NCBI GenBank assembly: GCA_016183065.1
Contig: JACPFF010000009.1
Location: 1 to 5,741, forward strand
Source: Deltaproteobacteria bacterium
GTDB taxonomy: Bacteria > UBA10199 > GCA-002796325 > JACPFF01
DNA: 5,741 bases
Direction of reading: 5' to 3'
A program made the position numbers and the translations under genes. Below are positions 1 through 5,741 of the stretch, in pieces (the stretch's first letter is position 1; every line of letters begins with the position of its first letter). The notes beneath the pieces were generated by a model. The model did not search any database and was not told where the DNA came from. It was given only the letters and a program-made list of their open reading frames with translations.

Positions 1-110
1 TTGACCATTTTGTGGAAGCGTACAACAAAAAAGCAGCGCCGTTTGAATGGAAAAAACAGGTGGTGTATCAAAAACAGTTCAAATATAAATACGCTGACTT
101 ATGTCAGTGA
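1..110 (+). CDS. Partial CDS: C-terminal tail of an IS transposase (IS630-like)
   Basis: The window opens inside a reading frame whose first complete codon is at position 3 and which ends with TGA at 108-110, giving 35 residues. They begin DHFVEAYNKKAAPFEW and end KYADLCQ. A tail of the form F-x-x-x-YN-x-x-A-x-PF-x-W followed by lysine-rich sequence is typical of the extreme C-terminus of DDE transposases, which I associate with the IS630 group. The catalytic DDE residues would lie upstream, outside the window. Base composition is much more AT-rich than the housekeeping genes here, as expected for a mobile element. The right terminal inverted repeat should lie just past 110 but cannot be identified without the left end. 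The family call rests on a short match from memory; that it is the end of a real gene is more certain than the exact IS family. Confidence 0.55.
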   Translation, partial: DHFVEAYNKKAAPFEWKKQVVYQKQFKYKYADLCQ

Positions 111-127
111 GTACTAGTTTCCCATGC

Positions 128-328
128 ATGAGAAGAAAAGTATGGGTGAAAAAGTTCTCATCGTGGAGGGAGGCAAACGCCAGCGACCGGCGTTGTCACC
201 TTCGTCTGTCTCGGATGGAGCGACTCGCCGATATGCAATTGCTGCGGGAGATGTATTACACCTTCAAAGGATATCGTGCCAATGACCGTCGAAGAAGACT
301 TCAAAGAGTTATTACGGTTATTCAATAA
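128..328 (+). CDS. Small charged protein paired with a nucleotidyltransferase
   Basis: This frame encodes 66 residues if started at ATG 128. The core reads KKFSSWREANASDR, then RMERLADMQLLREMYY and, near the end, RRRLQRVITVIQ. It resembles small proteins often found directly upstream of AbiEii/MNT-like nucleotidyltransferases, with the pattern (F/S)-S-x-x-EA-x-x-x-D, then ERL-x-x-x-x-LRE-x-Y, then RL-x-RV at the end. Their function is not established as far as I know; a partner or antitoxin-like role is inference from gene pairing only. The start is uncertain: ATG 128 keeps a family-like N-terminus but has no Shine-Dalgarno sequence; GTG 146 has purine-rich GAGAAGAAAAG upstream; ATG 101 lies inside the transposase tail and is unlikely. 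Its last 47 nt overlap the nucleotidyltransferase in another frame. There are no membrane segments and the protein is strongly basic. Confidence 0.6.
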   Translation: MRRKVWVKKFSSWREANASDRRCHLRLSRMERLADMQLLREMYYTFKGYRANDRRRRLQRVITVIQ

Positions 329-882
329 GCATCGCGTACGGTATTGCATTATTGGGGCCTTTGCCGTGGGATTCCACGCCATATCCCGGTACACAAAAGA
401 CCTCGATCTTTTGGTGGAACCCGAGGAGAGAAACGGGGAACGCATTGTCCGGGCCCTTGAAGAGTTCGGCTTTGGGAGTCTTCCCCTCCACCCCAGCGAT
501 TTTTGTGAGGCGGGGCGGTTCATTCAACTGGGCTATGAACCCGTCAGGATTGATCTCGTTACCGCCATTCAGGGGGTCTCTTTCGAGCGGGTCTGGAGGC
601 ATAAAAAACGTGGGGCGTATGGGAACGAAAGAGTCTATTACAGGGGCTCGCGTACCCTGCGGCTCCGCCTCCGGGTACTTCCTCGTCCACCCGCTTCGCG
701 GGTGCCCGGACTCGGTCGTCGCCACCCAGCTCCGCTGGGCCGCGAAGCACAGTCGAAGACTTTGCGGAGTGTGGTGGAGCCTCCCCCTCACGCTCGCCGT
801 GCTCGCTTCCGGGCGGAAGCAGGATCTTGCGGATTTGGAGTTGCTCCGGAAGGTCCGAACACCGGGAAAACGTTCGCAATAA
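282..882 (+). pseudogene. Nucleotidyltransferase (AbiEii/MNT-like), interrupted by a repeat
   Basis: From ATG 282 (GTG 276 is an alternative; AAGGA at 267-271 precedes both) the frame encodes an N-terminal nucleotidyltransferase domain. Residues 19-45 have the family form VRYCIIGAFAVGFHA, then RYTKDLDLLV. D40 and D42 form the DxD metal-binding pair, and D91 in VRIDLVT is the likely third acid. The family's GG/GS at the start of the loop is here G25-A26. Family-like sequence stops at VYY (residue 120, ending 641), where a GC-rich hairpin repeat begins. The conserved C-terminal segment ASGRKQDLADLELLRKV reappears at 805-855 in a different frame, ending at TAA 880-882. About a dozen residues usually found between these parts seem to be missing. 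Without frameshifting the N-terminal frame runs through the repeat to a stop at 1026-1028, giving a 249-residue hybrid without the proper C-terminus. Relatives act in abortive-infection or type IV toxin-antitoxin systems, or modify tRNA or proteins; which applies here cannot be told. Confidence 0.75.
637..804 (+). repeat. Hairpin-rich dispersed repeat, copy 1 (inside the nucleotidyltransferase)
   Basis: The first 56 nt (637-692) match the last 56 nt of the window at 51 positions, in the same orientation. The element is an array of hairpins: 652-678 (stem GTACCC/GGGTAC with an inner paired segment), 688-704 (CACCCGC-TTC-GCGGGTG, perfect), 725-739 (CCCAGC-TCC-GCTGGG, perfect), 740-767 (CCGCGAAG/CTTTGCGG with one G-T pair, 12-nt loop) and 789-801 (CACG/CGTG, weak). 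The first three share the cap GC-TYC-GC. G+C content is clearly above the surrounding gene. The left edge lies between 637 and 642, because TATTAC could be either gene or repeat. The right edge is about 804 because recognisable nucleotidyltransferase coding resumes at 805, although a perfect hairpin at 805-820 could belong to the element. It carries no protein gene, so it would be non-autonomous if mobile (inference). I do not recognise the family. Confidence 0.8.
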
Positions 883-883
883 T

Positions 884-889
884 GAAAGG
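884..889 (+). promoter_or_regulatory. Shine-Dalgarno sequence supporting the nadD start at 899
   Basis: GAAAGG lies 9 nt before ATG 899. The alternative nadD start at ATG 923 has only weak purine-rich sequence (GGCAAG) in front of it, so this site favours 899. It falls in the 16-nt gap between the end of the broken nucleotidyltransferase (882) and nadD. Confidence 0.5.
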
Positions 890-898
890 CGCTATCGA

Positions 899-1450
899 AT
901 GCCGTCCATTGTGGCAAGCACAATGCGTATCGGGATCCTGGGCGGGGCTTTTGACCCGGTCCACGTGGGTCACGTGGCCATGGTCGACTACGTGCGCCAG
1001 ACCGGTGCGGTCGATCAGGTCCGGGTAATTCCCTGCTATCGACATGCTTTTGCGAAACCGATGGCGCCGTATCATCATCGACTCGCCATGCTGCGTGCGG
1101 CCTTTGCGGAGGGCGCCGGCGTGATGATCTCCGAGATCGAACGGGAACTCGGCGGCGTCAGTTACACGGCGCGGACACTCCGCACGCTGATGGAGCAACA
1201 GCCAGGCGGGCACTTCCGGTTGCTGATCGGTGCAGACCTTCTCTCCGAGGTGCGCACGTGGCATGAGGGGGCATGGCTCGCCCAACATGGCGACTGGCTG
1301 GTGATTCCACGGGGGCCTGCGGGCCCGATACCCGACGTGAGTTCCACACAGATCCGCGATGCCGTGCGTGCCGGTACGTCACTGGACGCGCTCGTCCCCG
1401 CAACAGTCGCGGAGTACATTGCGCAACATCATTTATATGGACATCAGTGA
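899..1450 (+). CDS. nadD: Nicotinate-nucleotide adenylyltransferase
   Basis: NadD transfers AMP from ATP to nicotinate mononucleotide, making deamido-NAD in the cytoplasmic NAD pathway. From ATG 899 the protein has 183 residues. The N-terminus has the nucleotidyltransferase fold signature GGAFDPVHVGH (residues 15-25, with the HxGH motif at 22-25). YRHAFAK (47-53) follows the second strand, SYTARTL (88-94) and LLIGAD (108-113) match the central family motifs, and SSTQIR (148-153) is the C-terminal ATP-binding motif. It ends in the usual VPATVAEYIAQHHLY form. It is shorter than the usual 190-215 residues because the stretch between WLVIPRG and DVSSTQIR is very short, as I recall for myxobacterial-type NadD. 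ATG 923 (175 residues) is an alternative start. The gene follows the broken nucleotidyltransferase by 16 nt and converges on murA with a 7-nt overlap. Confidence 0.9.
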   Translation: MPSIVASTMRIGILGGAFDPVHVGHVAMVDYVRQTGAVDQVRVIPCYRHAFAKPMAPYHHRLAMLRAAFAEGAGVMISEIERELGGVSYTARTLRTLMEQQPGGHFRLLIGADLLSEVRTWHEGAWLAQHGDWLVIPRGPAGPIPDVSSTQIRDAVRAGTSLDALVPATVAEYIAQHHLYGHQ

Positions 1451-2706
1451 CCGTCGTCGCCGTGCTCGCGGGTCATCGTGGCGCCGAGGGCGCCGAGGCG
1501 CGTCTCGATCTGCTCGTAGCCGCGGTCGATGTGATAGACCCGCTCGATCTCGGTGGAGCCCTCGGCCGTGAGTCCGGCGAGCACGAGACTTGCGCTGGCA
1601 CGGAGATCCGTGGCCATGACCGGCGCGCCGCGCAAGCGGGGCACGCCCTTCACGACGGCCGTGGAGCCCTGCACCTGGATGTTGGCCCCCATCCGTTGGA
1701 GTTCGCCGACGTGCATGAACCGGTTTTCGAAAACCGTTTCGTTGATCACGCTGGAACCGTTCGCAATCGTCATGGCAGCCATGAATTGTGCCTGGAGATC
1801 GGTGGCAAATCCGGGGAAGGGGGCCGTGGTGCAATCGACGGCCTCCAGCCGCGGTGGGCCGACGACGCGCAGCGCATCGGTCATCGGGAAAATCTTTGCC
1901 CCGGCCGCCGCCAATTTTTCCAAGAGGGCCTCGATGTGACCCGGCACCATCGATTGGAGCGTGACGTCGCCGCCCGTCATGGCTGTGGCAATGGCAAAAG
2001 TTCCGGCAACAATGCGATCGGGAATGATCGTATGTTCCACGCCACGGAGGCGGGTTACGCCCTGGATCGTGATGTCGGATGTCCCCGCGCCATGGATTTG
2101 TGCCCCCATTGTTGTGAGACACTGCGCGAGGTCCGGGATCTCCGGTTCGCGCGCGGCATTGTGCAGTGTGGTCGTGCCATCGGCCAGTGTTGCGGCCATC
2201 ATGATGTTTTCCGTGCCGGTGACCGTGACGGTCTCAAAGGTGTAGTCGATGCCGCGCAATCGGCGCGCTTCGGCAACGATGTAGCCATTTTCGATGGTAA
2301 TCCGTCCCCCCATCCGTTCCAGGGCCTGCAAATGGAGGCCCATGGGACGTGCACCGATCGCGCATCCGCCCGGGAGTGAGACGCGCGCCCGCCCGCACCG
2401 TGCCAGCAGCGGCCCGAGCACCAACGTGGAGGCCCGCATGGTCTTGACGATCTCATACGGGGCCTCGGCCCGTTCCACCCCGGCGAGACGGACCGTAATG
2501 GTCTCGCCACCTCGCCACTCGGCACCCAGATGCGAGAGGAGTCGACACATCGTCCGGATGTCGCCCAAGTTCGGGAGATGGTGGAGCACCACCGTCTCGT
2601 CGGTGAGGATGGCCGTGGCCAGCAGGGGGAGTGCGGCATTCTTTGCGCCGTTGATCTGCACTGTGCCGTGCAGTGGGTGTCCGCCGTCAATACGAAATCG
2701 GTCCAT
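1444..2706 (-). CDS. murA: UDP-N-acetylglucosamine 1-carboxyvinyltransferase
   Basis: MurA transfers enolpyruvate from phosphoenolpyruvate to UDP-GlcNAc, the first committed step of peptidoglycan synthesis, in the cytoplasm. The 420-residue length is normal. K22-N23 in INGAKNAALP and R91 in KTMRAST are substrate-contact motifs. LPGGCAIGARP places the catalytic cysteine at C115, the residue attacked by fosfomycin, so this is the ordinary Cys form and not the Asp variant of some resistant lineages. D303 in PGFATDLQAQF matches the general base (D305 in E. coli), and DLRASASLVLAGL (367-379) is the conserved C-terminal arginine region. The two repeated inside-out alpha/beta domains are complete. 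ATG 2706 is preceded by AGGGGAG, 6 nt upstream and 11 nt after the prmC stop, so it is probably cotranscribed with prfA-prmC. Its stop overlaps the end of nadD on the other strand, leaving no room for a terminator between them. Confidence 0.97.
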   Translation of the reverse strand: MDRFRIDGGHPLHGTVQINGAKNAALPLLATAILTDETVVLHHLPNLGDIRTMCRLLSHLGAEWRGGETITVRLAGVERAEAPYEIVKTMRASTLVLGPLLARCGRARVSLPGGCAIGARPMGLHLQALERMGGRITIENGYIVAEARRLRGIDYTFETVTVTGTENIMMAATLADGTTTLHNAAREPEIPDLAQCLTTMGAQIHGAGTSDITIQGVTRLRGVEHTIIPDRIVAGTFAIATAMTGGDVTLQSMVPGHIEALLEKLAAAGAKIFPMTDALRVVGPPRLEAVDCTTAPFPGFATDLQAQFMAAMTIANGSSVINETVFENRFMHVGELQRMGANIQVQGSTAVVKGVPRLRGAPVMATDLRASASLVLAGLTAEGSTEIERVYHIDRGYEQIETRLGALGATMTREHGDDGH

Positions 2707-2717
2707 GATGGGCTCCC

Positions 2718-3563
2718 CTAGCGTCGTTGGGCGTGCAGGATCCGTGCAATGCCCTGCAGATCATCGTGCACCTGGCTCGTACTATAGTCCCCGCATGTTG
2801 CAATGAGTTTTATCACGGCATCGGCCTGACCCATGCCGATTTCCAGCCAGACGTCTCCGCCGGAAATCAAATGCTGCGGGGCTTCGGTAATGATGCGTCG
2901 GATGACGGCCAATCCGTCGTCACCGCCGATCACCGCATGACGGGGTTCGTAGTCGCGCACCTCCGGCTGCAGATGGTCCCACTCCGCCTCGCATCCATAG
3001 GGCGGATTGCTGATGATCATAGTGTAGGGGGCCGTGGGGTGGGGCGGGTATCCGTCGGCTTCCAAGAGACGGAGACGGTCGAGGACGGAAAATGTCGTGG
3101 CATTCTCTTTCGCCACCCGGAGCGCGGCTACGGAGATATCTGTCGCCGTCACGGTCGCAGTGGGGCGTTCGATGGCCAGTGTAATCGCAATGCATCCCGA
3201 CCCCGTGCCGATCTCGAGGATGTTGGCCGGTCTCTCTGGGAGGCCGCGCAGGGCGAAGTCGACTAGTTGCTCAGTTTCCGGCCGCGGGATGAGGACGTCC
3301 GGTGTGACGTGAAAGAGACGGCCATAGAAGGGACCACTCCCCAGGAGATATTGCAATGGTTCGCGTGCAACACGGCGGGCCAGCAGCGCCGCGAACGTCG
3401 CGTGGCTCTGCGGCTGGAGCGGCGTGTCACCGTTCGTATGGAGATCGATCCGTCGGCAGTTGAGCGTATGGGCGAGCAACCACTCGGCATCGATCTGCGC
3501 GGACGGGACATCGGCGGCTACGAGCACGCCGGTTGCGTCACGGAGCACGTCGCGAATCGTCAT
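2718..3563 (-). CDS. prmC: Peptide chain release factor N5-glutamine methyltransferase
   Basis: PrmC (HemK) methylates the glutamine of the GGQ motif in RF1 and RF2 using S-adenosylmethionine, which raises the efficiency of peptide release. The protein has 281 residues, the normal length. Residues 1-75 form the N-terminal helical domain that binds the release factor. The methyltransferase domain follows, with [12 protein letters not shown] (91-102), SAM-binding motif [15 protein letters not shown] (117-130), an acidic residue after the second strand in ATDIS (140-144), and the catalytic NPPY at 186-189, which holds the substrate glutamine. The C-terminal [13 protein letters not shown] (206-218) is also characteristic. 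The start codon overlaps the prfA stop (ATGA, 4 nt), implying translational coupling to the gene for its own substrate. A G-rich stretch (AGGGGGA) lies just upstream. Confidence 0.96.
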
Positions 3564-4630
3564 GGTCCCCCTGTCGCCAGGGCCGCTGTCTGAAAATGAT
3601 TGCGGAGACTCTCGATCATCTCGTCGAGATGGCCATCGAGGTAGGTATCGAGCTGATGGATCGTCTTCCCGATGCGATGATCGGTGACGCGGTTTTGCGG
3701 GAAGTTGTAGGTACGGATTTTTTCACTCCGGTCCCCGCTCCCGACCTGCGTGCGTCGCTCCCTGCAGATGGCCTCTTCCTGAGCCTGGCGTTCCTGCTCC
3801 AGGAGCCGCGTGCGCAAAATTTTCATCGCCTTTGCGCGATTCTTGATCTGCGAGCGCTCGTCGCTGCAGGTGACGACGAGACCCGTGGGGGTATGGGTGA
3901 TCCGCACCGCGGAGTCGGTCGTGTTCACGCCCTGCCCGCCAGGTCCGGAGGAGCGGTAGACATCGATCCGGAGGTCGGCCTGGTTGATGTCGATTTCGAT
4001 CTCTTCCGCCTCGGGGAGGACGGCCACGGTGACCGCTGAGGTGTGAATCCGTCCGCTCGCCTCGGTCCGTGGCACGCGCTGGACGCGATGGACGCCACTT
4101 TCGTACTTGAGGGCACTGTAGGCCCCCGTGCCGTGCACCATGGCGATCACTTCCTTGACCCCCCCGATGCCGGTCGCATTGGTCTCCATCACCTCGATCG
4201 ACCACCCCTGGTGCTCGGCATAGCGCGAGTACATCCGGAAGAGATCGGCGGCAAAGAGCGCGGCTTCTTCACCGCCCGTGCCGGCGCGAATTTCGAGAAG
4301 AACATTTTTTTCATCGTTCGGATCGCGGGGGAGGAGGAGCTGCCGCAGGGTCTCCTCGAGGGTACGGACCGACACCTCCAGCCGTTCGATGTCGGCCTCA
4401 ATGAAGTGGCGCATCTCGGCATCGCGCTCGGTCTTCAGAAGCTCGCGGTTATCGGCCAGTTCACGGAGCTGGGCCTGATAGGTCTCATACGCGGCGATGA
4501 TGGGCCGATAACCGGCCTGCTCCTTGGCCAGGGCCTGAAAGTGACGTTGGTCGGTCGCCGTGACGGGGTCGCTTAAGGAACGACTCAGTTCGGCGTACCG
4601 GGTGACAATATGTTCGAGTTGCGTTTTCAT
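3560..4630 (-). CDS. prfA: Peptide chain release factor 1 (RF1)
   Basis: RF1 recognises UAA and UAG stop codons in the ribosomal A site and triggers hydrolysis of peptidyl-tRNA. The protein has 356 residues from ATG 4630, typical for RF1. Residues 1-105 form the helical N-terminal domain. [15 protein letters not shown] (113-127) is a conserved family block. The stop-codon reading PxT tripeptide is PRT at 187-189 in [16 protein letters not shown], and the catalytic GGQ is at 231-233 in [12 protein letters not shown] PxT tripeptide, with no RF2-type SPF, makes it RF1 rather than RF2. The frame stays open upstream to GTG 4660, but that segment is a terminator hairpin and the extra residues are not family-like. 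ATG 4630 has no proper Shine-Dalgarno sequence: a poly-U tract and the terminator stem occupy that place. The gene overlaps prmC by 4 nt and lies 103 nt after rpmE. Confidence 0.96.
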
Positions 4631-4633
4631 CAC

Positions 4634-4669
4634 AAAAAAAACCCCACTGTGCATGTTCACACAGTGGGG
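4634..4669 (-). terminator. Intrinsic terminator after rpmE, touching the prfA start
   Basis: On the minus strand the stem CCCCACTGTG/CACAGTGGGG (10 bp, perfect; arms 4669-4660 and 4651-4642) with an 8-nt loop is followed directly by eight U residues (4641-4634). This is a textbook Rho-independent terminator for rpmE, whose stop is 64 nt upstream. The U-tract ends 3 nt before the prfA ATG at 4630, so the hairpin also lies in the prfA translation-initiation region and could act as an attenuator of the prfA-prmC-murA unit. That role is inference. The plus-strand copy has no U-tract and would not terminate. Confidence 0.88.
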
Positions 4670-4733
4670 GCGCAGAACCTACCAGTTGGGGAATGAGGGA
4701 GACAATGGCAGGCCTGCAAAAATTCGGGATCGG

Positions 4734-4955
4734 TTATTTCGCGCGTGCCTGCTCAAATTTCGCATATTTCTTCCGGAACTTCTCGACCTTCCCGGCCGTA
4801 TCGACCAGCTTCTGTTTTCCCGTGAAAAACGGATGACAGGCGGAACAGATCTCAATGGTCAGATCGTGGCCGAGTGTGGAGAGGGTCCGAAAGGCGTGTC
4901 CACACGCACACGTGACAGTAATCTCTTTTGATTCTGGATGAATCTTTCCTTTCAT
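4734..4955 (-). CDS. rpmE: 50S ribosomal protein L31 (zinc-binding type)
   Basis: L31 (bL31) is a small protein of the large ribosomal subunit that bridges to the small-subunit head. The product has 73 residues, close to the usual 66-75. It starts MKGKIHPE, the family N-terminus, and has the four metal-binding cysteines of the C+ form: C16 and C18 in CAC, C37 and C40 in [24 protein letters not shown] (41-60) is the characteristic C-terminal core. This is the zinc-containing paralogue and not the zinc-free form induced in zinc starvation; whether the genome holds a second copy cannot be seen here. ATG 4955 has a strong Shine-Dalgarno sequence. The gene lies upstream of prfA in the same orientation, separated by an intrinsic terminator. 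Confidence 0.96.
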
Positions 4956-4963
4956 ACTCCCTG

Positions 4964-4969
4964 ACCTCC
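4964..4969 (-). promoter_or_regulatory. Strong Shine-Dalgarno sequence of rpmE
   Basis: GGAGGT on the minus strand lies 8 nt before ATG 4955, near-perfect complementarity to the 16S rRNA tail. It fixes the rpmE start. The same kind of signal is absent at prfA, the next gene downstream. Confidence 0.8.
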
Positions 4970-5111
4970 ACTCATGCTGTTAACGGTTGCGGGGCGTAGC
5001 ATGGGGCGCCGGTCCCGGCAAGCAAAGTTTTGACTTCGGGGGACCTCGAAAAACCGCCTGCGGGGAATGGCCATCGAAGGGTCTCTGGAGAGCCTGGATG
5101 GGGAGTATTGC

Positions 5112-5462
5112 CTAAGCCTTTGATTTTCCCTTGATAATGGTGTCGAGTTCGGCGACGAGGGCCTGATCAGTGGTGAAGGCGCTCCCCCGCCGTCCCTCAC
5201 CCATCTGCTGGAGCGGGGTCTTTCCACTCTCAGCCACGAATTGGGCATTGGCCGCCGGAAGCTCGCCGCTGGTACGGAGGCCGAATAAATTTCGGAGCCG
5301 CTGAAAAGCACTGCGGGACGTTCCTTGTGTCTGGGACTCGACCTCTTTTCCCCGTTGACGGCGCTCGCCAAAGGTGGCGCCGATCCGGCGTCCGTCGCCC
5401 GCCAGATGACCGGGACCAATATGGAGTGCCTCACGATATCGCGACGTATATTTAATGCCCAT
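5112..5462 (-). CDS. Hypothetical basic protein, 116 residues
   Basis: I do not recognise this protein. It starts MGIKYTSRYREALHIGPGHL and ends DTIIKGKSKA. It has no cysteine or tryptophan, no signal peptide, no transmembrane segment and no obvious repeat. It is rich in Arg, Lys, Gly and Gln, particularly over residues 25-62 (GRRIGATFGERRQRGKE, then RSAFQRLRNLFGLR), so nucleic-acid or ribosome contact is possible but unproven. The strongest evidence that it is real is AAGGAG placed exactly 8 nt before ATG 5462, with a plausible promoter upstream. An overlapping minus-strand frame (4952-5434) has no such signal and a low-complexity, Arg/Pro/Ser-rich translation. It lies in the same orientation as rpmE, 156 nt before it, with no clear terminator between, so cotranscription is possible. 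Confidence 0.65.
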   Translation of the reverse strand: MGIKYTSRYREALHIGPGHLAGDGRRIGATFGERRQRGKEVESQTQGTSRSAFQRLRNLFGLRTSGELPAANAQFVAESGKTPLQQMGEGRRGSAFTTDQALVAELDTIIKGKSKA

Positions 5463-5470
5463 CCCCCGAA

Positions 5471-5476
5471 CTCCTT
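5471..5476 (-). promoter_or_regulatory. Shine-Dalgarno sequence of the 116-residue hypothetical gene
   Basis: AAGGAG on the minus strand sits 8 nt before ATG 5462. This is a consensus site at good spacing and decides between the two overlapping minus-strand frames in this region. Confidence 0.75.
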
Positions 5477-5511
5477 CTCGTGACCGTCGTGGCGTCTGGT
5501 GCGTCTGCGGG

Positions 5512-5538
5512 TTTATAGAAAAGCAAAAACCTTGCCAA
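5512..5538 (-). promoter_or_regulatory. Possible sigma-70-type promoter for the 116-residue hypothetical gene
   Basis: On the minus strand TTGGCA (5538-5533, five of six matches to TTGACA) is followed after 15 nt by TATAAA (5517-5512, five of six matches to TATAAT). The spacing is shorter than the usual 16-18 nt. It lies in AT-rich DNA about 50 nt before the start codon at 5462. It is based on pattern only. Confidence 0.35.
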
Positions 5539-5685
5539 AGAGGGAGAGATTGTTGAAAGAAGAAGAGATTGTAAATGATTGGAATTATTTATTTAATATG
5601 GTTATTTGTCCCGTCGATATTGTCAGACGGAGGAGAGATCTGAGTAAATCGGGGAGTGGTCTACTCGCTGGGACGCCCAGTCTCC

Positions 5686-5741
5686 ATTACAGGGGCTCAC
5701 GTCCCCTCCGGCTCCGCCTGCGGGGACTTCCTCGTCCACCC
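5686..5741 (+). repeat. Hairpin-rich dispersed repeat, copy 2 (cut by the window end)
   Basis: This stretch matches 637-692 at 51 of 56 positions in the same orientation and runs off the window. It contains the same first hairpin, here 5701-5727 with stem GTCCCC/GGGGAC, and the left arm of the second (CACCC). Relative to copy 1 two base pairs are swapped on both sides of the stem (A-T to C-G, and G-C to C-G), so pairing is kept; the fifth difference lies outside the stem. This copy is intergenic, about 220 nt upstream of the 116-residue gene. A small hairpin, CTGGG-ACG-CCCAG (5668-5680), sits just before it and may or may not be part of the element. Confidence 0.8.

Follow-up and report, generated by a model that had tools for sequence, protein, structure and literature searches.

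The locus raises the question of what a short repeat, apparently maintained as a folded form, is doing in two copies on one small contig, and how it came to lie there. The window, meaning the whole stretch of DNA analysed, comprises 5,741 nt from a Deltaproteobacteria bacterium (contig JACPFF010000009.1 of assembly GCA_016183065.1). It is the whole of contig C18 (5741 b) of a 1.97-Mb draft genome (G000) and ends within the second copy, repeats being places at which assemblies are expected to break. A preliminary description had aligned positions 637-692 with 5686-5741, and gapless re-alignment returned the same 51 identities in 56 positions and the same five mismatches, at 650 (G/A), 654 (A/C), 659 (G/C), 671 (C/G) and 676 (T/G). 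Four of these had been read as two compensatory swaps in one hairpin (654 with 676, 659 with 671), and selection on a folded form had been proposed from them. The features of the window are as follows:

276-882, + strand: nucleotidyltransferase-like gene, broken, with its N part at 276-~634 and its C part at ~805-882 in another frame
635-726, + strand: 92-bp repeat unit of G000, starting CTATT and ending GTCGTCGCCACC, which holds the core fold (E) reversed
653-718, - strand: core fold E, 66 nt, matched by covariance model R1 (G000:C18:653-718:-, E-value 2.8e-16)
635-804, + strand: composite insert, made of the 92-bp unit and hairpin modules CCCAGCTCCGCTGGG and GCACAGTCGAAGACTTTGC, common to L002-L008, with an approximate 3' edge
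5683-5741, + strand: second copy, truncated where the contig stops; it retains P3, the GAGGAAG box and the first part of P1' (elements of E defined below)

The repeat had been described as an element without a gene, but copy 1 itself breaks one: compared with an intact homologue (L203, in G033; 66% identical) that reads ...IGLRELIKNKKASGRKQDLTDLEIL, the nucleotidyltransferase-like gene has lost ~11-13 codons and acquired a frameshift. Neither is the repeat confined to two copies. Model R1 detected ~99 in G000, where intact helices far outnumber disrupted ones; this was the comparison that the preliminary description had suggested, and it came out in favour of the fold. With up to two mismatches, the 15-mer CTTCCTCGTCCACCC occurs at 112 sites in G000 compared with 7 for the reversed control, and the 92-bp unit gave 103 blastn matches in the fetched stretches around copies; as these stretches amount to 287 kb, the proportions of coding and intergenic copies are approximate. 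Repetition in G000 is far beyond chance.

Comparison with homologues in relatives (L032-L040, L092-L105) showed that the conserved part is much smaller than the 92-bp unit and corresponds to E, of 66-72 nt (longer in some copies). In order, E consists of YGACCGA, P1 (4 bp), GGGN, the P2 hairpin, P1', GAGGAAR and P3, the last being a hairpin in which a 3x3 G-N-A/G-N-A loop separates an outer helix of 5 bp from an inner stem. In copy 1, these elements are placed as follows:

718, - strand: 5' end of E, CGACCGA
711-708/688-685: P1, with GGGC after its 5' strand
703-698/694-689: P2
684-678: GAGGAAG box
677-673/657-653: outer helix of P3, in which 654-676 is the second pair
672-670/661-659: G-N-A/G-N-A loop of P3, with 659-671 in its middle

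Among 44 sequences, 95.9% of the P1 and P2 cells are paired and 80 are double changes; none of 500 shuffles comes near these values, and slid controls stay below 45% paired. The second pair of P1 is C-G in 18 sequences, G-C in 14 and U-A in 12, with no violations. When P3 is included (alignment A3, 23 rows), double changes are found in 13 of 18 pairs and 96% of cells are paired, rising to 100% in the outer helix of P3; the P3 counts lean towards structure because the end of P3 was chosen partly by pairing, whereas the placement of P1 relied solely on the conserved boxes on either side. P1, P2 and P3 covary strongly. Pair 654-676 is a true covarying pair (AU 15, CG 4 and GC 4 in the 23 diverse sequences; AT 41, CG 14 and unpaired 5 among 60 copies of G000). 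This does not extend to 659-671, which forms standard pairs in 46 of the 60 G000 copies but in 7 of the 23 diverse sequences, in a loop whose positions show standard pairs in 10% of cells. One of the two proposed swaps is therefore clean covariation, while the other, being in an internal loop, is not evidence. Selection on a folded form is nonetheless strongly supported, although the support comes from ~45 diverse copies and not from the window pair. A strand test based on G.U versus A.C cells gave 17 to 3, a ratio that fell to 6 to 3 once the outermost pair was left out, and the test was set aside.

The distribution of E is patchy. According to model R1, it is present in 18 of the 46 genomes of the class and absent from 28, and each of the 17 carriers other than G000 holds 1-11 copies; the form that stands in ~99 copies in G000 is the extended 92-bp unit with added hairpin modules. 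Outside the class, the same model found E in few genomes (6/198 of Elusimicrobiota, 3/193 of Omnitrophota), where single cross-phylum occurrences could include binning errors, all genomes being drafts and many of them metagenome bins. A strict DNA pattern matched 17 stretches among 84,980 species, whose titles name Deltaproteobacteria, Bdellovibrio sp., Elusimicrobia or Omnitrophica, or give no more than bacterium; the class could correspond to the candidate phylum named UBA10199 in GTDB. A viral origin was looked for by matching the DNA pattern to IMG/VR, with no match. At gathering and permissive thresholds, Rfam gave no match beyond tRNA and SRP RNA, and the best permissive match reached 18.2 bits against a cut-off of 48. 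The literature search returned no description of such an element in Elusimicrobia and none of palindromic repeats at T-loops.

Several copies lie inside protein genes: carA, pyrE, acpS, phytoene/presqualene synthase and a ribonucleotide-reductase intein in G000, and dnaX, panE, rlmB, recQ, a rodZ-like gene and yoaA in relatives. A single family match runs across the insert in CarA (TIGR01368), PanE (TIGR00745) and YoaA (NF053712), and the SQS_PSY match spans it in phytoene/presqualene synthase; in PyrE and AcpS, the family matches fall into two parts around it. No comparable insert was found in carA of the sampled relatives. The predicted element-derived peptides are VPCGSASGYFLVHPLRGSPDSVVA in CarA and VPCGSASGYSLVHPLRGCPDSVVAT in PyrE. 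In G000, five of the six frames of core E are open. In seven copies of relatives judged to be coding, E measures 69, 72 or 90 nt, always a multiple of three, compared with ~6 of 26 other copies (hand count; Fisher p 0.0004). One of the seven, L097, has no family match. In-frame copies of G000 are mostly antisense for E, unlike those of relatives. The amplified G000 form may have spread in another way, and the single-strand argument developed below might not hold for it.

Other copies are found next to tRNA genes. A tRNA stands within 300 bp of 29 of the 56 non-amplified copies, whereas an estimate from tRNA density predicts ~1.5%, and the nearest tRNA shares the strand of E in 27 of these 29. 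In 20 copies, the bases immediately next to E exactly repeat sequence found nearby beyond its other side, and in 17 of them the edge could be placed on a tRNA: 15 times in the T-loop (e.g. GGTTC^GAATCC), once in the anticodon loop (tRNA-Cys) and once in the D-loop (tRNA-Glu). All 17 are co-oriented with the tRNA, and intact tRNA copies stand beside most of the tRNA fragments. In Omnitrophica, one copy (L178) is situated in the variable region of a tRNA-Gln-like sequence. Besides E, the tRNA-side copies have a second hairpin and repeat the end of the tRNA; at these sites the moving unit may be larger than E.

A third type of site is the stop/start junction. In 12 copies (Elusimicrobia, G016 and G010), E is preceded by A and followed by TGA (A^TGA), so that its first TGA serves as the stop codon and its last A with the following TG as the start codon; six of the 12 are from one genome (G060), so not all are independent. 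Long open reading frames are present on both sides in six of the 12. In G016, one E stands within another (L132), and comparison by eye with L149 shows that the outer motif becomes whole again once the inner 68 nt are taken out. Inspection by eye revealed no target duplication at this nested copy, no consistent target duplications among the G000 copies, and no evident terminal inverted repeats or short target duplication bordering E; inverted repeats do flank some copies (L035, L039). Neither movement of E nor, at the DNA level, a polymorphic empty site was seen in these draft genomes.

Altogether, on the sequences compared, E is a covarying, multicopy, sharp-edged and patchily distributed element that can nest in itself, and in non-amplified lineages it is placed on the sense strand of transcribed sites (tRNA fragments, stop/start overlaps and in-frame positions). 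Patchy presence, unrelated sites, nesting and amplification point to a mobile and selfish element, while insertion into exposed single-stranded transcribed sequence is suggested by the sharp edges without short duplications, the sense orientation and the use of tRNA loops and stop/start junctions as sites. Accepting both, we consider with a probability of about 65% that E is a selfish, non-autonomous miniature mobile element with a unit of 66-72 nt that behaves like the Rickettsia palindromic elements (RPE) and inserted into such sites. The folded form would be either an RNA or the exposed non-template strand of the DNA, and, judging from the geometry of the sites, it would be inserted at single-stranded transcribed positions by an enzyme encoded elsewhere and without a short target duplication. 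Copies would then survive by being nearly neutral, since the stop and start are kept at A^TGA, five of six frames lack stops and in-gene lengths are multiples of three; in G000, the extended form with its added hairpins has reached its high copy number. Among the options of the preliminary description (transposase hairpin, structured RNA, cruciform), the evidence favours a mobile element that is placed on the transcribed strand in non-amplified lineages.

It is also conceivable, if improbable, that E is itself a mobile RNA, a folded transcript of ~70 nt that becomes spliced to other transcripts at their single-stranded loops (the T-, D- and anticodon loops of tRNAs, stop/start junctions, mRNA) and returns to the genome by being copied. 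If true, this would explain the exact edges, the lack of short target duplications, the sense orientation and why tRNA fragments stop within loops.

A functional small or cis-acting RNA kept in place by selection, such as an operon-junction regulator or a tRNA-associated RNA, would be expected to show the strong covariation and the invariant unpaired GACCGA and GAGGAAR seen in E, and sense-strand placement at stop/start junctions and downstream of tRNAs would suit it as well. However, hosts and sites are unrelated (carA, pyrE, dnaX, recQ, rodZ, tRNAs, operon junctions), copies stand within protein-coding sequence, and E is missing from most genomes of the class while one genome holds ~99 copies, which makes such a role unlikely.

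REP elements are moved by RAYT (PMC3733652), and E could likewise be an end of an IS200/IS605, RAYT, IS110 or retroelement system, or derive from one, and owe its movement to the known enzyme of that system. One G000 copy even adjoins a truncated Y1 transposase gene directly (C8:65820-65984); there, however, the element appears to interrupt the gene, which would be a victim and not a source. Among the 46 genomes, Y1 transposase is not enriched in carriers (14/18 versus 24/28 non-carriers), and neither reverse transcriptase (6/18 versus 9/28) nor IS110 transposase (1/18 versus 8/28) is associated with them. Four carriers (G016, G036, G040 and G045) have no PF01797 match, and G016, which is 98% complete and holds six copies, has no match to Y1, reverse transcriptase or IS110. 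We therefore judge a mover of these known types to be quite unlikely.

The fragments from T-loop to 3' end of tRNAs beside intact tRNAs have the classic att geometry, and E might accordingly be taken for the attachment end of degraded elements integrated at tRNA genes by an ordinary integrase. The units of ~150 bp carry no integrase, many different tRNAs are used, each with its own fragment, and the same fold is also seen within protein-coding genes and at junctions of the A^TGA type; all of this makes that origin very doubtful. Removal of E from transcripts as a self-splicing intron-like RNA would agree with exact edges, sense strand, tRNA-loop sites, the absence of short target duplications and the copy in the tRNA-Gln-like sequence (L178), but it is highly improbable, because splicing would not require the seven coding copies to be multiples of three with open frames, intact tRNAs stand beside most fragments and no Rfam ribozyme matched.

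Among known systems, RPE (Ogata et al.) come closest to the proposed selfish element. In two sources (PMC2229807, PMC10969869), they are presented as multicopy elements of 105-150 bp inserted in frame in unrelated protein genes, occurring also in RNA genes, with a mover that is not known. E is likewise a short palindromic multicopy element lying in frame in many unrelated protein genes (carA, pyrE, acpS, panE, dnaX, recQ, yoaA and phytoene/presqualene synthase); as regards RNA genes, its breakpoints fall in tRNA loops, mostly in partial copies beside an intact tRNA, and one copy lies in a tRNA-Gln-like sequence. It differs in its size (66-72 nt), its three-helix covarying fold, its tRNA-loop edges, its A^TGA junctions and its occurrence in other phyla. 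By analogy, E would work like RPE; the likeness is one of behaviour, common descent is not claimed, and E is not filed among RPE.

GTAG- and CGTC-tagged REPs, which include RPE-4, RPE-6 and dRS3 and of which the CGTC type has no dedicated transposase (PMC3733652), are also short dispersed hairpins found partly in genes, and the window form of E has CGTC by a hairpin. Membership was rejected, as this CGTC is part of P1 and is replaced by compensatory changes (GGCC, GCGC, CGCC and others) in other genera; E moreover has no GTAG tag, and its fold is larger and compound. With MITEs (reviewed in PMC10969869), E shares being non-autonomous, gene-free, dispersed and sometimes fused in frame, but neither matching terminal inverted repeats nor a TA-type short target duplication was seen by eye, and its internal structure is conserved rather than its ends. 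Integrative elements of tRNA genes likewise leave a partial tRNA copy, from loop to tRNA end, beside an intact tRNA; in contrast, E has no integrase (there is no room in ~150 bp), is very short, uses many tRNAs and is found as well within genes and at operon junctions.

Since 2000, palindromic elements inserted in frame have been reported mainly from Rickettsia and Wolbachia. With a defined fold, exact edges and strongly preferred targets (tRNA loops, A^TGA) in uncultivated groundwater lineages, the question of what moves such elements becomes testable. Assemblies break at E repeats, and some proteins in such genomes, essential enzymes included, may carry translated element peptides.

Copies of the folded core (E, a putative mobile element) in the source genome (G000) are not uniform in make-up. 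A different hairpin, CAGCGCGCACCGCGCGCGAG, stands in place of the 3'-side hairpin P3 in 31 of them, about one-third of the G000 total, and tandem arrays are frequent among the copies that carry this alternative. Hairpin modules seem to be swapped among G000 copies in a cassette-like manner. Two examples of the alternative tail are:

C15:38667, G000 copy with alternative tail
C28:96467, G000 copy with alternative tail

In G000, E also appears to split a truncated IS200-type (Y1) transposase gene, right at the HxH motif. Separately, a ribonucleotide reductase intein in this genome holds an in-frame repeat copy, a mobile element within a mobile element.

G000:C8:65820-66180 (L050 1799-2159), Y1 transposase gene with E
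G000:C3:12151-12241 (L044), repeat copy in the intein

In both G000 and a relative's genome (G003), an E copy adjoins a TAACCCTGATATCAATATCGA...GGGGTTCGCGTAGTGACTGACTGGGAGCGCA stretch, which is itself near-identical between these two genera; in L032, the stretch matched no Rfam family.

L013 from ~1592, TAACCCTGATATCAATATCGA...GGGGTTCGCGTAGTGACTGACTGGGAGCGCA stretch
L032 from ~1300, TAACCCTGATATCAATATCGA...GGGGTTCGCGTAGTGACTGACTGGGAGCGCA stretch

Small nucleotidyltransferase-like genes (window 276-882 (+), broken by copy 1, and its paralogues) are abundant class-wide, with eight matches in G000. Roughly 470 bases separate the element's pyrE copy from a gene for bacterial small SRP RNA on its downstream side.

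L022 1928-2027, bacterial small SRP RNA gene

In tRNA-side copies (L034, L037, L096, L099, L117, L119 and L125), a second conserved hairpin (GAGAACC...GGTTC) is present upstream, and terminator-like hairpins follow the adjoining partial tRNA copy. At these sites the moving unit may be larger than E.
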